A stretch of DNA of 64,000 bases. It comes from Streptococcus pluranimalium (GTDB lineage Bacteria > Bacillota > Bacilli > Lactobacillales > Streptococcaceae). Where the stretch lies: NCBI RefSeq assembly GCF_002953735.1, contig NZ_CP025536.1:1866001-1930000 (forward strand), read 5' to 3'. The translations under genes and the position numbers were made by a program. The notes beneath the pieces are model-generated. The model did not search any database, had not been told where the DNA came from, and saw only the letters and a list, made by a program, of their open reading frames with translations. Positions 1 to 64,000 of the stretch are shown in pieces; positions within the stretch are counted from its first letter, which is position 1; every line of letters begins with the position of its first letter.

Positions 1-388
1 TGATGTAACGAGGTGTTTCACCAGCTGCTTCTTGACGTTCACGTTCCGCAGCTAATTCTTCTTCTGTCACGTATGATTTATAGGCTTTGCCTTCATCAAG
101 TAATTGTTGAATATACTTTTGGTAAAGCTCTAAGCGTTCAGACTGACGGTAGTTGTCATGTGTTTCAGGACTTTCATCCCAATCCATCCCTAACCAACGT
201 AAGTTTTCAAGCTGACTGCGTTCACCATCTTCAACGTGACGTTTACGGTCAGTGTCTTCAATACGGATAATGAAAGTTCCTCCATGGTGACGAGCGTAGA
301 GGTAGTTGAATAGTGCGGTACGGGCATTACCGATATGTAAAAGACCCGTTGGACTTGGTGCGTAACGCACACGAATATCGTTTGACAT
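1..388 (-). CDS. gltX: Glutamyl-tRNA synthetase, N-terminal part (cut by window edge)
   Basis: Class I aminoacyl-tRNA synthetase that charges tRNA-Glu (and tRNA-Gln in organisms using the amidotransferase route) in the cytoplasm. Only the first 129 residues lie in the window. The start is ATG at 388. The ATP-binding HIGN signature is at residues 18-21, inside [17 protein letters not shown], and the IEDTDR motif of Glu-specific enzymes follows near residue 43. The KMSKS loop and anticodon-binding domain lie beyond position 1. Transcribed alone as far as can be seen, from a promoter about 65 bp upstream. Confidence 0.96.
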
Positions 389-608
389 GTCTGTCTCCTG
401 TATTATTGTAATCAATAGCTTTGGGCAAATACTCTTCCTTGCCAATCTATACTATTATAGCATAAGTCGGCTTTGTCAGCTAAAGAAATGGCGAGGAGTT
501 TTGTAACAAATTGATATTATACAAGACCCTCTTAATTAGCAAGCTGTTCAGATACTTATCGACAGAACAAAAAGGGTCGAAAGACTTCTCTCAACCCATC
601 ATTTCTGA
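389..608. promoter_or_regulatory. gltX promoter and terminator of the AIM24-family gene
   Basis: On the minus strand an extended -10 (TG-C-TATAAT) lies about 65 bp upstream of gltX, near 455-465. At 573-597 a hairpin reads GGGTTGA...TTCGACCC on the minus strand (one G-U pair) followed by TTTTTG. It sits just after the stop of the upstream gene, so it is read as that gene's terminator. Confidence 0.55.
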
Positions 609-1361
609 TTAAAACAAATCCAAAACACTATCTATTTTGCCACCATTTCCCTTGCCACCAGTAATGAGATGCCCTCCAATAACTTTGGAGAAGGTTTCAA
701 TATTCAGACTTTGGACGTAAATCTCCCCATAGCCTCTGAAAGTATTAACGACACCCTCACCCGTACCAATCGATTGTAAAAAGCCATTTTCCAAATGAAT
801 ATCATAATCCAGACTATCACTCCAGGCAACAACATGAGCATTGTCAATAGTAATGCTATCACCATGAAGCTCCAACTTTTTAACGGAACCAAAAGTATTT
901 GCTAGGAGTGTTCCCTGACCTTCTGTCGTCATGACAAAAAGACCACCTTGTCCACCAAAGAAGGCACGACCGACTGATTGTCGCTCCATACGGTATTGTG
1001 CGGAGCCATCCAAAGCCAAAAAAGCACCATCATTAAGGCGATATTGCTTTTGACCTAAATCCAAAGCAATCACTTGTCCAGGCATGGAAGGAGCCAAGGC
1101 CAACCTACCATCATTTTCTGTCGAAATGGCTTGGGTAATGAAAAAAGATTCGCCAGAAGTCATGGATCGACCAAGAGCTCCCAACATTCTTCCAAGGCCT
1201 TCTCCCCGTCCATTCAGACGAGTATTTAACTGAACACCCGGTGTATGGTAAACCATACTACCCTGTTGCAAATAGACTGATTCGCCAGCCTCTAGAGCAA
1301 TTTCCACCAGAGGAAACTGCATGTTACTATCAATATGATAAGCCATTCGTTGATCTGTCAT
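609..1361 (-). CDS. AIM24 / TIGR00266 family protein
   Basis: A 250-residue soluble protein of the AIM24 (mitochondrial biogenesis-like) family, a beta-rich fold common in Firmicutes with no firmly assigned bacterial role. Recognisable segments are GESVYLQQGSMVYHTPGV, the glycine-rich GRGEGLGRMLGALGRS and GESFFITQA, typical of the TIGR00266 group. No signal peptide or membrane segment is seen. The reading frame is open upstream to 1469, but GGAGG sits 8 bases before ATG 1361, and the extra residues do not resemble the family, so 1361 is chosen. Hairpins at both ends suggest it is monocistronic. Confidence 0.8.
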   Translation of the reverse strand: MTDQRMAYHIDSNMQFPLVEIALEAGESVYLQQGSMVYHTPGVQLNTRLNGRGEGLGRMLGALGRSMTSGESFFITQAISTENDGRLALAPSMPGQVIALDLGQKQYRLNDGAFLALDGSAQYRMERQSVGRAFFGGQGGLFVMTTEGQGTLLANTFGSVKKLELHGDSITIDNAHVVAWSDSLDYDIHLENGFLQSIGTGEGVVNTFRGYGEIYVQSLNIETFSKVIGGHLITGGKGNGGKIDSVLDLF

Positions 1362-1497
1362 TTTTTCATCCTCCATTATCCTTATTATGACAGGATATGA
1401 AATCGATAACATCAGTCTTGAGAATGATTTCCAACATGGTAAAACAAGTCTCCAGCAGTTTGAACCCAAACCATCATTACAGTATTGGTAAGCACAG

Positions 1498-1524
1498 AAA
1501 AAACTAGGTCTCTCAACCTAGCTT
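1498..1524 (-). terminator. Terminator of the carbonic anhydrase gene
   Basis: Minus-strand hairpin CTAGGT-TGAGAG-ACCTAG followed by TTTTTT, a few bases after the carbonic anhydrase stop. Classic intrinsic terminator. Confidence 0.8.
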
Positions 1525-1535
1525 CAATAACTCTC

Positions 1536-2030
1536 TCATTTTACCTCTGTCATTCGACCAGTATCCACATCATAGACAGCACCGTTGATAATAACGTCTT
1601 CTGGGATTAGAGGAGAATCTTTTAACAGTTGCATATCCTCACGGACACTTTCTTCAATATCTGCAAAGGGCAAAAAATCTTTATCTGATACATCAACCCC
1701 CAAATCGTGCTGCAACTGCTCATGAAATTCTGGATTGGTAAAAGTCTGCGCACCACAATCAGTATGGTGGAGCACTACGATTTCTCTTGTTCCAAGCTGC
1801 TGCTGAGAAATAACAAGAGAGCGAATCATATCATCCGTCACACGTCCACCTGCATTACGGAGAATATGTGCATCTCCAAGTGCCAAACCTAAAGCTTGCG
1901 CGACATGAAGGCGAGAATCCATACAAGTAACAATAGCAACCTTCGTCTTAGGCCTAATCGGTAGGTGCTCTTCCCCGTGTAAGGCAACATAGGCTTGATT
2001 AGCTAGCATAAAATTATTGAAATAAGACAT
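1536..2030 (-). CDS. Beta-class carbonic anhydrase
   Basis: Zinc enzyme that interconverts CO2 and bicarbonate, supplying bicarbonate for fatty-acid, nucleotide and aspartate synthesis. The 164-residue length fits the short bacterial beta-class (about 165 residues). Zinc ligands are visible: Cys36 with the Asp38/Arg40 dyad in CMDSR, then His89 and Cys92 in HHTDC. The second half keeps the NAGGRVTDD segment of this class. The start ATG 2030 has AGAGGG eight bases upstream. Own terminator follows, so it is probably transcribed alone. Confidence 0.92.
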   Translation of the reverse strand: MSYFNNFMLANQAYVALHGEEHLPIRPKTKVAIVTCMDSRLHVAQALGLALGDAHILRNAGGRVTDDMIRSLVISQQQLGTREIVVLHHTDCGAQTFTNPEFHEQLQHDLGVDVSDKDFLPFADIEESVREDMQLLKDSPLIPEDVIINGAVYDVDTGRMTEVK

Positions 2031-2123
2031 GATTACCCTCTCTAAATAATTTGATAATCAAATCATATCATTTTTTAGAGCAGCTGTCAGACCAAACAAC
2101 TCACCCTAGATTGAACATACGAA

Positions 2124-2148
2124 AAAAAGCCAGGAAACCTGACTTTAC
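2124..2148 (-). terminator. Terminator of the cysS-mrnC operon
   Basis: Minus-strand AAGTCAGG-TTT-CCTGGCTT hairpin (one G-T pair) followed by seven T residues, directly after the mrnC stop at 2151. Confidence 0.85.
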
Positions 2149-2150
2149 AT

Positions 2151-2561
2151 TTATTTAGCTTCTTGTTCTACCCAATCAATACACCAGGCGACTAGCTTTT
2201 CTAGGCGCTCCGTTTGACCAGTCATATCCAAATACCCCATAACAGCCTCAAAACCAGTCGACATGCGATAAGTCACAACATCCGCATTTTTTGCCTTGGT
2301 GTGACTGTTGGTGTTGCGCCCCCGACGATAAATATCTTCCTCTTTTTCGGTCAAAAGCTGCGCTTCTAACATAGCTGTGATAAGGCTTGCCTGTGCCCTA
2401 GCTGACACATATTTAGTAGCTAAGCGGTGCAGCTGATTAGGCTTAGTCTGACCTGTAAAAATCAGATGGCGACGAATATAATAGGAGTAAACCGCATCCC
2501 CTTCAAAAGCAAGAGCAATACCATTGATGAGATTCACATCTACTTGACTCTTATCAGTCAC
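2151..2561 (-). CDS. mrnC: Mini-ribonuclease III
   Basis: A 136-residue RNase III catalytic domain without a double-stranded-RNA-binding domain; in Bacillus this enzyme matures 23S rRNA ends. The family pattern is clear: NGIALAFEGDAVYSYYIRRHL carries the conserved acidic residues, and RGRNTNSHTKAKNADVVTYRMSTGFEAVMGYLD the conserved distal half including the GFEA-LGYL-like motif. The start is GTG at 2561, preceded by AGGTGG, and overlaps the end of cysS by 8 bases. This is the usual cysS-mrnC translational coupling in Firmicutes. Confidence 0.92.
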   Translation of the reverse strand: MTDKSQVDVNLINGIALAFEGDAVYSYYIRRHLIFTGQTKPNQLHRLATKYVSARAQASLITAMLEAQLLTEKEEDIYRRGRNTNSHTKAKNADVVTYRMSTGFEAVMGYLDMTGQTERLEKLVAWCIDWVEQEAK

Positions 2562-3903
2562 GTGTCCACCTCACTCCATCTTTGGTATCGAGCAGTTTGA
2601 TACCTTGCTCAGCCAACTGATCACGAATAGCATCTGCTCGTGCAAAGTCTTTATTAGCACGCGCTTCCTGGCGTTCTTCGATCAAAGCTTCGATAGCCGT
2701 ATCAAGTACCTCTTCTTGATCTTGAAAAACAATCCCAAAGACTGCCAACATAGCTGCAAATTCTTCCTTGATGATAGCAGTATAATGACCAGAATTAATC
2801 CATTTTGCTAAATCAAAAAGAACTGTAATCCCATTAGCCGTGTTGAAATCATCATCCATAGCCGCTACAAACTGTGATTTGAAACTATCAAAGTCATCAC
2901 TATCCACAGTTTCTTGAACGGGTTGTTGATAAGCATTTTTCAAATACTTGAGATTGATTTCAGCATCATGAATGGCCTTTTCAGTGAAGTTGACAGGCTT
3001 ACGATACTGCTGAGTTGCCAAGAAGAAACGGAGAACTTGACCATCAACTGTTTCTAACATATCATGGACCGTCACAAAATTACCTAGTGACTTGGACATT
3101 TTTTCGTTATCCACATTGACAAAACCATTGTGCATCCAGTAGTTGGCAAAAGTACGACCTGTTTTAGCTTCAGACTGGGCAATCTCATTGGTATGGTGGG
3201 GGAATTCTAAGTCAGCACCACCACCGTGGATATCAATGGTATCACCGAGGATTTCCGTCGCCATCACCGAGCACTCGATATGCCAACCTGGACGGCCATA
3301 ACCCCAAGGACTATCCCACGAAACCTCTCCATCTTTGGCAGATTTCCAGAGAGCAAAGTCGACAGGATTTTCCTTACGAGCTGTTTCCTCATCCGTACGA
3401 CCTGAAGCTCCAATTTCCAAATCAGCGAGGGTTTTATTGGCTAATTTGGCATAGTTCTCCGATTTTTCCACACGGAAGTAGACATCCCCTTGTGACTCGT
3501 AGGCAAATCCTTTTTCCACAAGTGTTTCCACAAAGGCAATAATCTGATCCATATAGTTAATGACACGAGGGTTTTTAGTGGCTGGTTTGACGCCCAACTT
3601 AGCTGTATCTTCCATGAAAGCAGCGATAAACTTGTCTGAAAGCTCTTTGGTTGAAATCCCCGCTTCGTTAGCAGCCTTGATGATTTTATCATCCACATCC
3701 GTAAAGTTCGAGATATAGTTAACCTCATAACCACGGTATTCAAAATAACGACGAATGGTATCAAAAGCCACCGTTGAACGGGCATTTCCGATATGGATAT
3801 AGTTATAAACCGTTGGACCACAGACATACATCTTGACCTTACCTTCTTGCAAAGGTACAAAGTCACGAAGACTGCGAGTCATCGTATCATAAATTTTAAT
3901 CAT
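2554..3903 (-). CDS. cysS: Cysteinyl-tRNA synthetase
   Basis: Class I synthetase charging tRNA-Cys; 449 residues, normal for the family. The N-terminal segment CGPTVYNYIHIGNARS contains the zinc-binding Cys and the HIGN nucleotide-binding motif. GWHIECSVMA carries a second zinc Cys and HGGGADLEFPHHTNE the zinc histidines. KMSKSLGNF is the KMSKS loop. The ATG at 3903 follows the stop of the upstream 80-residue gene by 2 bases and uses a GAGA-type site inside that gene, so both are in one operon with mrnC. No T-box leader is seen before the operon. Confidence 0.96.
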   Translation of the reverse strand: MIKIYDTMTRSLRDFVPLQEGKVKMYVCGPTVYNYIHIGNARSTVAFDTIRRYFEYRGYEVNYISNFTDVDDKIIKAANEAGISTKELSDKFIAAFMEDTAKLGVKPATKNPRVINYMDQIIAFVETLVEKGFAYESQGDVYFRVEKSENYAKLANKTLADLEIGASGRTDEETARKENPVDFALWKSAKDGEVSWDSPWGYGRPGWHIECSVMATEILGDTIDIHGGGADLEFPHHTNEIAQSEAKTGRTFANYWMHNGFVNVDNEKMSKSLGNFVTVHDMLETVDGQVLRFFLATQQYRKPVNFTEKAIHDAEINLKYLKNAYQQPVQETVDSDDFDSFKSQFVAAMDDDFNTANGITVLFDLAKWINSGHYTAIIKEEFAAMLAVFGIVFQDQEEVLDTAIEALIEERQEARANKDFARADAIRDQLAEQGIKLLDTKDGVRWTRD

Positions 3904-3905
3904 AG

Positions 3906-4148
3906 TTATTCTCTTTCATCATCGTTTCTAAGCGTTGCCTGTTTAGTCATCTGATATTTCAGTTCTTTCAAGGACTGTTGGTTGATGATATAGACAACAA
4001 TCATTATCGCTACCGCTATCAGCCCCAGAATAGCTGACCACCAATTCTGTTTAACAAGAGCAACTACAACAGCAATACTAACAAGGCCTAAACAAAGAAT
4101 TGAAATCACTTGTAGCATTTGTAGACGCATAAGAATTTTTTCCATCAT
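3906..4148 (-). CDS. Small two-helix membrane protein upstream of cysS
   Basis: An 80-residue hypothetical protein. Two hydrophobic stretches, roughly residues 11-33 and 37-56, look like membrane helices. The tail after them is charged and ends in NDDERE. The frame opens with TTG at 4154, but the ATG at 4148 has AAAGG six bases upstream and is preferred. It is first in the operon with cysS and mrnC (2-bp gap to cysS). I do not recognise a named family, and no enzymatic motif is present. Function unknown. Confidence 0.7.
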   Translation of the reverse strand: MMEKILMRLQMLQVISILCLGLVSIAVVVALVKQNWWSAILGLIAVAIMIVVYIINQQSLKELKYQMTKQATLRNDDERE

Positions 4149-4287
4149 TTTCAACCTTTATAATCTATCATCTCAGAAAGTCATTATCTCAGCCCTAATT
4201 TTTACTCACTCATCGTTAGGTCTAAAATCAGAACTCATTCTCTTTTTGTCAACAAATATAGGATAAAGCAGGCTACTAGACCGTTTT

Positions 4288-4320
4288 ATTATACCACAAA
4301 ACTAGACTCAAACAGAAAGA
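4288..4320 (-). promoter_or_regulatory. Promoter of the small membrane protein-cysS-mrnC operon
   Basis: Extended -10 TG-G-TATAAT on the minus strand (TATAAT at 4288-4293) about 140 bp upstream of the first gene. A weak ACTAG/CTAGT hairpin between it and the upstream phosphorylase gene may act as a terminator for that gene. Confidence 0.5.
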
Positions 4321-4331
4321 CTAGTTCTCCT

Positions 4332-5108
4332 TTACAATTCTCTAGCAATCGTCATAGCGATATCGAAAAATACCATAACATCTGTGATTCTTTCCGCATG
4401 ACGCTGGTCCCACTCATCATTAAGATGGTCGACATAGTCAGCTGTATAGAAAAACTGATAAACATCAGCCTTACGATATTGAGCCCAAGCCATGATTGAG
4501 GCAGCTTCCATATCAACAACTTTAGCACCCGCAAGCATACGACGTTTGACCTTATCAGCTGTTTCACGAAAAAAAGCATCCGTAGTCCAGGCTTTAGTTC
4601 TCAAACAATCAATACCTGCTTGTCGCAAAGAAGTTTCCATTTTAACCAAGCACCTCTCATCATAAGAAATCTCATCACTAGCTGGAGCATAATGATAGCT
4701 AGTCCCTTCATCACGAAGTGCTGTCTGAGGCAGGATAATCTTATCTGTTGCCATGTTTTTATCCAGTACGCCACAGGAGCCTAAAACGATAAACTGCCGA
4801 AAACCGACAACCTTTAATTCTTCCAGATTCCCTACTGCCATGGGGGCTCCAATGCAAGCCAACATAACAGCTACTTTGAAACCATCCTCTTCATAGATAT
4901 ACCAGGGGTGTTTGCCATTCAAGCTCTTAATAAAGCCACCTTCATATACATCTGGATGTTGACGGATAATATCAACAATTTCTCCATTAAAGGAATAAAT
5001 CAATATATCACAGACTTCACGAACCATGAAATCTGCTTTCCCTGATTCCAGAGACAGATTCTCAGGCTCAATGACAGCACGTCCAGGCTCAAATTCTTCA
5101 AGAAGCAT
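4332..5108 (-). CDS. Nucleoside phosphorylase of the Pnp/Udp family
   Basis: A 258-residue member of the purine nucleoside/uridine phosphorylase superfamily, which cleaves nucleosides with phosphate to give base and (deoxy)ribose-1-phosphate. Seen: a GSCGVLD phosphate/ribose-site segment, TDAFFRET, and the hallmark VVDMEAASIMAWAQ whose Met-Glu pair contacts the ribose. The frame is open to 5219, but AGGTG lies about nine bases before ATG 5108, and the upstream codons run into a hairpin region, so 5108 is chosen. Substrate (purine, uridine or methylthioadenosine) cannot be decided here. It is separate from the udp operon at 54.5-58.6 kb. Confidence 0.78.
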   Translation of the reverse strand: MLLEEFEPGRAVIEPENLSLESGKADFMVREVCDILIYSFNGEIVDIIRQHPDVYEGGFIKSLNGKHPWYIYEEDGFKVAVMLACIGAPMAVGNLEELKVVGFRQFIVLGSCGVLDKNMATDKIILPQTALRDEGTSYHYAPASDEISYDERCLVKMETSLRQAGIDCLRTKAWTTDAFFRETADKVKRRMLAGAKVVDMEAASIMAWAQYRKADVYQFFYTADYVDHLNDEWDQRHAERITDVMVFFDIAMTIAREL

Positions 5109-5202
5109 AAGCAAACACCTAGGGTGAAAGTTCATCATTGGAAAAACAATAGCCCGAAGAAGACTCTGACACCCTATCCTTTCACATTTGTTATAGTATA
5201 TC

Positions 5203-5241
5203 AAAATCCCTGAAACCAACCAAACGATTTCAGGGATTTTT
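5203..5241. terminator. Bidirectional hairpin downstream of cysE region
   Basis: AAATCCCTGAAA (5204-5215) pairs perfectly with TTTCAGGGATTT (5228-5239). T-rich ends follow on both strands. On the minus strand it would stop transcription arriving from cysE and the small peptide gene before the phosphorylase promoter. Confidence 0.65.
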
Positions 5242-5244
5242 CTA

Positions 5245-5337
5245 TTAATAAGACGATTGGTGACTTCTATCCTTTGTTTCTTTCAGACAAAGCAAATCTC
5301 GTAACCTGCGGATTATGGTACCGCCAATTTCAATCAC
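5245..5337 (-). other. Displaced partial copy of the cysE 3' end
   Basis: Positions 5252-5280 match the last coding bases of cysE (5586-5614) at 25 of 29 positions, and in the same frame the copy encodes KDRSHQSSY then a stop, against cysE KDRSHQSSHL. A GTG-started 30-codon frame (5245-5337) covers it, but no good ribosome-binding site is seen, so translation is doubtful. More likely a duplication remnant left when the sequence between was inserted or rearranged. Confidence 0.4.
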
Positions 5338-5378
5338 TTATTTCTTTTTGTCTAAGAAGCATCTACGGTAGATTAACA

Positions 5379-5405
5379 CTATACTAGATAAAATGCCTAG
5401 TATAG
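5379..5405. repeat. Short inverted repeat between cysE and the phosphorylase
   Basis: CTATACTAG (5379-5387) and CTAGTATAG (5397-5405) form a perfect 9-bp dyad with a 9-base loop. There is no T-run, so it is unlikely to be a terminator. It could be an operator or a processing hairpin behind the 35-residue peptide gene. Confidence 0.45.
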
Positions 5406-5421
5406 ATATCGTGATGAGATA

Positions 5422-5529
5422 CTAATCCCCCTTCTCAGGTGTTTCCCTCATCAATACTTGTACTAATAGAACTATCAGAATGATAGCACATAGCAAAAAT
5501 AAGCCATTTCCTTTCAAAAATGTTTTCAT
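5422..5529 (-). CDS. 35-residue single-helix membrane peptide
   Basis: A very small gene. ATG at 5529 is preceded by GGGAGGG with three bases between, and the frame closes with TAG after 35 codons. The product starts MKTFLKGNG, continues with an almost unbroken hydrophobic helix (about residues 10-26) and ends in the charged tail RETPEKGD. This is the layout of a membrane-anchored micropeptide, with the positively charged start inside. It follows cysE by about 45 bp and could share its transcript. No family recognised; the strong ribosome-binding site is the main support. Confidence 0.5.
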   Translation of the reverse strand: MKTFLKGNGLFLLCAIILIVLLVQVLMRETPEKGD

Positions 5530-5575
5530 CAACCCTCCCAATAATCTACTATTAGTTTGACATTATTTTTTTCAC

Positions 5576-6199
5576 TTAGAGATGTGACGATTGGTGACTC
5601 CTATCTTTTGCCTCTTCCAATTTAGAAGCATAGTAATGACTCCTTCGGTCTTCTTCAACCGCATGATTGACCAGTTCATCCTTCTTACCATGAACCCGGA
5701 CAACCTTGGCAGGAACACCTACAACGGTAACATCTGGTGGGACATCTGAGACGACAACCGCTCCAGCACCAACCTTGGCGTTTACACCTATTTCAACAGG
5801 GCCAATAACCTGAGAATGAGCAGATACCAAGGCACCTCGACGTACCGTTGGGTGACGCTTACCAGTATCCTTACCAGTACCACCCAAGGTCACCCCATGA
5901 TAGAGCATGACTCCTTCTTCGACAATGGCCGTTTCTCCAATAACCAAGCCCGCACCGTGGTCGATGAAGACACCCGCTGCAATTTCTGCTCCCGGATGAA
6001 TTTCAATATTGGTCCAAAAACGCCAAAACTGACTATGCATCCGCGCGATTAATTTAAAACCACGTTGCCATAAATAATGAGAAATACGGTGCGCAGCCAG
6101 CGCCTTAATCCCTGGATAAGTAAGGACAACTTCCAAAGACGTACGAGCCGCCGGGTCTAATTCTTTTACAATATCAATCGATTTTCGCCACCAGCCCAT
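5576..6199 (-). CDS. cysE: Serine O-acetyltransferase
   Basis: Transfers acetyl from acetyl-CoA to serine, the first step of cysteine synthesis. 207 residues: an N-terminal helical part, then left-handed beta-helix hexapeptide repeats with IDHGAGLVIGETA, the catalytic-site HGVTLGGTGK and KRHPTVRRGALVSAHSQVIGPVEIG. The frame has an earlier ATG at 6205, but GGAGG abuts it with no spacing, whereas ATG 6199 has six bases of spacing, so 6199 is taken. It lies downstream of pnp and sseB on the same strand. Its last codons are echoed 330 bp downstream. Confidence 0.94.
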   Translation of the reverse strand: MGWWRKSIDIVKELDPAARTSLEVVLTYPGIKALAAHRISHYLWQRGFKLIARMHSQFWRFWTNIEIHPGAEIAAGVFIDHGAGLVIGETAIVEEGVMLYHGVTLGGTGKDTGKRHPTVRRGALVSAHSQVIGPVEIGVNAKVGAGAVVVSDVPPDVTVVGVPAKVVRVHGKKDELVNHAVEEDRRSHYYASKLEEAKDRSHQSSHL

Positions 6200-6268
6200 A
6201 TGCATCCTCCTTTTCTTTGTCTACTTATCCTAACACTCTAATAGGTGTCACCTGTTTCTATCTCATTC

Positions 6269-7015
6269 TTATTGATTGATTCCTGCCCACTCAACAATGG
6301 CCTGTTGTTCTGCCAAAGGATTGACCACAACACCTAAAGTATCGCCAGCTTCTTGACGATCTTTCTGAAGAATCTCTTCTAGTTTCCAAACGAAAACTGA
6401 CCCTCCCATTTCTCTAAAAGGCAAGCCAAACTCCTCGTTGTTATACCAGTCTGCAAAATGTGGCAAACTTGAAAAGACAGGAACAAAGCTCTGCTCCAAC
6501 TCGTTTGCTAGGGTTGGGAAACGACGCTCATGGCTGCCATCCTCTTTTGGATAGATAAAAACTGGCACCAAATAAACTTTCTCTAACAAGTCAGCGGCTT
6601 GATTTTCATCACTCATGATGTCATTGATTAGTTGTGTAAAGGTATTAACAAACTGAATCATTTCACTCGATTGAAAAATGGTTGAATTACTGAAATCTCC
6701 TGAACGTTTGACATTAAAAATCAAACCTGTCAACTGATGCAAAATAGCTTCTTCAAGCACATCTAGGGCAGAGCGTTCAATCCAGTCTTGCCCTGATGCT
6801 GATGGATGCTCATGACAGAAGACTTCAAGATCTTCTGTACTAGTAAATACTGGTGTTAATTTTTGCCCATCAATGGCAATCGCATAGGGTTCTGAACTGG
6901 CAAGGACAGGATACATATGCATACTATTGACCAGAGCAATGCTTCGCAGAAAATTATCCGGTTCTGCGATGAATTGACGAAGGGCTAGACCCAACTCAAT
7001 GTTAAATCTTTCCAT
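6269..7015 (-). CDS. SseB-family protein
   Basis: A 248-residue soluble protein resembling SseB N-terminal-domain proteins, found beside pnp and cysE in streptococci. Segments such as LVNSMHMYPVLASSEPYAIAIDG, VYLVPVFIYPKEDG and GLPFREMGGSVFVWKLEEIL fit the alternating strand/helix pattern of that family. No catalytic motif is known. The ATG at 7015 lies 2 bases after the pnp stop and uses AAGGAAA inside pnp, so translation is probably coupled to pnp. Biological role is not established. Confidence 0.7.
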   Translation of the reverse strand: MERFNIELGLALRQFIAEPDNFLRSIALVNSMHMYPVLASSEPYAIAIDGQKLTPVFTSTEDLEVFCHEHPSASGQDWIERSALDVLEEAILHQLTGLIFNVKRSGDFSNSTIFQSSEMIQFVNTFTQLINDIMSDENQAADLLEKVYLVPVFIYPKEDGSHERRFPTLANELEQSFVPVFSSLPHFADWYNNEEFGLPFREMGGSVFVWKLEEILQKDRQEAGDTLGVVVNPLAEQQAIVEWAGINQ

Positions 7016-7017
7016 GC

Positions 7018-9165
7018 TTAATTTTCCTTTTTATCCGAAAGCTTTTCTTCAGGCTTTTCAACAGGTTTGGGACGTGGTACTAAAGCTTTCATAGAGGCAT
7101 CAACGCGACCTTTTTCATCAACTTTAATGATTTTGACATCGACTTCTTCACCAACTTCAAGCACATCTTCAACACGATTTGTACGTGTCCAAGCAATTTC
7201 TGAAATGTGAACAAGGGCATCTGTCTTATCAAAGAGATTAACAAAGGCACCGAATTTTTCGATACGAACAACTTTAGCATGGTAAATTTCACCAACCTTA
7301 GCTTCACGCACTAAACCAGCAATGATGTCCTTAGCTTTATCAATAGCATCTTGGTCTGAAGAGTAGATAGACACATTGCCCTCTTCATCGATATCAATCT
7401 TAACACCTGTCTCAGCGATAATCTTATCAATGGTTTCGCCACCTTTACCGATGACAATTTTGATTTTATCCACATCGATTTTGATGGTGTCAATCTTAGG
7501 TGCTGTTGGCGCCAAGTATGGACGCGGTGCAGCAATAGCCTCTTCGATAACATCAAGGATTTCAAATCGAGCTTTTTTAGCTTGCGCCAAAGCTTCTTCA
7601 AGGATTTGTGGAGTAATCCCTTCAATCTTGATATCCATCTGAAGAGCTGTAATACCATCACGCGTACCAGCAACCTTAAAGTCCATGTCACCAAAGTGGT
7701 CTTCCAAACCTTGGATATCTGTGAGAACAGTATAGTTTGTCCCATCTGAGATAAGTCCCATTGCAATCCCTGCAACAGGTGCTTTAATTGGGACACCACC
7801 AGCCATAAGGGCAAGCGTACCAGCCGTGATTGAGGCTTGAGAAGACGAACCGTTTGATTCTAAAACTTCTGCTACCAAACGGATGGCATATGGGAATTCT
7901 TCTAAGCTTGGAAGAACTTGTTCCAAAGCACGCTCACCGAGGGCACCGTGACCAATTTCACGACGGCCCGCAGCTCCATAACGACCAGTTTCCCCAACAG
8001 AGTATTGTGGGAAATTATAGTGGTGTAGGAAACGTTTTTTGTACTCTGGATCCAAACCATCAACAATTTGGGTTTCCCCCATTGGTGCAAGCGTTAAGAC
8101 TGAGAGGGCTTGTGTCTGACCACGTGTAAAGAGACCTGAACCGTGAACTTTTGGTAAGAAGTCAATTTCTGCATCTAAAGGACGAATCTCATCAACACGG
8201 CGGCCGTCAGGACGAACCTTGTCTTCTGTAATGAGACGGCGAACTTCAGCGTGCTCCATTTGCTCCAAGATTTCAGTCACATCACGATAGATACGTTCGA
8301 AATCTGGATCTTCCGCATAACGAGCCGTGTATTCACCAAAGACTTGTTCACGGACTTCATGTGTTGCATCTTGACGAGCTAATTTTTCTTCGACTTGAAC
8401 CGCACGCGCCAAATCATCGTAGTACTTGTCATTGATTTCTTTGAAGAGCTCTGGATCAACTTGTAGTAGTTCCACATCTGCTTTTTCTTTACCAACAGCA
8501 GCGACAATTTCTTCTTGGAAAGCGATCAATTCTTGGATAGCCTCATGACCTTTCAAGAGAGCTTCCAACATAATATCTTCTGATAATTCTTTGGCACCAG
8601 ACTCAACCATGTTGATTGCTTCTTTGGTACCAGCAACAGTCAACTCAAGGGCAGAAGCTTCTTTTTGCGCCTTATCAGGGTTGATGATGAATTCGCCATC
8701 GACATAAGCCACTTGAACCCCTGCAATAGGGCGTTTGAATGGAATATCCGAAATAGCAAGAGCGAGTGATGAACCAAACATAGCAGCCATTGGAGCACTA
8801 GCATTTTCATCATAAGAAAGAACGGTGTTAATCACTTGAACTTCGTTACGGAAGCCTTCTGCAAACATCGGACGAATAGGGCGGTCAATGAGACGTGCTG
8901 TTAGGGTTGCATCCGTTGATGGACGACCTTCACGCTTATTGAATCCGCCTGGAAATTTGCCCGCAGCATACATCTTTTCTTCGTAGTTAACTTGAAGCGG
9001 GAAAAAGTCACCAGAAGCCATTTTCTTAGACATAACAGCAGCTGTCAAGACCGTTGAATCACCATAACGGACAACTGTAGCACCGTTGGCTTGTTTGGCA
9101 ACTTGACCAATTTCAACCACCAAAGGTTTTCCAGCAAATGTTGTTTCAAAAACCTGTTTACTCAT
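7018..9165 (-). CDS. pnp: Polynucleotide phosphorylase
   Basis: 3'-5' phosphorolytic exoribonuclease of the RNA degradosome; 715 residues. Order seen: first RNase PH-like domain ([24 protein letters not shown]), helical linker, second RNase PH domain with the active-site [30 protein letters not shown], a KH domain ([13 protein letters not shown]) around residue 560-590 and an S1 domain ([19 protein letters not shown] to HISEIAW). The C-terminal tail is charged. Start ATG 9165 has GAGGT upstream. In many Firmicutes pnp directly follows rpsO; here about 4.7 kb separates them. Confidence 0.97.
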
Positions 9166-9347
9166 GTATTTACCTCTTTTAATAGAACGTTAGATACCTT
9201 GTTTTTTACAAAGCTCAACCTAACTGAAAATCCGTCAAACTCAGCTTTGCAACAAACCATGGTATCTGTATTATTCTACCATAAAATCATCAAAAAAACA
9301 CGGCTATTCACCATGTCTTCTTGGTCTTTGTAAAGTCAAATAATCGC
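9166..9347 (-). promoter_or_regulatory. pnp promoter region
   Basis: An extended -10 (TG-G-TAGAAT on the minus strand, near 9275-9283) lies about 115 bp upstream of pnp. No clear terminator for fetB is visible in the gap. Confidence 0.4.
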
Positions 9348-10109
9348 TTAGAAGTCCAACTGCATCTGCTCGTTAAAGTAGGTTTTGTAAGCAAAATAGG
9401 AAGCAATCACAGAACCCAAGCTTGTAGCCGCTAAAAGCATAAACATGACCATAATTTGATATTTAATAGCGTAAACCGGGTCTACTCCTGCAAAAATCAA
9501 GCCAGACATCATCCCTGGTAGGCTAACCAAACCAACTGTTCTCGCAGAGTCAATGGTTGGCTGAACACCTGTTTTAATCGCTTGACGCAAAATAGATAGC
9601 GAAGCCATCTTAACTGGCGATCCAAGGGCTAACTTTTCCAAGACTTGCTGGCGCTGATCCGTGAACAAACTGTGCATGGCACGATAACTGAGTCCGATGG
9701 CAACCATAGAGTTGCTGGCAATCATCCCTGAAATAGGAACAATCTGAGAAGGAACAGCTTTGATGGCACCCGAAGCAATCAGAATACCCAAAGTGATAAT
9801 CGTTGATAGCAACAGCGCCACCCAAGACTGCCATAGATATTTGGTCTTATTAGGATTGCGCGAATGGGCTTGTCGACTGGCATTAAAGATAATCACCATA
9901 ACCATAGCAAAGGTCAAAAAGATATTATTGACTTGGAAAATATATTTCAATACAAAACCAACAAGTACCAACTGTACAACCGTTCGTACCACGGCGATAG
10001 CCACATCTTTCCCTAAGCCTAATTTTTCTTTAGCACTGATGCCCATGGCTAAGAGCACTAAGCCGAAAGCCAAAGCCAAAGATAAGTTACTAACTGATAC
10101 GTTTGTCAC
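9348..10109 (-). CDS. fetB: FetB-type ABC transporter permease
   Basis: 253-residue integral membrane protein of the YbbM/FetB (UPF0014) family, the permease partner of FetA in an exporter linked in E. coli to iron homeostasis and oxidative stress. About seven hydrophobic helices are seen. Conserved pieces include FNASRQAHSRNP, ISGMIASNSMVAIGLSYRAMHSLF, AIKTGVQPTIDSARTVGLVSLPGMMSGLIFAG and the following membrane segments. Start is GTG 10109 with GGAG nine bases upstream, overlapping fetA by 20 bases. The two genes form a complete transporter. Confidence 0.88.
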   Translation of the reverse strand: MTNVSVSNLSLALAFGLVLLAMGISAKEKLGLGKDVAIAVVRTVVQLVLVGFVLKYIFQVNNIFLTFAMVMVIIFNASRQAHSRNPNKTKYLWQSWVALLLSTIITLGILIASGAIKAVPSQIVPISGMIASNSMVAIGLSYRAMHSLFTDQRQQVLEKLALGSPVKMASLSILRQAIKTGVQPTIDSARTVGLVSLPGMMSGLIFAGVDPVYAIKYQIMVMFMLLAATSLGSVIASYFAYKTYFNEQMQLDF

Positions 10110-10743
10110 CGACTAATACTCCTTTCTCGATAGTCACCAGACGACTAGCTGCTTGAATTTCCTCACTGTCATGAGTCACTTCGATAATGGTGTGACCGGC
10201 CGTATGGTAGTCTGCAATAACACCGTTAACCAAGCGCTTAGTAACACCATCTAAACCAGCAGTCACCTCATCCAGTAACAAAACCCTAGGTTCAAAAAGC
10301 AAATTGCGCACAAGAGCCACACGCTGCTTCTCACCACCAGATAGGTCCTTGACCTCTTGGTCAAGATAAGCTCTAGATAAATCAAAACGTTCCAATTGCC
10401 CCACTACCTTAGCCTCATTGAAAGGAAGTTGACGAATCTCAAAAGGAAACTGCATATTATCTCTGACAGTCTTACCAAACAAGACAGGCTGTTGAAAACA
10501 ATATGACACCTGACGACGATAGCTTACAGGATCTAGATCTGCCAAAGACTTGCCATCAAAGATAATATCTCCAGAAACTGGGGAAATCAGGCTTGATAAA
10601 AGCTTCAATAGACTACTCTTACCACTTCCAGATGGACCTGATAAGGTCACTCGCTCTCCATCTTCCACCGATAAAGAGATATCAGATAAAATTGCCTTAT
10701 CCGCTACTTGATAAGACACATGATTAAGATTAAAAATAGACAT
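10090..10743 (-). CDS. fetA: FetA-type ABC transporter ATP-binding protein
   Basis: 217-residue nucleotide-binding subunit paired with FetB. Walker A is GPSGSGKS (about residues 36-43), the signature LSGGEKQR and Walker B VLLLDE follow in order, with a Q-loop in SYCFQQP and the H-loop in VTHD. ATG 10743 lacks any ribosome-binding site. Instead an extended -10 (TG-A-TATAAT) ends only six bases before the ATG, so transcription would start at or next to it. This makes a leaderless mRNA likely. Confidence 0.9.
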   Translation of the reverse strand: MSIFNLNHVSYQVADKAILSDISLSVEDGERVTLSGPSGSGKSSLLKLLSSLISPVSGDIIFDGKSLADLDPVSYRRQVSYCFQQPVLFGKTVRDNMQFPFEIRQLPFNEAKVVGQLERFDLSRAYLDQEVKDLSGGEKQRVALVRNLLFEPRVLLLDEVTAGLDGVTKRLVNGVIADYHTAGHTIIEVTHDSEEIQAASRLVTIEKGVLVGDKRIS

Positions 10744-10814
10744 GACGTTATTATATCACTCTCTCAGTAAAATAATAAGAAAACAGTTTCAATCTCAACA
10801 ATATACTTATAAAC

Positions 10815-10841
10815 AAAAAAAGATATTCCACTAGGAATATC
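10815..10841 (-). terminator. Terminator directly behind the 11-codon peptide ORF
   Basis: Perfect 8-bp stem GATATTCC/GGAATATC (10822-10829 with 10834-10841), 4-base loop, then seven T residues on the minus strand. It begins within the stop codon of the short ORF, which defines a transcript of roughly 70-80 bases. Confidence 0.85.
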
Positions 10842-10875
10842 AAATAAAAAACCATAAAATCGAACCAAAATTCAT
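10840..10875 (-). CDS. Candidate ComS-like pheromone precursor, 11 residues
   Basis: ATG at 10875 opens an 11-codon frame encoding MNFGSILWFFI. It is enclosed between a ComR-type box (10926-10941) with a plausible -10 near 10897-10904 and an intrinsic terminator that starts in its stop codon. A weak AAGAAAG site lies ten bases upstream of the ATG. Short, strongly hydrophobic and Trp-containing peptides encoded right after comR are the known cognate signals of ComR-like RRNPP regulators. The call is inference from layout and composition. No such peptide was recognised from memory, and expression is unproven. Confidence 0.55.
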   Translation of the reverse strand: MNFGSILWFFI

Positions 10876-10896
10876 GATATAGCTACTTTCTTGGAA

Positions 10897-10941
10897 AATA
10901 TATCACAATGATAAACTCTAAAAACAGGACAATAATGTCCT
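10897..10941 (-). promoter_or_regulatory. ComR-type box and promoter of the short peptide ORF
   Basis: Perfect 16-bp palindrome AGGACA-ATAA-TGTCCT at 10926-10941, overlapping the regulator stop codon. On the minus strand it is followed by a T-tract (TGTCCTGTTTTT) and a candidate -10 (GATATA/TATATT) about 21-23 bases on. This is the architecture of ComR-activated comS promoters, which lack a usable -35. Confidence 0.7.
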
Positions 10942-11833
10942 AGACTAACCTTTTGTCTTTGTCGTATTCCATTTTTAAACGATTAAGCAATATCGGTTCG
11001 TCTAAAGACTCGGCGATTAGAAAAGCTGTTTGATAGCTACTTTCCATCTGCTCGATATCCCCTTGAAATAAAGCCAATTTAGCTTTAAACATCTCTAAAA
11101 TCGGCTTGTTTTGATAATGCTTAGTGACTTTAATCACACGATCTAAAGTATCAATACAGTCTGGATAGTAGGCAACATTTTCTTGTGCTAAAACTGCCAA
11201 AACAACTTCTTCCATTTGATAAGCAATATCTGGATCAGATAAGTCTCCTTTTGAAAAAATAGACGGAATAAAGTAATCAAAATAACGACTATCTTCAATA
11301 CCTACTGCACATAAAAAGAGGTATAGAGAAATAAGAAGATAGTCATTCCAATTGTAAGCCTTTTTCAGTAAAACTTGTTCAAAATATTCTTCAATCAGTT
11401 GCTCTGCAAAAGCTGTTTTATGGGTAACAAAAACATCCAAATCAGCTTGTAACACCTCAATAGCCATCTGTTCTTCTTCAGGGACTGAATCATAATAGGT
11501 TTGCAGTTCATCCATCAACCCATCCAAATAGTTTAGTCTTTCAGGATCTTCGTAACTTTTGAATTGGACAATACGACGTTTAAGAGACACATATGATTGA
11601 GGAAGCGCCATTTTATCAGGTTCAATAAACTCCTGAATGGAAACGCCTAGTCTTGACGCAATAAAAAGGCCTTTATCTATTGACAGCAAACTCTTCCCTG
11701 TTTCAATCCGAGTTAATTGTCGGACGCTCAAATGTGATTCATCATCGCAGAGAGCTTCCTTTGTATACCCCTTACGCTTTCTTGCAGCCCTAACCCGCTG
11801 TCCTATCTCAGCTTTCAATTCCTCAGACATCAT
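10940..11833 (-). CDS. ComR-like RRNPP (Rgg-type) peptide-sensing transcriptional regulator
   Basis: 297 residues. The N-terminal helix-turn-helix (about residues 8-65) contains EALCDDESHLSVRQLTRIETGKS, closely matching the ComR DNA-binding domain as I recall it. The remaining 230 residues are helical repeats of the TPR type, the peptide-binding domain. ComR proteins bind imported hydrophobic peptides and activate promoters with GACA-TGTC palindromes. Two ATGs (11833, 11830) follow GGAG; the second has better spacing. It has its own TATAAT promoter behind the exporter terminator. The divergent context (exporter, peptide) suggests a ComR paralogue running its own circuit, not the competence regulator itself. 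Confidence 0.85.
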   Translation of the reverse strand: MMSEELKAEIGQRVRAARKRKGYTKEALCDDESHLSVRQLTRIETGKSLLSIDKGLFIASRLGVSIQEFIEPDKMALPQSYVSLKRRIVQFKSYEDPERLNYLDGLMDELQTYYDSVPEEEQMAIEVLQADLDVFVTHKTAFAEQLIEEYFEQVLLKKAYNWNDYLLISLYLFLCAVGIEDSRYFDYFIPSIFSKGDLSDPDIAYQMEEVVLAVLAQENVAYYPDCIDTLDRVIKVTKHYQNKPILEMFKAKLALFQGDIEQMESSYQTAFLIAESLDEPILLNRLKMEYDKDKRLV

Positions 11834-11867
11834 TATTCTCCATGCATAATAATGATATTATTATAAC

Positions 11868-11898
11868 AAAAAATACAGAAATATTAATATTTCTGTAT
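11868..11898 (-). terminator. Terminator of the ABC exporter, followed by regulator promoter
   Basis: ATACAGAAAT (11873-11882) pairs with ATTTCTGTAT (11889-11898), then TTTTTTG on the minus strand. The stem touches the permease stop codon. Immediately beyond, TATAAT precedes the regulator, giving it independent expression. Confidence 0.75.
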
Positions 11899-12593
11899 TA
11901 TTGACGCATTTTTAAATTCCTCTTGTAAGAGTAAATGAGAGCAACAGCAAGTAAAATTGCCCATACCAATAGGGCACAAAACTGCTGAGAAAATAACTCA
12001 AATGTTTTCCCTTGGGTCAAAAAGGCCTGACTTAAACCGATAAAGGAATAATTCAAAACTGTATTAAAACCTTTAAGTTCAGCTGATAAAATTGGGAGAA
12101 AAGTTACAAAAAAGAAAATCATTAAACTGTATGCACTGGCTTGCAATTGCGTTTTAGATAATAAGGCAATCGTACTATTTAATGCAATAAAAACCATTGT
12201 TGTCATTAAAATAACGAAAACATATGTCCCCCAAGAAACAATCTCAACACCACCTATCATTGGGATAACAAGCGCAGAAATGGTAGAAAAAACGATAGGA
12301 AAGGCAAATATCGAAAGCAGATACTCTGCCTCACCAACTCCAGACAGCAATAAGGTCTTCAAATTTCTTTTTTCTTTCTCCTCGCTAATAATCATCGATG
12401 AAAAAATACCTGCTGTTAGCGCATAAATCATATTAATTGACATCGATAGCAAAGAAACACTTCCTCTCATATCAGGAATAATATTCAAAAGATAGGCATC
12501 TACTATTGGCATAAGACCACAGATGATTAGAATGACTTTATTACTTAATAGGTAGCGCCATCTCAACCACAACAAAGATGAAAAATTAGCCAT
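11898..12593 (-). CDS. ABC-2 type transporter permease
   Basis: 231-residue membrane subunit with six hydrophobic helices, in the order of ABC-2 exporters: helix 1 after WLRWRYLLSNK, the cytoplasmic loop EEKEKRNLKTLLLSG between helices 2 and 3, then helices 3-6 and a short basic tail KRNLKMRQ. It overlaps the ATPase gene by 8 bases and has GGAGG upstream, so both subunits are made together. Such two-gene exporters beside peptide genes often export or confer immunity to bacteriocin-like peptides; that role is inferred from context. Confidence 0.85.
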   Translation of the reverse strand: MANFSSLLWLRWRYLLSNKVILIICGLMPIVDAYLLNIIPDMRGSVSLLSMSINMIYALTAGIFSSMIISEEKEKRNLKTLLLSGVGEAEYLLSIFAFPIVFSTISALVIPMIGGVEIVSWGTYVFVILMTTMVFIALNSTIALLSKTQLQASAYSLMIFFFVTFLPILSAELKGFNTVLNYSFIGLSQAFLTQGKTFELFSQQFCALLVWAILLAVALIYSYKRNLKMRQ

Positions 12594-13416
12594 GATTTTC
12601 CTCCGTCAATTTGATAAATATAGTTTCTAAGCTTGTTTCATAGGTATGCATACTAACAATATCATGATCCAAATAATCTTTGACGTTCGATTTAGCTACA
12701 ATGATTTTTTTGCCACTAGCATATGTTAATTCAATAGCATCTTGTTTACTATGTCGAGTAATGATATCAGATGGACTTCCATTTTCGACAATTTGTCCTT
12801 TATGTAAAATAGTAATATAATCACAAACTTTGCTAGCTTCTGACATATTATGCGTAGTTAGGAAGATGGTTGTACCCCTAGATTTCAAATCAAACAAGAG
12901 ATGATGTACTTTTTCTGCTAGACTGGGATCCATTCCAGAAGTAGGCTCATCCAAGAAAACTACTTCCGGATTGTGCAAAATCGCTCGAATGAGGAGCAGA
13001 CGCTGTTTCATACCAACAGATAAACTTTCCGCTTTTTTATGACGACTATCATATAAATCTAGCTTCTTTAAGTAATCATAGACCGTCTCTTTCGAGACTT
13101 TATGAAACTTTGCAAAGAATAATAGATTATCCTCAACGGTCATCTTTTCATAAAAACCAACAACATCACTCATGATACCTATCCTTTTGAAGTCATGCTT
13201 GGTTAATGATGACACATCTTTTCCGAAGATAATTGCTCCTCCACTATCCGCACGAAGCTGACCAGTTAAAATGTTAATTGTTGTTGTCTTACCAGCTCCC
13301 GAAGGACCTAAGAATCCAAATATTTGACCTTTATCAAGGCTAAAAGAAATATTATTCAGCGCAGATGAACCTTTAAATGACTTTGATAACTGTTTGACTT
13401 CAATTTGTTTAGACAT
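12586..13416 (-). CDS. ABC-2 type transporter ATP-binding protein
   Basis: 276-residue ATPase subunit. Walker A is GPSGAGKTT (about residues 37-45), the signature is LSVGMKQR, Walker B with D-loop is VVFLDEPTSGMDPS, and the switch histidine is in LTTHNMSE. The C-terminal 70 residues form the small accessory region common to antibiotic and lantibiotic-immunity exporters (DrrA/BcrA type). AAAGGAG precedes ATG 13416. Its promoter carries a ComR-type box 21 bases upstream of TATAAT, placing it under the neighbouring regulator by inference. Confidence 0.9.
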   Translation of the reverse strand: MSKQIEVKQLSKSFKGSSALNNISFSLDKGQIFGFLGPSGAGKTTTINILTGQLRADSGGAIIFGKDVSSLTKHDFKRIGIMSDVVGFYEKMTVEDNLLFFAKFHKVSKETVYDYLKKLDLYDSRHKKAESLSVGMKQRLLLIRAILHNPEVVFLDEPTSGMDPSLAEKVHHLLFDLKSRGTTIFLTTHNMSEASKVCDYITILHKGQIVENGSPSDIITRHSKQDAIELTYASGKKIIVAKSNVKDYLDHDIVSMHTYETSLETIFIKLTEENHG

Positions 13417-13443
13417 CTTTTTCTCCTTTGTGCATGTCTTACC

Positions 13444-13516
13444 ATTATAAAATAATATCTCCTAGAAAACAGGACATATTTGACCTATTACAAAATTCAT
13501 TTCTAAACGATATTAT
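13444..13516. promoter_or_regulatory. ComR-type box between exporter and divergent peptide gene
   Basis: AGGACA-TATT-TGACCT at 13471-13486 has the same 6-4-6 geometry as the box at 10926, with one mismatch to perfect symmetry. Both share the 11-base string AAAACAGGACA. On the minus strand TATAAT (13444-13449) lies 21 bases downstream. On the plus strand GATATT/TATTAT (13509-13516) lies 22-24 bases away, so the box could serve both directions. Confidence 0.65.
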
Positions 13517-13573
13517 TCTTACACTTTCATTAAAACTGCAGTTTAGAATTGAGTAAAAAATGGAGGTAAAACG

Positions 13574-13654
13574 ATGCTAACTGGTGTACTCATCTATACA
13601 GGTGTTAAAGTAGGACTAGCAGCTGCTGCAGCCTACTACTATACACATCGATAA
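13574..13654 (+). CDS. 26-residue hydrophobic peptide, candidate effector or bacteriocin-like peptide
   Basis: ATG 13574 has a strong GGAGG eight bases upstream (13562-13566), and a good terminator follows the TAA by about 10 bases, so this tiny gene is well delimited. The product begins MLTGVLIYTGVKVG, has a run of five alanines and ends AYYYTHR: an apolar helix with a basic end and no double-glycine leader or Cys. It is transcribed away from the exporter across a shared ComR-type box. Possible roles are leaderless bacteriocin, membrane-active peptide or signal. I do not recognise a family. Confidence 0.6.
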   Translation: MLTGVLIYTGVKVGLAAAAAYYYTHR

Positions 13655-13661
13655 AGTAGAA

Positions 13662-13694
13662 AAGAGAATTCCTTATAAGGATTCTCTTTTTTTC
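13662..13694 (+). terminator. Terminator of the 26-residue peptide gene
   Basis: AGAGAAT-CCTTA pairs with TAAGG-ATTCTCT (one unpaired base), followed by a run of T residues on the plus strand. Confidence 0.8.
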
Positions 13695-13951
13695 ATGTTT
13701 GCTTAAAGCTCTCCCAAATGGAAGAGTTGCATTGAACTCGCCTACGAGACTTGACGAAAAGAGAAAGTTCTCTAGACGGCTCCTGAAATGTATTTAAAAC
13801 AAAAGAAAAATACCCGTAGATTAGATGCTTAACTGAACTCAGGCTAAAATCCTAGTGTACAAACATACAGCATCATTTTTCTATCTTTATACGAATGGTT
13901 AAACGCCCTGACAGATTCGTTGAACACAGCCTAAAAGATCGGAAAAAAGAC
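13695..13951. other. Gene-free stretch before rpsO
   Basis: No ORF with a ribosome-binding site and no clear hairpin until the rpsO terminator. It may be remnant sequence at the edge of the accessory block. Nothing else is seen. Confidence 0.4.
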
Positions 13952-13990
13952 AAACTGCCTCGAAATAAACATTTCGGGCAGTTTTCTATT
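13952..13990. terminator. rpsO terminator (bidirectional)
   Basis: AAACTGCC-T-CGAAAT, loop AAAC, ATTTCG-GGCAGTTTT: a 14-bp stem with one bulge, with T-rich ends on both strands. It lies 35 bases behind the rpsO stop. Confidence 0.85.
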
Positions 13991-14024
13991 TTTCAGTCGC
14001 TTTTTGACGGCTTTTGTATCCGAA

Positions 14025-14294
14025 TTAACGACGAAGTCCAAGAGATTGGATAAGCTCACGGTAACGGTTTACGTCTGTGCGGCGTAGGTATGCCAACAAG
14101 TTACGGCGGTGACCGATCTTCTTCATCAAACCACGGTATGTCGCGTGGTCTTTTTTGTGCTCTTTGATATGGTTGTTAAGGTGGTTGATTTCCCAAGTAA
14201 GTACTGCTACTTGAACTTCAACTGAACCTGTGTCGCCTTCATGACGAGCATATTGTGAAATGATTTCATTTTTTTTCTCTTTTGAGATTGCCAT
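14025..14294 (-). CDS. rpsO: 30S ribosomal protein S15
   Basis: Primary 16S rRNA-binding protein of the small-subunit platform; 89 residues, the standard length. The whole sequence is canonical: [25 protein letters not shown], the helix-loop [19 protein letters not shown] segment (here [15 protein letters not shown]), then [21 protein letters not shown] and the C-terminal [12 protein letters not shown] 14294 has AAAAAGGAG upstream. It is preceded by a structured leader and a good sigma-A promoter and ended by its own terminator, so it appears monocistronic here. Confidence 0.98.
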
Positions 14295-14322
14295 AGTATA
14301 TTCTCCTTTTTTTGCTTGATCC

Positions 14323-14370
14323 GAGTCCTAGGATTGGCACTCCTAAAACCAAGAAAAAGTTGGTTTTGTC
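14323..14370 (-). promoter_or_regulatory. Probable S15 autoregulatory leader
   Basis: The rpsO 5' leader can fold into a CCAA/TTGG hairpin and a second TAGGA-GTGCCAA-TCCTA hairpin flanked by GAGT/ACTC. Firmicute rpsO leaders commonly bind S15 for feedback control. Assignment is by position and foldability only. Confidence 0.45.
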
Positions 14371-14386
14371 GATTACCGACTTTATT

Positions 14387-14415
14387 ATTTTATCAAATTA
14401 TAGACTTAGGGTCAA
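14387..14415 (-). promoter_or_regulatory. rpsO promoter
   Basis: TTGACC (14410-14415), 17-base spacer, TAAAAT (14387-14392) on the minus strand. The -35 overlaps the last codons of the upstream MFS gene. Confidence 0.7.
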
Positions 14416-15575
14416 TTTTTTCTTTTTGAAAACAATCGACCTCCCAGTAAGCAAACTGACATACTAAGGATGAGTAAAGCATATAAGCCAAAAACACCAG
14501 TTGAGGTATTTGTTAAAGCGCTCAACACTTCTAACGCCAAAGCTGTTGACCCTCCTCCTAGATTGCATCCCAGAAGAACCAGAGTTGTCGCTGTTGCAAC
14601 AAGATGAGCAGGCATCTTTTCTGAGATGGTATGAAAAGCGTAAGTCACAGCTAAAGAATAGAAGAAACCTGACATCAAGGCGCCAATTACTAAAAATAAC
14701 CAGTTATCAGCTTGCCATAAGATGAGGCAGCCTAAACCAAAAATCAAGCTAACACCAACTTGGAAGAATTTCCCTAAAAAATCCATCAAGGGAGAGTATA
14801 AACCTCCCGCTAAAATCCCCATAATCATCATAGCACTCAGTAGAATACTGGATTGGGACGCTGTTCCTAAGTCGAGACTCTCCACAACTTGAGGAATCCT
14901 AATAGTGACTGAGGAATTGACCAAGATAATGAAGCCCGCATAGCAAGCAGTCCCAACAATATAAAGTAATTGCTGGTAAGAAAGACGAGTTGCTTTTACC
15001 TGAGTTTGCTCATGGTCTTCTTGTGGGGCTTCTGGTACAAACGCTAGGTACATGATTAAAATCAATAAACCAAAAGCATAAATCGCAAACGAAGCGGACC
15101 AGGAGACACCCAAGAATTGTCCTGCCAAAAAGGTCAGTACTGCTGAACCCAAAACTTCCATAGAACCTCTGAGACCAAGCATTCGACTACGATCTTTTCC
15201 TGTAAAGCGTTCACTAATAATATTAATAGCACGCGCATTAAGCATACCAATCCCACTTCCCAAAAGGATTCGTGAGACAAGTAACAAAGGGTAACTTTGG
15301 AAAACAACCGGTAAACTGCCTCCGACAGATAATAACAAAAGACCAATAACAATAATGACCCTTTCTTTTAACAATCGGTTGATGAATGGACTTAAGAGTA
15401 GAATCCCCATGATAGCAAAAGAAGACAGGGGAATAAGCCGCTCAATTTGCGAAGCTGTGTAACCATTTTTTTCAAAATGACTAATCATCTGAGGTAGGGC
15501 TGGTGATATGGCAAAAGTTGATACCAACATTAGAGATAAGGAGAGCAGACTAGCTCTTTCAAGGGTAGACTTCAT
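14412..15575 (-). CDS. MFS transporter
   Basis: 387-residue major facilitator with about twelve hydrophobic helices. The first follows MKSTLERASLLSLSL. A motif-A-like loop appears after helix 2 (SPFINRLLKERVIIVIG), with a second loop after helix 8 (SPLMDFLGKFFQVGVS). It resembles the CynX/YfcJ-like drug or metabolite efflux members, but the substrate cannot be read. A GTG upstream at 15593 is in frame, but ATG 15575 has AAAGG at good spacing. It is divergent from a Crp/Fnr-type regulator whose operator-like palindrome lies in the shared 85-bp gap, suggesting control by that regulator. Confidence 0.85.
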   Translation of the reverse strand: MKSTLERASLLSLSLMLVSTFAISPALPQMISHFEKNGYTASQIERLIPLSSFAIMGILLLSPFINRLLKERVIIVIGLLLLSVGGSLPVVFQSYPLLLVSRILLGSGIGMLNARAINIISERFTGKDRSRMLGLRGSMEVLGSAVLTFLAGQFLGVSWSASFAIYAFGLLILIMYLAFVPEAPQEDHEQTQVKATRLSYQQLLYIVGTACYAGFIILVNSSVTIRIPQVVESLDLGTASQSSILLSAMMIMGILAGGLYSPLMDFLGKFFQVGVSLIFGLGCLILWQADNWLFLVIGALMSGFFYSLAVTYAFHTISEKMPAHLVATATTLVLLGCNLGGGSTALALEVLSALTNTSTGVFGLYALLILSMSVCLLGGRLFSKRKN

Positions 15576-15587
15576 AAGGAACCTTTC

Positions 15588-15651
15588 TTGCACAATTAAA
15601 CTATGCTCAGTATAATGAATCTTAAGTGTTATAAATAGGACCTATGTCCTA
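15588..15651. promoter_or_regulatory. Divergent promoter region with a perfect palindrome
   Basis: Plus-strand promoter TTGCAC-N17-TATAAT (15588-15616). On the minus strand TATACT overlaps it as the MFS -10. TAGGAC-CTAT-GTCCTA (15636-15651) is a perfect dyad just downstream of the plus-strand start site and upstream of the MFS -35. It is a good operator candidate for the Crp/Fnr protein acting on both genes. Confidence 0.65.
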
Positions 15652-15674
15652 AAAGGAGGATGAAAACGATTTTT

Positions 15675-16325
15675 ATGGACAAATCAATCGAGGACCACTT
15701 AACTAATGAGGCCATACACCATTTTTTCCCAGAAAAATATCATCGCTATTTACGGCTTATTACTTATCAAAAAGGAGAAGTCATTTGTTATCAAGGAGAC
15801 CTTTTGAATCACATCTCTTATTTTCTATCTGGCAAAGCTAAAGTCATTCGACAATCTGCAAACGGTAAGGAACATATTTTAGAGACTATTCAAACCCCCA
15901 CTATCATCGGTGATATTGAACTTCTGGCTCAGAAGACTGCTGTCTCTTCTGTTATCGCATTAGAGGATTGTCAACTGATTCAACTACCACTTTTTGATAA
16001 GGCAGAGTTATTATCGGATCCGCTGTTTCTATATCAAGTTGGTCGAGAAATTGCGCTAAAATGCTATCAACAGAATGTCAGCTCATCTACTAATATCACC
16101 TACTCTGTTAAAGAGCGTTTAGCTAGCCATATTTTAAATATAGCCAATACAGAAGAATTCACACTGGAATTGTCCCTTTTAGCTGATGCTTTTGGAACCA
16201 GCTACCGTCATTTAAACCGTGTGGTGAAACAAATGCTTGATGAAAATATTATTCAAAAAACACGCTTCAAACACTACAAAATCACTAATAAAAAAGCACT
16301 TCAAGCCTTGGCAATCCAAGATTAA
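15675..16325 (+). CDS. Crp/Fnr family transcriptional regulator (YeiL-like)
   Basis: About 216 residues. N-terminal cyclic-nucleotide-binding-like beta roll (KGEVICYQGDLLNHISYFLSGKAKVI, then GDIELLA), a dimer helix, and a C-terminal winged helix with LLADAFGTSYRHLNRVVKQMLDENII. No N-terminal Cys cluster for an Fe-S centre is seen, so it is not a classical FNR. The ATG at 15660 is directly abutted by GGAGG and is unlikely; ATG 15675 is 15 bases from it. The start is therefore uncertain. Divergent from the MFS gene. Confidence 0.82.
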   Translation: MDKSIEDHLTNEAIHHFFPEKYHRYLRLITYQKGEVICYQGDLLNHISYFLSGKAKVIRQSANGKEHILETIQTPTIIGDIELLAQKTAVSSVIALEDCQLIQLPLFDKAELLSDPLFLYQVGREIALKCYQQNVSSSTNITYSVKERLASHILNIANTEEFTLELSLLADAFGTSYRHLNRVVKQMLDENIIQKTRFKHYKITNKKALQALAIQD

Positions 16326-16344
16326 AGTGCTTTTCCAATTCTTA

Positions 16345-17673
16345 CTACTCTTGTTTTGGATGAGCTGACGGTAAGACAAGATTAAGAATGACACCAACAA
16401 TGGCACTTAGTGCTGTCCCTGAAAGCGTCAAGGCTCCCAACTCAAGCACAGCACTGCCCAAACCGAGAACAAGCATGGCACTAGCGATGATTAGATTACG
16501 TACTTGAGAGAAATCCACACGACTTTCAATCAATACTTTCAAACCATTGCTTGCAATAACACCATAAAGTAGAATGGACATGCCTCCTAATACAGCATTT
16601 GGAATCGTTGAAATCAAGGCCGTAAATTTTCCAAAGAAGGAGAAGGTAATAGCAATCAAGGCTGCGTTACGAATCACTGATACAGAGGCAATCCTTGTCA
16701 TTCCGATAACGCCAGTGTTTTCTCCGTAAGTCGTATTAGCAGGACCACCAATCAAAGCAGATACTGCTGTTGCCACACCATCCCCAATTAAGGTATACTT
16801 TAGCCCTGGATTTTTTAAATATTGACGACCAGTAATTTGACCAAGAACCGTATGATCACCGATGTGTTCAGCAATCGTTACAACTGCGATCGGTAAGATA
16901 GCAAGCATTTCTGGGCCAAAATAGAACTTATAGGTTTGAAAATGACCTGCTTTAAAAGGAAGGTAAAATTGAGGAATTTCAAACCAAGCTGCTTCCTTAA
17001 TAGGTGTAAAGTCAACCAAACCAAGGAAAGCAGATAGCACATAACCACCAATAATCGCTACTAAAAATGGAATAATTTTGATAAAACCACGACCACTTGT
17101 ATTGATAATAGCAGCAATCAAGAAGGTTACTGTAGCTACCAAGATATGGCGCCAATCAGAATCTGCAACAAAACCGGCATTGGTCACCGCAGAACCTGCC
17201 AAGCCCAAACCAATCACAATAATCATTGGTCCAATAACAATAGGGGGTAGTAATTTGTCTATCCAAGATGTTCCCACTAAGCCGACAAGACCTGCAATCA
17301 GAACATAGATAAGCCCGACAAAGAAAATCCCCGTTTGAGCCGCTGAAACATCACCACCCATGGCTTTTATTGCAGTTGCCATCGCCGTAATATAGGCAAA
17401 AGAAGAACCTAGATAAACGGGCACTTTAAACTGAGTAGCAACTTGATAAATCAAGGTTCCAATACCTGAAGCAAACAAGGCAACTGAAACTGGCATACCC
17501 AAGATCAAGGGAACTAAAATAGTAGCTCCGAACATGGCAAAAACGTGTTGGAAGCTAAGCAAAATGCCTTTACCAAAGGCCGGCTTTTCATGAACATCTA
17601 AAAGCAAATCGACTTTATTCAAATCAACATCAATGACTGAATGTTCATCTGTAGTAATCGTGTTTTGTGACAT
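16345..17673 (-). CDS. uraA: Uracil permease, NCS2 family
   Basis: 442-residue uracil/proton symporter importing uracil for pyrimidine salvage. Typical NCS2 features: FGATILVPLILGMP in the first helices, the uracil-binding helix segment around GSSFAYITAMATAI, the half-helix ILPIAVVTIAEHIGDHTVLG with the conserved Glu and His, and GGPANTTYGENTGVIGMTRIASVSV. Fourteen hydrophobic segments are expected and about that many are seen. Earlier in-frame ATGs (17712, 17694) lack a ribosome site, and AGAGGAG precedes ATG 17673. The leader contains a PyrR-binding sequence. Confidence 0.92.
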   Translation of the reverse strand: MSQNTITTDEHSVIDVDLNKVDLLLDVHEKPAFGKGILLSFQHVFAMFGATILVPLILGMPVSVALFASGIGTLIYQVATQFKVPVYLGSSFAYITAMATAIKAMGGDVSAAQTGIFFVGLIYVLIAGLVGLVGTSWIDKLLPPIVIGPMIIVIGLGLAGSAVTNAGFVADSDWRHILVATVTFLIAAIINTSGRGFIKIIPFLVAIIGGYVLSAFLGLVDFTPIKEAAWFEIPQFYLPFKAGHFQTYKFYFGPEMLAILPIAVVTIAEHIGDHTVLGQITGRQYLKNPGLKYTLIGDGVATAVSALIGGPANTTYGENTGVIGMTRIASVSVIRNAALIAITFSFFGKFTALISTIPNAVLGGMSILLYGVIASNGLKVLIESRVDFSQVRNLIIASAMLVLGLGSAVLELGALTLSGTALSAIVGVILNLVLPSAHPKQE

Positions 17674-17725
17674 ATCTCCTCTTTCTCTGGGCATAAGAAA
17701 AGTCATATTCACATGGAATACAACC

Positions 17726-17858
17726 CCTTTTGTCTACACAAAAGGACCCAGCTATATCATATAGTCATAGGCCCTCAATTGTTTAATCCTCAAAAGCTGA
17801 TAGAACACATCTTTTTTTGAGTATTTTCCTTGATGTCTTTCTCACCTCACGGGATGAG
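17726..17858 (-). promoter_or_regulatory. PyrR-responsive leader of uraA
   Basis: The minus strand at 17835-17858 reads CATCCCGTGAGGTGAGAAAG, matching the PyrR anti-antiterminator loop (ATCC-G-GAGG). Further down, CCTTTTGT-N4-ACAAAAGG (17726-17745) is the candidate terminator stem, though its T-tract is poor. PyrR with UMP would favour termination, lowering uracil uptake when pyrimidines are plentiful. Confidence 0.75.
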
Positions 17859-17948
17859 TTTAAAAACCTACGCTTTAAATATTTTAACACAAGGTTATTC
17901 AAAAAGCTAGCTATTTTTTCTATTACTCTTTACCATTTCTAGATGAAA

Positions 17949-18494
17949 TTAAACTTTTTTAATGACTTCTTCAGTCCGTATAATTGTTGCAAATTCATCA
18001 TGTAATGTTGCAATACTAATATCATGAATCGTTTGTGCAGGAACACTATTACCTTGATGATCAGGTAAATCAAAAGAAGCTGTCGCATCCTCTACTAAAA
18101 AAGTATTAAAACCATAATTACCAGCCATTCTGGTTGTTGTTGATACACAATGAGGAGTTGTCAAACCAGCAATGAATAACGTATCTATCTCTTGGTCGTC
18201 TAAATATTTTTTTAATTCAGTACCTATAAAGGCACTGTTTACTGTTTTGGAAATCACTTTTTCACCCATCTTTGGTGTCACAATCTTTTGAAATTCAAAA
18301 CCACTTCCTTTGTAGAAAAAACGAGATTCTGGAGATTTACTGAAATGATTAATATGAACAATAAGTTCTTTCTTTTCTCGAAAGAAGTTCAAGAGTTTGC
18401 CAGCTTGTTTCTCAGCATCCTCATTGTTACGAGCACCCCACGAACCATCTCTAAATGTTCTCTGAATATCAATTAAAATCAAAGCTCTCTTCAT
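17949..18494 (-). CDS. Isochorismatase-family cysteine hydrolase
   Basis: 181-residue alpha/beta hydrolase of the isochorismatase/nicotinamidase superfamily. The catalytic triad is visible as Asp9 (LILIDIQ), Lys83 (KVISKTVNSAF) and Cys116 (GLTTPHCVSTTTRMAG). The family hydrolyses amides such as nicotinamide or ureidoacrylate as well as isochorismate, and the substrate cannot be assigned from sequence. It lies 54 bp behind the purine-type permease on the same strand and is probably in its transcript, which hints at a nucleobase-derived substrate (inference). Confidence 0.82.
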   Translation of the reverse strand: MKRALILIDIQRTFRDGSWGARNNEDAEKQAGKLLNFFREKKELIVHINHFSKSPESRFFYKGSGFEFQKIVTPKMGEKVISKTVNSAFIGTELKKYLDDQEIDTLFIAGLTTPHCVSTTTRMAGNYGFNTFLVEDATASFDLPDHQGNSVPAQTIHDISIATLHDEFATIIRTEEVIKKV

Positions 18495-18548
18495 ATTAAT
18501 TTTCTCTTTTTACACCATAATACTTTAATAACCAAATCGACTACCTTG

Positions 18549-19868
18549 TTATTTTTTCTCTTTTAATGCAAGATTCAAAACCAAGGCTGCTAGTGTTCCT
18601 GTTGAGATGCCTGATGAGAGGACCATTTGGATGGGCATTGGTAAACCTGATAGGAGTTCGGGACGAACGGTTACTCCAATCCCTAATGCGAAGGCAACAG
18701 AGATGATCAGTAACTCGCGGTCACCCATTTTCACAGTCGCCAGGGTCTTAATCCCCTGTGCGGCAACTAGTCCAAACATAATCACTCCAACACCACCTAA
18801 AACTGGCTGTGGCATGATCGAAATCAAGGCTGATACTTTTGGAAAGACTCCGAGGATTGCCAAAATCAAACCGGCAACTACCATGACGTGACGGCTAGCG
18901 ACTTTGGTAAGGGTAATCAACCCAACGTTTTGAGAGAAGGCTGTGTTTGGTCCTGCACCGAAAACTCCTGCAATCATAGAACCAACACCATCTGCCAAAA
19001 CACCGTTGGCAGCACGTTCGCTGGTGATTTTAGTATCAGAAGCTTCTCCAATGGCCATCATAATTCCAACCGTACCGATGAGCGATACCACATAAGCAGG
19101 CACAAAAGATAGAATGGCAGAGAAATCAAAGGTAACACCGTAATTGAAAATCTTTGGAAAGGCAAACCAGGCTGCCTCATTGACCGCTGATAAGTCCACT
19201 TTACCCAGAAAAATACAAAGGATGTACCCAAAAATCATCCCGATAAAAACAGATGCTGTTGACCACATCCCTTTACCATAATGGTTTAGGATAAGGGTGA
19301 AGACCATGACGACAAAAGCAATGGTAATATTTTCCACAGAAGCATAATCCTTGGCACCAGAACCACCGGCTGCCCAGTCCATGCTGACTGGTAAGAGTGT
19401 GATACCGATAAGAGCCACAACGGTCCCTGTAATCAATGGCGGAAAGAATTTCATCAATGGTTTAATAAAGCGGCTAAGAACGATTTCTACCAAAGAACCA
19501 GCAACAGTTGCTCCAACAATCCCAGCAATGCCAAAACGGCTTCCAACAGATATGGCTGGATTGGCAAAGGTAAAGTCTGTCCCCATCATCCCTGAGACAC
19601 GAGATCCGATTGGCCCCAAACCTTTGGATTGAAGCATTGTCGCTATTCCAGCTACAAAGATGGAGGCAGATACCATGATTGATGTATCTTCGACGCTAAG
19701 TTTGAGCGCACCAGCAACAACAAGTGGTACTGCAATAATACCAGCAAAGGCTGCAAGAATATGTTGCAAAGCCAATACAATTGATACTCCTACTGGTGGC
19801 TTGTCCTCAATTTTATACAAGATTTGTTCGGATGTTTCCTCTAAAACCAACTTTTTTTCTAAAGACAT
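18549..19868 (-). CDS. NCS2 purine-type permease (xanthine or urate)
   Basis: 439-residue nucleobase symporter of the xanthine/uric-acid branch. Evidence: LALQHILAAFAGIIAVPLVV, the long GTDFTFANPAISVGSRFG stretch, the substrate-site half-helix with MMAIGEASD, and the purine-branch signature GPNTAFSQNVGLITLTKVASRHV, distinct from the uracil permease next door (TTYGENTGV). Fourteen hydrophobic segments. The promoter region carries paired PurR boxes, which supports a purine substrate. It is not beside xpt and has no guanine riboswitch that I can see. Confidence 0.88.
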   Translation of the reverse strand: MSLEKKLVLEETSEQILYKIEDKPPVGVSIVLALQHILAAFAGIIAVPLVVAGALKLSVEDTSIMVSASIFVAGIATMLQSKGLGPIGSRVSGMMGTDFTFANPAISVGSRFGIAGIVGATVAGSLVEIVLSRFIKPLMKFFPPLITGTVVALIGITLLPVSMDWAAGGSGAKDYASVENITIAFVVMVFTLILNHYGKGMWSTASVFIGMIFGYILCIFLGKVDLSAVNEAAWFAFPKIFNYGVTFDFSAILSFVPAYVVSLIGTVGIMMAIGEASDTKITSERAANGVLADGVGSMIAGVFGAGPNTAFSQNVGLITLTKVASRHVMVVAGLILAILGVFPKVSALISIMPQPVLGGVGVIMFGLVAAQGIKTLATVKMGDRELLIISVAFALGIGVTVRPELLSGLPMPIQMVLSSGISTGTLAALVLNLALKEKK

Positions 19869-19934
19869 CTAATATTTCCTCTAAAAATAAAAATATATTT
19901 CATTCTAACATCATTTTTTCTTTTTTTCAATGAT

Positions 19935-19978
19935 TTTATCGAACTATTTTATAGTTATATTTATTTTTGTTCGTATTT
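19935..19978 (-). promoter_or_regulatory. Paired PurR boxes upstream of the purine permease
   Basis: CGAAC on the plus strand (19940-19944, in TATCGAACTATTTT) and GTTCG (19969-19973, in the reverse copy ATACGAACAAAAAT) face each other with 24 bases between the cores. This is close to the two inverted PurBoxes bound by PurR in Firmicutes (core CCGAACNNT, about 22-23 between cores). The first C of each core is replaced. Confidence 0.6.
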
Positions 19979-20016
19979 TTATTTTCTTAGCTTACAAATC
20001 TTGCGTGATCAAAACT

Positions 20017-20044
20017 TTAACTGACTTTCATTTTATGATATAGT
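20017..20044 (+). promoter_or_regulatory. def promoter
   Basis: TTAACT (20017-20022), 16-base spacer, TATAGT (20039-20044), about 43 bp before the def ATG. Confidence 0.55.
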
Positions 20045-20087
20045 TAAAAGTACGAAAACTATCAATAAAACTAGCAAAGGAAACCAT

Positions 20088-20702
20088 ATGTCACCGATTG
20101 AAAAAATTACCAAAGCAGCGCATTTGATTGATATGAATGATATCATCCGTGAGGGCAATCCGACTCTTCGCGCTAAGGCGGAAGAATTTACTTTTCCTCT
20201 TTCAGATCAGGATATTATCCTTGGTGAAAAAATGATGCAATTCTTGAAACACTCACAAGACCCTGTTATGGCTGAAAAACTTGGCCTTCGTGGTGGTGTT
20301 GGTTTAGCTGCGCCACAATTGGATATTTCAAAACGTATCATCGCTGTTCTTGTTCCAAATCCTGAAGATGAGGAGGGGAATCCACCTGAAGAGGCCTATA
20401 GTCTTCAAGAAATGATGTACAATCCCAAAATTATCTCTCATTCTGTACAGCAGGCTGCGCTTGCAGATGGTGAAGGATGTCTTTCAGTCGATCGTGTGGT
20501 TGAGGGATATGTTCCTCGTCATTCTCGCATTACCGTCGAATACTTCGACAAGGATGGTCATAAACAAAAGCTAAAACTCAAAGGATACAATGCCATTGTC
20601 GTTCAACATGAAATAGACCACCTTAATGGCGTCCTTTTCTATGATCGCATCAATATTGCAGAACCCTTCAAAATCGAAGAAGGGGTTATTATCTTAGATT
20701 AA
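20088..20702 (+). CDS. def: Peptide deformylase
   Basis: Iron metalloenzyme that removes the N-formyl group from nascent proteins; 204 residues, the normal size of the longer Gram-positive (type II) class. The three deformylase motifs are present: [14 protein letters not shown] (metal Cys) and QHEIDHLNG (metal His residues and catalytic Glu). The insertion between motifs 1 and 2 ([15 protein letters not shown]) is typical of Gram-positive enzymes. ATG 20088 follows AAAGGAAACCAT. Monocistronic: its own promoter and a strong terminator flank it. Confidence 0.97.
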
Positions 20703-20712
20703 CATACTAAAA

Positions 20713-20760
20713 TGAAGTAGTGGGACAGCTCCGAAGCACGAGAGCACCCACTACTTTTTG
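20713..20760 (+). terminator. def terminator
   Basis: AAGTAGTGGG ... CCCACTACTT followed by TTTTG on the plus strand, ten or so bases behind the def stop. Confidence 0.85.
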
Positions 20761-20810
20761 TTATATTAATATTGATGGTTGAAAATAAGTTCGCTGTAAA
20801 TAGAGGATAA

Positions 20811-20843
20811 TAAAAAGGCTAGAACCTTATGTCCTAGCCGACT
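20811..20843 (-). terminator. lplA terminator
   Basis: Minus strand GGCTAG ... CTAGCC followed by TTTTTATT, immediately after the lplA stop at 20847. Confidence 0.75.
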
Positions 20844-20846
20844 GTT

Positions 20847-21836
20847 TTAGGCAACAATAGCTTTAGCTACTTCTTCTGTTGTCATGCGTGAGAAATATTG
20901 TGTGGTGTCGATTGTTTGGAGTTTTTCAAGAACGTCTTTGTACTCATATCGGGTGCCTACTAAGAGCTCTTCAATATCTTTAGCTGGTTTGACACCAAAG
21001 AAGTCTCCATAGATGGTCAAGCCTTTGATGATTGAGTTCTCAACGTTGGCATAGGTTGTGATTTTACCTGCTGGGTAACGAACGGCACGTGAAACTGTGT
21101 ACTCTGGTGATGAGCCAAAGTTCCATTCCCAAGTATTGAATTGCTCATCGTATGATTTTTGGATGGCTGCCAGGTCTTCATCTGAGAAGACATACTCTGT
21201 CATGTCAGGGTATTCTTCTTTCATTTGGTTCAAGAGGGCATCTTGGAACTCCAAAACTGTCATTTTTTCTGGCAATTCGTTATTAATATTGGTGACACGG
21301 GCACGAACTGACTTGACACCTTTAGACTCGATTTTATCTTTACTCACCTTTAGAGCATCTCCCAGCACCGTCATATCTACATCAAAGAGGAGGCAACCAT
21401 GGTGCATCATGCGACCTTTGTGGTAGGCTTGAGCATTTCCGGCGATTTTTTTACCATCAATTTCCAGATCATTACGCCCTGAAAACTCAGCCTTGACACC
21501 CAATTTTGCCAAGGTATCGATAACAGGTTTTGAGAACGTTTCAAAGTCGAATGACCCTTCGCCAGCCTTATTAGAAATGATGGTATAGTTGAGGTTGTTC
21601 AAATCATGGTAAACCGCACCGCCACCTGAAAGACGGCGAGCGATATGGATACCATGCGCGTCAGTGTATTCTTTGTTAATTTCTTCGATGGCATTTTGAT
21701 GACGACCGATGATAATGGCTGGCTCATTAATCCATAAAATGAATAGCTCATCCTCATCAACTAGTTCACGAAAAGCATAAGCTTCAAGGGCAATATTGTA
21801 ATGTGGATTATTACTGGTATTGACAATATATTTCAT
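20847..21836 (-). CDS. lplA: Lipoate-protein ligase A
   Basis: Attaches scavenged lipoate to lipoyl domains, here most likely those of the AcoC and AcoL proteins encoded upstream. 329 residues: catalytic domain with RRLSGGGAVYHDLNNLNYT, GRNDLEIDGKKIAGNAQAYHKGRMMHHGCLLFDVD carrying the lipoate-AMP site, and a C-terminal accessory domain of about 80 residues. An in-frame TTG (21839) precedes, but ATG 21836 has AAAGGAG at correct spacing. Its promoter has a full-consensus cre between -35 and -10, so CcpA repression is expected. Confidence 0.93.
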   Translation of the reverse strand: MKYIVNTSNNPHYNIALEAYAFRELVDEDELFILWINEPAIIIGRHQNAIEEINKEYTDAHGIHIARRLSGGGAVYHDLNNLNYTIISNKAGEGSFDFETFSKPVIDTLAKLGVKAEFSGRNDLEIDGKKIAGNAQAYHKGRMMHHGCLLFDVDMTVLGDALKVSKDKIESKGVKSVRARVTNINNELPEKMTVLEFQDALLNQMKEEYPDMTEYVFSDEDLAAIQKSYDEQFNTWEWNFGSSPEYTVSRAVRYPAGKITTYANVENSIIKGLTIYGDFFGVKPAKDIEELLVGTRYEYKDVLEKLQTIDTTQYFSRMTTEEVAKAIVA

Positions 21837-21888
21837 CAAAAAACTCCTTTATTTTAGCTAGTTTGCGTGTGCAAAAATATACTCTTTA

Positions 21889-21917
21889 AGTATAATGCAA
21901 ACGCTAGCAAATAACAA
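21889..21917 (-). promoter_or_regulatory. lplA promoter with perfect cre site
   Basis: Minus-strand TTGTTA (21912-21917), 17-base spacer, TATACT (21889-21894). The plus strand 21895-21909 reads ATGCAAACGCTAGCA, matching every position of the cre consensus WTGNAANCGNWNNCW. It fills most of the spacer, a repressing position for CcpA. Confidence 0.8.
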
Positions 21918-22103
21918 GATATTACAAATCTTTGCCCTAAAATCTATTCAATAACAGTTCTTCTAAGTTTTAGAGACGCATTATACTGTTCAACTTCAAG
22001 TGCTCCAAAAATGTATTAAAATAAACTAGATTATTGATAGCTTCACGCTCAATAACCTTCTGACGACAAAACACCTTGATCAATATTTAACGAGATATCT
22101 TGC
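21918..22103. other. Gene-free stretch upstream of lplA
   Basis: AT-rich sequence with no supported ORF, between the lplA promoter and the first copy of the structured repeat. Nothing else is seen. Confidence 0.4.
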
Positions 22104-22290
22104 CTAGTTTAAAGTTTAGGTGAGGCAGCATAGTGCTCATCGTTTGTTATCAAATGCTTTAGCAGTTAGATTAAAATAATTTTATGACGAAGACACCTTC
22201 CGTTCGATTTTAACGGAAGGTGTCTTCTAATGTAAGAGTTAACTAAGCTGTTGTTTCAAGGACTTTAATCCTTAGAAACAACAGCTTACG
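22104..22290. repeat. Structured multi-hairpin repeat, copy 1
   Basis: About 187 bases, near-identical over most of its length (about nine bases in ten by eye) to 22557-22753. Contains successive hairpins: GTGAGGCA-GCATAG-TGCTCAT, a TGC-TTTA-GCA stem, the perfect GAAGACACCTTCCGTT/AACGGAAGGTGTCTTC stem (22190-22228), and a long terminal stem in which GTTGTTTCAAGGA pairs with TCCTTAGAAACAAC. No coding potential on either strand. Confidence 0.7.
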
Positions 22291-22303
22291 ATAGAATCTA
22301 CTG

Positions 22304-22360
22304 ATTAAATCAACAAAAAGAGCAGCAGTCGGTAATACTGCTACTCTTTTTGTTGATTAA
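22304..22360. terminator. Long bidirectional terminator-like hairpin
   Basis: TCAACAAAAAGAGCAGCAGT pairs with ACTGCTACTCTTTTTGTTGA with one mismatch, giving a stem near 20 bp with an A/T run inside. It stands between the two repeat copies and belongs to no adjacent gene. Confidence 0.6.
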
Positions 22361-22516
22361 ACCATTAACTATCTAGACATACTATTCACAATAATCAATT
22401 CTTTTCAGCAGATACTAGGCAGCGAAAGCGAAGATTGAATTAAAGGTCATCAAGCTGAGCTTTATACTCACAATAATAAAGTTTAACAATAGGGGCTAAT
22501 ATTATAGATACTTACG

Positions 22517-22558
22517 ACGAAAAATGACCTCGTTCGACATTAATGAGGTCATTTTTCT
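22517..22558. repeat. Hairpin related to the central stem of the repeat
   Basis: AAAAATGACCTC/GAGGTCATTTTT (22520-22556). The stem differs wholly from the GACACCTTCC stem of the flanking copies, yet shares the preceding GACGAA, a loop beginning GTTCGA and containing TTAA, and trailing TCTA. Confidence 0.55.
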
Positions 22559-22753
22559 AGTTCAAGGTTTAGGTGAGGCACCATAGTGCTCACCGTTTGT
22601 TATCAACTGCTTTAGCAGTTAGATTAGAATAATCTTATGACGAAGACACCTTCCGTTCGATTTTAACGGAAGGTGTTTTCTAATGTAAGAGTTAGCTAAG
22701 CCGCCATAGCGGTTAGCGTCTTGTTTCAAGGACTTTAGTCCTTAGAAACAACT
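22557..22753. repeat. Structured multi-hairpin repeat, copy 2
   Basis: Five consecutive hairpins: GGTGAG-G-CAC-CATA-GTG-CTCACC, AACTGC-TTTA-GCAGTT, ACACCTTCCGTT/AACGGAAGGTGT, GCTAAGCCGC-CATA-GCGGTTAGC and GTTTC-AAGGAC-TTTA-GTCCTT-A-GAAAC. Four have a CATA or TTTA tetraloop. It ends only five bases from the acoL stop codon, so it would be the 3' end of the aco transcript when read on the minus strand. Confidence 0.7.
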
Positions 22754-22757
22754 ACTC

Positions 22758-24521
22758 TTATTTACGTTTTGGTGGGTTATGGATAGCTTCACCCAATACA
22801 TCAGCAAATGCTTCGTACATAACTTCTGAGAAGGTTGGGTGTCCGTGAATTGAAAGGAGAAGTTCATCTACTGTCAATTCATTTTCCATAATAGTTGCTG
22901 CTTCGTTGATCATTTCAGCTGCTGCTGGACCAATGATGTGCACACCAAGGATTTCATGGTATTTAGCATCTGCGATAACTTTAACAAAACCTTGGTCTTC
23001 ATTTGAAGCAATAGCACGTCCGTTACCTGTGAAGCTGTTTTTACCGATAAGGATGTCACCGTATTTAGCACGAGCATCTTCTTCAGTCATACCAACCATG
23101 GCAACTTCTGGGTGTGTGTAAACAGCAGCTGGTGTAAATTCAAGGTTAGCTTTGCGAACTTTACCATGCATAGCATTTTCAGCAGCTACTTCACCCATAC
23201 GGTAAGCAGCATGCGCGAGCATTTTAGTACCGTTCACATCACCTGGTGCGTAGATACCTGGAATAGATGTTTCTTGATACTCGTCAACCTTAATACGGTT
23301 ACGCTCCATTTCAAGATTAAGGTTTTCAAGTCCATTCATTTGTGGTACACGACCGATTGAAAGGAGTGCTTTTTCAGCAACAACTTCTGAACCATCGTTA
23401 AGTTTCAATGTCAATTGGTTGTTTGCTTCAACAATTTCAGAAACACCAACAGATGTCTTGATGTTCATACCTTTTTTAGCAAGAATTTTTTGAAGTTCAA
23501 GAGACACTTCTTTATCCATAGCAGGGATGATACGATCAGCCATTTCAATAACAGTAACTTCAACACCGTATGAAGCCCATACAAGTCCAAGTTCGATACC
23601 GACAACACCGCCCCCCATAACAGCAAGTGATTTCGGCATTTCACGAAGGTCAAGAATATCGTCAGAAGTCAAGACAAGTTTAGAGTCAATTCCTGGGATA
23701 TTGATGCGTGATACTTTTGAACCAGTTGCAAGGATAATATTACGTCCTTTGATGGTTTCTGAACCAATTGTAACTGTTTTATCTGGGTTAACTTGTCCAA
23801 GTCCATTGAACATGGTTACTTTGTTAGCTTTAAGAAGACCTGCAACACCACCTGTCAATTTCTTAACAACAGAGTTTTTGAAGTCAACTGTTTTATCCAT
23901 ATCGATAGTATAGTTTGTTGAAGCAAGGTTGATACCACGACCGGCCGCATGCTTAATACCATCAAGGATTTCAGCATTTTTAAGGTAAGTCTTAGTTGGG
24001 ATACATCCCACGTTCAAACAAGTTCCACCGAATTCTGATTTTTCAACGATGGCAATTTTACCACCGAGTTGAGCACCGCGAATAGCAGCGTAGTAACCAG
24101 CAGGGCCACCACCAACAACGATGATGTCGTACTCATTATCTGCAAGTGGCGCTTTTTCAGCAGCAGGCGCAGCTTCTTGAGCTGGTGCTTTTGGCACTTC
24201 AAGACCTGCAGCTTCAAGGTCTTCAGTCGTACGTTTCACATCAACATCAGATCCTGCAGGTGAACCAGCTTCCACTTCTTCACCAGCTTCACCAATGTAC
24301 CCGATTGTTTCTGTTACTGGTACCGTTTCACCAGCTTGACGAGTGATTTTCAAAAGAACACCTGAGTCTTCTGCTTCGATTTCCATGTTTGTTTTATCAG
24401 ACATGATTTCAAGAAGAACATCACCTTCAGCGACAGTATCACCTTCAGCTTTTTTCCACTCGATGATTTCACCCTCGGCCATATCAACACCGAGTTTTGG
24501 CATAATAATTTCAACAGCCAT
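22758..24521 (-). CDS. acoL: Dihydrolipoamide dehydrogenase (E3) with N-terminal lipoyl domain
   Basis: 587-residue flavoprotein that reoxidises dihydrolipoamide with NAD+. Residues 1-80 form a lipoyl domain with the modifiable Lys43 in MSDKTNM. A flexible Ala/Pro/Glu linker follows, then the FAD-binding GGGPAGYYAAIRGAQLG, the redox disulfide in GGTCLNVGCIPTK, the NAD site MGGGVVGIELGLVWA, and the C-terminal HGHPTFSEVMYEAF with the catalytic His-Glu. ATG 24521 has AAAGGAAA upstream; the extra N-terminal codons to 24554 are untranslated. Last gene of acoABCL. Confidence 0.95.
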   Translation of the reverse strand: MAVEIIMPKLGVDMAEGEIIEWKKAEGDTVAEGDVLLEIMSDKTNMEIEAEDSGVLLKITRQAGETVPVTETIGYIGEAGEEVEAGSPAGSDVDVKRTTEDLEAAGLEVPKAPAQEAAPAAEKAPLADNEYDIIVVGGGPAGYYAAIRGAQLGGKIAIVEKSEFGGTCLNVGCIPTKTYLKNAEILDGIKHAAGRGINLASTNYTIDMDKTVDFKNSVVKKLTGGVAGLLKANKVTMFNGLGQVNPDKTVTIGSETIKGRNIILATGSKVSRINIPGIDSKLVLTSDDILDLREMPKSLAVMGGGVVGIELGLVWASYGVEVTVIEMADRIIPAMDKEVSLELQKILAKKGMNIKTSVGVSEIVEANNQLTLKLNDGSEVVAEKALLSIGRVPQMNGLENLNLEMERNRIKVDEYQETSIPGIYAPGDVNGTKMLAHAAYRMGEVAAENAMHGKVRKANLEFTPAAVYTHPEVAMVGMTEEDARAKYGDILIGKNSFTGNGRAIASNEDQGFVKVIADAKYHEILGVHIIGPAAAEMINEAATIMENELTVDELLLSIHGHPTFSEVMYEAFADVLGEAIHNPPKRK

Positions 24522-24548
24522 TATTGATTTCCTTTCGTAAGATACATT

Positions 24549-24632
24549 GGGCATTTGAAAGAAGGATTTTTGACAATCCTACGTAGACAGCCATGTCCCA
24601 CAGATAATCTTAAATCATTCTTCTTTCAGCCC
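24549..24632 (-). promoter_or_regulatory. Intercistronic hairpin between acoC and acoL
   Basis: GGGC-AT-TTGAAAGAAG (24549-24564) pairs with CTTCTTTCAGCCC (24620-24632), enclosing a small GGATT/AATCC hairpin. No T-run follows on the minus strand, so it is more likely an RNA processing or stabilising element in the 163-bp gap than a terminator. Confidence 0.45.
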
Positions 24633-24684
24633 ATCTTTAGTTTTTGTTTACAGTAGATGATATAACTAAATTAAATCAATCTCA

Positions 24685-26076
24685 TCAGATAAGCAATTCA
24701 AATGGATTTTCCATCAATTTCTTTAGGTCAACCATGAATTTAGCACCATTCATACCATCAACCAAGCGGTGGTCAATTGTCAAGCACATTGCCATGATTG
24801 GACGTGCGACAATTTCACCATCCACAACTGTTGGCGTTGGAATCGTTGCACCGATACCAAGGATAGCTGAGTTAGGTTGGTTAATGATTGGGTTAAAGGT
24901 CTTAGTGCCAAACATACCCAAGTTTGTGATTGAGAAGGTTGAACCAGACATTTCAGCAGCTTTTAATTTACCGCTTTGAGCTTTCTTGATAACGTCTTTT
25001 GATGCAAGAACGAAATCTGACAAACTCATCTTATCAGCACCATGAACAACTGGAACGACAAGTCCATCGTCAAGACCTACGGCAATACCAAGGTTAACGA
25101 AGCGATGAAGCTCAATGTCATTGGCGTCATTGATGAGTGAAGCATTCATGTATTCATGCTCAGGTTTCATCAATGTTTTAACAACTGCCATACCAATCAA
25201 ATCAGTAAAGCTAACTTTAAGTCCTGTTTTAGCCATGATTGGGTCGATGAGTTTCTTACGAAGGGCGATCATTTCTGTCATGTCAATATCGTAATTAAGC
25301 GTGAAGGTAGGTGCTGTAAGGTAAGAGTTTGTCATACCTTTAGAGATAGCCTTACGCATTGCTGACATTGGTTTGTGCTCAACGCCTTCAGGAAGTTCAA
25401 CCACTTTTTCTTCTTTAGCAGGAGCTGATTCTAGAGCTGATGCTGGTTTAGATGCGTCAAGGGCAACAAGAACATCTGATTTTCTAATTTTACCAGCGAA
25501 CCCAGAGCCTGTGATCGCTGAAAGATCAAGACCTTCTGCTTCAGCTATCTTACGAGCAAGTGGGGTTGCTTTAGGTTGAGCACCTTTGAAGTTTTCAACA
25601 TCTGCAGCATGAACACGCCCTTTAGGACCAGATCCAGGAACAAGACCTAAATCAACACCTTGCTCACGAGCCACTTTACGAGCGGCTGGAGTAGCACGTA
25701 CTTTTCCGCCTTTTCCTTGAGGAGCGGCAGCTACTGCTGGAGTTGGGGCAGCTGATTGAGTTGGAGCTGCAGCGGGTGCTGGGCTCGCTTCTTCTGTAGG
25801 TGCAGGTGCTGACCCTGCAGTCTCTGTAATTTCTTCGCCAGCTTCACCGATGTAACCAATGGTTTCAGTTACCGGTACAGTTTCACCAGCTTGGCGAGTG
25901 ATTTTCAAGAGAACACCTGAATCTTCTGCTTCGATTTCCATGTTCGTCTTGTCTGACATAATCTCAAGGAGAACATCACCTTCAGCGACAGTATCACCTT
26001 CGGCTTTTTTCCATTCGATGATTTCACCTTCAGCCATGTCAACACCGAGTTTCGGCATAATAATTTCGACAGCCAT
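24685..26076 (-). CDS. acoC: Dihydrolipoamide acyltransferase (E2) of the acetoin/pyruvate dehydrogenase complex
   Basis: 463-residue core subunit transferring the acyl group from lipoate to CoA. Order: lipoyl domain (residues 1-80, Lys43), Ala/Pro-rich linker, a first peripheral-subunit-binding domain (VRATPAARKVAREQGVDL to GRVHAADVENF), a second one (KATPLARKIAEAEGLDL to GKIRKSDVLVAL), then the catalytic domain ending with the active-site DHRLVDGMNGAKF. Two subunit-binding domains in one short E2 are noteworthy. The first 82 residues are identical to those of AcoL. ATG 26076 has AAAGGAA upstream. Confidence 0.94.
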   Translation of the reverse strand: MAVEIIMPKLGVDMAEGEIIEWKKAEGDTVAEGDVLLEIMSDKTNMEIEAEDSGVLLKITRQAGETVPVTETIGYIGEAGEEITETAGSAPAPTEEASPAPAAAPTQSAAPTPAVAAAPQGKGGKVRATPAARKVAREQGVDLGLVPGSGPKGRVHAADVENFKGAQPKATPLARKIAEAEGLDLSAITGSGFAGKIRKSDVLVALDASKPASALESAPAKEEKVVELPEGVEHKPMSAMRKAISKGMTNSYLTAPTFTLNYDIDMTEMIALRKKLIDPIMAKTGLKVSFTDLIGMAVVKTLMKPEHEYMNASLINDANDIELHRFVNLGIAVGLDDGLVVPVVHGADKMSLSDFVLASKDVIKKAQSGKLKAAEMSGSTFSITNLGMFGTKTFNPIINQPNSAILGIGATIPTPTVVDGEIVARPIMAMCLTIDHRLVDGMNGAKFMVDLKKLMENPFELLI

Positions 26077-26181
26077 AGTATTCCTTTCTTAGAATAATTG
26101 GGGCTCAGCCCATTATGTCGTAAAATAGATAAGAGGGAGAGTTGTCTTCATTTCCCTTCTTATCCTGATATTTTATTGTGA

Positions 26182-27180
26182 TTAGTTACCGTTATTAGCC
26201 ATCTTACGGATAGCTTCTTTGATTTTCTCTACATCTGGTAAGATTGCTTGTTCAAGAACACGTGCGTATGGTACAGGCACATCTTCTGAAGCCAAACGAA
26301 CGATTGGATGATCAAGATAGTCAAAAGCTTCACTTTCAGTAACTTTTGTAGCGATTTCTCCGATAAATCCACCAGTCTTGTAAGCATCATTAACAAGCAT
26401 CAATTTACCTGTTTTCTTAACAGAATCAACGATCATATCCAAATCAAGCGGAATCAAGGTACGTGGATCGACCACTTCAACATCAATACCCTCTTCTGCA
26501 ACTTCTTCTGCTGCTTGAAGAACACGCTCTAACATACGTCCGTAAGAAACGATGGTAAGATCTTTACCTTCACGCTTGATGTCACCTTTTCCAAGTGGGA
26601 TATAGAAGTCTGGATCTTGGTTAACTTCTTCTTTTTTACCATAAAGAGCTTTTGGTTCCATGAAGATAACGATGTTATTATCTTGGATCGATGACTTCAG
26701 AAGACCTTTAGCTTCATTAGCTGTACCAGGTGCAACAACTTTGATTCCCGGAATGTGGGTTAACCAAGCTTCAAGTGATTGTGAGTGTTGCGCTGCAGAA
26801 CCAATACCTGAACCTGATGCCACACGGAAAGTAACAGGTGTTTTAAGACCGCCACCAAACATATAGTTGTTTTTAGCACCATTATTAACAATAGCATCCA
26901 TCATGATGGTAATAAAGTCCATAAAGGTAACGTCAACGATTGGACGAAGACCTGTGATAGCTGCACCAATAGCTGCACCTGAAATAGCTGCTTCTGAGAT
27001 CGGTGTATCTTTAACACGTTTAGCACCAAATTCTTCCAGCATACCTACTGACGTACCAAAGTCACCACCATAAACACCAACGTCTTCACCAATAAGGAAG
27101 ATGTTTTCGTCTTTACGCATTTCTTCAGACATAGCAAGGTTTACGGCTTCACGTAATGCCATTAATTTTGTTTCTGTCAT
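26182..27180 (-). CDS. acoB: E1 beta subunit of the acetoin/pyruvate dehydrogenase complex
   Basis: 332-residue transketolase-like subunit that completes the thiamine diphosphate site with AcoA. Recognisable: LIGEDVGVYGGDFGTSVGMLEEFG, DTPISEAAISGAAIGAAITGLRPIVDVTFMDF, PVTFRVASGSGIGSAAQHSQSLEAWL and the C-terminal domain LTIVSYGRML to DLDMIVDSVKKTGKLMLVNDAYKTGG. Length is normal. It starts 28 bp behind acoA with a GGAAAAG-type site, in the same operon. Whether acetoin or pyruvate is the substrate cannot be settled by sequence inspection. Confidence 0.94.
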   Translation of the reverse strand: MTETKLMALREAVNLAMSEEMRKDENIFLIGEDVGVYGGDFGTSVGMLEEFGAKRVKDTPISEAAISGAAIGAAITGLRPIVDVTFMDFITIMMDAIVNNGAKNNYMFGGGLKTPVTFRVASGSGIGSAAQHSQSLEAWLTHIPGIKVVAPGTANEAKGLLKSSIQDNNIVIFMEPKALYGKKEEVNQDPDFYIPLGKGDIKREGKDLTIVSYGRMLERVLQAAEEVAEEGIDVEVVDPRTLIPLDLDMIVDSVKKTGKLMLVNDAYKTGGFIGEIATKVTESEAFDYLDHPIVRLASEDVPVPYARVLEQAILPDVEKIKEAIRKMANNGN

Positions 27181-27207
27181 TCTTTCTTTTCCTCTACCTT
27201 TCTACTC

Positions 27208-28176
27208 TTAGTCTACCCATACATCTTCGAAGGCTACTGAAAGCTCTGGGAATGGACTGTTTTCCGCAAACTCATAAGCTTCATCAACTTCTGCTTTTAC
27301 CTGCTCTTGGATAGCATCTAACTCTTCATCAGTTGCAATTCCTTCTGATGTCAAATAAGCACGGTATTTAAGCATTGGATCTTTTTCTTTCCACTCAGCC
27401 ACTTCTTCTTTCGTACGGTATTTACCAGCATCAGATGTTGAATGACCAAACCAGCGATATGATTCAACCTCAACGATAGCAGGACCGTTACCACCACGAA
27501 CATGCTCAACAGCTTTACCCATCGTTTCATATACAGCTAGAACATCGTTACCGTCTTCACAGTAGAAGCCAGGGATTCCGTATGCTTCTGCACGTGTATA
27601 AAGGTGCGGTGTGTTTGTTGCGTTTGAGATATCCATTGAGATACCATAACGGTTGTTGATGATAAAGAAAATAACAGGAAGTTTCCAAGTCGCAGCCATA
27701 TTAACTGACTCATGGAAAGAACCTTCATTAGTAGCACCATCTCCTGAGAATGCAACCGCAATATTATTTGTTCCCTTGTATTGTTGTGTAAGCGCAGCCC
27801 CTGTTGCCAGTGCGAAACCGCCACCAACGATACCGTTTGTTCCGTAGTTACCTTTTTCAAAGTCAGCCAAGTGCATAGAGCCACCACGCCCTTTTGAAAC
27901 ACCTGTTGCCTTACCAGCAAGCTCAGCCATCATCCCTTTAAGATCCATATCTTTAGCGATTGATTGACCATGACCGCGGTGATTTGAGAAGATAAGATCT
28001 TCGTAACTCAAGTGCGCAACAGCACCAACGTTAGCTGCTTCTTCTCCAACTGAGAAGTGAGTCATCCCTTGAACAAAACCGCGACGAACGAGCTTGTTGA
28101 TACGCATATCAAATTCACGAATACGTTCCATTTTCAAAAACATATCCATGTGTTGTTCTTTAGACAAAGTAACCAT
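27208..28176 (-). CDS. acoA: E1 alpha subunit of the acetoin/pyruvate dehydrogenase complex
   Basis: 322-residue thiamine-diphosphate subunit. The cofactor motif runs from GDGATNEGSFHESVN to INNRYG (the GDG...NN pattern). The regulatory loop around YRWFGHSTSDAGKYR is also typical. A GTG at 28203 is in frame, but GGAGGACAGT directly precedes ATG 28176. It is the first gene of acoABCL, with a consensus-like promoter and a nearby cre-like sequence. In streptococci this cluster usually serves as the pyruvate dehydrogenase route to acetyl-CoA; the aco names follow homology. Confidence 0.94.
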   Translation of the reverse strand: MVTLSKEQHMDMFLKMERIREFDMRINKLVRRGFVQGMTHFSVGEEAANVGAVAHLSYEDLIFSNHRGHGQSIAKDMDLKGMMAELAGKATGVSKGRGGSMHLADFEKGNYGTNGIVGGGFALATGAALTQQYKGTNNIAVAFSGDGATNEGSFHESVNMAATWKLPVIFFIINNRYGISMDISNATNTPHLYTRAEAYGIPGFYCEDGNDVLAVYETMGKAVEHVRGGNGPAIVEVESYRWFGHSTSDAGKYRTKEEVAEWKEKDPMLKYRAYLTSEGIATDEELDAIQEQVKAEVDEAYEFAENSPFPELSVAFEDVWVD

Positions 28177-28208
28177 ACTGTCCTCCAATAATATATTAAT
28201 CACTCTTC

Positions 28209-28256
28209 ATGATAACGTAATTATTCACAATTTGCAAGAAAATAAAACGCTTTCTA
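28209..28256 (-). promoter_or_regulatory. acoA promoter and cre-like site
   Basis: Minus-strand TTGCAA (28232-28237), 17-base spacer, TATCAT (28209-28214). Just upstream, 28242-28256 reads TAGAAAGCGTTTTAT on the minus strand, 13 of 15 cre positions. Its place upstream of -35 would fit activation more than repression. Confidence 0.6.
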
Positions 28257-28372
28257 ACCTATAACAGAAGGCTTTGGAATTAATGAAAGTTAGTGATTTC
28301 ACAAACTTTTTATATGGACTTCTGTTTCATTTTCTAAAACAAATAGAATGCTTCCAAAAAGATCTCAGATTC

Positions 28373-28422
28373 AAAAAAAAATGCATCCTGCCAAGCGACT
28401 AAAACCTTGACAGGATGCATTT
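28373..28422 (-). terminator. Terminator of the FMN reductase gene
   Basis: ATGCATCCTG-N-CAAG ... CTTG-N-CAGGATGCAT stem (28381-28420) followed on the minus strand by nine T residues. Confidence 0.85.
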
Positions 28423-28489
28423 CATTATAAAGAGATTAACTGGACTTTTTTCTAAAAAGAAGATTTTTACCAGCCCCTTTAAAAGGTTA

Positions 28490-29086
28490 TTATTCGTTAA
28501 TAGCTGCAAGAAGGGCTTCAACTTGTTTATTCAAGTCTGCTGAAACTTCTTCAGTGGCAACGAATTTACCGTCAGCCCATGCTGAATCGTTAACTTTTGA
28601 TGTTGTAAATTGGTCAACAAGATTTGTGCGGATAAATGGAAGAAGTGAACGGTATTGGTCACCAGCTTGCTCATGTCCACCGTTAGCAACAAGTGATACT
28701 GTTGTTACTTTATCGTGAATAGCTGATTCTGCTGCTGGGTTAGTTGGATCAAGTGAACGTGACAACCAGTCCAGAAGGTTTTTCACTGTACCAGGCATAG
28801 CAAAGTTGTAAACAGGTGAGAAGAACCAGATAGCATCTGCTGCTTGAACAGCTTCACGTGCTTGAGCAACTGATACCGGTACTACTGCTTCTAAATCTTG
28901 TGAGAAAACAGGAACATCTGAGTAATCAAGGTAAGTCACATTTGCTTTACCTTCAAGTGCTTTCTCAGCTAATTCTGCCATTTGGTGGTTGAATGACCCT
29001 TGACGTAGTGAACCAACAACGAATAAAATGTTTTTCATTTCTTTTTCCCCTTTGAAAAGTGATTTCAATTTAGTAATGATAGTCAT
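28490..29086 (-). CDS. NADPH-dependent FMN reductase / NAD(P)H oxidoreductase
   Basis: Flavodoxin-fold reductase of up to 198 residues. The FMN phosphate loop is GSLRQGSFNHQMAE, and PVYNFAMPGTVKNLLDWLSR is the second flavin-contact loop. Two starts have good ribosome sites: ATG 29086 (AAGGAG, six bases) and ATG 29038 (AAGGGG, nine bases). The conserved fold begins only at the second, so the longer form would carry a 16-residue basic extension. Downstream of a MarR-type gene and sharing a CTAATTAGT motif with it, suggesting redox or stress-linked regulation. Confidence 0.87.
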   Translation of the reverse strand: MTIITKLKSLFKGEKEMKNILFVVGSLRQGSFNHQMAELAEKALEGKANVTYLDYSDVPVFSQDLEAVVPVSVAQAREAVQAADAIWFFSPVYNFAMPGTVKNLLDWLSRSLDPTNPAAESAIHDKVTTVSLVANGGHEQAGDQYRSLLPFIRTNLVDQFTTSKVNDSAWADGKFVATEEVSADLNKQVEALLAAINE

Positions 29087-29097
29087 AAAGACTCCTT

Positions 29098-29105
29098 CTA
29101 ATTAG
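29098..29105. promoter_or_regulatory. Candidate MarR operator at the FMN reductase start
   Basis: The palindrome CTAATTAG (in CTAATTAGTA) overlaps the region just upstream of the reductase ribosome-binding site. The same octamer occurs at 29631-29638 upstream of the MarR gene. Confidence 0.45.
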
Positions 29106-29174
29106 TAGCAATTTATTACTATGTCGTTATAGTATCAGAACTATATTATCTTGTAAAGAAAAAAGTACTATGTA

Positions 29175-29603
29175 TTACAAATTTTTAAATTTCTTCAAAA
29201 GGTCTATCAACTGTAGCTGTTCTGCTTCCGTTAGAACAGAAAATGATTCTTCAACCCGTGCGATGTGCTCCGGTAAAACTTGCTCAATCAATCGGCGACC
29301 GTCATCTGTTAAACCAATGACGTAAGCGCGTTTATCTTTATCATCACGACGGCGATATATCCATCCATTACGCGCCATATTTTTCAAAACAACAGTCATA
29401 TTTCCCGATGTGGCTAGGATTGAGTCAATCAGTTTACCGATATTCATCTCGCCTTTAGTATATAAGACATCTAAAACACTGAACTGTGTTGGCGTAATCT
29501 GATGCTTATTAAATACACTTGCCCCCAAGGCATCCAAAGTTCTCTCCGCCTTTCGAAACACAACCATAGCTTTTAGAGCAGTATTACTGTCCAGTCTACT
29601 CAT
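29175..29603 (-). CDS. MarR family transcriptional regulator
   Basis: 142-residue winged-helix dimer of the MarR group, which usually represses efflux or reductase genes and is released by phenolic or oxidised ligands. The wing region shows MTVVLKNMARNGWIYRRRDDKDKRAYVIGLTDDGRRLIEQ, the family signature, preceded by the recognition helix near GKLIDSILATSG. ATG 29609 abuts GGAG, whereas ATG 29603 has six bases of spacing. Likely autoregulates through the palindromic CTAATTAG found before it and again before the FMN reductase. Confidence 0.9.
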   Translation of the reverse strand: MSRLDSNTALKAMVVFRKAERTLDALGASVFNKHQITPTQFSVLDVLYTKGEMNIGKLIDSILATSGNMTVVLKNMARNGWIYRRRDDKDKRAYVIGLTDDGRRLIEQVLPEHIARVEESFSVLTEAEQLQLIDLLKKFKNL

Positions 29604-29630
29604 CCTCATCTCCTTTAAAGGTTTCTTATA

Positions 29631-29638
29631 CTAATTAG
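29631..29638. promoter_or_regulatory. Candidate MarR operator upstream of the regulator
   Basis: CTAATTAG within TACTAATTAGTG, an extended near-perfect palindrome about 28 bp before the MarR ATG. Confidence 0.45.
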
Positions 29639-29674
29639 TGCCATCATATCATCAGAAGACCTATTTGGTCAAGA

Positions 29675-29709
29675 AAAAACAGGAGTTGAAAGGCTTCAAG
29701 CTCCTGTTG
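29675..29709 (-). terminator. polC terminator
   Basis: Minus strand ACAGGAG-N-TTGAA ... TTTCAA-N-TCCTGT followed by TTTTTTC, about 40 bases after the polC stop. Confidence 0.8.
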
Positions 29710-29747
29710 TCATAGATTTTGGAATAAAAGTCACAGTTGCATGCCTG

Positions 29748-32700
29748 TTAAGCAAAAAAATCATCAAAAAGACTCAACTGATTATCTTCTGGAAGGTTGC
29801 CAAGAATACCCATATCGGACATTTTTTCAACTAAAGTAGATGACAGGCCGCCACGTTTGCGCAACTCTGTCTTTGAAAGGAATTCTCCATCCTGACGAGC
29901 ACGAACCACTTGCTTGGCAACGTTCTCTCCCAGACCCTCGAGAGCTACAAATGGCGGAATTAAGGTATCACCATCAATGATAAACTCAAGAGCATCACTA
30001 CGATAGAGGTCTAATTTACCAAACTGATAACCACGTTCCAACATCTCATTAACTAACTCAAGTGTTGTAAAAAGGTCATTTTCTACATTCGTTGCTTCAT
30101 TACGCTGCCTCTTCTCTGTAATATCTTTCATACGGGCTTTGACAGCTGTTAAACCACCACTCATGGTTCTAAGCTCAAAGGCTTTTGCCCGAATGGAGAA
30201 ATAAGCACAGTAGTAATATAGAGGATGATGAACTTTAAAGTAGGCTACACGAAGGGCCATCAACACATAGGCTGCCGCATGGGCTTTAGGGAACATGTAC
30301 TTGATTTTTCCACAAGACTCGATATACCAGTCTGGCACATTGTTCTCACGCATAGCTTGAATATAGCCATTGCGCTCGTCTTCAGGAATTTTCAACCAAA
30401 GCCCCTTACGCACACGCTCCATAATGGTAAAGGCCATCTTAGGCTCAAGACCACGGTGCATGAGGTAAACCATGATGTCATCCCGACAACCGATAACGGT
30501 CGATAGGTCAGCGATACCTTGCTTAATCAAGTCCTGCGCATTTCCGAGCCAGACATCTGTTCCGTGGGACAATCCTGACAGCTGAAGCAATTCCGCAAAG
30601 GTTGTTGGACGTGTTTCATTGACCATGCCTCGAACGAAGTTGGTTCCAAACTCTGGAATCCCGAGCATCCCCGTAGGGGTACCAATCTGCTCCTCAGTCA
30701 CCCCAAGGATTTCGGTCCCAGAAAAGAGAGCCATTACCCCAGGATCATCGGGTAGGATTTCCGAAGGATTAATTCCCGATAAATCCTGCAACTTACGAAT
30801 CATAGTCGGATCATCATGCCCAAGGATATCGAGTTTTAGGATATTTTCATCGATATCGTGGAAGTTAAAGTGGGTGGTTTGCCATTCTGCAGACGTATCA
30901 TCTGCTGGATACTGGACAGGTGTGAAGTCATAGACGTCCATGTAGTTTGGAATAACAACGATACCACCCGGGTGCTGACCGGTGGTCCGTTTCACCCCTG
31001 CCGCTCCTTTGGCAAGGCGATCCACTTCGGCATCACGGTAAAACTTCCCATAATCACGCTCATAGCCTTTAACGAAACCGTAGGCTGTCTTATCCGCAAC
31101 AGTACCAACAGTCCCCGCACGAAAGGCATACTCTTCACCAAAGATATCACGAACGTCCAAGTGGGCTGACGGTTGGTCATCACCTGAGAAGTTCAAGTCA
31201 ATATCGGGAACCTTGTCTCCATCAAATCCAAGGAAGGTTTCAAAGGGAATATCTTGACCATCTTTTTTGTATAGCGTGCCACATTCAGGACAATCTTTAT
31301 TTGGCAAATCGTAGCCTGAACCATAGGAACCATCTGTAATAAATTCACTGTGTTGGCAGTTTGGGCAGACATAATGCGGTGGCATGGGGTTAACCTCAGT
31401 AATCCCAATCATGGTCGCAACAAAGGAAGAACCAACGGAACCACGAGAACCTACCAAATACCCTCGTTCGTTAGAGCGATTAACCAGCATCTGCGAAGCC
31501 AAATAAATCACGGCAAAGCCATTACCCAAGATAGACGACAGCTCTTTTTCGATACGCAGATCGATAATATCAGGTAGAGGATTGCCATAAATCTCAAAAG
31601 CCTTCTCATAGGTTAATTCAGCGACAGTTTCCTCAGCCTTATCGATGTAAGGGGTGTAAAGATCTCCCTTAACGACTTCAATGTTGTCAAAGCGTTCGGC
31701 AAAAGCTTGCGTGTTTGTGACGACAACCTCATAAGCCAACTCTTTCCCCAGAAAGGCAAACTCATCCAACATCTCGTTGGTGGTTCTGAAGTGAGCTTTA
31801 GGAAGCGGCGCTGGCATGGCACCCTCACCACGTCCAATGGTACGGTTAATCATAGCCCCTTGTCCTAGACTGCGGACGATGATTTCTCGATAAATCTCCT
31901 CTTCAGGTTCGATATAATGCACATTTCCGGTCGCTAGAACTGGCTTATCTAAACGACGACCGACTTCAATCAAATCTTGAATAGCTTCTTGGATTCCCGT
32001 CTCATCTTTGATTGTACCTTGTGCTAAAAGCGGTGCATAGAGAGCAGGTGGCATGATTTCAATAAAGTCATAATACTTAGCTGCTTCAACGGCTGCTTCA
32101 ACTCCCTTGGTTAAGACAGCATCAAAGACTTCCCCTTCTGAGCAGGCTGAACCTAGTAAGAGCCCTTCGCGATGAGCATTGAGCACTGTCCTTGGAATAC
32201 GAGCAACCCCTTCAAAGTATTTGACATTTGAGAGGGAGACTAGCTTGAAGATGTTTTTAAGGCCAGTCTGGTTTTGCACATAGATAGTCGCATGTTTGAC
32301 CCTAGCCTTCTTATAAGAATCTTCCGCAACCAGCTTGGTATTAAGGTCTGCCATATCGGTAATGCCATGACGGTCCAAGACATCATTGATAAAGATAAAG
32401 AGTAGGCGTCCTGTTGCCTCAGCATCGTAGTTAGCCATGTGGTGATGCTCAAGCGCAACTTGGAAACGTTTTGTCAAAGGTCCTAAACCATGACGTTTGT
32501 ATTCTGGGTAGAGATTACGAGCGAATTCCAAGGTGTCAATGACAGATTGGGTAATGAGTGGTAAGCCATGACGCTCATAATTGGCATTCATAAAGCCAAC
32601 GTCAAAAGTAGCGTTGTGGGCAACGAGGACAGTATCTTGACAAAAGGTTTGAAATTCTTCCAAAACTTGTTTTAGTGGCTTAGACCCTTGTACGTGCTGA

Positions 32701-34148
32701 TCGGTAATCCCTGTCAACTCCGTTGTAAAGGCTGATAGTGGGTGACCTGGGTCAATGAATTCATCGAATTGTTCGATGATATTACCCTTATGCATCTTGG
32801 ACGCCGCAATCTGAATCAGGTCATTATTAACAGCTGATAGTCCTGTCGTCTCCACATCAAAAACGACATAGGTCGCTTCTTTGAGAGGCATGGAAACTTC
32901 ATTATAGGTGATCGGCACACTGTCTTCAACAATGTTGGCTTCCATCCCAAAAATAGCCTTTATCCCCAATTTACGGGCACGATGATAACCGTGCGGGAAA
33001 CTCTGTACATTAGCATGGTCTGTAATGGCAACCGCAGGATGCCCCCACTCTGCCGCCTTATCAATCAGAGATTCCACGGTTGGTAGGGCGTCCATGGTTG
33101 ACATATTCGTGTGAGCATGAAATTCCACCCGTTTTTGACCGTCTGGCATGAGGTCCTTGCGTGGCGTATGAGCAATTTCCTTAACCTGCTGAACGTTCAT
33201 GGTCAAGCTCTTAGTAAACTGGTTATTTTCGATATTACCTTGCACACGAAGCCAAGCGCCTTTAGCAATCATGTCGTATTTTTTGAGGTCATCGTCATCT
33301 TTAGCCCATTTTTGCATGGCAAAGCTGGAGGTATAGTCTGTCATCTTGAAGTTGATAATATGACGACCTGTGCGTGTCGTCTTCTTCTCAACATCAAAGA
33401 CCATTCCCTCAAAGACGATACGATTTTCCTCTGTTTGGATATCAATCATTGGGGTGATTTCTGCTTTTTCAAATCCCGCTTGGCGTTTAGCTGCTCTTTC
33501 TTTATAGTCAAAGGCTGGAGCTGCTTTAGGTTCTTCTGGTGGAGGACCCGCCGCTTCTAAGGCTTTCTGTGCCTCCAGGTTTTCCTGCGCAGCTTGTTCT
33601 AAGAGGGCTTCACGATTACTTTCAAATGACGACTTCAAATCTTCTGTCATGGCTTGATCAGAAGCAACTTCAAAGGTCAAATCTCCAAAACCAAACATAG
33701 CCATTTGCTGCGCTAATTTAGGAATATGATTCTTTTTGAAATGCTCATTATCAGCGTATGCTGGCCCTGTGATAATGACGTTTTGACCATCATAAGACAC
33801 TTGTAGTTTAGAGAAAGTAGCCTTGAACCCAGCACTGGCACAAAGAGTATGTTCAAAAGCTTCACAGTAATAAGCCTGCAAGAGTTCTTGGTCAAACTCA
33901 GGATCTTCAACCTTGATATCAAAAGATGCCTTAATGTCAGCATTTTTGAAGGTTGACACTAGACGCATTTCAAGCTCACGGTAAAGCTCGATGGGAAGAA
34001 TGTGCTCAAAGGCAAAATGAAAATCCCAGCGACGACTGAGAGAATGCACCTTAACCTCGATAATATCTGCAGACGAAAAGGCCCTTGAACGACGATGTTC
34101 AAGCGGCATTTCAATCTGTTCCATGAGTTTTTCAAACAAGTCTGACAT
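29748..34148 (-). CDS. polC: DNA polymerase III alpha subunit, Gram-positive PolC type
   Basis: 1466-residue replicative polymerase with built-in proofreading. Order: N-terminal domain, OB fold near residues 230-330, the first half of a PHP domain ([13 protein letters not shown]), an inserted DnaQ-type 3'-5' exonuclease ([17 protein letters not shown], then [11 protein letters not shown]), the rest of PHP (LGSACSEGE), the zinc-binding C-x2-C pair of PolC ([17 protein letters not shown]), the palm with [12 protein letters not shown] carrying catalytic aspartates, and C-terminal fingers. ATG 34148 has AAGGAG. Length is normal for streptococci. Confidence 0.98.
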
Positions 34149-34468
34149 GATTTCTCCTTGATAATAACTGCTACTATTTTACCACAAAAAACCAAGCTTT
34201 TGGCAGATAAAAGAGTTTGAAACAGGAAATCATTAGATGGCTAAAATTCCGTTTTTCTCACTATAGTAGGTTTAATATCAAACCGAAAAGAACTATCTAA
34301 ATGCACTATTACTCTCATCAGCGGATAGCTCAAATACTAAGGAAAATGATCGTCCAGTTTCGAAGATTAGTAAGCATTGTTTATATCACTAAGCTGTAAA
34401 ATTTGATGACATCAGTGCGTTAGAACACCCTCAACCACCGCGTCTTCGCCTCTTCATAATAAGAAATC
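34149..34468. other. Gene-free stretch between polC and the P-loop kinase
   Basis: Presumably holds the polC promoter. No strong hairpin, no consensus -35/-10 pair and no supported small ORF were found. Confidence 0.35.
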
Positions 34469-35113
34469 TTATTTCAAATCCTTCAAATAAGAGGATTGGT
34501 AGGTTACCTTAAAATCATTGGCGGACTGATCAATTAAGATATGGGCATTTTTTATGATTGGTTCTAAATAATGATGGTATTGCTGACGTCGAATCGCATG
34601 TGTCTTCTTGACAAACTCCGAATTACGTTGACGTACTTTAGTATCTCTGCTTAAACGCCGCTGAAGTTCTGTCTGACTATCTATATAGCAAGCGATTGTC
34701 ACATCAAATAAAGATGATGGTAAAAAGGCACCACTCATCCCCTCAACAATAAGAATCGGTTTGTCTCCATGTAGTATTTTCGATGGCGACCACGGCTCGT
34801 CAATCGTCAATATAGATACTCCTTGCTGTAGTGCTAGGATATCTCTTTCTAAACTTTTTAGCTCATGTATGATTGGTATACTTGCTGTTACCTTTTGATC
34901 AGGAAACGCCTTTGGAACAACTAGGTTTCTATGTTCCGTGGAACTAATATAGGGATCTGTCTCTAGTGAATTGACTTGCTCTCCTAACATACCCGCCAAC
35001 TCTTTGGCTAGACTAGATTTCCCGGAAGCACCGTGACCAACAATCCTAATTGTTGATTGTTTTTGACTAAGCAAATAACGTGAAAATCTCTCAATAAATT
35101 GTAATCGTGGCAT
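34469..35113 (-). CDS. P-loop kinase resembling uridine kinase
   Basis: 214-residue protein with Walker A GHGASGKSS near residue 29, a DEPWSPSK segment, a Walker-B-like ILIVEG and a lid region RRLSRDTKVRQRNSEFVKK, the pattern of the uridine kinase/phosphoribulokinase group. It is not close enough to name the substrate. The frame is open to a GTG at 35185, but that region forms the bioY terminator hairpin; ATG 35113 has GTGGGGAC upstream and is preferred. Follows bioY on the same strand. Confidence 0.72.
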   Translation of the reverse strand: MPRLQFIERFSRYLLSQKQSTIRIVGHGASGKSSLAKELAGMLGEQVNSLETDPYISSTEHRNLVVPKAFPDQKVTASIPIIHELKSLERDILALQQGVSILTIDEPWSPSKILHGDKPILIVEGMSGAFLPSSLFDVTIACYIDSQTELQRRLSRDTKVRQRNSEFVKKTHAIRRQQYHHYLEPIIKNAHILIDQSANDFKVTYQSSYLKDLK

Positions 35114-35159
35114 CGATAGTCCCCACTTTCTAAGATAATTTATCACACTTTTAGAATTG

Positions 35160-35187
35160 AAAAAAGCGGTTGTTTTACCAACCACTT
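35160..35187 (-). terminator. bioY terminator
   Basis: Minus strand AGTGGTTG-GTAAAA-CAACCGCT followed by TTTTTC, 16 or so bases behind the bioY stop. It separates bioY from the kinase gene, which argues against the longer kinase start. Confidence 0.75.
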
Positions 35188-35202
35188 CTATCTCACAGTG
35201 TA

Positions 35203-35736
35203 TTACTCTAGTCCCAACTGTTTCCGATACTTTGTTCCAATAATTGTCGCAATGGCTGCTTTGATACTATCGCCTGGAATGAAGACTAGATTTGACAAGA
35301 GTGACGGGAGGAGTGGAGCATTTGTGTAATGCGCCAAATAAATAGCTCCAATCACATCAACAAGTAATACTCCGCTCAACCACACCAAGGCGAAACTGAT
35401 AAGGGGATGAGAAAAGAGCAGTAACCGACGGAGACCAGCAAGGGCGAGGGGCATTAGTAACCAACCGACAACATAGCCTGCTGTTGGCCCAGCAAAGACT
35501 ACCAAGGTCGTGCCACCACCCGTAAACACAGGTAAAAACAAACCTAAAATGAGGAAAATAAGAATAGCCAAGCTTCCTTTTTTGGCACCTAATAGAATGG
35601 CAGCCAGCATGATTCCTAAATTTTGAAGAACAATTGGAACAGGAATAAAACCTAATGGCAGAGGGGGCATAAGCCCTAAAATAACAATCAATGTGGACAT
35701 TAAGGCGATTTGAATGAGTGATTTAGTTCTGTTCAT
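35203..35736 (-). CDS. bioY: Biotin transporter substrate-binding component BioY
   Basis: 177-residue S-component of an energy-coupling-factor transporter that captures biotin; six hydrophobic helices. Family marks are LGLMPPLPLGFIPVPIVLQNLGIMLAAILLG near the N-terminus and GPTAGYVVGWLL in the middle, ending with FIPGDSIKAAIAT. No energising EcfAT genes are nearby, so it would use a shared ECF module. Start ATG 35736 has AAAGGAG. It overlaps the upstream zinc-finger gene by 14 bases. Confidence 0.92.
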   Translation of the reverse strand: MNRTKSLIQIALMSTLIVILGLMPPLPLGFIPVPIVLQNLGIMLAAILLGAKKGSLAILIFLILGLFLPVFTGGGTTLVVFAGPTAGYVVGWLLMPLALAGLRRLLLFSHPLISFALVWLSGVLLVDVIGAIYLAHYTNAPLLPSLLSNLVFIPGDSIKAAIATIIGTKYRKQLGLE

Positions 35737-36046
35737 GGTGAAACTCCTTTGAAAAATAGATATGGTCATGAAGCTGACAGTTGGGATTAAAGCCAGAGCC
35801 GCACTGCGGGCAAGACCCTCGTTTGTAAGCTGAAAAGGTCAGATAGGTCTGACAAACACCACACATGACAGGATAAGGTTCATCAACCGACATAGCCTTA
35901 AAAGGATGGCTTTCCAGAGCATCGTGGCACTTGTAACAAGCATAGTAAGACTGGCAGTCAGCACACTTCAAAGCAACGATATCCTGTGCAGAATGATAGT
36001 GCCGACAGCGACTGTTCTCATCTATGCTGATTCCTTTAAATAACAT
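35723..36046 (-). CDS. CHY-type zinc-finger protein
   Basis: 107-residue protein rich in paired Cys and His: SRCRHYHSAQDIVALKCADCQSYYACYKCHD, then CGVCQTYLTF and CPQCGSGFNPNC, the CHY zinc-finger arrangement (three or more zinc sites). The domain is known in plant and yeast proteins and as small stand-alone bacterial proteins of unclear function. It overlaps the start of bioY by 14 bases, so they are translationally linked. The functional link to biotin uptake is unknown. Confidence 0.82.
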   Translation of the reverse strand: MLFKGISIDENSRCRHYHSAQDIVALKCADCQSYYACYKCHDALESHPFKAMSVDEPYPVMCGVCQTYLTFSAYKRGSCPQCGSGFNPNCQLHDHIYFSKEFHHEQN

Positions 36047-36141
36047 ATCTTCCCTTTCCTAAGCTTCCTTGCTTTAGTTTATCTAATCTTTGTTTTTGTG
36101 TCAACTTTATTTAAAAATTAAGTTTACAGTTTATCCAAAAT

Positions 36142-36168
36142 AAAAAGGCCCTTATGGACCTTTTTACG
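36142..36168 (-). terminator. Terminator of the adhesin gene
   Basis: AAAAAGGCCC-TTAT-GGACCTTTTT, a 9-10 bp stem with one mismatch, flanked by T-runs on both strands, 25 bases after the adhesin stop. Confidence 0.8.
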
Positions 36169-36192
36169 ATTTCATTAACGGCTAAAACTTAA

Positions 36193-39100
36193 TTAGGCTT
36201 TACGTCGTTTAATGATGTAGTATGCGAGGAGTGCTAAGATTCCCACTCCAATAAAGCCTAAGATACTTGAGTTCTCACCAGTACTTGGCAAGACTTTTCC
36301 AATGGCTTTTTTAATGTCTTTGACAAGTTTAGGTGCTTTATCTGATGATTTCTTATCTTCAGTTGAGCTAGGTGATGTTGGAGGTGTTTGTCCTGGTCCC
36401 TCTGGTTTTGTTGGGATATGGTGATTAATAATGACAACTTGTCCGTTTTCAACACTAGAAACCGTCTTTTGGTAGCCTTTCACATCACTGATCTCTGAAA
36501 CAGAATAAACAATCTCTTTCTTATCAGCTTTTAAATCAAGCTCATTCCAAATATAAGTCCAATTATTATCTTTTGATAAAACTACAGCATCGCCTGATTT
36601 TTCACCATTCGCATATAATTGAACTTCAATAGAATCTGGACGAAGACCGTCTTGATCATTTTCATCATCCCAAACTTTTGAAACAGTGACACTCGTTTTT
36701 CCTGGTGTATATGAGTTTGTTAGGTTATAGCCATCTTGAGTGACTGCATAGTTAGCAACAGCATCTTCTGTAATAGTGTAGACAATTTCTTGTCCATCTT
36801 TGAATTTTGGTAAGTTTTCAAAGGCGTATGTCCAACCACTCGCTGCATCAACAAGCTGCTCTGCAACTTCTTGACCATCTGCTAAAAGATTAACTGTGAT
36901 TGACTCTGGACGTTTACCATCTTGATTATCAGCATCGTCCCATGTCTTCTGACCAGTGATATTCGTAACTTCTGGTGAATAGGTGTTAGTAAGGGACCAA
37001 CTACCTTCCTCTGTTAGAACTGGTTCTGAAGCTGTATAACCTTCTGGAACCGTTACTTCAGCTACTGAGTAAGCAATCTCAACACCATTTGCAAATTTTG
37101 GAAGATTGTTAAATGAAGCTGACCAATTGTTAGCCGCTGTCAAAACAAGTTTCTGATCTGTGATTTGACCATCTTTAACAAGAGCCACTTCAAGAGAAGC
37201 AGGACGTTTACCGTCTTGGTTCTCAGCATCATCCCAAGTTTTAGAAACTTCAACTGCAGTTGTTTCAGGATTATAAGTATTTGTTACTACAATTTGACCA
37301 TCCTTAATAGCTGAAACTTTTGATTTATAGCCTTCAACTTCAGCTTCTTCAACTGCATAGACAATATCTTGTTTGTTCGCTTTTTGATCTAGGTCTGACC
37401 ATGTGTATGTCCAGTTATTATCTTCTGACAAGGTTACAACTTCTCCTGAAGCTTTACCATCAGCTGTTAACTGAAGACTGATAGTAGCTGGGCGTTTCCC
37501 ATCTTGGTTGTTGGCATCATCCCAGACTTTAGAAACCGTTACACTTGTTTTTCCTGGCGCATAAGTATTTGTAATATCATAGCCATTAATCTCAGTTGTA
37601 TAGCCTTCAACAGTATCCTCTGTTACTGTGTAATTGATAGCAACTGGTTGACCGTTGACATCAAGTTCATCTTTAAACTCGTTAAGGTCTGTAAAGCTAT
37701 ATTTCCAATCATCTTCAGCTGTAACAGTTTTCTCTGCAACCTCTTTACCATCTGCTAAAAGATTAACTGTGATTGACTCTGGACGCTTGCCGTCTTGATC
37801 ATCATTATCATCCCAAGTCTTTGTTCCTTCTACAGAAACAAGTGATGGTTTGTAGGTATTTGTGATATTACGGTGAGTTTCATCATAAGAAACTTCGTAG
37901 CCAAACGGAACATAAAGTTCTTCAACTGTATAGTTGATTTCACTGCCATCAGCATTGTATTTTGGTAGATTTTCAAAGCTATAGTTACCTTCAGCATCTG
38001 TGTCTGTCGTTTGACCTGCTAAAGCAACACCGTCAGCCAACAATTGAACAGTGACACTTTCAGGACGTTTAGCTGCGTCATCACCCTTCCAAGTCTTCGT
38101 TCCTGAAACATCAGTAAGCGCTTGGTAAGTATTCGTGAAAGTTGTCTTCTCTCCATAAGCTGCTGATCCTCTATAGACATTATCAGCATCTTTAGTGACA
38201 TCAACTAGAACATCAACTTGACCTTCATCGTAGGTATAGCCTTCAACTCGATCTGCCTCAGCTGGAATAACTTCTTTGATGACATAGTTAAATTGACCCT
38301 CTGATTTCAAGGTTAAGGCATCAAAGGTTACTTTACCATCCGCAGCATTTTTCTTAACCTGCAATGGATTCGCTAAATCATCAGCAGCGTAAAGCGCAAA
38401 TTCAAATTGATCTGCTTTTAGGCTAGCTCCGGCACCTTCGACTAATTTCTGAGTCTCAAGAATTACCTTATCTGATTTTACTGCTGAAGCACGCCCTGTC
38501 CCTGAATCAACAACATATCTTGCTGTATAAGGGTTGTTGTACCCATTTGATCCCTTAACAGTAATTGTATTATTCAAAACATTGCCAGTGGCATAGGCTT
38601 CATCTTTAATATGGGTAGTATAAAGGATGTAGTATGGATGACCATAGTCTTTGCCATCAAGGGTCTGGATGTATTCGTCAGGTGCTGTATAGGTAAAGCC
38701 AGTCTCAGAGAAAACCACATCTCTGCGATGATTATCTACTGTAAGGCGCTCACTAATTTCACGCTCAGAGTCAATCGGATCATCTGCTACGACAACCTTA
38801 CGAAGAACACGGACATTGGCCTTATCTTCATCTGTGAAGTATTGCCCTTCACTAAGAGTATCTTCAATGACCAAATGACGGATAGGCTCTTGAGAAGCAT
38901 TAACAATAGCTACCCAATGAATTTTTTTGGGATCATCTGCACTACGGTAAGAGTATTTGTAACTTACTCCAGGAATAACACTAACACCTGTATTGTAGCT
39001 AACTGGCGTCGCTGTTCCTGGAATAGTTGTCTCAACGGTTTGAGCGCTATCATCGGTTGCGCGAACATCAAATGTCAATTCCATGGTTCTTTGTTCGTTT

Positions 39101-39504
39101 ACTTTCGAGAAGAAATCCGTAAACGTCACAATAACCGAGTTATTAGTGTTACTGTTTCCCACAGCATGACCGACAACTGAACCAGCCGCATTTGTCACTG
39201 GGAAGCTAATAGCCCCAGCTAGCTTAAGCTCAGCTGGTAATTGTAATGTTAGGGTATCTCCCTCGTCAATATCCCTCACATTAGTAAAATCAAATGCTGC
39301 ATTGTATTTTAATAAGCCACTGTCAAGCTGCTTATTCGTATTATCCAGTGTGATGACTGTTCCATCTTTCTGAACATGCACTAAGTTCGCTGTAATGCCA
39401 TAGCCAGTGATTTCTTGAGCACTAACTTTAACATTTGCGAGACCTGTTAAAGAACTGACTAATAAAGTCAGTATCGATAAAATGTTTAAAATTTTTCGTT
39501 TCAT
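36193..39504 (-). CDS. LPXTG surface adhesin with Cna-B repeats
   Basis: 1103-residue cell-wall protein. Signal peptide about residues 1-30 (no YSIRK), an N-terminal adhesin domain to about residue 345 (isopeptide-type collagen-binding-like fold), a pilin-like domain (VILETQKLVEGAGASLKADQF to TFTNTY), six Cna-B repeats each opening with GTKTWKGDD, SKVWDD or QKTWDD and ending NTY, a Pro/Ser spacer, then LPSTGE, a membrane helix and KRRKA for sortase A. Repeats 2 and 5 and repeats 3 and 6 resemble each other most, implying block duplication. No sortase or pilus gene adjoins. Confidence 0.92.
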   Translation of the reverse strand: MKRKILNILSILTLLVSSLTGLANVKVSAQEITGYGITANLVHVQKDGTVITLDNTNKQLDSGLLKYNAAFDFTNVRDIDEGDTLTLQLPAELKLAGAISFPVTNAAGSVVGHAVGNSNTNNSVIVTFTDFFSKVNEQRTMELTFDVRATDDSAQTVETTIPGTATPVSYNTGVSVIPGVSYKYSYRSADDPKKIHWVAIVNASQEPIRHLVIEDTLSEGQYFTDEDKANVRVLRKVVVADDPIDSEREISERLTVDNHRRDVVFSETGFTYTAPDEYIQTLDGKDYGHPYYILYTTHIKDEAYATGNVLNNTITVKGSNGYNNPYTARYVVDSGTGRASAVKSDKVILETQKLVEGAGASLKADQFEFALYAADDLANPLQVKKNAADGKVTFDALTLKSEGQFNYVIKEVIPAEADRVEGYTYDEGQVDVLVDVTKDADNVYRGSAAYGEKTTFTNTYQALTDVSGTKTWKGDDAAKRPESVTVQLLADGVALAGQTTDTDAEGNYSFENLPKYNADGSEINYTVEELYVPFGYEVSYDETHRNITNTYKPSLVSVEGTKTWDDNDDQDGKRPESITVNLLADGKEVAEKTVTAEDDWKYSFTDLNEFKDELDVNGQPVAINYTVTEDTVEGYTTEINGYDITNTYAPGKTSVTVSKVWDDANNQDGKRPATISLQLTADGKASGEVVTLSEDNNWTYTWSDLDQKANKQDIVYAVEEAEVEGYKSKVSAIKDGQIVVTNTYNPETTAVEVSKTWDDAENQDGKRPASLEVALVKDGQITDQKLVLTAANNWSASFNNLPKFANGVEIAYSVAEVTVPEGYTASEPVLTEEGSWSLTNTYSPEVTNITGQKTWDDADNQDGKRPESITVNLLADGQEVAEQLVDAASGWTYAFENLPKFKDGQEIVYTITEDAVANYAVTQDGYNLTNSYTPGKTSVTVSKVWDDENDQDGLRPDSIEVQLYANGEKSGDAVVLSKDNNWTYIWNELDLKADKKEIVYSVSEISDVKGYQKTVSSVENGQVVIINHHIPTKPEGPGQTPPTSPSSTEDKKSSDKAPKLVKDIKKAIGKVLPSTGENSSILGFIGVGILALLAYYIIKRRKA

Positions 39505-39771
39505 CGTCTCTCCTTCTTTCTTGTTTTCACCTATACATTACCGCAATGTAATGTCTATTCAACCCCTTATGGTGGCGTATCTCCCTCTCAAAGATTTTAC
39601 ACTTTACCATAAATTGTCAACTCTTATTATATCTATGTTTCAACTATATTTCAAGTAAATCGTTAAAAAAACTGACTTTTAACATCTTTATAATTATGGA
39701 GTGATTTTCGCTTAAATTCAGACTATTTCCCTTATAATGCTGCTTTCCTTTTCAATGTCATTCCATAAAAA
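39505..39771. other. Adhesin upstream region
   Basis: AT-rich, no ORF. A short dyad CATTAC-N5-GTAATG sits about 35-55 bp upstream of the adhesin ATG and could be an operator. TTGAAT followed 16 bases later by TAATGT is a possible weak promoter. Confidence 0.35.
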
Positions 39772-39797
39772 AAACATCAGAAAAAGCTTCCTGATGT
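39772..39797 (-). terminator. tgt terminator
   Basis: Minus strand ACATCAG-GA ... TC-TGATGT followed by eight T residues, 15 bases behind the tgt stop. Confidence 0.85.
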
Positions 39798-39812
39798 CAA
39801 TTATCAAAAAAA

Positions 39813-41379
<1,567 letters not shown>

Positions 41380-42201
41380 ATGATTAGAAGTATCAAACAA
41401 CAAGCAAAAGTCTTAGTTAAAGGCCTCCCTGGGAAATATTCCCTCTTTATTCTACCGATTATCCTAAGCATTGTTAATATTACTATCTCTTATAGAGAAA
41501 CTACTATTGATAGTATAGACACTCAGGTTAGTCTTTCAGCTACTATTTTTCCACCATTAGTCACTTTCTTAATAGCCTTCTTTACGATCTCAGCACTTTA
41601 TACCATGCTTGAAGTGGTTCGACAAGAGCGAAAAGCTGTCGAATTTGGGGACTTAATGCAAAGTTTCTCAGGCGGTCGCTTTGCTAAATTATTTGTCACT
41701 CTGCTTGTGCGCAACCTCCTTATACTACCTTGGGCTTTCTTATTTGGTATCGGAATGGGCTTAATGCTTGGCGTTATGATTGTCTCTCTTGAACATAGTG
41801 AGCCACTCGGTAGCGTCAGTGTCATTATCACCTTGCTTGGTTTAGTCCTCATGGTTGCAGGGATGATTCTAATCATTTGGAAATCCAACCAATATTCTCA
41901 AACTGAATTTGTCATTTATGACCAAATCGCTCAGAATCGCTATCAAGGACCACTAGCAGCTATCAAAGAAAGTAAACAATTGATGAAAGGGCATGTTTTT
42001 GAACTATTCAAACTTTACTTGAGTTTCATGGGCTGGTACCTTCTTACTTTCCTTACCCTCGGACTTGTTTCCATTTACCTTATCCCTTACATGACAACAA
42101 CACGCGCTGTTTATTACCAATACTTATTAGAGCAAAATAGTGCGCCAACTACCGAATACCAAGACGGTCCTATCCAAGAATCACCTTTTGATGTTCGCTA
42201 A
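41380..42201 (+). CDS. DUF975 family membrane protein
   Basis: 273-residue integral membrane protein with about five hydrophobic segments. The first follows MIRSIKQQAKVLVKGLPGK, and the C-terminal half has the family pattern QYSQTEFVIYDQIAQN...ALAAIKESKQLMKGH-like (here GPLAAIKESKQLMKGHVFELFKLYLSFMGWYLLT), ending in a soluble Pro/Glu tail. The family is widespread in lactic-acid bacteria and of unknown function. GGAGATTTT precedes ATG 41380. Stands alone between its promoter and a bidirectional terminator. Confidence 0.82.
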   Translation: MIRSIKQQAKVLVKGLPGKYSLFILPIILSIVNITISYRETTIDSIDTQVSLSATIFPPLVTFLIAFFTISALYTMLEVVRQERKAVEFGDLMQSFSGGRFAKLFVTLLVRNLLILPWAFLFGIGMGLMLGVMIVSLEHSEPLGSVSVIITLLGLVLMVAGMILIIWKSNQYSQTEFVIYDQIAQNRYQGPLAAIKESKQLMKGHVFELFKLYLSFMGWYLLTFLTLGLVSIYLIPYMTTTRAVYYQYLLEQNSAPTTEYQDGPIQESPFDVR

Positions 42202-42208
42202 GAAATCC

Positions 42209-42244
42209 AAAAACTCATCTGGTTTACACCAAATGAGTTTTTTC
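42209..42244. terminator. Convergent terminator between DUF975 gene and lipid kinase
   Basis: AAACTCAT-CTGG-TTTA-CACC-AAATGAGTTT (42211-42240) with A and T runs on the two sides, serving both converging genes. Confidence 0.85.
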
Positions 42245-42245
42245 T

Positions 42246-43136
42246 TTACTTCCCACTATAAACGGTTAGATGAGATGGCAAGATAGTGATATCAATAGGC
42301 AGCTCATCTCCCTCATCTCCATCAACATTTGTTCCCAAAGATTGTGAATTTTTCAAAGCAATATGAGCCTTGTTGAAAGTACGATAGCCAAGATTTTGGT
42401 TAGATTCCGTAACCCCTTGTGCTAAGTTTGGAATGGCTTGAAAGGACTCTAACATGTTGGTATCTTTGAGGTAAACCAAATGTAAGAGACCATCGTCCAC
42501 CTTAGCATCAGGCAAAAAGTTTTCATGACCACCGATAGAGTTAGTCAAACCAATTAACAGTGTTGTTGATTCGACTGAGATATAGTCGCCGTCAACATCT
42601 AATTCAAAGTTATAGGTTTCATTCTGGGCAATTTTCTTAAGGCCAGAGATAAGATAAGCCATCTTGCCAAACTTCGTTTTTTCTTCAACAGAAACATCAC
42701 GAACAGCTTCAGGAATTGATCCGACAGCAACAACATTCATAAAATAGCGGTCGTTAATCTTCCCAATATCCAAGGATTTTGTTTGCTCAAAATCAAGTGC
42801 TTCAATCGCTTCTTTAGGATTAATAGGCATGTTTAAAGCACGCGCTAAATCGTTAACAGTACCTAGTGGGAAAAAGCCAAATTTTGGTCGATAATCCTGT
42901 TCAGCAAGTCCACTGATCCCTTCATTAACGGTACCATCACCACCCATAACAAAGACACTGTCTAGCTTATCTAGAGCTGCAGCCCTAGCAAAATCACGAG
43001 CATCGCCTCCTTTTTTAGTTTCCTTTACCTCAACTTCGTCAAAATAGGATTCTAATTTTTCTACAGCGGCTTTTTGAAATTCTTGAGCTTTCTCTCCACC
43101 TGCACTTGGGTTTACTACTAATAAAGCTTTTTTCAT
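42246..43136 (-). CDS. Diacylglycerol/sphingosine kinase family lipid kinase
   Basis: 296-residue member of the DagK/YegS family, which phosphorylates diacylglycerol or related lipids; in Gram-positives it recycles diacylglycerol from lipoteichoic acid synthesis. Evidence: NPSAGGEKAQEF at the N-terminus, the ATP loop VMGGDGTVNEGISGL, and the later PLGTVNDLARAL and GSIPEAVRDVS. A beta-rich C-terminal domain contains GGHENFLPDAKVDDGLLHL. Start ATG 43136 has GAGGTGA upstream. Confidence 0.9.
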   Translation of the reverse strand: MKKALLVVNPSAGGEKAQEFQKAAVEKLESYFDEVEVKETKKGGDARDFARAAALDKLDSVFVMGGDGTVNEGISGLAEQDYRPKFGFFPLGTVNDLARALNMPINPKEAIEALDFEQTKSLDIGKINDRYFMNVVAVGSIPEAVRDVSVEEKTKFGKMAYLISGLKKIAQNETYNFELDVDGDYISVESTTLLIGLTNSIGGHENFLPDAKVDDGLLHLVYLKDTNMLESFQAIPNLAQGVTESNQNLGYRTFNKAHIALKNSQSLGTNVDGDEGDELPIDITILPSHLTVYSGK

Positions 43137-43247
43137 AAGGTCACCTCACTTGTTTTCTCTACTGTCATCATACCATAATGTCTTGAAAAACACCTGATAC
43201 CGCTCTCAAAAAGATTCAGAAAAAATCCGTATTAAAATTTTTTGTCA

Positions 43248-43280
43248 GTTAAGCTTTTTTTAAGACTACTCTCTTATAAT
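43248..43280 (+). promoter_or_regulatory. CiaR-type promoter
   Basis: Direct repeat GTTAAG-N5-TTTAAG (43248-43264), then ten bases, then TATAAT (43275-43280). This is the spacing of promoters activated by the CiaR response regulator, where the repeat replaces the -35. Confidence 0.8.
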
Positions 43281-43286
43281 ATAATC

Positions 43287-43378
43287 ATCCTAAAACTTTT
43301 TCTGTTGCTAAGTCCAAAAAACTTAGTAACAAACTTTTTCATAATCTCCTAAACCAGACAATTATGTCTGGTTTTTTT
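43287..43378 (+). ncRNA. CiaR-dependent small RNA (csRNA)
   Basis: About 92 bases from the predicted start to the end of a strong terminator. A first hairpin (GTTGCTAAGT/ACTTAGTAAC) is followed by a single-stranded stretch with CATAATCTCCTAA, complementary to ribosome-binding sites, then the terminator AAACCAGACA-ATTA-TGTCTGGTTT plus T-run. This two-hairpin layout with an unpaired TCTCC element is that of the pneumococcal csRNAs, which pair with the translation starts of target mRNAs. No peptide with a ribosome site is encoded. Confidence 0.82.
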
Positions 43379-43379
43379 G
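43352..43379 (+). terminator. csRNA terminator
   Basis: Perfect 10-bp stem AAACCAGACA/TGTCTGGTTT with loop ATTA and seven T residues. Confidence 0.9.
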
Positions 43380-43384
43380 TTGCC

Positions 43385-43415
43385 AAAAAACACCCTAATC
43401 TGTCGATTAAGGTGT
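43385..43415. repeat. 31-bp direct repeat / terminator, left copy
   Basis: Identical to 46644-46674. Each copy is itself an intrinsic terminator on the minus strand (ACACCTTAATC-GACA-GATTAGGGTGT then TTTTTT). This copy lies 32 bp behind the broken deacetylase gene. Similarity continues weakly for about 13 bases to the right. Confidence 0.85.
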
Positions 43416-43446
43416 TGGGTTGGCATAAAGTAAGATGGTTAATAAC

Positions 43447-44195
43447 TTATAAATCTCTATAATCAATGAGAGATACATTTTCATTTTTTAGCCAATTTTT
43501 AACTGTATCGTCAACCAATAAGGCTACTTCCTGTGTTCGTGGAATGGTTAAACTGGAATGGTTTAGTAAATAGTCATCAAGGTACCCAGGGTGAAAGACG
43601 GCTAATTGTATAACTTCTTCCGAAGATTTATCGACCATTCGATTCAACATCATCTTTGGATCATAATCTGGAGACATTGACTCCATATTAAATTGAACAG
43701 TTGATTGCCCAATACGAATTGGCTCTCCCCCAGTGAAAAACCAGAATACTTAAGATTATGTTTATCAGCTATGTATTCCAAACCTTTAAAAAAATTAACA
43801 GATGAGACAGCATGCCCCTCAAAGTAATCTGGTTTACGACCAAACAATTCTAAAAATTTTTGATATTGTGCTTCTATCTCAATGATCACCTCTTCAAAAA
43901 CGACAAAATCTTCACTTGCTGTTCGATACACTTTCGAGGATTTAAAATAACCATTATCGTCAACAAGACTTGGAATAAGTCTAGGGTCTGTTAAAGGTCT
44001 CTCTGCACAAATATTGGTATGAACTCCTAAGGCAATATCATAATTTCTAACAAGTTCAACGCCATGTTTTGTAGCAGGCATATTTACCATCACACCTAAA
44101 CTACTAATAAGCCCATCTTTGATTGATTTCTCAATCCCATAATTAACAGCTTCAGAATAACCCAAGTCATCCGCACGTAAAAGTATTTTTTTCAT
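43447..44195 (-). pseudogene. ChbG/YdjC-family carbohydrate deacetylase, frameshifted
   Basis: N-terminal part (44195 down to about 43730) has the family start KKILLRADDLGYSEAVNYGI with metal-binding Asp residues and GVHTN; the C-terminal part (43686-43447) continues the fold with MSPDYDPKMMLNRMV and VFHPGYLD. The frames join if one G is added to the five-G run (43727-43731, read on the minus strand), restoring SGFSLGGEPIRIG. So it is a one-base deletion in a homopolymer: a real mutation or a sequencing slip. The family deacetylates acetylated sugar dimers, which fits the PTS gene upstream. Confidence 0.8.
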
Positions 44196-44199
44196 CACT

Positions 44200-45594
44200 T
44201 TACCTCTCATTTTTCTCTATAGGAAAACCAATAAAATAAGTCAGAATAGCTGTACTAAAGAAGGCAATCGCAACAGAGATACAGCCATTGATGATATTAG
44301 TCGTACCACCACCAACATATCCAAGCACTGAAAGAAAATTAGTTGCTCCCATAATATAAGAACGTACTCCTGTTAGACCACCATATAGTGCACCTAAGAA
44401 ACCTCCTATAATCAGAGAAATAAATGGACGCTTATAACGAAGACCAACACCATATAAAACCGGTTCAGTCACTCCACCAATAATACCAGAAACGAAATAA
44501 CCGAATGATAGAGCTTTCTCATCTTTATCGCGAAGTTTTAAAAATGCGCCTAGTGCCATACCAAATGCTGCCCAGGTTGCCGACATCCCTGCGGTTGAAA
44601 CCAAAGCCTCGGAACCATTTTGAAGCATCGTTGTGATAGCAAAGACGATAAGGATCTGATGCATACCTGACATTACCAAAAATTCCCAAAGGGCTCCAAT
44701 TACTGCAATTGCAATAAAACCACCATACTTATGGAAAATAATTAAGCCGTTACCAATCCAGTCTCCAAGTATACTTCCTAAAGGCGCTAGTAAACCAAAA
44801 GATAAGGGAACCAAAACAGCAACTGTCAAAAATGGAACAAAAATAGTTGATAGAACATCTGGAATAATCTTTTTGAAAAATCGTTCAATATAAAACATTA
44901 CCCAAACTGACAAAATAACTGGCAACACTGTTTGAGCGTAATTGTGCATCGTAGTTGGTATGAATCCATAAATATCGAAGGGCTTACCATCTAAAGCTAC
45001 CAATGAAGGAACCACAAGCATTGCTCCAGTGTATAGTCCTATAACTTGGCTTGCTCCCAATTTTTTTGCAGCTGTCCAACCGATAAAAATCGGCATAAAG
45101 TAAAAGAATGCATTATAGAGAGCATCTAAAAGTACATAAGCATTACTTTTATCTGATATCAGATGTAGCAAATCGGGGCCAAGAATTACTTGTATCGTTC
45201 TGAACATTGCCGCCACCATCATCGCAGGAATTAAGGGAGTCATTGAACCCGCTAAATAATTTAGAATATTTGAGCCAACTTTTTTTAAGGTAAGTTTTTC
45301 CTTAGGTTGGTCCAAATTCTCATCAATTTGTTTCTCAGTAACAACATCTGCAAGTCTAGCAAATTCTGGATAAACTTTGGCTACGTTTTGCCCAATAACA
45401 ACTTGATACTGACCACCTGATTCAACAACAGCAAGTACACCTGGGATAGCTGTAATCTCATCTTTATTTGGAATCGAGGTATCTTTTAGATTCAAGCGCA
45501 GACGTGTCATGCAATGAGTTGCATTTGTTACATTTTCCTTCCCTCCAACTGCTTGGAGGACTTTTTCAGCAATAACTTTATTATTATCAGTCAT
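44200..45594 (-). CDS. PTS transporter IIBC component, glucose/beta-glucoside superfamily
   Basis: 464-residue permease with IIB first (residues 1-80, phosphorylated Cys in NATHCMTRLRL) and a ten-helix IIC domain after a short linker (GSMTPLIPAMMVAAMF, then GVTEPVLYGVGLRYKRPF with the conserved GITEP-like motif). There is no IIA domain, so it must borrow one. Genes beside it are a LicT antiterminator (upstream) and a ChbG-type deacetylase (downstream, 5 bp away), suggesting an N-acetylated disaccharide or related sugar; this is inference. AAAGGAG precedes ATG 45594. Confidence 0.88.
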   Translation of the reverse strand: MTDNNKVIAEKVLQAVGGKENVTNATHCMTRLRLNLKDTSIPNKDEITAIPGVLAVVESGGQYQVVIGQNVAKVYPEFARLADVVTEKQIDENLDQPKEKLTLKKVGSNILNYLAGSMTPLIPAMMVAAMFRTIQVILGPDLLHLISDKSNAYVLLDALYNAFFYFMPIFIGWTAAKKLGASQVIGLYTGAMLVVPSLVALDGKPFDIYGFIPTTMHNYAQTVLPVILSVWVMFYIERFFKKIIPDVLSTIFVPFLTVAVLVPLSFGLLAPLGSILGDWIGNGLIIFHKYGGFIAIAVIGALWEFLVMSGMHQILIVFAITTMLQNGSEALVSTAGMSATWAAFGMALGAFLKLRDKDEKALSFGYFVSGIIGGVTEPVLYGVGLRYKRPFISLIIGGFLGALYGGLTGVRSYIMGATNFLSVLGYVGGGTTNIINGCISVAIAFFSTAILTYFIGFPIEKNER

Positions 45595-45606
45595 AATAGT
45601 CTCCTT

Positions 45607-46439
45607 TTACGATTTTTTCGCTTTTTCATATAATCTATTGATGTGAATCATCAAATAGAGAAGTTCGTCATCCGACTGGACCAATCCCATTGTTTGGAAA
45701 TATAGTCCATGATGGTGATTGCAACTAGGTATATTTTGGGATGCTTTGAGCGTAAACTTTGTAATATTATTTCATTACCATCAATAAAAGATTCATCTTC
45801 TCTCAGCCTTTTTAGGTAATATCGTACATGTGCTTGAAAACGTTGATAATTGAACTCCTCACGATCAATGGTGATAGATAACTCATTTTCAATTATTTGT
45901 GACACAATTTCTATCAACTCTTCTATTTTTTGCGACTCTCTATCAATGGTGAAATCTGATTTGCTATTGATAAAATGCATGGCAATATTAGTAACTTCAC
46001 TATGAGGCAAATTGACATTAAGGGTTGTATTAATAATAATCAATGCCTCTTCTGCCAATTTTGTCTCCAAAGGATAAAGTTGGGCTATATCCTGAGAAAA
46101 GAGAACCTTCATTTCTTTAAATTCTGCTAATCTGCGTATAGCAAATTGAATATGATCAGCCAAACTAAATACTAGTGTAGGATTTAAGACACCTTCTAAT
46201 TCCTTTTGAGCATTTTGGACAATCTCTACACTTAGCAACATAAGATCTTCAGGAATCTCTGTCAAGAGCATTTCTAAATGTTCATCTAACTTATAGAAAG
46301 TCATATCTATTTTAGATAAATCTGTTAATTCGTAAGGTGTTTTTGGAAAACCGATACCACGACCAAATGCTACAAGTCGCTTGTCATTGTCATCAATACA
46401 CTCCGCTACATTATTATTGATTTTTTTTATAACTCTCAT
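45607..46439 (-). pseudogene. LicT/BglG-type antiterminator, frameshifted near the C-terminus
   Basis: N-terminal RNA-binding domain (MRVIKKINNNVAECI, VAFGRGIGFP) and two PRD domains with regulatory His residues (LADHIQFAI, NLPHSEVTNIAMHF, FQAHVRYYLKRL). The open frame ends at 45651 with an atypical tail KQWDWSSRMTNFSI. In another frame the expected ending GLVQSDDELLYLMIHINRLY runs to a stop at 45607. An extra AT in TATAT near 45700-45706 explains the shift. The RNA-binding part is intact, so partial activity is possible. GTG 46442 or ATG 46439 may start it. Confidence 0.75.
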
Positions 46440-46504
46440 CACACATCTACCTTTTTCTTATTAGTGAATTTTCCACTTAAAAGCTTATTCACCCAAACAA
46501 AAAA

Positions 46505-46573
46505 ACTCTTCGAAAGCACACCTCACCCCTTTAATTAGAGTTTTTGGTAATGCCTCCCGAAGAGTAACAATCC
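46505..46573 (-). promoter_or_regulatory. Ribonucleic antiterminator (RAT) and overlapping terminator of the licT operon
   Basis: The minus strand from 46573 to 46546 begins GGATTGTTACTCTTCGGGAG and ends GGCATTACC, matching the LicT-class RAT. Its ACTCTTCG (46558-46565) can instead pair with CGAAGAGT (46505-46512), followed by TTTTTTTG, forming a terminator. Bound LicT would hold the RAT hairpin and allow read-through. Confidence 0.82.
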
Positions 46574-46643
46574 GATTTATTTAAAGTCATTATACTCAAA
46601 AAAGAAAGCGTTGTCAATGTTGTTTTAAAAGTTTTTTGAGCTT

Positions 46644-46674
46644 AAAAAACACCCTAATCTGTCGATTAAGGTGT
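46644..46674. repeat. 31-bp direct repeat / terminator, right copy
   Basis: Identical to 43385-43415. Serves as the pepO terminator on the minus strand, 20 bp behind its stop. The two copies flank the LicT-PTS-deacetylase cassette exactly. Confidence 0.85.
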
Positions 46675-46694
46675 AGGAGTGGCCTAATAATAGT

Positions 46695-48590
46695 TTACCA
46701 AATCACGACACGGTCGGCTGGTTCACGCCACATGCCGTCACCTTCTTTGACATCAAAGGTTGTAAAGAAGTCATCGAAGTTCGGCAATTGGACATTGGTG
46801 CGAAGTTTGCCAGGGGCATGAACATCCACCGATAGCAAGAGTTGCAAGTACTCTTCGCGGGCTTTCATACGCCAGATAGTCGCAAAGTTAGTAAAGTAAT
46901 CTTCTGCTGAGAAATCAGCATCTTTCTTAGCTGCTTCAAGTGCGGCTGCAAGTCCACCAAGGTCAGCGACGTTTTCAGATACGGTTAATTTTCCATTAGT
47001 CTTACCACCAGCAAAATCAATCCCGTCAAACTGTTCAACCACTTTGTCTGTACGCTCTTTGAAAGCTGCATAGTCTTCTTCTGTCCACCAGTTGTTGAGG
47101 CTTCCATGTTCGTCGAAAGAGGCACCGTTGGTGTCAAAGGCGTGTGATATCTCATGGGCAATCACGGCACCGATACCACCGTAGTTGGCTGATGAGGATT
47201 GCTCCAAGCTGTAGAATGGCGCTTGTAAGATGGCTGCTGGAAAGACGATTTGGTTTTGTTGCGGATCGTAGTAGGCATTGACCATATGGGCTGGCATGTG
47301 CCATTCATCGCGATCCACTGGCTGGTTCCACTTGCTCCAAGAGTGAGCGATAGAAATCTTAGCCAAGTTCTTAGCATTTTCCACCAATGATAGGTTTTCA
47401 TCAATCACTTTCTTAGCATAGGTTTCTGGTAATTTTTCAGGGTAACCGATGTGTGGGATGATGACGTTGAGTTTAGTGATAGCCTTGTCAATGGTTTCTT
47501 TTTGCAACCAGGTGTTGTTTCTTAAACGATCTTTATAGACACCAATCATGGTTGCCACTTTAGCTTCTACATCTGCTTTGGCTTCAGGTGAGAATTTTTC
47601 ACCCGCATACCAGAGACCCAAAGCTTGGTTGAATGGCCCTTGTGCTAAATAGAAGGCTGCTTTTTTCTTATCCATGGCTTGTGGTGTTCCTGAAAGGGCA
47701 CGACCGTAAACACCTGACAAGACACGAATCTCATCTGTTAGGTATGAGTTAAAGGCATTGGCTGCGCTGTAAACTAGCTCTGCCTTGAGGTTTTCCCAGT
47801 TGTCTTGAGAATAATAAGTCGACGCAAATTCCGTCCAGAAACGCTCTTCTGGAACGATAACCTTGTCTGGGGTTTGTCCTAGGATTTCAGTAAAGATAGC
47901 ATCCAATGGTAATTCTGGAGCCAATTTAGCAAAGTCTGCCCAATCGTATGGATGGTAGAGTTTGGCATATTCAGCTGATTCTTCACTTGATAAGACATAC
48001 TTAGCTAATTTTGTGTCCAATTCGAGAATCTTGTCTAGCATATCTTTGATGTCTTCTACTGAGAAACCAAATTTAGGTAGCAAGTCTTCCTGTGATTGGC
48101 GCCAGAGGGCTAACAATTCTTTACCTTTGTCGTTGTCTTCAGCGTAGTAGGTCGTATCTGGCAAGATAAGACTTGGCGCTTGAGCCCAAAGGACATTGGT
48201 TTGGGCATCCATAAAGTCTGGGGCCACCCCAAATGGCAAGAGGTTGGGTTTACCTTCCATCTCGTAGTTGCCAATGCGACCTGCAAATGCTTCAAACGAC
48301 GTGAGGGCTTGGTACTCTTTAATGAGCGCTTGAACAGGTTCAGTTCCTGCTGCTTCACGTGCATCGTAGTCAGCTACTAACTTGTGGAATTTGACAAAAT
48401 TAGCCAAAATCTCACCTTCTGGAAGATTCTTGCCAGCTAGCCACTCGTCAGTGGTTGCCAACATCAAGTCTTCAATCTCATCAGCCAAGTCAGAAAATCC
48501 TCCAGTACGAGGCTTGTCATCAGGGATAACAGCTGTTTTTTCCCACTCACCGTTGACGGCATCAAAAAAATCATCTTGTAAACGTGTCAT
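46695..48590 (-). CDS. pepO: Neutral endopeptidase O, M13 family
   Basis: 631-residue zinc metallopeptidase of the neprilysin family, cleaving oligopeptides. The zinc motif is HEISH in IGAVIAHEISHAFDTNGASFD, the third ligand Glu is in NVADLGGLAAALEAAK, and the distal substrate-site His-Ala-Pro-Gly (VDVHAPGKLRTN) is also present. NAYYDPQQNQIVFPAAILQ precedes the zinc site as in all M13 enzymes. No signal peptide, matching the cytoplasmic lactococcal PepO. Start ATG 48590 has AAGGAG. Its terminator is one of the 31-bp repeats. Confidence 0.95.
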   Translation of the reverse strand: MTRLQDDFFDAVNGEWEKTAVIPDDKPRTGGFSDLADEIEDLMLATTDEWLAGKNLPEGEILANFVKFHKLVADYDAREAAGTEPVQALIKEYQALTSFEAFAGRIGNYEMEGKPNLLPFGVAPDFMDAQTNVLWAQAPSLILPDTTYYAEDNDKGKELLALWRQSQEDLLPKFGFSVEDIKDMLDKILELDTKLAKYVLSSEESAEYAKLYHPYDWADFAKLAPELPLDAIFTEILGQTPDKVIVPEERFWTEFASTYYSQDNWENLKAELVYSAANAFNSYLTDEIRVLSGVYGRALSGTPQAMDKKKAAFYLAQGPFNQALGLWYAGEKFSPEAKADVEAKVATMIGVYKDRLRNNTWLQKETIDKAITKLNVIIPHIGYPEKLPETYAKKVIDENLSLVENAKNLAKISIAHSWSKWNQPVDRDEWHMPAHMVNAYYDPQQNQIVFPAAILQAPFYSLEQSSSANYGGIGAVIAHEISHAFDTNGASFDEHGSLNNWWTEEDYAAFKERTDKVVEQFDGIDFAGGKTNGKLTVSENVADLGGLAAALEAAKKDADFSAEDYFTNFATIWRMKAREEYLQLLLSVDVHAPGKLRTNVQLPNFDDFFTTFDVKEGDGMWREPADRVVIW

Positions 48591-48865
48591 AAAGTCTCCT
48601 TCTTTTGAAAATCAGCCTTATAGTCTTTTGAATTAACCGTGATACATCGTCATTATCGACTTGCCGAACGTTTAAGGGCAAGTTTCGCTTGTCTTACCTC
48701 CAACCTCAAACAGCTTAATGAACTGTTTGAACTGTCTGCGTCTCAGTTCCTTGTCCGACAGTTAAGTCATTTGACTATAAAAGACCAGATTAGGCTTATT
48801 TTAACAAATTTAGAAAGGGATTTCAGCTGCCAACCGTGATTATTTTCAATTTTCTGATAGAAAAC
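48591..48865. other. Gene-free stretch with several short dyads
   Basis: A 66-codon plus-strand frame (48639-48839) has no ribosome site and no recognisable family, so it is not called. Short inverted repeats are present: CTTGCC/GGGCAAG, AACTGTC/GACAGTT and AAACAG/CTGTTT. The string AACCGTGAT occurs near both ends. It also has to hold the pepO promoter. Nature unknown. Confidence 0.35.
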
Positions 48866-48894
48866 TAAAAATCCTCCTAAAAAGGAGGATCTTA
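48866..48894 (-). terminator. Terminator of the ula-transketolase operon
   Basis: AAATCCTCCT-AAAA-AGGAGGAT with a T-rich end on the minus strand, right behind the transketolase stop. Confidence 0.8.
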
Positions 48895-48897
48895 AAA

Positions 48898-49827
48898 TTA
48901 TGATTCGATAAATGCTCTCGCAGCATCAACGATATGACCAACACTTAGTCCATAAGCTTCCAAAAGGTAGTCTGTTTTTCCGACTTGCCCAAAAGCTTCA
49001 TCAACACCTATCCGTTTGACTGGTGTGTCTGTTCTCTGACTGAGCAATTCACAAATAGCGCTACCAAGGCCACCAATTTTATTGTGGTTTTCTACGGTTA
49101 GAACTGGTTTCCCAGCAAGCAGACTTTCAAGATTGTCTGGAAGTGGCTTGATTTGGAAGAGGTCAATCAGACCGACAGACAGCCCTTCTTTCTCTAGAAG
49201 TTGACAAGCTTCCAAAGCTTCTGCGACCATAATCCCCGAAGCAACTATGGTCATATCATCACCTTCCCTCAACTGACAGTAGCCTTTTGAGAAATCCTGC
49301 TTGTCGTCATAGAGTGGTTTTGGCGCCTTGCGTGTGGTTCGAATGTATTTAAATCCTGGGAGCTGGAGAGTATTTTCCAGAATGGCTTGAAAAGAAACAT
49401 CATCACTAGCTTCAAAAACATGTGCCTTTGGAATAGCCCTCATAAGACTGAGGTCTTCAAAAGGCATGTGGGTACCGCCATTGACTTCAGCCGTTACACC
49501 CGCATCTGAACCAATCAAGGTTGCATCCAGTTGCGCGTAGGCCAAGGAGACAAAGACTTGGTCAAAAACACGTCTTGAGGCGAAGGGGCCAAAAGTGTGG
49601 ATATAAGGTTTATAGCCACGAAGGGAAAGACCTGCTGCTGCACCAATCATTTCAGCTTCCATGATACCAACATTGATATATCGGTCACCGAAATCTTGGG
49701 CCAGAGTGTGAGTCATCATGGAACTCGATAAATCCGCTTCTAACACCGCTAAATCTTGCCGCTCAAGGTTCGTTTCTTTCAGAAAATCACGATAGACGAG
49801 GCGCATCTCTTTAGTTTGACGATTCAT
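48898..49827 (-). CDS. Transketolase, C-terminal subunit
   Basis: 309-residue half of a split transketolase: the pyrimidine-binding domain (LEADLSSSMMTHTLAQDFGDRYINVGIMEAEMIGAAAGLSLRG, with the catalytic Glu) and the C-terminal domain. It moves two-carbon units between pentose-phosphate sugars when joined to the N-terminal subunit. Its ATG overlaps the stop of the preceding gene (ATGA), the tightest form of coupling. Split transketolases are often found with sugar PTS operons, as here with an ascorbate-type PTS. Confidence 0.9.
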   Translation of the reverse strand: MNRQTKEMRLVYRDFLKETNLERQDLAVLEADLSSSMMTHTLAQDFGDRYINVGIMEAEMIGAAAGLSLRGYKPYIHTFGPFASRRVFDQVFVSLAYAQLDATLIGSDAGVTAEVNGGTHMPFEDLSLMRAIPKAHVFEASDDVSFQAILENTLQLPGFKYIRTTRKAPKPLYDDKQDFSKGYCQLREGDDMTIVASGIMVAEALEACQLLEKEGLSVGLIDLFQIKPLPDNLESLLAGKPVLTVENHNKIGGLGSAICELLSQRTDTPVKRIGVDEAFGQVGKTDYLLEAYGLSVGHIVDAARAFIES

Positions 49828-50681
49828 TTGACAACCTCCAATTCCTGACCTAATCGCTTAGCGATAGCATCAAGCATTTCCTTCATCGCTGCATCTGGAC
49901 GAATATGATGATTTGATGCCATGCTTTCTAACTCTTCTACACCTTGACCTTTAATCGTATCAAGGACGATGCATTTTGGTTTGTCAGACTCAGAAAGCTT
50001 ACAATCCTCTATTGCCTGATAAATGGCTGCCATATCAGAGCCATCGACTCTAAAAGATTCAAAACCAAATGCCTTAAATTTAGCAACAAAGTCTTGAGGA
50101 TTTGAAATCTCACATGTAGAGCCATCAAGCTGTTTTTTATTGTCGTCAACAAAAACGATGAGGTTTGATAACTTTCTGTGGGCTGCAAACTGCGCTGCTT
50201 CCCAAGCCTGCCCCTCATTAAGTTCACCATCACCAACAATTGTGTAGGTATAAAAACCTTTCTTTTCCATTTGTTGGCTATAGGCAACACCTGTTGCGAC
50301 ACTCATCCCTTGTCCCAGGGAACCCGTGGTCATATCAACCCCAGGCGTTAAGTTTCGGTCAGGATGAGACGGCAATTTAGTTCCATTTTGGTTTAGAGAA
50401 TGGAGAAAATCCTTACCAAAGAACCCTTTCAAATAAAGAGTGCTATATAGGGCTGGGCCCGCATGCCCTTTAGACAGGATAAAATAGTCACGGTCTTTAT
50501 TGGCATGTTTTTCTGGCACCATTGGCATAACCTCTCCATATAAGACAGCCAGGGTTTCAACGATAGAAAGACTACCTCCATAGTGTCCAAAACCAAGATG
50601 ATTAAGAGTTTCTAAAAGGTTAAACCGAATTTCTTTGGCAAATTTTTCCAATTCTTGATGTTTTTCTGAAGATAACGGCAT
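49824..50681 (-). CDS. Transketolase, N-terminal subunit
   Basis: 285-residue thiamine-diphosphate domain of a split transketolase. HYGGSLSIVETLAVLYGEVMP and GSLGQGMSVATGVAYSQ are typical, and the cofactor motif is GDGELNEGQAWEAAQFA to VDDNKKQLDG. The frame is open to 50729, but AAGGAGGG precedes ATG 50681, 2 bp after the ulaA stop. Together with the next gene it makes one full enzyme of about 590 residues. Confidence 0.92.
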   Translation of the reverse strand: MPLSSEKHQELEKFAKEIRFNLLETLNHLGFGHYGGSLSIVETLAVLYGEVMPMVPEKHANKDRDYFILSKGHAGPALYSTLYLKGFFGKDFLHSLNQNGTKLPSHPDRNLTPGVDMTTGSLGQGMSVATGVAYSQQMEKKGFYTYTIVGDGELNEGQAWEAAQFAAHRKLSNLIVFVDDNKKQLDGSTCEISNPQDFVAKFKAFGFESFRVDGSDMAAIYQAIEDCKLSESDKPKCIVLDTIKGQGVEELESMASNHHIRPDAAMKEMLDAIAKRLGQELEVVK

Positions 50682-50682
50682 A

Positions 50683-52029
50683 CTAACCCTCCTTCGTTTG
50701 AGAAGATTTCCCGACAAATGAGAAACCAAACATAGCTAGGAGAACAACAATGATACCGACAGCAATACCTGTTGCACTTGCGACATTATTCAAGCCACCA
50801 AGGATAATCCCAAGAAGTCCAAAGTCGGCATCTGAGAAGGTTGAGCCTTCAAATCCAAGACCGCCAAGGACTGGCATTAGGAAGATTGGCAAGTAACTGA
50901 TGAGGACACCTTGTAAGAAAGCACCTACTGTTGCACCACGAACACCTCCAGAGGCATTTCCAATAACACCAGCTGTCGCACCACAGAAGAAATGAGGAAC
51001 AACTCCTGGCAAGATGACAGTAGTTCCTGTCATAATCATCAAGGCCATACTTACAAGACCACCGGCAAAACTAGAAATGAAACCAACCAAAACAGCATTT
51101 GGTGCGTATGGATAAACAATTGGACAGTCCAAAGCTGGTTTGGAATTTGGTACCAACTTTTCAGAAATTCCTTTAAAGGCTGGAACGATTTCACCAAGAA
51201 TAAGACGAACACCAGCAAGGATAACAAAGACACCTGCAGCAAATTGTCCAGCTAGTTGCAAGGCATAAACCATACCATGTGTGCCACCACTCAGCTCTTT
51301 CATGATCCAGTCATTACCAGCAAAAATCGCAACAATGAGGTAAATAATGGCCATTGATAGGGTAATACTTACCGTTGAATCACGGAGAAAGGCAAGACTC
51401 TTTGGAAAGTTAATGTCTTCTGTTGATTTTGATTTGTCACCAACAAACCCACCAACAAAACCGCTCAACCAGTAACCGAGTGAGCTAAAGTGACCAAGTG
51501 CCACCTTGTCATTACCTGTCAACTGAATCATGTATCTTTGAACAAAGGCTGGTGACAAGCTCATGATAATACCAAGCGCAAGACCTCCAAAGAGAATAAG
51601 AGGTGCTGAGGTAAAGCCTGCTACGGTTAAGATAACCGCAATCATACACGCCATATAAAGGGTATGATGACCTGTTAAGAAGATATACTTGAACTTGGTG
51701 AAGCGTGCAATCAGGATATTAAAGACCATCCCTGCAAACATGATAAGGGCAGTTGCTGAGCCATACTTTGTCAAAGCCACGGCTACGATAGCTTCATTAT
51801 TTGGCACAACTCCTGATAGATGGAAAGCTTGTTCAAACATAGAACCAAAAGGATTCAACGAATTTTGAACAAGACCGGCACCACCTGAAACGACCAAGAA
51901 ACCGACAAAGGTTTTAATCCCACCTTTGATAATGTCTGGAAGTCCCTTCTTTTGCAAAAGAAGACCAATGACTGCAATAAATGCTACCAAGATAGCTGGT
52001 GTAGACACTACATCTAATAAGAATTTCAT
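50683..52029 (-). CDS. ulaA: PTS ascorbate-type IIC component (UlaA/SgaT family)
   Basis: 448-residue permease with about eleven hydrophobic helices, of the UlaA fold. Clues are VVGFISSFAGGLVSMALMIMTGTTVILPGVVPHFFCGATAGVIGNASGGVRG and GSTFSDADFGLLG near the C-terminus, both typical. Known members import L-ascorbate with phosphorylation. Since no ascorbate-6-phosphate pathway genes (ulaD, E, F, G) follow and a transketolase does, the real substrate may be a pentose or other sugar; undecided. GGAGGG precedes ATG 52029. Confidence 0.9.
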   Translation of the reverse strand: MKFLLDVVSTPAILVAFIAVIGLLLQKKGLPDIIKGGIKTFVGFLVVSGGAGLVQNSLNPFGSMFEQAFHLSGVVPNNEAIVAVALTKYGSATALIMFAGMVFNILIARFTKFKYIFLTGHHTLYMACMIAVILTVAGFTSAPLILFGGLALGIIMSLSPAFVQRYMIQLTGNDKVALGHFSSLGYWLSGFVGGFVGDKSKSTEDINFPKSLAFLRDSTVSITLSMAIIYLIVAIFAGNDWIMKELSGGTHGMVYALQLAGQFAAGVFVILAGVRLILGEIVPAFKGISEKLVPNSKPALDCPIVYPYAPNAVLVGFISSFAGGLVSMALMIMTGTTVILPGVVPHFFCGATAGVIGNASGGVRGATVGAFLQGVLISYLPIFLMPVLGGLGFEGSTFSDADFGLLGIILGGLNNVASATGIAVGIIVVLLAMFGFSFVGKSSQTKEG

Positions 52030-52051
52030 CTCATGACCCTCCTACAGACCA

Positions 52052-52336
52052 TCAAACAAGGCCTTTTTCCTGACAGATAGCTGTCACTAATTCGCGTAAT
52101 TCATCCATGTCAATAATGCTATTTAAAATACGAACATCACCAAGGTGACCAGCTGAATCTTCTAAATCGCGACCAACAATCCAAACATCCGCTGCGTTTG
52201 GATCTGCACCACCAAGATCGTAGTGTTCAACTTCAACACCACTAACACCTAAGTCATTGAGAATACTCTCAATATTCATTTGAACCATAAAACTTGAGCC
52301 AAGACCTGACCCACATGCAGTACCAATTCGTAACAT
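52052..52336 (-). CDS. ulaB: PTS ascorbate-type IIB component
   Basis: 94-residue cytoplasmic phosphocarrier. The phosphorylated cysteine is Cys8 in MLRIGTACGSGLGSSFMVQMN, the P-loop-like motif of lactose/ascorbate IIB proteins. DLGGADPNAADVWIVGRDL follows. It transfers phosphate from IIA to the incoming sugar at UlaA. Strong AGGAGG site before ATG 52336, 2 bp after the regulator gene. No separate IIA gene is present in this cluster. Confidence 0.9.
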   Translation of the reverse strand: MLRIGTACGSGLGSSFMVQMNIESILNDLGVSGVEVEHYDLGGADPNAADVWIVGRDLEDSAGHLGDVRILNSIIDMDELRELVTAICQEKGLV

Positions 52337-52338
52337 GA

Positions 52339-54378
52339 TTACGCCTCCTGTTTTATTATTGTTTTGATATCATCATAAGTTTTTGAGCTGACTAAGCGCT
52401 CGACATTTCCTTTATCTCTTAGAATAGTTGTTAAGTGAGACAAAGCCTTTAAGTGTGTTTCATTATCCACCGCCGCAATACAAATCAACAATTTAATTTC
52501 ATGACTAGGGTCGTCAAGCAAGTGAATAGGATGCTCTAACGAAAGCATAGACATACCAACTGCATTGACACCATCCTCTGGACGAGCATGGGGAATGGCA
52601 ATGCCTTGACCCAAATCGATAAAAGGACCGAAGTCTTTGACTTTATCAATCATGGCTTGTGGGTAGGTTTCTTCAATTTGTCCCGATGCTAATAAGGGCT
52701 GGGCAGCTAACTTAATGGCATCTTGCCAATCCAATTTTACATCTGTAAATTGGTAGGTTTCTTCTGTGATTAATTCATGTAACAAGGGTCGATAATCCTT
52801 TCTATGTATTTCTTTTTGAAGCAGTTGTTTACGAAGTGATAATCGCAATTCTTTTTCCTGAAAAATCGTAGCGTGTTCCTTGATAATAGCCATTAAGCGT
52901 TCAACTTCCAAGTTTTCCTCGCAAATATCCGGAAAATCCTTCTCCACCAAATTAAACAACTGATCTGTTTGACTGCTGCTCATCACCATGGGAACCATGT
53001 AAAAAGGTTTTAACGTCTCTATCCTTACGGTTGAAAATACTAAGTCATAGTCTGTTTCTGGCATTTTCTTGAAATCATCAATTCGACTAATCCCACTAAA
53101 TGCAATTTTCGGAAAAAGCGCCTTAAGATTTTCTTTGATAATAAGAGATGAACTTACCCCATTTGGGCAGACAATCACCGCCCGATAAGGTAGACTAACT
53201 TCTGACTTATGCAGGTAACCACCAAAATGAACAACAAAATAAGCAACTTCACTCTCTGGGATTGTTATCTCCAAAACTTTTCGTAAAGGGTCTAGGGCTT
53301 TTTTCACCAGATGAAACAGGTCTGGATAGCTGTCCTTAATACGCTCTGTATAAATGGAATCCGTTGCTAGACCGTACTTCAATCGATAGTAGGCCGGAAT
53401 AATGTGTTTTTTCAATCCCTGCAAAAGATCATTACGATTGTCAAAAGTTAATAAGGAAACTTGTTCCATCTGAGAGACAATATCTCTCGTTAACTTCTCA
53501 AAAAATTCAGAATCTAAGTCTCCCTCTCCTTCAAAACACCCTGCCAAAATCAGGGTCAAATAATGTTTTTGTGATAAGGTCAATGCTAAATCTACGTGAA
53601 GATTTTGCGAGACAGTATCTACCATGAAACTCGTCAATTCCTGAAGTTGTTCAGAAACCAGTAAATCACTGACCACTACCCTATCGACAGCTCTCTGATA
53701 ACGACAAAGCAGGAAAATCATAAAATATAAGCACTCTTCTAAACGATCTTTCAAAGGTGTCAGATGCCACATCTTATATTGTGCAGTGATTTCTTTAGAG
53801 AATTGTTCGTAAGAAATGTTGACCTGCCATTCCTCCATGACATAATGCAACGCCCAATAGCCAATACGCGAACGAAGCAACTTTCTAATGAAGTGAAGAG
53901 CTACTCGATGTTTATCCTCTTCTCTTCCTCTTAGAAAATACCCTTCAGCTCTTGTATAATGAAGGGCTACGCCGTCATTACTCAAACGATCACGAAGCAG
54001 TTTTACATCTGACAGACTCGTATTCTTACTCACCTTGACTAAATCTTGGTAGTGAGTATTAGAAATAAAATCTTGACGACAAAAAGTATAAAGATAGATG
54101 AGGTAAATCCGTTCTTCCTGATTAAGGTAGATTTGTTCATCCTTTAACTGACTAAAAATAAGGTCCGAATCAGCCACTAAGTGAGGGCTTAAAGAGAAAT
54201 AACCGCCTCCTTTAAGGATTTTGGGAAATCGATGAGACACTAAAAAATCATCTAGTTCTTCAATAGTCTTCAGAACCTCTTTCTCAGAAAAATTGGTTTT
54301 AACCATCAACTCATAAAGTGAGAGTTGCTGGTATTTCATGAGTGTCATGAGAATGACTAGTGATTTTGTATCAATCAT
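52339..54378 (-). CDS. BglG-family PRD transcriptional activator with fused IIB- and IIA-like domains
   Basis: 679 residues. N-terminal helix-turn-helix (LMKYQQLSLYELMVKTNFSEKEV), two PRD domains (His-containing, about residues 180-390), a IIB-like domain with Cys in IVCPNGVSSSLIIKENLKALFP, and a C-terminal IIA domain of the mannitol/fructose class with phosphorylatable His in GIAIPHARPEDG. Such regulators (MtlR/LicR type) sense PTS flux. As the operon has no stand-alone IIA, this IIA may also feed UlaB. ATG 54378 has AAAGGAAA. Confidence 0.9.
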   Translation of the reverse strand: MIDTKSLVILMTLMKYQQLSLYELMVKTNFSEKEVLKTIEELDDFLVSHRFPKILKGGGYFSLSPHLVADSDLIFSQLKDEQIYLNQEERIYLIYLYTFCRQDFISNTHYQDLVKVSKNTSLSDVKLLRDRLSNDGVALHYTRAEGYFLRGREEDKHRVALHFIRKLLRSRIGYWALHYVMEEWQVNISYEQFSKEITAQYKMWHLTPLKDRLEECLYFMIFLLCRYQRAVDRVVVSDLLVSEQLQELTSFMVDTVSQNLHVDLALTLSQKHYLTLILAGCFEGEGDLDSEFFEKLTRDIVSQMEQVSLLTFDNRNDLLQGLKKHIIPAYYRLKYGLATDSIYTERIKDSYPDLFHLVKKALDPLRKVLEITIPESEVAYFVVHFGGYLHKSEVSLPYRAVIVCPNGVSSSLIIKENLKALFPKIAFSGISRIDDFKKMPETDYDLVFSTVRIETLKPFYMVPMVMSSSQTDQLFNLVEKDFPDICEENLEVERLMAIIKEHATIFQEKELRLSLRKQLLQKEIHRKDYRPLLHELITEETYQFTDVKLDWQDAIKLAAQPLLASGQIEETYPQAMIDKVKDFGPFIDLGQGIAIPHARPEDGVNAVGMSMLSLEHPIHLLDDPSHEIKLLICIAAVDNETHLKALSHLTTILRDKGNVERLVSSKTYDDIKTIIKQEA

Positions 54379-54406
54379 AGAATTTCCTTTCCTAATTCTT
54401 ATTCTA

Positions 54407-54421
54407 TCGGAAGCGCTTACT
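54407..54421. promoter_or_regulatory. cre site upstream of the PRD regulator-ula operon
   Basis: TCGGAAGCGCTTACT matches 14 of 15 positions of the cre consensus WTGNAANCGNWNNCW. It lies about 30 bp before the regulator ATG. Confidence 0.65.
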
Positions 54422-54507
54422 TTTGGCTATCCCCTATTAAGCCCAATTTAAATCTCACATTTTTAAAAATGATTGTGCCAAACAGCCTAAAGTATTGTTG
54501 CTTAAGA

Positions 54508-54545
54508 AAAAACACCTGTAGAACCGAGCATGTCCTACAAGTGCT
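54508..54545 (-). terminator. Terminator of the udp-nupC-deoC-deoB operon
   Basis: Minus strand CACTTGTAG ... CTACAGGTG followed by TTTTTTC, about 40 bp behind the deoB stop. Confidence 0.7.
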
Positions 54546-54582
54546 CTTAAACTATTGTTTCAACTACTTCATCAATTAGTTT

Positions 54583-55794
54583 TTACTTCAATTTTTCCAA
54601 GAAACTCTCCCCAATCATGGCGGTGTCAACACCAAAGTTGTCCGCAACGGTTGCTGAGATATCAGCGAAATGTCCTTGTGGAATAACACCGCTACCTGTA
54701 AAGGATGGGCTGTAAGCCAAGAGCGGGATGTACTCACGGGTATGGTCCGTTCCAGCATAGGTTGGGTCATTGCCGTGGTCTGCTGTAATGAGAAGCAAAT
54801 CCTTGTCCCCCAAGAGATCTGTGATTTCTGGCAAGCGAGCATCGAATTCTTCTAAACAATCGCGGTAGCCATGAGCATTACGACGGTGACCGTAGAGAGC
54901 ATCAAAATCGACTAGATTAGTAAATGAGAAACCTTTGGTAAATGCTGGATCTTGAAGAGTTTTAAGGAGCGTGTCCACCCCATGGTTGTTATCTTTATTA
55001 TGCCCTTGGTCATGGGTAATTCCTGAACCGTTGAAGATATCGTTGATTTTACCGACACCATAAGTTGGAATCCCTGCATCAGCCAATTTATTCAAAACAG
55101 TGTCTTCAAATGGTGAGACAGCCAAGTCACGACGATTTGCCGTACGTGTGAAGTTACCTGGCTCTCCAACATATGGACGAGCAATGATACGACCAAGAAG
55201 CGCTGGGCGTTCAAGGGTGATGGAACGAGCATACTCACAGATACGATAGAGTTCCTCTAAGGGAATCACATCTTCATGCGCAGCGATTTGTAGCACAGGA
55301 TCAGCTGATGTATAGATGATGAGCTCTCCTGTCTCCATTTGGCGAGGACCAAAATCATCGATAACAGCAGTTCCTGAGTAAGGTTTATTAGCTTCACGGA
55401 TGACTTTTCGACCGGAAAACTCTTCAATCTTGGTCAAAATGTCTTCAGGAAAACCATCCCAGAAAGTATCAAATGGCTCGGTGATATTAAGCCCCATGAT
55501 TTCCCAGTGACCGGTCATAGTGTCCTTCCCAAGTGAAACTTCTTCCAACTTGGTCACGTAACCAGTAGGATTTTCCTCAGCAGGAACGGTTTTAAGTGGA
55601 GTCTCACGGGGAATGTTGCCGAGCCCCATTTTAGCCATATTAGGCACATTGAGACCGACCGTTTTGGAAATGTGACCAAGCGTGTCAGAAGCCCCGTCAG
55701 GAACTCCTGCGTTAACAAAATTATTAGCATCTGGCGCAGCACCAATCCCAACAGAATCCAGTACCACTAAGTGAATACGATCAAATGTAGACAT
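54583..55794 (-). CDS. deoB: Phosphopentomutase
   Basis: Interconverts (deoxy)ribose-1-phosphate and 5-phosphate, linking the nucleoside phosphorylase to DeoC. 403 residues of the alkaline phosphatase superfamily. Metal ligands and the catalytic Thr are seen in [25 protein letters not shown], the lower [26 protein letters not shown], and [12 protein letters not shown]. Two ATGs in a row follow GGAGAA; the second (55794) has better spacing. Last gene of the nucleoside operon. Confidence 0.95.
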
Positions 55795-55861
55795 CATTTC
55801 TCCTTTGTTTATTGAAAATAGTAGGCATAAGCCTACTACGTCATTAAATCAGGCTTGCAAA

Positions 55862-56533
55862 TTAATAGGAACCATCCTCAACTGCTTGATTTTTTACCAG
55901 TTTGATAATCCGACTCGTTCCTAAACGTGATGCCCCTAATTGGATAAATTTTTCAGCATCCTCTAAAGAGCTAATTCCACCAGCAGCCTTAATCTTAACA
56001 TGTGAACCGACGTGTTCAGCCATTAAAGCAACATCTTCAAATGTTGCACCAGCTGTTGAAAAACCTGTTGATGTCTTGATAAAATCTGCACCAGAGCGTG
56101 TGACAACACCACATAACTCAATCAACTCTTCTTTACTTAACTGACAGGTCTCAACAATAACTTTCAAAATATGGTCTTGACAAGCCTCTTTGATTTGACG
56201 AATTTCTGCCTCGATAGCATCAAAATTGCCATTTTTAACATCTGTCAAGTTGATGACCATATCAATTTCGTCGGCACCATTTTCGATAGCATCCTGGCAT
56301 TCAAAAACTTTAGCAGCAGTTGTGCTATAGCCATTCGGAAAGCCAATAACAGTACAAATAGCTAGTTTCCCTGAAACATAATCTGCCGCCTGTTTAACAT
56401 AAGACGCAGGAATACAAGCAGATGCTGTCTCATAGGTCATCGCATCATCTAAAATAGTTTGAATCTCTGACCAAGTAGCCGTTGTTGATAACAAGGTATG
56501 ATCAACCGTTTTTAATATATCTTTAACATTCAT
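55862..56533 (-). CDS. deoC: Deoxyribose-phosphate aldolase
   Basis: Splits 2-deoxyribose-5-phosphate into acetaldehyde and glyceraldehyde-3-phosphate. 223 residues, TIM barrel. The Schiff-base lysine and its neighbour are in FIKTSTGF and VKIKAAGGI, and KVIVETC and TVIGFPNG are also conserved. It lets deoxynucleosides enter glycolysis. GAAGGA precedes ATG 56533, 30 bp behind nupC in the same operon. Confidence 0.96.
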
Positions 56534-56563
56534 GTTTATATCCTTCTTTCTTTTTGTTCTAGT

Positions 56564-57766
56564 TTAGAAAAGCGTCACAATCCCAACAATAAAGGCACTG
56601 AGCATACTTACAGCAATACCACCAATCATTGAACGAAAAACTAAGCGTGCCAAAGTACTTCTTTTTCCTGGACATAAAACAGCAATCCCCGAAACACAGA
56701 TACCTAAGCTAGATAAATTAGCAAAGCCGCATAACGAAATCGTAGCTACCAAAGCTGTTCGATAATCGAGAGATTTGATAACACTCCCCAACTGTTGGAA
56801 AGACACAAATTCATTTAAAATCAACTTATTTCCCAAAAGGCTACCTTCCATGAGAATATCTTTACCATCAAATCCCATCAGAAAACCAAATGGGGCAAAA
56901 ACATAAGAGAAAATCTGTTCCAAACGGATACCTAAACCACTTAGCAGCAGATTGATTAGTGATACCAATCCAACAAAAGCAATCAGGCTGGCACCGATTG
57001 AAAAGGCCATTTGAGCACCTGTACTAGCGCCTTCAGCTATAGCATCAATCACATTGGCATTATTTCCTTTGCTATCCATTTTAATATCATCGATTCTTTG
57101 GACAGGTTCGGTTTGAGGAAGCAACATTTTAGCAATCAAGATACTACCGATAGGCACCATGGTTGAGGCTATCAAGAGATACTCCATTGGAATCCCCAAA
57201 GCAATATAACCACCTAGGATGGAAACAGACATACTTCCCATTCCAGATACTAAGACAACCATAATCTCACTATCTGTCATACGACCAAGGTATTTGCTAA
57301 CTAGAATTGGACTGTCGGTTTGCCCGAGAAACATATTGGCAACGGCCACAAAACTCTCAACTTCTGAGGATTTCATGATTTTACCAACACCCTTACCAAT
57401 CCATTTTACAATAAATCCTAGAATTCCCATATAGTAAAGTAGGCTAACTAAAGCAGATAAGAAGACAATATTTCCAAGCGTTTGGATGGCAAAGATAAAA
57501 CCAGTCTTTGCACCACCATCAGCCAAAGAGCCAAACACAAAATTCAGTCCAGCTTGACCACAGTTGATAACCTTTGTCACACCATCTGAAACGACGCTAA
57601 CGATACGTTGCCCTAATGGGACACGTACAAGAATCAAGGCGATGATAAACTGCACGATAAGTGCCTTTCCTATCAATGGAAAAGAAATGCCTTTACGATT
57701 AAAGGAAATGGCATAAATAATGCCCAATATGAGTAGGATTCCAAGAATACTATAAATAAACTGCAT
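56564..57766 (-). CDS. nupC: Concentrative nucleoside transporter, NupC family
   Basis: 400-residue nucleoside/cation symporter with about ten hydrophobic helices. The family pattern FVFGSLADGGAKTGFIFAIQTLGNIVFLSALVSLLYYMGI, GQTDSPILVSKYLGRMTDSEIMVVLVSGMGSMSVSILGGYIALGIP and the C-terminal CGFANLSSLGICVSG are diagnostic. It supplies nucleosides to the phosphorylase encoded just before it. GAGGTCATC precedes ATG 57766, 19 bp from udp. Confidence 0.95.
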   Translation of the reverse strand: MQFIYSILGILLILGIIYAISFNRKGISFPLIGKALIVQFIIALILVRVPLGQRIVSVVSDGVTKVINCGQAGLNFVFGSLADGGAKTGFIFAIQTLGNIVFLSALVSLLYYMGILGFIVKWIGKGVGKIMKSSEVESFVAVANMFLGQTDSPILVSKYLGRMTDSEIMVVLVSGMGSMSVSILGGYIALGIPMEYLLIASTMVPIGSILIAKMLLPQTEPVQRIDDIKMDSKGNNANVIDAIAEGASTGAQMAFSIGASLIAFVGLVSLINLLLSGLGIRLEQIFSYVFAPFGFLMGFDGKDILMEGSLLGNKLILNEFVSFQQLGSVIKSLDYRTALVATISLCGFANLSSLGICVSGIAVLCPGKRSTLARLVFRSMIGGIAVSMLSAFIVGIVTLF

Positions 57767-57784
57767 GATGACCTCTATAAAAAA

Positions 57785-58645
<861 letters not shown>

Positions 58646-58671
58646 TCAAAAAAGTAATCGCTTTCTTTTTC

Positions 58672-58700
58672 TTGATTTTTCTAATAATTTCATTTAAACT
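58672..58700 (+). promoter_or_regulatory. Promoter of the GntR regulator
   Basis: TTGATT (58672-58677), 17-base spacer, TAAACT (58695-58700). A CTTGTATA copy just downstream echoes the one in the udp operator. Confidence 0.6.
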
Positions 58701-58722
58701 AGCTTGTATAGAGGAGACAGCC

Positions 58723-59460
58723 ATGATTAAAAATGACCTTAATAAAAAGCTAAACAAACTCAAGCATGTACAAGTCTACAATAAAATTTTCAGTATGATA
58801 CAAGAAGGGATTTATACCCCCGGTATGCAACTGCCTACTGAGCCAGAGCTTGCAGAACAATTAAATGTTAGCCGTTCCACCTTGCGAAAATCGCTAGCAC
58901 TTTTACAAGAAGATCATCTAGTCAAAAATATACGTGGGAAAGGGAATTTTATCAGTCAACCTGAGGATAGCAATACTCCTCATCAATATGATATTAGAAA
59001 ACACCCTGTCAAAACCTGTCTGACAAGCGAGATCCATGAGGTTGAATTGGAATGTCGCTTAGAAGTTCCTTCAGAAGCCATTCTAACATCCCTTAAACAA
59101 GAGACTCCCGTCGTGGTTATTGCCGACCGTTGGTATCACACTGAGGATGGACCCTTGGCTTATTCTTTGTCATTCATCCCTATTGAAGTCATTTCTGAGT
59201 ATGGTATCTCACTCCAAGAAAACTCGCCACTCTTACAGTTTTTGGAAAGTCGCGTTTATCAGGAAACGATCTCTAGCCATACACAAAGTCATTTTGGTTA
59301 TACCATCTCAGGTAACTTTTCTGCCACTAAGTACATCCTATCTGAAAATGAACAATTTATGCTGATTCAGGAGAACATCTACAAACAAGATCGACTACTC
59401 GTTTGTAACAAGCATTATCTCCCTATCGAACATTTTGAGCTTTTCCTGACGACGCAGTAG
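58723..59460 (+). CDS. GntR-family (HutC/UTRA) transcriptional regulator of the nucleoside operon
   Basis: 245 residues. Winged helix at residues 15-75 with LPTEPELAEQLNVSRSTLRKSLALLQEDHLVKNIRGKGNFI, then a UTRA ligand-binding domain (VVVIADRWYHTEDGPLAYSLSFIPIEVI, and a YTISGNFSATKYILSENEQFMLIQENIY core). Such regulators repress sugar or nucleoside operons until bound by a phosphorylated effector. In-frame sequence extends upstream to 58672, but AGAGGAGACAGCC precedes ATG 58723. Divergent from udp, its probable target. Confidence 0.88.
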   Translation: MIKNDLNKKLNKLKHVQVYNKIFSMIQEGIYTPGMQLPTEPELAEQLNVSRSTLRKSLALLQEDHLVKNIRGKGNFISQPEDSNTPHQYDIRKHPVKTCLTSEIHEVELECRLEVPSEAILTSLKQETPVVVIADRWYHTEDGPLAYSLSFIPIEVISEYGISLQENSPLLQFLESRVYQETISSHTQSHFGYTISGNFSATKYILSENEQFMLIQENIYKQDRLLVCNKHYLPIEHFELFLTTQ

Positions 59461-59581
59461 GTCAATCCAGATTGATATCCCTATGCAAAATACCAACTCT
59501 TCATTTTTATCTTAGATAAGAGTCTTTTACAAAAATGAAACTATTAGCAGTTTTTCAATGTGAGCCAGCATTAAGCACATC

Positions 59582-59619
59582 AAAAAAGGAGCTAGACCAC
59601 TAAAGTCTGCTCCTTTTTT
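59582..59619. terminator. Bidirectional terminator behind treC
   Basis: AAAAAAGGAGC-T-AGAC ... GTCT-GCTCCTTTTTT, one bulged base, with A/T runs on both sides. Serves treC (minus) and possibly the GntR gene (plus). Confidence 0.85.
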
Positions 59620-59638
59620 AATTCATTTTCTATCTAAG

Positions 59639-61264
59639 TCATCCTGCCAAAATAGCTAGTGTTTGGTATGGTTTTAGAATGACGTTTTCACCGATGGCTT
59701 CAGTAGCATAGTTGCTGATGAGGACTTGACCATTTTGATAAGCTTCTGCTAGGTCAAGGGTCACTTCTTCGGCATAGAAGTTGTTAAGAACAAGCAGTTT
59801 TTGTCCGTCTAGTTCACGCTCAAAAGCGTAAACTGACTCACTATCAGTATATGCTGCCTTGTAATCACCTTCTGCGATAAGGGGCATTTCTTTACGAAGT
59901 TTAATGAGTTTTTGGTAGAAGCTAAAGATAACACCGTCTTTTTCATTTGCGACATTAATCTCTTTGTAAGATTTTCCTGCTTTCAACCATGGTGTACCTG
60001 TCGTAAACCCTGCATTGTCACTAGCGTCCCACTGCATTGGTGTCCGTGAATTATCACGTGATTTAGTCTGGATAATCTTGAAGGCTTCTTCCGGTGTTTT
60101 CCCCTCATCCAACATAATTTGATAAGCATTGAGGCTCTCAACATCCACATAGTCCGCCATTGAGTCAAAGTCAGGATCAATCATCCCAATTTCTTCACCC
60201 ATGTAGATGTAAGGTGTCCCGCGTGATAGATGGATGGAAGCACCGAGCATAGTTGCTCCTTCGTTGCGGAAGTGCTTAATATCCACAAAACGATTAAGGG
60301 CACGCGGTTGGTCATGGTTGTTGTAGAAAAGAGCGTTCCAGCCATTACCCTCACTCATACCTTCACCCCATGTATGGAAAAGGTCACGCAGAGCCTTGAA
60401 ATCAAAATCCATAATGGTCCATTTTTGCCCATCTTGGTAATCCACTTTCAAATGGTGGAAATTAAAGGCCATGGATAATTCTTCACGATCTGGCGCCGTG
60501 TACATGATACAGTTTTCTACTGTCGTTGCTGACATTTCCCCAACTGTCATGAAGGAGTCATCCTGACCAAAGCTAGCTTGGTTGAGTTCATGCAGATAAT
60601 CATGAGTAATTGGACGGTCAGTGTAAGCTGGTTTACCATCATTGATTGGGCAATCTTCGAGGACTTCATCCTTACCAATCAAGTTAATCACATCAAAACG
60701 AAAACCTTTAACACCCTTGTCTTGCCAGAATTTTACAACTTTAAAGAGTTCTTCACGGACGTTTGGATTACGCCAGTTCAGATCCGCTTGAGTGACATCA
60801 AAGAGATGAAGATAGTACTTACCAGTATCCCCAAATGGCGCCCAAGCATTGCCACCAAACTTAGACACCCAGTCCGTCGGCTCGTCACGCAAGATAAAGA
60901 AATCTTGATAGTATTGGTCACCTGCCAAGGCTTTTTGGAACCATTCATGCTCTGTCGAACAGTGGTTAAGCACCATATCCAGCATAAAATCGATACCCAA
61001 CTCTTTTCCACGTGCAATCATCGCTTCAAAATCCGCCATAGTCCCAAAATCTGGATTGACCGCTGTATAATCAGCGACATCATAACCATTATCACGTTGG
61101 GGACTTGGATAAAAAGGATTAAGCCAGATCATATCAATTCCTAGCTCTTTAAGGTATGGCAAATTCTCAGTAACCCCATTGAGGTCACCAGTACCACTAC
61201 CTGTCGTGTCTTTAAATGATTTTGGATAAATTTGGTAAACAACCTTACGTTTGTCGATTGCCAT
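59639..61264 (-). CDS. treC: Trehalose-6-phosphate hydrolase
   Basis: 541-residue GH13 alpha-amylase-fold enzyme cleaving trehalose-6-phosphate to glucose and glucose-6-phosphate. Conserved regions are in order: region I DMVLNHCS, region II GFRFDVINLIG with the nucleophile Asp, region III VGEMSATTVE with the general acid Glu, and region IV FYNNHDQPRALNRF. GTGDLNGV near the N-terminus is typical of the oligo-1,6-glucosidase/TreC group. The PTS gene upstream supports trehalose-6-phosphate as substrate. GAAAGGAC precedes ATG 61264. Confidence 0.95.
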   Translation of the reverse strand: MAIDKRKVVYQIYPKSFKDTTGSGTGDLNGVTENLPYLKELGIDMIWLNPFYPSPQRDNGYDVADYTAVNPDFGTMADFEAMIARGKELGIDFMLDMVLNHCSTEHEWFQKALAGDQYYQDFFILRDEPTDWVSKFGGNAWAPFGDTGKYYLHLFDVTQADLNWRNPNVREELFKVVKFWQDKGVKGFRFDVINLIGKDEVLEDCPINDGKPAYTDRPITHDYLHELNQASFGQDDSFMTVGEMSATTVENCIMYTAPDREELSMAFNFHHLKVDYQDGQKWTIMDFDFKALRDLFHTWGEGMSEGNGWNALFYNNHDQPRALNRFVDIKHFRNEGATMLGASIHLSRGTPYIYMGEEIGMIDPDFDSMADYVDVESLNAYQIMLDEGKTPEEAFKIIQTKSRDNSRTPMQWDASDNAGFTTGTPWLKAGKSYKEINVANEKDGVIFSFYQKLIKLRKEMPLIAEGDYKAAYTDSESVYAFERELDGQKLLVLNNFYAEEVTLDLAEAYQNGQVLISNYATEAIGENVILKPYQTLAILAG

Positions 61265-61299
61265 GATAAGTCCTTTCTAGCTACTGCTACTCAATGCCA

Positions 61300-61402
61300 A
61301 TCAAACGCGAATGAATTTTTCATCTCAAGATTGAAATAATGCGTTTGATTTTTAAAGAGTATAACATAGATAAAGTGCTGAAAATAGTCTCAGCACTTAT
61401 TC
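61300..61402 (-). promoter_or_regulatory. treP-treC intergenic hairpins and possible internal promoter
   Basis: AAGTGCTGA ... TCAGCACTT (about 61374-61402) is a partial terminator right after treP. Next comes an extended -10 TG-T-TATACT, then a long inverted repeat AATCAAACGC ... GCGTTTGATT. Together they would let treC be expressed at a different level from treP. Confidence 0.45.
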
Positions 61403-61410
61403 TTTTGTCA

Positions 61411-63420
<2,010 letters not shown>

Positions 63421-63481
63421 TTACTAGGATTACTCCCGATTTAGTTGCAATAAAGCGTAGATAAATTTATTTACAGAACAA

Positions 63482-63576
63482 GTGTAATCGATTGCAAATT
63501 TGTAGGCAAGTTGTTTGTCGAAATTTTTACTAATTTTTGGTAAAATAAGGTATCTTGTCTGCAAAAAAATAGACAA
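63482..63576. promoter_or_regulatory. tre control region: cre and TreR-like operators
   Basis: 63482-63496 GTGTAATCGATTGCA matches 14 of 15 cre positions and covers the treP -35 (TTACAC, 17 bases, TTATCT on the minus strand). TTGTAGGCAA (63500-63509) and its inverted relative TTGTCTGCAA (63555-63564) plus AGACAA (63571-63576) form candidate TreR half-sites on both sides of the divergent promoters. Confidence 0.6.
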
Positions 63577-63596
63577 CTTAGAAAATGCATGAAAAA

Positions 63597-64000
63597 ATGA
63601 AAAAGTATGAGAAAGTTTTCCGAAATTTAGAGGCTGCTATTAACCAAGGAATCTACCAAGTTAACGACTATTTACCAACCGAAGAAGAGTTGGCTAAAGA
63701 GTATGCTGTCAGCCGAGATACCATTCGAAAAGCCTTAAAGCTCCTGGCAGAACACGGACTTATTCAAAAACGTCAAGGTAGTGGCTCACAGATCATCAAG
63801 CATGAGCGCATTAACTTTCCTGTTTCAGCTCTTACCAGCTTTCAGGAAATCGCCCAAGCGCAAGGGATGGCAACGACAACTAATGTCATCGCTATCGACA
63901 AACTCATTGTTGATGGGAAGATGTCAGAACTAACTGGTTTCCCACCAAAGAGTCATGTCTGGCGTATCACGCGCCAACGCGTGATGGAAGGGGTGGCATC
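63597..64000 (+). CDS. treR: Trehalose operon regulator TreR, GntR family (cut by window end)
   Basis: First 134 residues of a GntR/HutC repressor. Winged helix: LPTEEELAKEYAVSRDTIRKALKLLAEHGLIQKRQGSGSQI, preceded by MKKYEKVFRNLEAAINQGIY, the usual TreR start. The UTRA domain begins with FPVSALTSFQEIAQAQG and is cut off at 64000. An in-frame ATG at 63585 gives four more residues; neither start has a strong ribosome site. TreR is released from DNA by trehalose-6-phosphate. Divergent from treP. Confidence 0.9.
   Translation, partial: MKKYEKVFRNLEAAINQGIYQVNDYLPTEEELAKEYAVSRDTIRKALKLLAEHGLIQKRQGSGSQIIKHERINFPVSALTSFQEIAQAQGMATTTNVIAIDKLIVDGKMSELTGFPPKSHVWRITRQRVMEGVA

Follow-up and report, generated by a model that had tools for sequence, protein, structure and literature searches.

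In a 64,000-nucleotide stretch of the Streptococcus pluranimalium genome (the window), a gene for a ComR-family regulator ends inside a palindromic box that is followed by a promoter-like element and an 11-codon open reading frame (ORF), and a second, near-identical box precedes an adjoining ABC exporter operon. We propose that this cassette is probably a ComRS-like autoinduction circuit outside competence, which would drive its own pheromone gene together with an SptAB-like exporter. The proposal is based on the receptor family, the two boxes confined to the cassette, the promoter layout, conservation in Streptococcus hyovaginalis and recurrence of the layout across the regulator family.

Results

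The regulator and its genomic setting

All elements named in the original prediction are present on the minus strand, where the order is ATPase gene (13416-12586), permease gene (12593-11898), regulator gene (11833-10940), box 1, T-tract, -10 element, mini-ORF and terminator. The cassette is flanked by rpsO (S15) on one side and by a UPF0014-type ABC pair (assigned by Pfam) and pnp on the other. Its G+C content per 500 bp is 0.33-0.37, compared with 0.36-0.47 in the flanks shown; low G+C and location are consistent with acquisition of the cassette but do not prove it. In the 8 kb of S. thoraltensis inspected at a candidate empty site, other ORFs lie downstream of rpsO. The UPF0014-associated ABC ATPase gene (10090-10743) is intact in the window; its two-frame match in S. 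hyovaginalis DSM 12219 (locus L049, about 6420-6430) looks as if frameshifted.

The regulator (297 aa, 10940..11833, minus strand) carries both domains of the ComR receptor family, an HTH (Pfam HTH_3, E=3.6e-7) and a ComR_TPR domain (E=1.6e-41), and is a candidate peptide receptor by Pfam, structure profile and trees. A 12-row profile of its relatives matched three full-length ComR proteins among the solved structures at E values of 1.2e-75 to 6e-73, and Rgg chains far more weakly. Among the NCBIfam matches listed, no family reached its cut-off. Across 284 Streptococcus genomes, 200 contain a match at E <= 1e-20, yet a close orthologue (94% identical) occurs in only one genome besides its own, the next best match being 41% identical. 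Identity to ScuR and SarF, taken from a scuR-sptAB-sarF-type locus (L144), is 31.5% and 32.2%, respectively.

Relatives for phylogenetic analysis were collected by genome searches and a contig scan (141 found, 79 loci kept), from which 96 distinct regulators were taken. A quick IQ-TREE analysis of 71 of these plus ScuR and SarF, with 25 of the 96 left out, separates 26 from 47 rows at an SH-aLRT support of 89, under midpoint rooting and with some long branches. The smaller side, hereafter the ScuR side, includes the window regulator, ScuR, SarF and paralogues from mitis-group streptococci, S. suis, S. danieliae, S. hyointestinalis and Enterococcus. The 47-row side comprises the S. pluranimalium comR, other comR genes paired with a WW-type ComS, and additional sequences from Enterococcus and Vagococcus. 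A first tree, with 19 of the 96 regulators left out, had given a similar split of 25 versus 52 rows at a support of 92.

Two boxes confined to the cassette

Box 1 (AGGACATTATTGTCCT, 10926..10941, minus strand) overlaps the stop codon of the regulator, the TAG (10942-10940) and the palindrome (10941-10926) having AG in common. It is the sole perfect copy of AGGACA-N4-TGTCCT in the whole genome of 2,065,522 bp. At one mismatch there are two further places, box 2 and genome position 1937021, the latter within a RelA/SpoT coding frame. Within the 64-kb window, two sites occur at up to one mismatch versus 0.14 expected, a count reached by 0 of 100 shuffles; at up to two mismatches the same two sites stand against 2.15 expected and thus are no more than chance.

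Box 2 (AGGTCAAATATGTCCT, 13471..13486, minus strand), which the original prediction had overlooked, lies upstream of the ABC operon, and a TATAAT -10 hexamer (13444..13449, minus strand) is found 23 nt past its GTC. Both boxes are correctly oriented toward their downstream genes. Genome-wide, the oriented pattern GGNCA-N4-TGTCCTGTTTT matches with zero mismatches only at boxes 1 and 2, the next best sites having two mismatches; as the N was chosen once box 2 was known, this result shows a small target set and is no independent prediction.

Mini-ORF, promoter and ribosome site

Downstream of box 1, a T-tract leads to an extended -10-like element (TGATATATT, 10897..10905, minus strand; hexamer TATATT at 10902-10897). 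The dyad box at the regulator 3' end, T-tract and -10 element together form the layout of a ComRS-type cassette, with a spacing of 25 nt from the GTC of box 1 compared with the 24 nt usual in the family. The mini-ORF (10840..10875, minus strand; ATG at 10875, TGA at 10842-10840) encodes the candidate pheromone MNFGSILWFFI. An upstream extension of this frame was rejected, as the ATG is preceded by an in-frame TGA and none of the nine codons between them is ATG, GTG or TTG. An intrinsic terminator, GATATTCC-TAGT-GGAATATC followed by a T-run (stem 10822..10841, minus strand), begins in the stop codon of the mini-ORF.

A close orthologous cassette is present in S. hyovaginalis DSM 12219 (L049), a member of the second genome collection. 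No difference is seen there in box 1, the -10 region or the terminator, and box 2 is kept together with its TATAAT, with one change in N4. Identity amounts to 94% for the regulator, 90% for the ATPase, 96% for the permease and 100% for a 26-codon ORF described below. The mini-ORF differs at two positions, both silent, so that all 11 residues are identical; the exact peptide was found in these two species only. Conservation of box and mini-ORF beside orthologous regulators, which the original prediction had put forward as its check, is thus borne out by one close orthologue that keeps both, and the layout recurs family-wide.

The two strains differ at the ribosome site, which reads AAGTAGC in the window strain versus AAGGAGA in S. 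hyovaginalis (stretch preceding the ATG: AAGTAGCTATATC and AAGGAGATGTATC, respectively). The window mini-ORF has no Shine-Dalgarno (SD) sequence of at least 4 bases and is therefore not scored by the SD criterion of the family survey below. Its calculated anti-SD pairing energy is -5.7 kcal/mol versus -13.5 kcal/mol in S. hyovaginalis, and falls within the range of nine other window genes (-4.1 to -10.7 kcal/mol). Translation of the mini-ORF may be weaker in the window strain than in S. hyovaginalis, and decay of the mini-ORF in the window strain is a live rival to the reading as a working pheromone gene.

Competence genes elsewhere in the genome

The genome encodes one other ComR homologue (87537-88424), which is 33% identical to the cassette regulator and groups with the S. 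thoraltensis comR in the tree. Downstream of this gene lie a CGTGACTTTTTTGTCATG box and a gene for a WW-type ComS, MFAIIISLISCLGTATGWWLG. Two ATGACATTTATGTCAT boxes, at 23254 and 299157, have near-identical upstream regions. The 168-codon frame after the box at 299157 is comX-like, giving weak sigma-70 matches below the cut-offs; the 91-codon frame after the box at 23254 matches no model, has a start similar to that of the 168-codon frame and is perhaps a shortened comX copy. Both boxes end in ATGACA/TGTCAT, as opposed to AGGACA/TGTCCT in the cassette. A query with the S. thermophilus ComS found no match in 7 genomes and was uninformative.

The presence of a complete comR-comS pair elsewhere, with a different box, supports the claim that the cassette is a separate ComRS-like circuit, for which the 11-residue peptide is the candidate signal.

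Recurrence of the layout on the ScuR side

For a survey of the family, a box was scored as GAC-N6-GTC at most 130 nt from the regulator stop (chance 0.9% each), and a mini-ORF as an ATG-initiated ORF of 8-40 codons with an SD of at least 5 bases, 40-110 nt past the box. Among 36 ScuR-side regulators (24 in the second tree and 12 near-duplicates placed by similarity), 33 have a box and 16 a mini-ORF with SD, versus 1.08 expected, the loci not being independent. The other side, which served as a positive control, has a box in 45 of 60 and a mini-ORF in 38 of 60, against an expectation of 2.14 and again among non-independent loci. Its peptides contain WW in 29 of 38 cases and WxxW in 6 more; with 35 of 38 belonging to one of the two types, the criterion finds known ComS types. 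An earlier survey of 18 hand-picked loci had given 9 positives versus 0.67 expected; the 36-regulator survey is the fuller figure.

Three assignments bear on these counts. L126 (Facklamia) was on the ScuR side of the first tree, was omitted from the second owing to its long branch and is counted on the other side, with no box; moving it would give 33 and 16 of 37 on the ScuR side and 45 and 38 of 59 on the other. The regulator of L005 has an internal stop, and the box after it was counted. The 29-aa positive of L017 is probably a chance ORF, because its close relatives L012, L014 and L019 are without a mini-ORF.

In 17 of the 33 ScuR-side loci with a box, the window included, no mini-ORF is found by the criterion, and several of these boxes precede another gene. 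Four mitis-group relatives of L025 (L026, L028, L031 and L070) keep the box and are missing the 16-codon ORF; their box directly precedes a 73-codon ORF, which in L025 is located past the mini-ORF, and this layout suggests loss of the peptide gene. At L013, which has a ScuR-side regulator and a mini-ORF, a 59-codon ORF whose leader is of the double-glycine type (LMNTEGG) lies about 281 nt past the mini-ORF stop and is possibly a bacteriocin target of the circuit at this locus.

Candidate peptides

The ScuR side yields 11 distinct candidates: MNFGSILWFFI, MFGFAVFLSLSFWFSG, MLGVIVTVLSLVFLVD, MVVTSIITILSLIFLVE, MVGTLFVLLSIGVWFYL, MLFATTLLSTLIWMFY, MVFTNTLNLFCDGMMYL, MVLISGPLEVCPWILV, MILITALLMIIDFLRN, MVLMMVFLTVFLWMPG and MIRILTLLSFFVYLFY. 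In this set, near-duplicate peptides (L010, L015, L018, L027 and L068) are represented once; it includes the gordonii peptide (L023), whose box region is a run of N and which is outside the 16 positives. An aromatic residue (W, F or Y) occupies position -4 in 10 of the 11 peptides (10 of 12 if L017, which was excluded, were counted), and in 6 of the 11 this residue is W; in 20,000 within-peptide shuffles, neither figure was reached at any single one of the seven C-terminal positions. WW-type peptides ending in DWWGL or SWWGL have W at -4 as well. Synthetic ScuR activators from a random screen, as given in the available text of PMC6703854, carry W at -5 and preferably G at -1, so that they and the ScuR-side candidates, aromatic at -4, are different classes.

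The precursor had been described as unusually short, which is a question of degree: other comR genes are followed by WW-type mini-ORFs as short as 13-14 codons, which places the 11-mer at the end of the range and not outside it.

In S. danieliae STR (L095), the regulator closest to ScuR/SarF by the tree has a box downstream and, about 72 nt past its stop, MIRILTLLSFFVYLFY with a strong SD. Judged by sequence, MIRILTLLSFFVYLFY may be the nearest thing to a ScuR-type native pheromone among the loci compared.

The exporter operon and a divergent 26-codon ORF

The ATPase (12586..13416, minus strand; Pfam ABC_tran) is SptA-like, being 50% identical to sptA of L144 and 47-50% identical to ATPases near several ScuR-side regulators. 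The ABC-2 type permease (11898..12593, minus strand) is SptB-like, with 37% identity to sptB of L144, and its Pfam match to ABC2_membrane_2 (27.1 bits) is just below the cut-off of 27.2. The ATPase reached no NCBIfam cut-off among the 25 of 188 matches listed, and the permease matched no NCBIfam family. What had been noted as an exporter in the neighbourhood does adjoin the regulator, and appears to be more than a neighbour: it is an SptAB homologue with a promoter layout of its own at box 2, from which it would be driven.

L144 (genome G182) was recognised as a scuR-sptA-sptB-sarF-type locus by its layout and by the 82.8% identity between its two regulators, the published value for ScuR and SarF being 82% (PMC6703854, available text). 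Its box overlaps the stop of the first regulator gene, scuR, and precedes the ATPase gene sptA with no mini-ORF between. A search of G182 for a ScuR-type box before a mini-ORF gave a single zero-mismatch box, at sptA, and 15 other listed places with 2 mismatches. L007 (G283) had also been considered as a scuR-sarF locus and was rejected, since the 9.5 kb inspected contain one ComR-like regulator only; L144 fits. Loci of the S. australis and S. mitis DD26 types carry a regulator, a box and a mini-ORF in that order; next comes an ORF of 75-76 codons, the start of which overlaps or abuts the stop of the mini-ORF, and then an SptA-like ATPase gene. The window shows a third arrangement, with the exporter upstream under its own box and the mini-ORF alone past the stop-codon box. 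Another SptAB-like pair, in G044 (L147, 3671-5186), has, among the loci compared, the ATPase most identical to that of the window apart from S. hyovaginalis (58%), and neither a ComR-like regulator among its neighbours nor an obvious box.

Divergent from the ABC operon, a 26-codon ORF (MLTGVLIYTGVKVGLAAAAAYYYTHR, 13574..13654, plus strand) is a cassette member by synteny; it is preceded by a good ribosome site and has a terminator-like hairpin of its own. At E<=0.1 it is found in 3 of the 284 genus genomes, namely its own, the S. hyovaginalis-type G061 and one weak match (E=0.094), and no NCBIfam model matches it. It is possibly a cargo or effector of the exporter.

Discussion

Relation to known systems

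The cassette is closest in kind to the ScuR/SarF-SptAB system of S. salivarius, which in the available texts of PMC6703854 and PMC12998947 is likewise a ComR paralogue outside competence that adjoins a two-gene SptAB-type transporter, termed bacitracin-like in PMC12998947. In both, the exporter promoter has a box, that of L144 overlapping the scuR stop. Whereas ScuR/SarF-SptAB has paired regulators, the cassette has one, and it is not an orthologue of ScuR or SarF. The ScuR locus has sptA where the cassette has the mini-ORF; the cassette exporter lies upstream.

With competence ComRS of type II (WW), the cassette has in common the HTH plus ComR_TPR receptor, the box at the receptor stop, the T-tract, the -10 element, a short hydrophobic ORF with W at -4 and the terminator. 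It differs in its single W, its 11 codons and a box edge of AGGACA instead of the ATGACA of this genome; its predicted regulon shows no link to comX and includes an exporter. The leaderless communication peptides (LCPs) of RopB, most of them 8-10 aa long (PMC10518010, available text), are likewise very short, hydrophobic and leader-free and are encoded beside the receptor gene. An LCP system of the RopB clan of Rgg was rejected on receptor family, by Pfam and solved structures, the cassette receptor belonging to the ComR family; RopB is retained as a functional analogy. The 'extra ComR' regulators of the salivarius group, too, are non-competence ComR paralogues, with the pheromone listed as unknown in Table 1 of PMC12445099. 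The cassette, unlike these, belongs to another species group and has a candidate pheromone gene at the ComS position.

No report of ScuR-side mini-ORFs was found in the literature covered, which included few subscription journals and the accessible parts of PMC13361665, PMC8027600, PMC9765709, PMC10075063 and PMC5131902. Supplementary propeptide lists (Table S2 of PMC12445099; the RRNPP_detector set of PMC10075063) may hold some of them. An RRNPP receptor with an adjacent peptide is thus of a known kind, and the ScuR-side peptide class and the arrangement of the cassette look new.

Alternative explanations

The palindrome and T-tract (TAGGACATTATTGTCCTG-TTTTT) also score as a terminator-like hairpin (10942-10925), and so both roles are possible for box 1. 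Were it only the terminator of the regulator gene, the 11-codon ORF would be untranslated, either part of an RNA or a chance ORF; the weak ribosome site of the window strain would suit this, as would the folding of RNA 10812-10900, which is somewhat better than that of shuffles (z -2.45, terminator included). We consider such an explanation quite unlikely, because the same oriented box also precedes the ABC operon, at a point where no same-strand gene ends, a box near the stop is common to 33 of 36 ScuR-side regulators, and in S. hyovaginalis both ORF differences are silent and an AAGGAGA site is present. It is also unlikely that the circuit is real but answers another signal (a foreign peptide, another ORF or a small molecule), the mini-ORF being decayed or irrelevant in the window strain. 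In its favour, several ScuR-side relatives lack a mini-ORF although box and regulator are present, non-peptide metabolites can elicit a response from S. salivarius ComR (PMC12998947, available text), and ScuR answers synthetic peptides, no native peptide having been found in its genome according to the accessible part of PMC6703854. However, the mini-ORF is the only predicted box-driven product besides the exporter operon, it sits at the position of a ComS gene, and its peptide is identical in two species.

A second competence ComRS feeding comX would share the receptor family and the comR-box-mini-ORF layout, and is very improbable. A complete comR-comS is located elsewhere; the ATGACATTTATGTCAT boxes, one of them before the comX-like frame, have outer bases unlike those of the cassette boxes, and the genome contains no further copy of the extended cassette pattern. 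Moreover, the trees place the regulator outside the competence side, and its peptide has a single W and no WW. A second competence locus was rejected on these grounds.

Model and implications

In the autoinduction circuit that we favour, the mini-ORF peptide, either whole or as its C-terminal 7-8 residues (for example SILWFFI), would enter the TPR pocket of the ComR paralogue. The peptide-activated regulator would bind box 1 and box 2 and thereby raise expression of its own peptide gene and of the SptAB-like ABC exporter operon, creating positive feedback. By analogy, the peptide would be re-imported via Opp, and the exporter might export the peptide, or export or protect from an antimicrobial. 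From the sequence we infer that the mini-ORF is translated, that its peptide is exported, re-imported and bound by the regulator, that the regulator binds the boxes, and what the exporter does. The length of 11 codons would suit activity without a leader, as for the LCPs of RopB (PMC10518010, available text).

More tentatively, and with more doubt than confidence, the ScuR side could have its own leaderless pheromone class, whose box-driven ORFs, 11-17 codons long, would encode peptides that are aromatic at -4 and end in a mostly hydrophobic tail. The co-regulated SptAB-like transporter would then export the cassette peptide, whole or as its C-terminal part, so that signal, exporter and receptor would form a self-contained module, and the class would supply the missing native ligands of 'extra' ComR regulators. 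In the accessible literature, the native ligands of ScuR and SarF were still unknown in March 2026.

The comparison yields eleven concrete candidate peptides beside their presumed receptors, together with a search rule: about 50-80 nt past a box near the regulator stop, an ORF with an aromatic residue at -4. Finally, an 11-codon precursor raises the questions of where the lower size limit of a ComS lies and whether trimming is required at all for a ComR ligand.
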